From contig NC_135220.1 in the NCBI RefSeq assembly GCF_052324685.1, positions 813,828 to 877,827 of the forward strand: a DNA stretch of 64,000 nt, in the 5' to 3' direction. This stretch comes from Brachyhypopomus gauderio (lineage: Eukaryota; Chordata; Actinopteri; Gymnotiformes; Hypopomidae). Below, in pieces: positions 1-64,000 of this stretch (its first letter is position 1; each line of letters opens with the position of its first letter). The position numbers and the translations under genes are program-made. Under the pieces are notes generated by a model. That model ran no database searches. It was not told where the DNA came from and saw only the letters and a program-made list of their open reading frames with translations.

Positions 1-409
1 TAACGGGGGGGAAATCAGTTGCTATACGTTAGCTTTGCATTGTGGGACATGTAGTTTGAAGACCGCTCCTCCCTCCACCCATTTTCACTTATCCCACTTA
101 ATTTCAATTCATCTTCCATTGTTTGACCTCCATAGTCCACAGTAAGTCTGCTCCCCGCCTGAAAGGGGGCGCTGCATGAGACTCTCCACCCACTGCAGCT
201 CTCTCTGGGTCCGTGGCCGTGCCCGGCCTGCCCAGAACAGAGTGCCCGCACTAACTTGCATGAGCATCAGTCATGTATGGTTGAGGCGCGGAAGCATGCT
301 TAAGTCCCTGGAGCTGAAGAGCGGCAGGCCACCCCATCCCACCCCGTTCCCGCCCCACCGACACCCCCATGCCAGCGCTCACACCCCCTCTCTCTCCGGG
401 TCTGTTCAG
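1..409 (+). other. CLSTN1 intron (partial)
   Basis: Sequence upstream of the first recognisable exon. It ends with a pyrimidine-rich tract and a cag acceptor at 407-409. I see no exon matching the calsyntenin ectodomain in it, and the short open frames here have no recognisable product. Confidence 0.6.
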
Positions 410-1661
410 GTGGCAGCGCCCGCATGGCCCAGTACTTCCGGGGCAACCTGGCCGGCCTCATGATCCGCTCCGGGAAGCTGGAGGACAAGAAGGTGATCGA
501 CTGCCTGTACACCTGCAAGGAGGGGCTGGACGTGCAGCTGCCCGAGGAGGTGGCCTCCGCCGTGAAGGTGAGAGACAGCGAAAAGGAGAAAACCTCCTGC
601 ATCAAAGCCTAAACGGCAGAGAGCTGCTGTTTGAGATGAGAGGTTGGGGGATTAAACTACTGGATATTTAGATGGTTGGGGAAGCGGTTCATACGGGGGT
701 CTGACACACCGACTCAACGAGTCTGACTCCCGAGTTCCCACCGTGTGCAGGTGGAGTTTAACCCCAACCAGTCCTCGCTGACCCTGGAGGGGGATGACAT
801 CGAGAGCTTCGAGAAGGTCATGCAACACATTTCCTACCTGAACTCCAGGCAGTTCCCCACGCCAGGCATACGGCACCTCCGTGTCACCACCACCGTCAAG
901 TCAGTATCCTGCAGCGTTCGCCTTCACACGCTCGTTTGGCTCAGTGATGTTGGGCTTCTGGGTGAGGTCTCCTGTACTTCTCACCGAGTGTGTGAGAAGG
1001 ACAGGAGGTCTGTGTGTAGCGCGAGGTTAAGCTCACGTGCGTGTCCGTCAGGTGCTTCAACGAGGAGACGTGCATCTCCGTGCCCGACGCCGAGGGCTAC
1101 GTCATGGTGCTCCAGCCCGAGGAACCGAAGATCAGCCTGAGTGGCATTGACCACTTCGCCCGCGGAGCTGTGGAGTTTGAGAGCGTGGAGGGCGTGACAT
1201 TGTTCCCCGAACTGCGCGTCATCAGCACCATCACGCGTGAGGCGGAGGCTGACGCAGAGTCCGAGGGGGAGGACGAGCCCACAGGTACCGCCCCCTAGTG
1301 GCAAGGAGGGGAAAGGGGGAAAGAGAGAACCGTAGGAAATTCTTGAGAAATGTAAACCTGAACATCTCTTCCCTTATCGTTTTAAAAAGTATTAATTTGG
1401 GATGCTAATGATGTAGCTAGAGTCTTTAATTGGATATCAGTGGAGAGTACTGACGTTAAACCTCTCGGTCTTTGGCAGTCCAAGAGACTGTGGTTTCGGA
1501 GGAGATCATGCACAACCTGGACACGTGTGAAGTGACGGTGGTGGGGGACGATCTCGACGGAGAGCATGAGAGTGTTGAGGTGGATCTGGCACAGGTGCAA
1601 CAGAGAGGCCTGGAGGTCAGCTCCACTAACGTGGGCATGGTCATCACTGGTACGTTCTTCC

Positions 1662-1710
<49 letters not shown>

Positions 1711-4479
1711 CTATTAACTATTGTGTTCTCTTTGCCAAACTGCAGTCCGATGAACAGATATGTAAAGAACTCTGTAACTGTGACTATGGAGTTTCTGTGC
1801 TTTGAACCGAGTTTGAAAGGGACTGTAGCGTGGCGCTACCACGACCATTCCTTCGGTGAATCTGACGGTGTGTTCTGGTGTGTGGCCAGGTGTGAACACC
1901 ATGGCAAACTACGAGCAGGTGCTGCACCTGATCCGCTACAGGAACTGGCACACGGAGGCGCTGTTTGACAGGAAGTTCAAGCTGATCTGCTCTGAGCTCA
2001 ACGGCCGCTATATCAGCAATGACTTCAAGGTCGAGGTACGGCTGACAGTGCAGTCTATCACCGACTGCAGCGTTTGCATCCCATTGGGTTGTTTTACAAT
2101 TAATTTAATTGAGAATTGCTTTTTTTTGTAATCACATAAGCATAAATTCTCAAGCACTGAGCATATCTCAAGCATATTTATGCTTTTTTTTCCCTTATAT
2201 AACCGCATCAGCATCAGGAGGTTTAAAAATAGGTACCATCTTAATCTTAATCTGAGTGAAATGTGTGTTGCTGTGTGTGTGTGTCCTCTCGTAGGTCAAT
2301 GTGATCCACACAGCCAACCCAATGGAGCACGCTAACAATGCCATATGGCAGCCACAGTTCATCAACCAAGTCAAGCACGCATCGGTGGACCTGTCTGGAC
2401 ACAACCTGGCCAACACCCATCAAGCTTCAGGTGGTCCAGCAGCCGTCCAGGCTGTTCTCCTATCAGTCTCCATCTGTTCCAGCGGGTCACGGTTCCCGCA
2501 GGCATTCGGACTACCTAAGGCTTGCTCCATTTCTCAGTATCTCATAATCCAGCTAATCCAGGATTTGTAATGAAAGCAGTAATCTTAATTTCAAGTTCTA
2601 AAAAATCATGTTCTTTTAGTGTGAGAGAAAATCTGAGCCAAATCAGATAACCGCTAGATAAAGATGTTTTATTTTATTTAATTGTGCATATTTGGGATTA
2701 TGTGTGAACGCTGCCTGTGACATCTTGATGGCCAGTCTCTCAATGGCATTGTGTCCAACTGTTCACTGTGTCTGAGTGGTGATGAATAATGGTTTGACTA
2801 AATAATGACGTCTTGTGCTCTGTCCTCTCTCCCATCTTGACTCCTCTCTCTCCTGTCTCTGGTCTCCTCTCTCCTCTCTCCTGTCTCTGGTCTCCTCTCT
2901 GTTCTCTCCTCTCTCCCGTCTCTGTTCTCTGGTGTCCTCTGGTCTCTCCTGTCTCTGGTCTCCTCTCTGGTCTCTCCTGTCTCTGGTCTCCTCTCTGGTC
3001 TCTCCTGTCTCTGGTCTCCTCTCTGCTCTCTCCTCTCTCCCGTCTCTGGTCTCCTCTCTGCTCTCTCCTCTCTCCCGTCTCTGGTCTCCTCTCTCCTCTC
3101 TCCTGTCTCTGGTCTCCTCTGGTCTCTCCTGTCTCTGGTCTCCTCTGGTCTCTCCCGTCTCTGGTCTCCTCTCTCCTCTCTTCTGTCTCTGGTCTCCTCT
3201 GGTCTCTCCTGTCTCTGGTCTCCTCTCTGGTCTCTCCTGTCTCTGGTCTCCTCTCTGGTCTCTCCTCTCTCCTGTCTCTGGTCTCCTCTCTGCTCTCTCC
3301 TCTCTCCCGTCTCTGGTCTCCTCTCTCCTCTCTTCTGTCTCTGGTCTCCTCTGGTCTCTCCTGTCTCTGGTCTCCTCTGGTCTCTCCTGTCTTCGGTCTC
3401 CTCTCTCCTCTCTCCCGTCTCTGTTCTCTGCTCTCCTCCCTGCTCCGTTTCTCTAACGTTCACAGTTGTTCCCAGCGCTGCCACCATCGTCATTGTGGTG
3501 TGTGTGAGTTTCCTGGTGTTCATGATTATCCTGGGTGTGTTCCGGATCCGTGCCGCCCACCAGCGCACCATAAGAGACCAGGAGAACGGCAAAGAGAACG
3601 AGATGGACTGGGACGACTCAGCCCTCACCATCACGGTCAACCCGATGGAGGTAGCGCACAGAAGATCACGTTTACCTTCTGGCCAACCGTCACACAGTAC
3701 ACTCTCTCACAAAATAAACAAAATACATAAACGAAAAAAAAAGGACATGGCAAACAGATGAACACCAATCCAGAAAATTCTTGAAAAACATCAGTCTGAA
3801 GGAATTCAGCAAATGAATTCACGCATTCGACCTGTGAATACAAAACCACCAGCTTGTCGAAACTGATGGGACCCTTAACGGCGTTTTCTGCTTCAGGGAT
3901 CCAATCCGTCAGCCACCTCAGTCGCAGCTAATTAGCATTAGCAACACGAAGCCGAGATTGTGACGCCAGACTGCTGTGCAGGAAATGGGATTTTTTTTTT
4001 CCTTTCAGCAGTAACAATTTGTTACATCATCCCCAAGCAAAAATAAAATCTGAATGACGGGTTCGAGGAAGGCCATAGCTAATGTGGAGAAGCTTTGGAC
4101 TGGGAAGGCCTTCTGCAGACTGCAGAGGAATCTTTAAATGGGTTCACTAAAGTGAAAGTACTCCTGAATTATCTAATGAAAAAGAAAAACCTCACACTCC
4201 TTCTTCTCATTACTTCTCTCTCTCTCTCTCTCTCTCTCCCTTTTATCTTTTCTGTCTCTCTCTTTCTGGCTGCCCCCTTGACAGACTTATGAGGACCAGC
4301 ACAGCAGCGAGGAAGAGGAGGAGGAGGAAGAGGAGAGCGAGGACGGTGAGGAAGAAGACGACATCACCAGTGCCGAGTCGGAGAGCAGCGAGGATGAGGA
4401 GGGGGCGGAACAGGAGGACCAGCAGGGCACCAGCCGACAGCAACAGCTGGAGTGGGACGACTCCACCCTCACCTACTGA
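410..4479 (+). CDS. clstn1: Calsyntenin-1, 3' portion (last eight coding exons)
   Basis: Type I neuronal membrane protein of the cadherin superfamily that links vesicular cargo to kinesin-1 through its cytoplasmic tail. Coding exons: 410-567, 751-899, 1052-1284, 1479-1649, 1890-2035, 2295-2430, 3466-3650 and 4285-4479 (stop TGA 4477-4479). Phases join without a break to give 456 residues plus stop; the 5' part lies outside the window. Recognisable stretches include ISYLNSRQFPTPGIR, GYVMVLQPEEPKISLSG and KLICSELNGRYISN. The exon at 3466 encodes the transmembrane helix (TIVIVVCVSFLVFMIILGVF), followed by the short cytoplasmic tail. Two kinesin-light-chain-binding motifs, MDWDDSA and LEWDDST, flank a very acidic Glu/Asp run. 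CLSTN1 rather than CLSTN2 or CLSTN3 is inferred from the LZIC-NMNAT1-UBE4B-KIF1B neighbourhood. Every junction is GT-AG. Confidence 0.96.
1665..1709. repeat. (CA)n microsatellite in CLSTN1 intron
   Basis: Uninterrupted CA dinucleotide run beginning about 15 bases after the donor site of the exon ending at 1649. Confidence 0.95.
2815..3450. repeat. CT-rich minisatellite in CLSTN1 intron
   Basis: About 640 bp of imperfect tandem units built from the words ctctcctgtctctggtctc and ctctctcctctctcccgtct. One strand is nearly pure pyrimidine plus G. It ends about 15 bp before the acceptor of the transmembrane exon (3466). It creates long spurious open frames on both strands. Confidence 0.93.
4215..4238. 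repeat. (CT)n microsatellite before last CLSTN1 exon
   Basis: Short CT run that forms part of the pyrimidine-rich region upstream of the acceptor at 4283-4284. Confidence 0.9.
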
Positions 4480-4627
4480 CACACACGACCTCCAACACAC
4501 ACACACGCACACACACACACCTCCACCTGCTCATTTCACTCTCTCATCTCTCCACCCTTGCCTACGTAAAGAGCCATGAGTTCAAAACCACAAAACGTTT
4601 CTTGAAGCTAACTGTGCACGCACATAC

Positions 4628-4866
<239 letters not shown>

Positions 4867-6896
4867 ATGAATACGTATATATATATCTAGAGTCTGTGGT
4901 GAGAGATGTTGCAGATTCAGCTTCAATTCCATTGGCCAAGGCTTCCCTGGTGACAGCTTAGTGGTGATATTCGGTGTAGTATAATTATCACATAATAGCT
5001 GAATGCAAGTTTTTAAATTATTTCGTTATAATTTTTTTTAACCAAGGGGAACCTGGCCTAGGTTTTTTTTTTTGTTGTTGTTTTTTTTTTATGTTTCCTT
5101 TTACATGTTAAGTCTTTCAAACGGACAGTCTGGTTTTATGTATATTGCACATGAGTTGGTTCGCTGCAGGTCTGTAAAGAGAAGCTTCAGCTCCATCACT
5201 TTTCCTTGAATGGGCTCTGTCCTGGAGACAGGAAGGCCAAGACGCTTCTTGCTCATATTTGACCTTTTTGATTTTTATTTTGTCCTTCTCTCTATAGTGC
5301 ATGAGAAAATTTGCAAAGTACTGCATAGAGAAAAAGAACATTGCTTTTTGATATTTTGTAAATATGATGAAACCATGTAATTAGTCGGTGTGTCCATACG
5401 AAGCCTGACCGATGGAGTCCAGTATCCAAAGCGACACAGCGCCTGCTGTATGTTTAGAGTCACAGAGGCCGTGGTGTGTTTCCCACAGTTTAATCCAGCT
5501 CCTCCATCATGCTTGTGTGACATGTCCGCTTCACGGAGAGAAACCCATGACAGAGGCTGAGGTTTCTGTGGCAAAGTGTTGCTCTTTTTGTCTTGTTTCT
5601 TGGAGGTGGGCGTCTCTTCCTTTCTGTCTTCTAGTTTTATTTAATGGAGCGGGTGGGTGTGGACTGGGTTCAGTGTTTTGGCTATACATAAACAATCTAT
5701 CTGGGCCGGCACGGGTACAATAGCTGAGACTGAGGCTCTGATGATTATTGTTGTCATGAAGGTCCACTGTTGGACAAACGTTTCTGTTGTGGAACCTCGG
5801 AATAATCACGTTCAGGTGATGACTATATTTGTGTTATGATTGGTACTGTACCACTGCAGGTTTTTAAGCCAGTGGTAGCGATCCTTTTTCCTGTAATCCT
5901 GTCTGCTCAGTCATAATTCATTATGATCACACCAATCATACACAGTTTGGACAAAAGGAGCTTCCAGAGTTTGATGTTTTCTTTAGCTTTATGAAGTCCG
6001 TGCAGAACTGTTTTCTGTCTTACTGTTACTGAAAAAAATCAGTTGGTCACTCTGCTGACATGTTATATGGAACATACAGGAATAGGAATACTGGGAAGAC
6101 ATCTTACGACAGGTATACTTAAAACAACAAAGATATTTTTGCTGTAGTAGACATTTTGTTGTTCTTGGAGCTCTACTGTATGTTTGCTTGTGTCCTCCTG
6201 GTGATGATTAGAACCTCCACAGGCCTGTGTGCAGACCATTTCCACACAGATCCTTCCCAAGTTCCGTGTTTGGTCTCGACTGCTCTACACAGCCATGCCC
6301 TTTGAATTATGTCCTCACATTTATAGCCAGTCTGAAGTAAATACATGGTACTTAATTCAGATAATAAGTTTCCTTGGAATCCATGGACATTCTCGATTTA
6401 CTGCAAAAACGTTAAGTCTTTCTTAGATTGCGGTTTTGAATATATATTTTTTGTCAGAATTAGTACAGATTAGTACGAGGTCTATTTTTATGACCCAGTG
6501 AAATGGCAGAGTACTGATGTCAAATAATCTTTCTTTTTTGATGTTTTGTTTTTGTTAAATTCACCACCAATAAATCCCCTTCAGAAAAGAAAACCAATAC
6601 CCTCCCCCCCAAAACAACAGGGCCCGTGAGTTCTAGATGTGGGAGTGCCTTTTGCCTGTCACTACGCATTACTAACGTAACTAACAAAACACTCATCCTT
6701 GCCATTCGAGCTCGGGCCAATTCCTTCCTTTGTAATTATTTAATTTTAGATTTTACAGCTTTATAGGGGGGGGAATGATTTTTGTTGTAATGGGGGCGAC
6801 AGCTAGTTTTATCAGAAGTGATTGTTTTAATTGTCCTATGTAGGTGTTCTGTGTTCATGTTGATGTGTAGACAAAGTAGGTTCATATTGTATCATC

Positions 6897-6902
6897 AATA
6901 AA
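6897..6902 (+). promoter_or_regulatory. Candidate polyadenylation signal for CLSTN1
   Basis: AATAAA followed within 30 bp by GT/T-rich sequence, about 2.4 kb after the CLSTN1 stop. Earlier AATAAA hexamers also exist, so usage is uncertain. Confidence 0.4.
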
Positions 6903-8411
6903 TATTGTACTAAATCATGTTTGAGGAAATCCACTTCTAAAGAGATGTATATTATTAAAGTTCTGTAGGCGGCGTATGTGGATTTGAATATAACAACGTA
7001 TATAGTGAAAGCTCATTTTGAAGCGTAAAGTCTGATTTCGTGACCAAGATCCAGAGGGCAACATAAGACTCTTAACTAGTGAAGTCCTTATCCTCTCCAC
7101 ACACATTTCCTGCACAGACTAAATCGTGAACTCTCAGATCTCTCACATGGTTTTCATGGGGTATTTTGTATTCAAAACCTTTTGTGCAACTTGGAAACGT
7201 TGCTTAAAACTCAGCTGAAAGCAAATCATTCCCACGAGTCCCCACTTTCACTGAATGAAAAATTGCAGTCGATCTTTTGTTCCTAGTTCACTTGGTCATA
7301 AGGAGGCAGGTAAGCAGTGACCCTCTAATAGGAACTGTGATTTCCTCAGCAGGTTCGCCCATTTCATGCCCATCAAATATTCACATCAAAATTCTGCTCC
7401 AAAAACTTAAACATCTATTTATATTCAAAGCGCCTGGTACACAAATTTGAGTAAACAAAAGTGTGTGAATAGGTGGACATGTAGTGGGCCATTGACTTCG
7501 CATGAATAATTCAGCTATATTTTTCATGTATTACACACAGAATTGTGGACTTCAGAGGGTAATACAGAGACTACACTACTGAATCAGAGACCGCCTATTT
7601 CACAGACTCACACTTTTCACGTTATTGTCTACTTTCAGATTGCTTTTTTTGCTCTTAAAATGTAAGGTGGGGAGTGTTTTAGAAATGCTACACTCGTGCT
7701 CTCTCACTTTTCTACCGTTGAAAGGCAAACTGTAGTGAAGTTGATGCTTGCTCGTGAACAAAATAAAGGAATGAGGAGACAGGCTTCAGTGTGAAATTGC
7801 AACTTTCTTGTGTATTTTTAAAAAGATAAGTGACTGGTACTTAGTATAGATTTGTATGCTGAAACATTAGAAACAGTCCTGGTAGAAAGTTTTATTTGTT
7901 TTAAGAAAATGCATGTTTTTAAAGTTTTAATAGCCACTTTTTGTAGGATTCATAAGCCATAATTTTTGTCAATTAGTTCATTATGGGGCTTTAATTATTC
8001 CACAGTGTTGATCTTCTCTCTGGCACACCCATTACACAAGAGTCTAGTCCACAAAAAACTGTTAAAGATCACCACCTAGTGTTTAAAATAGGCAATACTG
8101 GGATCCTGAACCAGAATATAAATATCTAATCACATTCTGCAGTGGTCCTAGTGATGCAGTGATATGGTTAAACAATGAGAGTATAATCACAAATGTTTAT
8201 TCTGGAAGCTTGATTTCACATTTTTTTAAATAATGAATTTGCATTATGATGGCATCTGAACAATGCAACCATGTTCAGAGTTCAACACTGCAGTGACAAA
8301 AGATTTGTTCCTCTTCTAATCATTCTCTGGACATGTGATCATATAGATCACAAGATTTGTAATCACACTAAGGCACCCATATTGTTCATAGCACAAGCCT
8401 TCCTGTTTTAG

Positions 8412-8453
<42 letters not shown>

Positions 8454-9046
8454 CTACCCCCACCCCATACTCAACTACCAACTCACAATTACGGAACATG
8501 CTAATAATATATTTCCATTTGTATTTTATACTGGTTAAACAAAGAAAAATGAAAGATTTCTGGAGTATGATACAAAACACGATCATTCAGCATCACAACA
8601 ACACTTTTATACAGAATACACTGAAGTTGTAATAATAACTATACAACTGCACAACCCTAACAAGCATGGCCAAAGTCTAGTGCACGTCTAATACATGAGC
8701 TAGAGCATGCAGCTTTGGACACTCACAACCGTCGGAATCCGTCAACTGATTGTTAACGTGATGGTTGTTGCAAACGTACATACTATACATTTTATGATAT
8801 TCTGACAATCCCCGATTGCAACTTTATCGTACCAAACATGTTGAAGTGTACATTAGTTAAAAGGGATTAATTACCATGAGTAAGATTATTCAAATTCAGC
8901 GTCTCAATAGGTACATGGGAAAAAAAGAATACTTTGCTGAAATGGCAACTAAAAATTGTGATCTGATCTGTAGGCCTATAGACATCACATTAAAACACCT
9001 TTTAGAAATCACAGCATTTACATAATACATCAGCAAAAGGCCCTCT
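6903..9046. other. Convergent interval between CLSTN1 and LZIC
   Basis: AT-rich sequence with no recognisable coding exon on either strand. Part of it must be LZIC 3'UTR: on the - strand the first AATAAA after the LZIC stop is at 8196-8201. A (CA)n run occupies 8413-8451. CTNNBIP1, which lies here in human, is not seen. Confidence 0.6.
8413..8451. repeat. (CA)n microsatellite
   Basis: Pure CA run in the region expected to be LZIC 3'UTR, so it would appear as (UG)n in that transcript. Confidence 0.95.
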
Positions 9047-10812
<1,766 letters not shown>

Positions 10813-11240
10813 TCAAGTGGCCGCCATCACCACATTCAGCACTTATGTGTAGGACTGGGTCAGTACAGCTCCATTAACGTCACACAGCTAGCTAGCTGCT
10901 GTCCTGAAGCACGTCAACTAGCAGGTCATCCACACATCTGTAGCTTCACTCTCACCTGTTGTGTTTCCCCCTCACGACACTGTTGTGTAATATGTGACGG
11001 TGCAGGTCGCCTGTACCGGGTTAGTGTGGTTTCACTTTACTGGCCTCTTCCTTCACATTAACGAAACCAATTCGCGCGATTCTTGGGCCACTTTGATGTC
11101 TAAAAACACAAATGGCCAGCCTTTGGGCTGTTTCGTGACAATTTTTTTTACCTATAAAAATCTGTCTGGTACTTGTGGGGACTGTTTATGATATAGAAAT
11201 GTGAAGTAGCGCGAACTGCTTAATCCCCCCCCCTCACATC

Positions 11241-11540
11241 CAGGGTTGCCAGGTCTTACAAAAAATATCCCGCACAAAATCAGTGTAAAACCCGCCCTTC
11301 AGAAGCCTAAACCAGCCCAAAGTTGTTGACGGGGGTGGGGGTAAAATGGAGACAAATTAAGTATTATATCTAACATAATATATAATATATTTATATATTA
11401 TAACACGATTCTTAGTGTTGACTTGTAACTCCCGCGGTAGCCCAAAAAAGCCGCACCCCGCGACCCCAGAATTTTTTACCTGCGGCAGGATTTTCAAACA
11501 AGCCCAATTTGGCGTGAAAACCGAGAATCTGGCAACTCTG
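11241..11540. mobile_element. hAT-like MITE upstream of NMNAT1
   Basis: A 300-bp element with ends CAGGGTTGCCAGGT and (reverse complement) CAGAGTTGCCAGAT. Perfect 8-bp target-site duplications CTCACATC lie at 11233-11240 and 11541-11548. The centre is AT-rich and no transposase is encoded. It sits immediately upstream of the CCAAT boxes of the NMNAT1 promoter. Confidence 0.92.
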
Positions 11541-11577
11541 CTCACATCTCTCTGATATTGTTGGGCGTGCCCAGGGA

Positions 11578-11610
11578 CCAATCAGGGCGAGCCTTACTGC
11601 GAACCAATCA
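11578..11610 (+). promoter_or_regulatory. Paired CCAAT boxes, NMNAT1 promoter
   Basis: Two ACCAATCA motifs 25 bp apart, the typical NF-Y arrangement, lying 50-80 bp upstream of the probable first-exon donor (ATTTTG then gtaagt at 11661). Confidence 0.55.
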
Positions 11611-12084
11611 CGACATCGCTTAGTTAAACAGGAAGAGCAAGACCCATGTATACTATTTTGGTAAGTAACGTGGAAAGCATTAACTGACCGTATGTTGACG
11701 TCTAATCTAACAGCATACAAGCTAGTTAGGTTAGACGTTTGAATCCGCATACAGATTAGTTAATACGTTTTATTTTAAATTATTGTTTTACATCTTTTTT
11801 GGCAGCATGTTTCGACCGAGAAATGAATCTAAATACCAACCTACCTACTTAGAATGCTTGTGCATATTGGTGTTTTTAATTATCATTCTTATATGGATTG
11901 TAATCTACTCGACACATTTAATAATGAACTAAATGAAGGCTCTAGGGGTTCTGGTTTCACCAGTCATGATTCATATCTGGTGGGATTCGCACTGAGCTAC
12001 TTTTTATTAACCAAACATTAGGACTGCCTACTAGTACTTCACTAGTATGAAAAAAATCCCCACTTTTAAATTATTGTTACTTAA

Positions 12085-14184
<2,100 letters not shown>

Positions 14185-14452
14185 GTTAATGCTCTGTGGG
14201 ATTGGCATCACTCACTTTGGGGGGGGGTGTGGGTGTGTGTGGGTGTGTTGTTAGTAAACAGAGAGTCAATTGAACTGCCAAACACTATCCTCATGCTGCT
14301 GTTCTCATAAGCACACTTTCTATAGGCCAGATCAACAAATGTTTGAATCCTTTTATGCAACGAGGCTTTATATATTTTTAACACATTTTGAGAGCACAAT
14401 TCTGTTTTTTTCAGAATTTCAGAATGTGTGACTGAAATGAACATTGAATTGC

Positions 14453-14605
14453 AATAAATGGTACATTTTTATATTTTTTCCTTTGGCAAACATTTGGTAG
14501 AGTACCAATATTTTTGCTAGTCTGAAATATGACTGTCCAACATATTTTGTTGATACTTCAATAATGCCACATTTGGACTGTATTTCTGTTTATTATTTCA
14601 ATAAA
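14453..14605 (+). promoter_or_regulatory. Candidate polyadenylation signals for NMNAT1
   Basis: AATAAA at 14453-14458 and again at 14600-14605, roughly 270 and 415 bp after the stop codon, each followed by T/GT-rich sequence. Confidence 0.55.
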
Positions 14606-15463
14606 AATCTTTGGATATTTAGTCTCTTTATCTTCAATATAATATGATAAACTTAATTTGCTCATTACTTTGTTTGCATGTACATAAATGTGCCTGAGGT
14701 TTGTGAAAGTCTTACAGAACTGTAAGAGACATTCATAGAACCACAGACTGTTTCTTCTAAATTGTGATACCTATTTGTTTATTTAGTGGTTTCTTGTGTT
14801 TATGTTAATGACGGTATTGTTCTAAGGTTCACACTTCGAGTTTAACATTTAATGCACCATCTCACTCTAGGCAAAGGCTGAAGAAGTATTTGCCTTGTGG
14901 GGAAATTTAACAGTGTAAACTACATGAAAGGGTGTGTGGGAGCAACCTAATAGAACCATGTGATTACCTCATGCATACAAAGGAAAGCCTGTAAACGTAT
15001 TGCTATTAATAACAGTGATTCATCTTACCTTGATTGATTACATGGGATGATAATGTAATATGAGGACAAATCCAATAATGCAGACCTGTTTACAACTTCA
15101 GAGTGAAATCTGATTTAACAATTAAACCATCCTAAGGGCTTCCCGAGAATGTTTTTTTCTTTCTATAATATCACTTATTTTAACTGCATATTCGAATATT
15201 TAAAATCCGAGTGACCATGCACTTATGTAAGTCAAGTAAAAGATGACTTGTTTTGTGTTAGGAAGTGTGTTCTGTCCTGTCTACTGTCTGCTCACAAAAG
15301 CTTGACACCTGGCTCTGCCCCCTTAGTGAGTCTCTTTTTAAAGCCTGTTAACTCACACTCACACTTCTTGTTAACTCACACTCATATTTCTTGTTAACTC
15401 ACACTCACACTTCTTGTTAACTTACACTCACAATTTTTTATCCTGCAGTTTCTTAGCAGTTAC
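14606..15463. other. Interval between NMNAT1 and the RBP7 relic
   Basis: AT-rich sequence without recognisable coding content. Its distal part holds the short tandem repeat described at 15346-15432. Confidence 0.6.
15346..15432. repeat. 23-bp tandem repeat upstream of the RBP7 relic
   Basis: About four copies of a unit beginning gttaactcacactcacactt, with the last copy diverging. It lies 30 bp before the relic start codon, in the place of its promoter or 5'UTR. Confidence 0.85.
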
Positions 15464-17018
15464 ATGGCGAAATGCCAGCCAGCCTGTGGTAAATGGGATC
15501 TGATTAGCAACACCCACTTTGAAGGATACATGATTGCTTTAGGTGAGGCTGTATTTACAACTAAATTAATTTGTTACCATTGTTATATTTTAATTACGAT
15601 TCTATGCTATGCAAAATATATTTTGACTTTTGACTTATTTTCTCAGATGCCTAATAACTGAAGCAAAAGGAAGGATTCACAGACTAGGATTAGAGTTAAA
15701 CATAGACTAGGATTAGTGTTAAACAGACTAGGATTAGTGTTACACATAGACTGAGAAGGACTTTAACAGTAAAACACCACATATATTTTACTGCTGTTCA
15801 AGAGCAGGCTAAGTCTATGTCCAGGAAACTGGGCTAAAATGTTGAACTATGTGATCAAAACTCTTAGCCCCTTTCGAAATAATGCTTCTTTCTTCAAAGT
15901 GGATAAGGAGTTTGATGAATTCACCAAAGGCTTGGATGAGAGATACTGAAGGTAAAATATTCATTTTGCTCTTAAAGATAAAATGACTCAATAATGTATT
16001 GGAATTGTGAAGGTTACAGTTTTCATTTGTAATGTCACAAAAGAGAATTTTAATTATTACCAGTGGTAGAAACTAGCAGAATGATTAGGGTGTCCTTGGA
16101 GATAATTCAGTGTTTGTTGTGACGGTTTTCTACCTTTAATTTAGATCACTGTACATATTTCAGAAAAACAATAACAAAAAGTGCAGATACATTATTTTAA
16201 CACACACACACAAATTTGATGTGAAACAAACTAGCAAAACAGTAAGCTTATGGACTGTTTGAAAACCTATCATTAATGATTTCCAAGTTTATTAACTGTA
16301 ACCAATCACATTCATTTGATTTCTTTACATATTTAGTAAAAGTCAATTTAATACATTTTTGTTTTTATAAAAATAATATCATAACTGACTCTTTATATCT
16401 GAAAATCAAACATTAGCTTGTGTGCTCCACCCTCCAAAAAAAAAAAAAAAGAAAAAGAAAATAAAAATAAATAAATAAAGGCAGTGCTTAAAATGGAGAA
16501 ATGATGCAATCTGGTTCCTTACAGTGTCTGGTGACCTGGAAAGACAAGAAACTGGTGTACACACAGAAGGGGGAGAAGAATAACAGAGGTTGGTGACACT
16601 GGACCAAGGATGACGAGCTATACTTGGTACAAATACAACCTAGTTAAAGTAACATGAACTGTTATGAATACAGTTACAGTTATACAATTACAGTTACACA
16701 GTTACATTTATACATTTACACAGTTATACAGTTACAGTTTAATATGGCATACAATTTAAAAAGCAAAGCAAATTCTAAAAGCACCACCACAACACAAATC
16801 TTGGTTATGTGCACTCTTAAAATCACATTTCCGTAGTAAAATAAATTACTTTGTTCGTTTGTTACTGGTCTATCTATTTATTGCCTGTATTCATTGTCTT
16901 ACAGGAGTTGTATTGTGAGGACCAAATCTGCAAACAGGTTTTCAAACAGATTCAGGAATCTCGAAGCAGAGCACTAAGCTCTAGTAATGTTTCGACCAGG
17001 AGGACAAAGACAGAGTGA
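15464..17018 (+). pseudogene. rbp7: Decayed retinoid-binding protein 7 gene
   Basis: Relic of a four-exon intracellular lipid-binding-protein gene, at the RBP7 position of the human order. Exon 1 (15464-15542) reads well (KWDLISNTHFEGYMIAL) and ends at a good donor. Exon 2 has lost its 5' half: homology resumes only near 15851 (KTLSPFRN, then FKVDKEFDEFTKGLDERY) and hits TGA at 15947, explained by one missing base before the exon end at 15951. Exon 3 (16525-16626, the normal 102 nt) reads LVTWKDKKLVYTQKGEKNNR but has an in-frame TGA where the family has Thr in GWTHW. Exon 4 (16905-17018) reads ELYCEDQICKQVFK with an unusually long tail to TGA. Splice sites of exons 1, 3 and 4 are intact, suggesting recent loss. 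A functional product looks impossible without readthrough. Confidence 0.85.
15681..15840. repeat. Repeat-derived sequence inside the RBP7 relic
   Basis: Contains three spaced copies (starting about 15681, 15704 and 15725) of the word agactaggattag followed by gttaaac, then a stretch around 15806-15835 (aagtctatgtccaggaaact) that resembles the ends of dispersed fish repeats. It occupies the place of the missing first half of exon 2. Exact ends and target duplication were not found. Confidence 0.5.
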
Positions 17019-18244
17019 TGTCCTATAGAGGAATTAAACAGAAAGGGGCACAGGCGTAGTAGAGGCTTAGCCTTTGCTATGCCATAAGAACAAATCTGAG
17101 TCTTCTATTACATTTGATACATTACAATGATAATTATCAAGCATTTCTTTGAGTTATATTGAGTGTGCTAAAGCAAAGAAAACACAAAACGGTGCATAGA
17201 CGAGGTGCTTCAGATGTGAATTTATGTCACCACGAGAGGGCGACATGTGGGTCGTTTTAGTCATGGAACACTTTGGATAATCTAATTGTGCTGTTTTTCT
17301 TTGCATTTGTTTCTTGACTTATCAACTATATACATCCAACATTTTAAAATTCAGATGGTGATTTGATGTTTAATGAAAACATACCTCATTTTTTAGAAAA
17401 GGGGCACGATTAAGGGTATATTAGTAAGCCTACTTGCTGAAAGAAACGTGCCATTGACTAGATACACTGGAGGTGAGCTATTGTTAGCGTTAAAATAAAA
17501 CTCGCAAAAAGTTCATTGTTATGTGCTCTGTGAAACTCTTTGCTGGGACAGTAAATAGGCTTTCGGTATTCACAGACAATTTTCTAGACTATATTTGAGT
17601 GGTGAAATGTTGTCGAAGATTACAGCGCACCAGAATGTGACATAATGGCTGATACATGGGACGTTTGAACGCCTAAATGACACACAGACAGGCGAAGGCA
17701 AACAAATAAAACAAGTGAATAGTGAATTAAACCGGCACAAACGGCTAGAAAAAAAACATAAAGTATTTGTTCTCATTCTAATAAAGCTTTTATTTTTTAG
17801 GTCTGATGACTGTCAGACATTTTATATTTTGGTATTTCTATCACACAGACGGACTGAAATGTTCACAGTTAAAGTAGTTAGGAAATAAACAGCTGGGCTC
17901 GCCGTCCTCGTCCACGTTTATAAAACATCCGCAGCTCGAAATGTGTTTCCACCGCGTCACGTGACCACAGAGCCAAAATGGCCGCCTCGGTGTTTTGACG
18001 AATAATACTTTTGTGTTTGTTTCATTCTTTAAAAGAAATCGAATTGGAAGAAAAACGGGCATTAACGGGGCGGCGGAAACACACCCGTATAGTTTAATGT
18101 TTTAATTTAAAAGGCTCCAGACAGACAATCACGGTTCATCGTTATTCGTTTCACTGTTTAGACTATGCACTTTTGGTTTTTGTGAGGTAGCAGGCTAGCT
18201 GCGTGGCTAGCGCTAATACTGAGGTAAAGATCAAGAGACGCGCG
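17019..18244. promoter_or_regulatory. Intergenic region and UBE4B promoter
   Basis: The first part is AT-rich and featureless. From about 17880 it becomes CpG-richer, with a palindromic E-box (17956-17965) and a YY1-like motif CAAAATGGCCGCC just after it (about 17974-17986). The UBE4B 5'UTR must lie between here and the start codon at 18245; the transcription start is not defined by sequence. Confidence 0.55.
17956..17965. promoter_or_regulatory. Palindromic E-box GTCACGTGAC in UBE4B promoter
   Basis: Exact 10-bp palindrome matching the USF/MiT-TFE (CLEAR-type) consensus, about 280 bp upstream of the UBE4B start codon. An identical 10-mer recurs in intron 1 at 19953-19962. Confidence 0.55.
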
Positions 18245-33906
<15,662 letters not shown>

Positions 33907-34110
33907 GCCACTCCCACCTGCTGTTCTAGGGATGTTTGCACCATGCCACAATTTGACAGTGAGCAGATTAAAAGGGGAAAATGCAAAGAAGAAAGAAGCC
34001 GTCATGAAAACTAAATTGATTTTTCTCCCCTGGTCCTTTTTTTTTTGTTTTTTGTTTTGTTTTCTTGGGCCGTCATCTTAAAATCTCTAGGCTCTAAATT
34101 GAAGCATAAT

Positions 34111-34116
34111 AATAAA
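34111..34116 (+). promoter_or_regulatory. Polyadenylation signal for UBE4B
   Basis: AATAAA about 205 bp after the stop codon, followed by a T/GT-rich stretch. It is the first canonical hexamer downstream. Confidence 0.6.
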
Positions 34117-34139
34117 GTTTAGACTTTTAAAATGTTTTG

Positions 34140-35550
34140 CTTATGACTTTGTATATATTACCTATATACATATATTTAATTGAGTGAATGCATACCAAGG
34201 TGTAGAGAGGCTAGGTTTCACAGAATAGACCTATGAGGAGAAAAAATAAGATGTATTCAAAAATAATAATAATCCTACAAAGTCAGCCTGGTCTACATCT
34301 TGTTCTTATGAATCTAAGATATTGTATTTGGCTGAGTGAATTGATTGTCAGATCTGAAAGGGAAAATGTTTAGGATGGTAGACAGAAAAGCATTTAATTC
34401 TCTTTGAAGCCTTTTTTTAATTCTGTTGTTAATCCACAACCATGCAACCTAAGTACTTGGGATAAAACACATTAATTCTAAGTACTGGTCATAGTCATAA
34501 AGTTTACAAACTCTGGCCTCAAAGGTGCCCTTTACTGATTTAAAAATAAAACCAAAATACTTGGAAAATGGGTTGGGGGAAATGTTTGAAATGAACTCAC
34601 TTGGTAATCTCATAGAAAATGCAAATATAGGTGTTGATGTCATCGGTGGATGACAGAATCTATATTGACAGTGTCCTTTCTCTCGCTGTTTACTTTGAAT
34701 GATCATGTCTGCATGGCCTAACCCATAAGGCCTACCCAAGCGCCTCATTTGACATTTCCATAAGTGTTAAAACTTGATCAGAAGAGAGAATGTGAAACGT
34801 TGTTTATAGCATGATAGTTGTGAAAAAAGATGCCAGTGCACCAAATGTATTTTCTTTGAACTTCCACGGTTTTATACATTGAGAAGATTCATCAAATCCC
34901 ACTGCTTACATTAACCTTGGTTGTTGAATGCCGGTGTGGGTTATGAATGAGTCATTTTCCAGTGACATAAGGTTAATGTACAGGAATTTGCTTCCTTTGC
35001 TAGATTTCTTTTTTTCTTTCTTTTTTGGAGCCAGGACTTCAAACTGTAATAAATGGTAATCCACACACATTAATAACTGTTTGTAATTGCTTTTGTATGC
35101 ATTAGCGAATATACAATGAAAAGTTTTGGGTTGACTGGCAGTACAATGAAATTTCATTGTTTAACCTCACATAAAGCAAAGTTTACCTGATCCACTATTG
35201 CGCCGTAGTAGATCACCCGGCGTCTGGAACAGAAGGTTTTATAATACCAGAACTATGACATCTTGCACAATGATGCAAACCAAAGCTGAGAAACCTTTAA
35301 TAAGACATTTAAAAGTCTAAACTTCCTCCTGTAAATAATCGCTTTATCTGCTAGGCGGCGTGCTTCGCTTTTCGGCAGGACAAAATCCATGTCACGGCAA
35401 AACCGCGGAGCCAGTAAGATATCCTGCAGTATTGCGTCACAGTGTCCGTCCCACCCATACGAGATCTTGACGATCATTGGTTAAACTACACATTCCTTAA
35501 ATGTTGGTCAACTGCTATTTGCGCCCAATGCTGTCAGTCAAGGTAGTGAC
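34140..35550. other. Interval between UBE4B and KIF1B
   Basis: AT-rich sequence with no recognisable gene. The last 150 bp becomes mixed in composition and leads into the KIF1B promoter, with a CCAAT box on the - strand (cattgg, 35475-35480). Confidence 0.6.
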
Positions 35551-35558
35551 GGGGTAGT

Positions 35559-35566
35559 TGACGTAA
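35559..35566. promoter_or_regulatory. CRE/ATF-like TGACGTAA in KIF1B promoter
   Basis: TGACGTAA half-variant of the cAMP response element, about 300 bp upstream of the KIF1B first-exon donor. Single motif match, so only suggestive. Confidence 0.35.
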
Positions 35567-35599
35567 TCGTTTCAGTAAATCAAGGCGTTCAACCGTATC

Positions 35600-35860
35600 A
35601 TAAACTCGGCACAGGACCGATTTTCCGACACCAGCATCCACCGTAGAAGACAGCCCTTAAACCCAACCTTGGAAAGCGGTTGAAACCTGAGTGGAGGAAA
35701 AATGAAATACTGCTACGATGGGTGTATATAGCAAAAGCGGAATTAATAAGTGTTTTTCTGTCGGTTTGCTCTGATCACTGCTGATTCTGGTAGAAATCGG
35801 CGCAGTTTTCGCATCTCGTGGTTTTTCTATGGTGTTCTAGACTTGCCTGGATCTTCAGAG
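35600..35860 (+). other. kif1b: Probable non-coding first exon of KIF1B
   Basis: Ends with a strong donor (CTTCAGAG then gtgagt at 35861). The coding exon at 37325 begins with untranslated sequence after an acag acceptor, so an upstream non-coding exon is required. The 5' boundary is not defined; about 35600 is a guess. Confidence 0.45.
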
Positions 35861-37324
35861 GTGAGTTATGCGTTGAAATTGTCTAACATTACTGGTTTTC
35901 TGACCGAGACTACCGGTCGTACAAGTAAAAAAAAAGAGATTAGGCTACTGTCAAAATATATTTCCTATTTTCACACGGTGCAATATTTATTTTGCATCTT
36001 GAAAATATAGACTATGGAAAAAATGAGGCGAGCTAGAGCAGGCTGCGCAAATCATCACCGCTAGTCCCATCAGACATTATAAGGTCACTTTGTTTCAAAT
36101 GACTTTTTTTTGTATCCGTGTAAAAAATGTGTTAATTGTGTCTCTTAAACGTTAGGTTATGTGACCTAAACCTAATGTTGTTGTGTTGATTAATGCACTG
36201 TGCAATAGTTGACACTCCGTGTTTAGTTTTATCCAGGCTGTAGAATACAGAAGTGAATATCTTGAGCTTGGTCTAATTATCTAATGAAAACTCCACAGTT
36301 TTGGCCTTTCTGGTTACAGGGTTTAGTGTTTATTGGGCTGGTGTGGAGGGGGGGGGGTAAAGTATCACACCCCCACTCCCTTGCAGTACATTAGGATACT
36401 TTTGTTGTCTACGGCCCAGTCGACAGATTTTATGGGCGTATGCCTGTAAATAGCTACAAGGACAATAATAAAAACATCCACATTTTGGGTGCCGAGTTAT
36501 TGACATAACCACCAGCTCTAATCTGAGGCGAAATAAATAATGTCACGTACAGACGAACGTATTCGTGGAAATGACAGAGTGGTATTTTACATTAGGCTAC
36601 GTTTTGCAACTAGACCGACTAAAGGCGTCGGAACTGATATTTGGCGACTAAATGTCCAGCAGCCGATATGTTTTTATTTAACTTGCGGGCATCCAGTTAT
36701 GCCTCATGTTTGGGCGTCGGGGAAACGTATGTAGGAAATAATCATAAGAATAACTTGATTAATAGTGAGCTAGGCTAGAGACGTCGGCCCATCCCTACTG
36801 CAGTGTACCGGCAGCCATGTTTGAGCCGCTGAGGGAACCATCTAACGGGGCGCTGCACACTGAAGGCCCTTATGGAACATCATTTATAATATGATTTTTC
36901 CTTATGTGTATATACATATATTAAAACTCGATCTTCTTTGCACAATAAAATGATTACCATGTCATTTGAATCTTGAATTCCCAATTCTCAGAGAGAGAAT
37001 AGTCGTAAAACGTATTGTTGATGGTTTTAAATGAGCTTGATTTGTTAAACTGTGAAGAACATCATACGGATGTGATCGGCAGTTTCATGCCAAACTAAAG
37101 GTGAAATTAAACTCTTTGTTTTAAAAATGGTCTTTTAATCCCAGAGTTTTTCCTTTAGTGTGGCTTTTGCCCTATAGCTCCAAAGATTCTATCAGGAGGA
37201 TATGTGTAGCCTACAGTGTTTTGTTTTGTGTGTTTGATTGATTACATTTAATTAATACTGTGGAAAGTCGGTGTGCTTGGGCATTTCAGCATAACAATTA
37301 ACAATCAGTTTCCTTTCAACACAG
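35861..37324 (+). other. KIF1B intron 1 (5'UTR intron)
   Basis: About 1.46 kb between the probable first exon and the start-codon exon. No recognisable coding sequence; a short G run lies at about 36349-36357. Confidence 0.5.
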
Positions 37325-37370
37325 GAGTCAATTCAGTGGCATCACATTGAAACAGACCAGAGCACCAACA

Positions 37371-64000
<26,630 letters not shown>

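Follow-up and report, generated by a model that had tools for sequence, protein, structure and literature searches.

The 64-kb window, i.e. the whole stretch of DNA that was analyzed, harbors a locus downstream of nmnat1 that is a well-supported pseudogene, because it carries two certain in-frame stop codons, lacks half of an exon and falls one base short at the end of exon 2; two probable lesions affecting the start codon and the final stop come on top. Very probably, the locus is a non-processed rbp7 copy that has decayed, corresponds by position to zebrafish rbp7a and no longer encodes a retinol-binding protein.

Four colinear remnants of a CRBP gene

The window was searched with a CRBP profile built from four sequences (human RBP7, zebrafish CRBP, RBP1 and one RBP2 chain). 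At a cut-off of E <=10, four of the 3334 six-frame fragments (at least 10 amino acids each) showed a match, all of them located at the rbp7 locus, in gene order and on the + strand. The exon 1 remnant (15472..15542, from the probable ancestral ATG to the GT donor) matched profile columns 6-33 with 16.4 bits and is followed by the 3' remnant of exon 2 (15845..15951, family columns 49-83), in which positions 15845-15943 matched columns 49-81 with 26.8 bits. Exon 3 (16525..16626), with AG and GT at its ends, reached 26.8 bits up to its internal stop codon (columns 82-107), and exon 4 (16905..17018) 14.2 bits (columns 118-133), with the match ending at 16949. For 20 windows shuffled in 2-nt units, the best domain score per window was 3.4-7.2 bits, a scale that is close, not identical, to the whole-fragment scores reported for the real window.

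A tblastn search with the four CRBP proteins pointed to the same places, with an E of 7.9e-10 for exon 3 and of 0.58 for the best match elsewhere in the window, and neither the profile nor tblastn revealed further CRBP exons within the 64 kb beyond these four. When the fragments were joined and compared to the PDB, they matched RBP2, RBP7 and RBP1 chains with a best E of 1.6e-28. Homology to the CRBP family (intracellular lipid-binding protein family) was thus found over the coding exons. The joined fragments gave no match in Pfam, which we count against our best explanation, and phmmer with an 82-aa part returned no matches at E <=1e-25, an overly strict limit.

Genes of the CRBP family are split such that exon 1 ends one base into a codon and exon 3 comprises 102 nt. 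The same four-exon layout was recovered here, with an exon 3 of 102 nt and an exon 1 ending in phase 1. The introns are kept and the coding frame is disabled, as defines a non-processed pseudogene. The original prediction had placed four exons in the syntenic position and described most splice sites as kept: the four remnants are indeed colinear beside nmnat1 and six intron ends read GT/AG, but the candidate acceptor AG of exon 2 (15645..15646, + strand) precedes sequence that is unrecognisable as CRBP.

Lesions in the coding frame

The locus has no complete frame that could encode a ten-stranded barrel and its portal helices, with family columns 26-48 missing and two stops in frame. These columns represent the 5' part of exon 2 and have no counterpart; their place is taken by a stretch of ~198 nt (15647..15844, + strand) in which no CRBP sequence was found. 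Ungapped protein alignment of columns 26-48 was not significant over 15643-15842 (p = 0.17, 300 shuffles), and the same alignment over the first 48 nt gave p = 0.93 (500 shuffles). An apparent remnant after the AG, spotted by eye, was dropped because its ungapped alignment was not significant. The replacing stretch contains three copies of a 21-23-nt repeat as well as an imperfect inverted repeat and has no second copy within the window; it may resemble a common fish miniature transposon.

The remaining part of exon 2, with its GT donor directly after 15951, lacks one base relative to the frame required by exon 3 and runs into a TGA near its end (15947..15949, DERY-stop). Another in-frame TGA interrupts exon 3 (16594..16596, RGW-stop-HW). 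Both stop codons, the one-base loss at the end of exon 2 and the loss of the first half of this exon had been called in the original prediction and were all confirmed; together they bear out the pseudogene status proposed there. In exon 4, the frame beyond 16949 reads through to the TGA at 17016-17018, and the original stop has probably been lost.

The frame of exon 1 that fits the CRBP family is GKWDLISNTHFEGYMIALG. An upstream ATG (15464..15466, + strand, MAKCQPACGKW...), previously chosen as the start, is in frame with this remnant and makes exon 1 two codons longer than in the family, where six codons precede the G of GxW. The ATG at 15472, in turn, opens MPAS, as compared to MPVS in zebrafish rbp7a. 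The edit distance to the 25-nt zebrafish rbp7a start, which was read from a morpholino printed in Chen et al. 2015 (PMC4664474), amounted to 7 for ATG 15472 and to 13 for ATG 15464. A distance of 7 was the minimum among the 1038 + strand ATGs, with ATG 15472 tying with ATG 28049. For such a short query, only this comparison among ATGs is informative; when the 25 nt were searched against the entire window, the result was not significant on its own (distance 7 recurs elsewhere, and the minima in 30 shuffles were 5-7). The frame from ATG 15472 reads MPASLW-stop and hence terminates within exon 1. Judged from these sequence comparisons, ATG 15472 rather than ATG 15464 was probably the ancestral start, and exon 1 is probably broken as well, through a 2-nt loss that put this ATG off the GKWDLISNTHFEGYMIALG frame, so that the exon would appear open solely via the upstream ATG 15464. 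The previously assigned span of 15464..17018 is accordingly qualified at both ends: the start probably lies at 15472, and the profile match ends at 16949, with exon 4 running on. Directly 5' of the broken exon 1, where a promoter or 5' leader would be expected, we observed a tandem repeat (15346-15432) with a 23-nt unit, 3.8 copies and 92% matches.

None of the splice forms tested by translation yields an RBP. Behind the candidate acceptor of exon 2, the codons following either exon 1 or nmnat1 lead to stops, with exon 1 spliced to 15647 giving ALDA-stop. If exon 1 is spliced to exon 3, the frame changes and a stop is reached within exon 3.

Gene identity and the nmnat1-rbp7 fusion

Sequence comparison is not decisive for the assignment to RBP7, and we count this against our best explanation. 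Identity over 101 comparable residues was 59/101 for RBP2, 54/101 for both human RBP7 and zebrafish CRBP, and 50/101 for RBP1. The window shares 4/28 of the residues private to human RBP7 and 4/19 of those private to RBP2. The H of RGWxHW is common to the window and human RBP7 and is not found in RBP1, RBP2 or zebrafish CRBP. Human RBP7/CRBP IV (PDB 1lpj, 6at8) thus agrees in 54/101 comparable residues, including this H, whereas the window lacks columns 26-48 and shows two in-frame stops.

The position beside nmnat1 is the main support for RBP7 rather than another CRBP. The coding exons of nmnat1 (12208-12322, 12623-12806, 12931-13058 and 13787-14184, + strand) encode 274 aa with no internal stop, and the gene is open, full-length and similar to solved NMNAT1 (E 2.3e-109); it ends at 14184, 1.3 kb upstream of the remnant. 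According to Chen et al. (PMC4664474), rbp7a adjoins nmnat1 in zebrafish, and the same nmnat1/rbp7 order is stated there, as data not shown, for human, mouse, chicken, fugu and medaka. The RBP7 identity claimed earlier is therefore supported by position, whereas the sequence, with RBP2 ahead of RBP7, is not decisive.

Further genes were recognized in the neighborhood. A gene on the - strand encodes an ICAT-domain protein, which we take to be lzic, and a Ufd2P_core match downstream of the rbp7 remnant (30268-30609) presumably belongs to ube4b, a gene that flanks rbp7 in other genomes. A neighboring kinesin gene is closest to KIF1A chains and is assumed to be kif1b. The region 304-609 had no matches in Pfam; we take it to be a calsyntenin exon. 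No tRNA genes were found in the window.

In zebrafish, mouse and chicken, an nmnat1-rbp7 fusion transcript has been reported (PMC4664474), and the fusion is described as the sole enzyme known to make NAD+ in the cytoplasm, where it is presumably directed to the ER. In nmnat1, the donor at 13058 lies in phase 1 and fits rbp7 exon 2; the exon ending there presumably corresponds to exon 4 of Chen et al. Joining nmnat1 (to 13058) to 15647 gives SRTDA-stop, two codons past the junction. Comparing the locus to zebrafish rbp7a and its fusion, the likenesses comprise the site beside nmnat1, the MPxSxCG-like start and the phase 1 junction with exon 2. Zebrafish, however, express rbp7a and produce the fusion (PMC4664474), whereas here the frame is broken and a fusion would stop at once. 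We infer that neither free Rbp7 nor an Nmnat1-Rbp7 fusion protein is produced from this locus and that Nmnat1 is kept.

Most specific in this finding, and not raised in the original prediction, is the loss of the fusion partner; the finding would otherwise be routine gene decay. If relatives share the lesions, the locus would provide a natural experiment on Nmnat1-Rbp7, a fusion described as conserved: a lineage without the fusion and with nmnat1 intact would show that the fusion can be dispensed with or that rbp7b or another CRBP stands in for it. As an observation in its own right, the phase-1 donor used by the fusion in fish and mouse is kept in nmnat1 though its partner exon has been destroyed.

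Probable route of the loss and nearby repeats

Among the residues covered by the remnants, 44 are invariant across the four CRBPs; 36 of these are kept and 8 are changed. Of 56 columns without variation in zebrafish CRBP, RBP1 and RBP2, 44 are retained by human RBP7 and 40 by the window. A recent loss had been suggested earlier, and a fairly recent one is plausible from the sequence, because the relic is still close to a working sequence; the retained GT/AG ends point the same way and add little, being few bases, and the loss is undated. The retention of 36/44 invariant residues and of the GT/AG ends would be unexpected in a long-dead gene, and is counted against our best explanation.

In PMC11612004, zebrafish rbp7a and rbp7b are given as a pair of duplicates that arose in the teleost genome duplication, and they differ in embryonic expression according to PMC4664474. 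Loss of one of two teleost duplicates is the likeliest reading, and a simpler one than unitary loss. Two rbp7 genes would have been left after the duplication, and the copy at this locus would have come free of constraint; it would then have been broken by small indels, by one or more substitutions and, in exon 2, by an insertion/deletion that is perhaps due to a mobile element. The likeness to the rbp7a/rbp7b pair as listed in PMC11612004 is that one possible copy decays and the neighbors stay. If the host, called a fish in the original prediction, is a teleost, a second rbp7 copy may survive elsewhere, since zebrafish keep both genes. Taken as a bare pseudogene, the locus would show nothing out of the ordinary for a gene that has been duplicated. 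No rbp7 pseudogene of fish was found in the literature searched by title and abstract opening, a scope that excludes most subscription papers.

A narrower form of this explanation, put forward in the original prediction, is a unitary pseudogene, with no intact rbp7 anywhere in the genome and a species devoid of RBP7. A dead copy at the ancestral position and a window that holds no other CRBP exons would fit this reading, but zebrafish have two rbp7 genes and the window covers only 64 kb, and we consider it doubtful. It is equally improbable that the lineage has lost Rbp7 entirely along with the Nmnat1-Rbp7 fusion. If true, it would represent a natural knockout of Rbp7 retinol buffering and of the NAD+ provided locally to oxidize retinol, with Nmnat1 intact; the bearing on retinoid handling proposed in the original prediction is speculative.

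The retained GT/AG ends, together with the nmnat1 donor at 13058 still being in the phase ancestrally required by rbp7 exon 2, would also be compatible with the transcript of the broken gene, or its exons within nmnat1 transcripts, still acting as a non-coding or regulatory RNA; an nmnat1-rbp7 splice form could, for example, lower Nmnat1 output via early stops. With no Rfam matches in the window at gathering scores, and a joined form that ends after SRTDA without the part from the last nmnat1 exon, we regard this as unlikely. Least probable of all is an intact gene that looks broken through assembly or sequencing error: the lesions are several and of differing kinds, a missing half-exon among them, and the exons of nmnat1 (274 aa) and of the lzic-type gene alongside read open. 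In particular, an upstream nmnat1 that is open and full-length argues against a poor assembly stretch. Decay of a non-processed rbp7 copy is our preferred reading.

Several repeats were noted elsewhere in the window. The region 2743-3459 is rich in RRPETGERR-like repeats and has several open frames on both strands, and is probably a minisatellite rather than coding. One intron of the lzic-type gene contains an inverted repeat (10324-10498) with 50-nt arms that are 92% complementary and 75 nt apart; this repeat looks like a miniature inverted-repeat transposon. Finally, nested inverted repeats at 42066-42698, with arms of 63, 47 and 47 nt that are 86-96% complementary, perhaps represent a palindromic mobile element.
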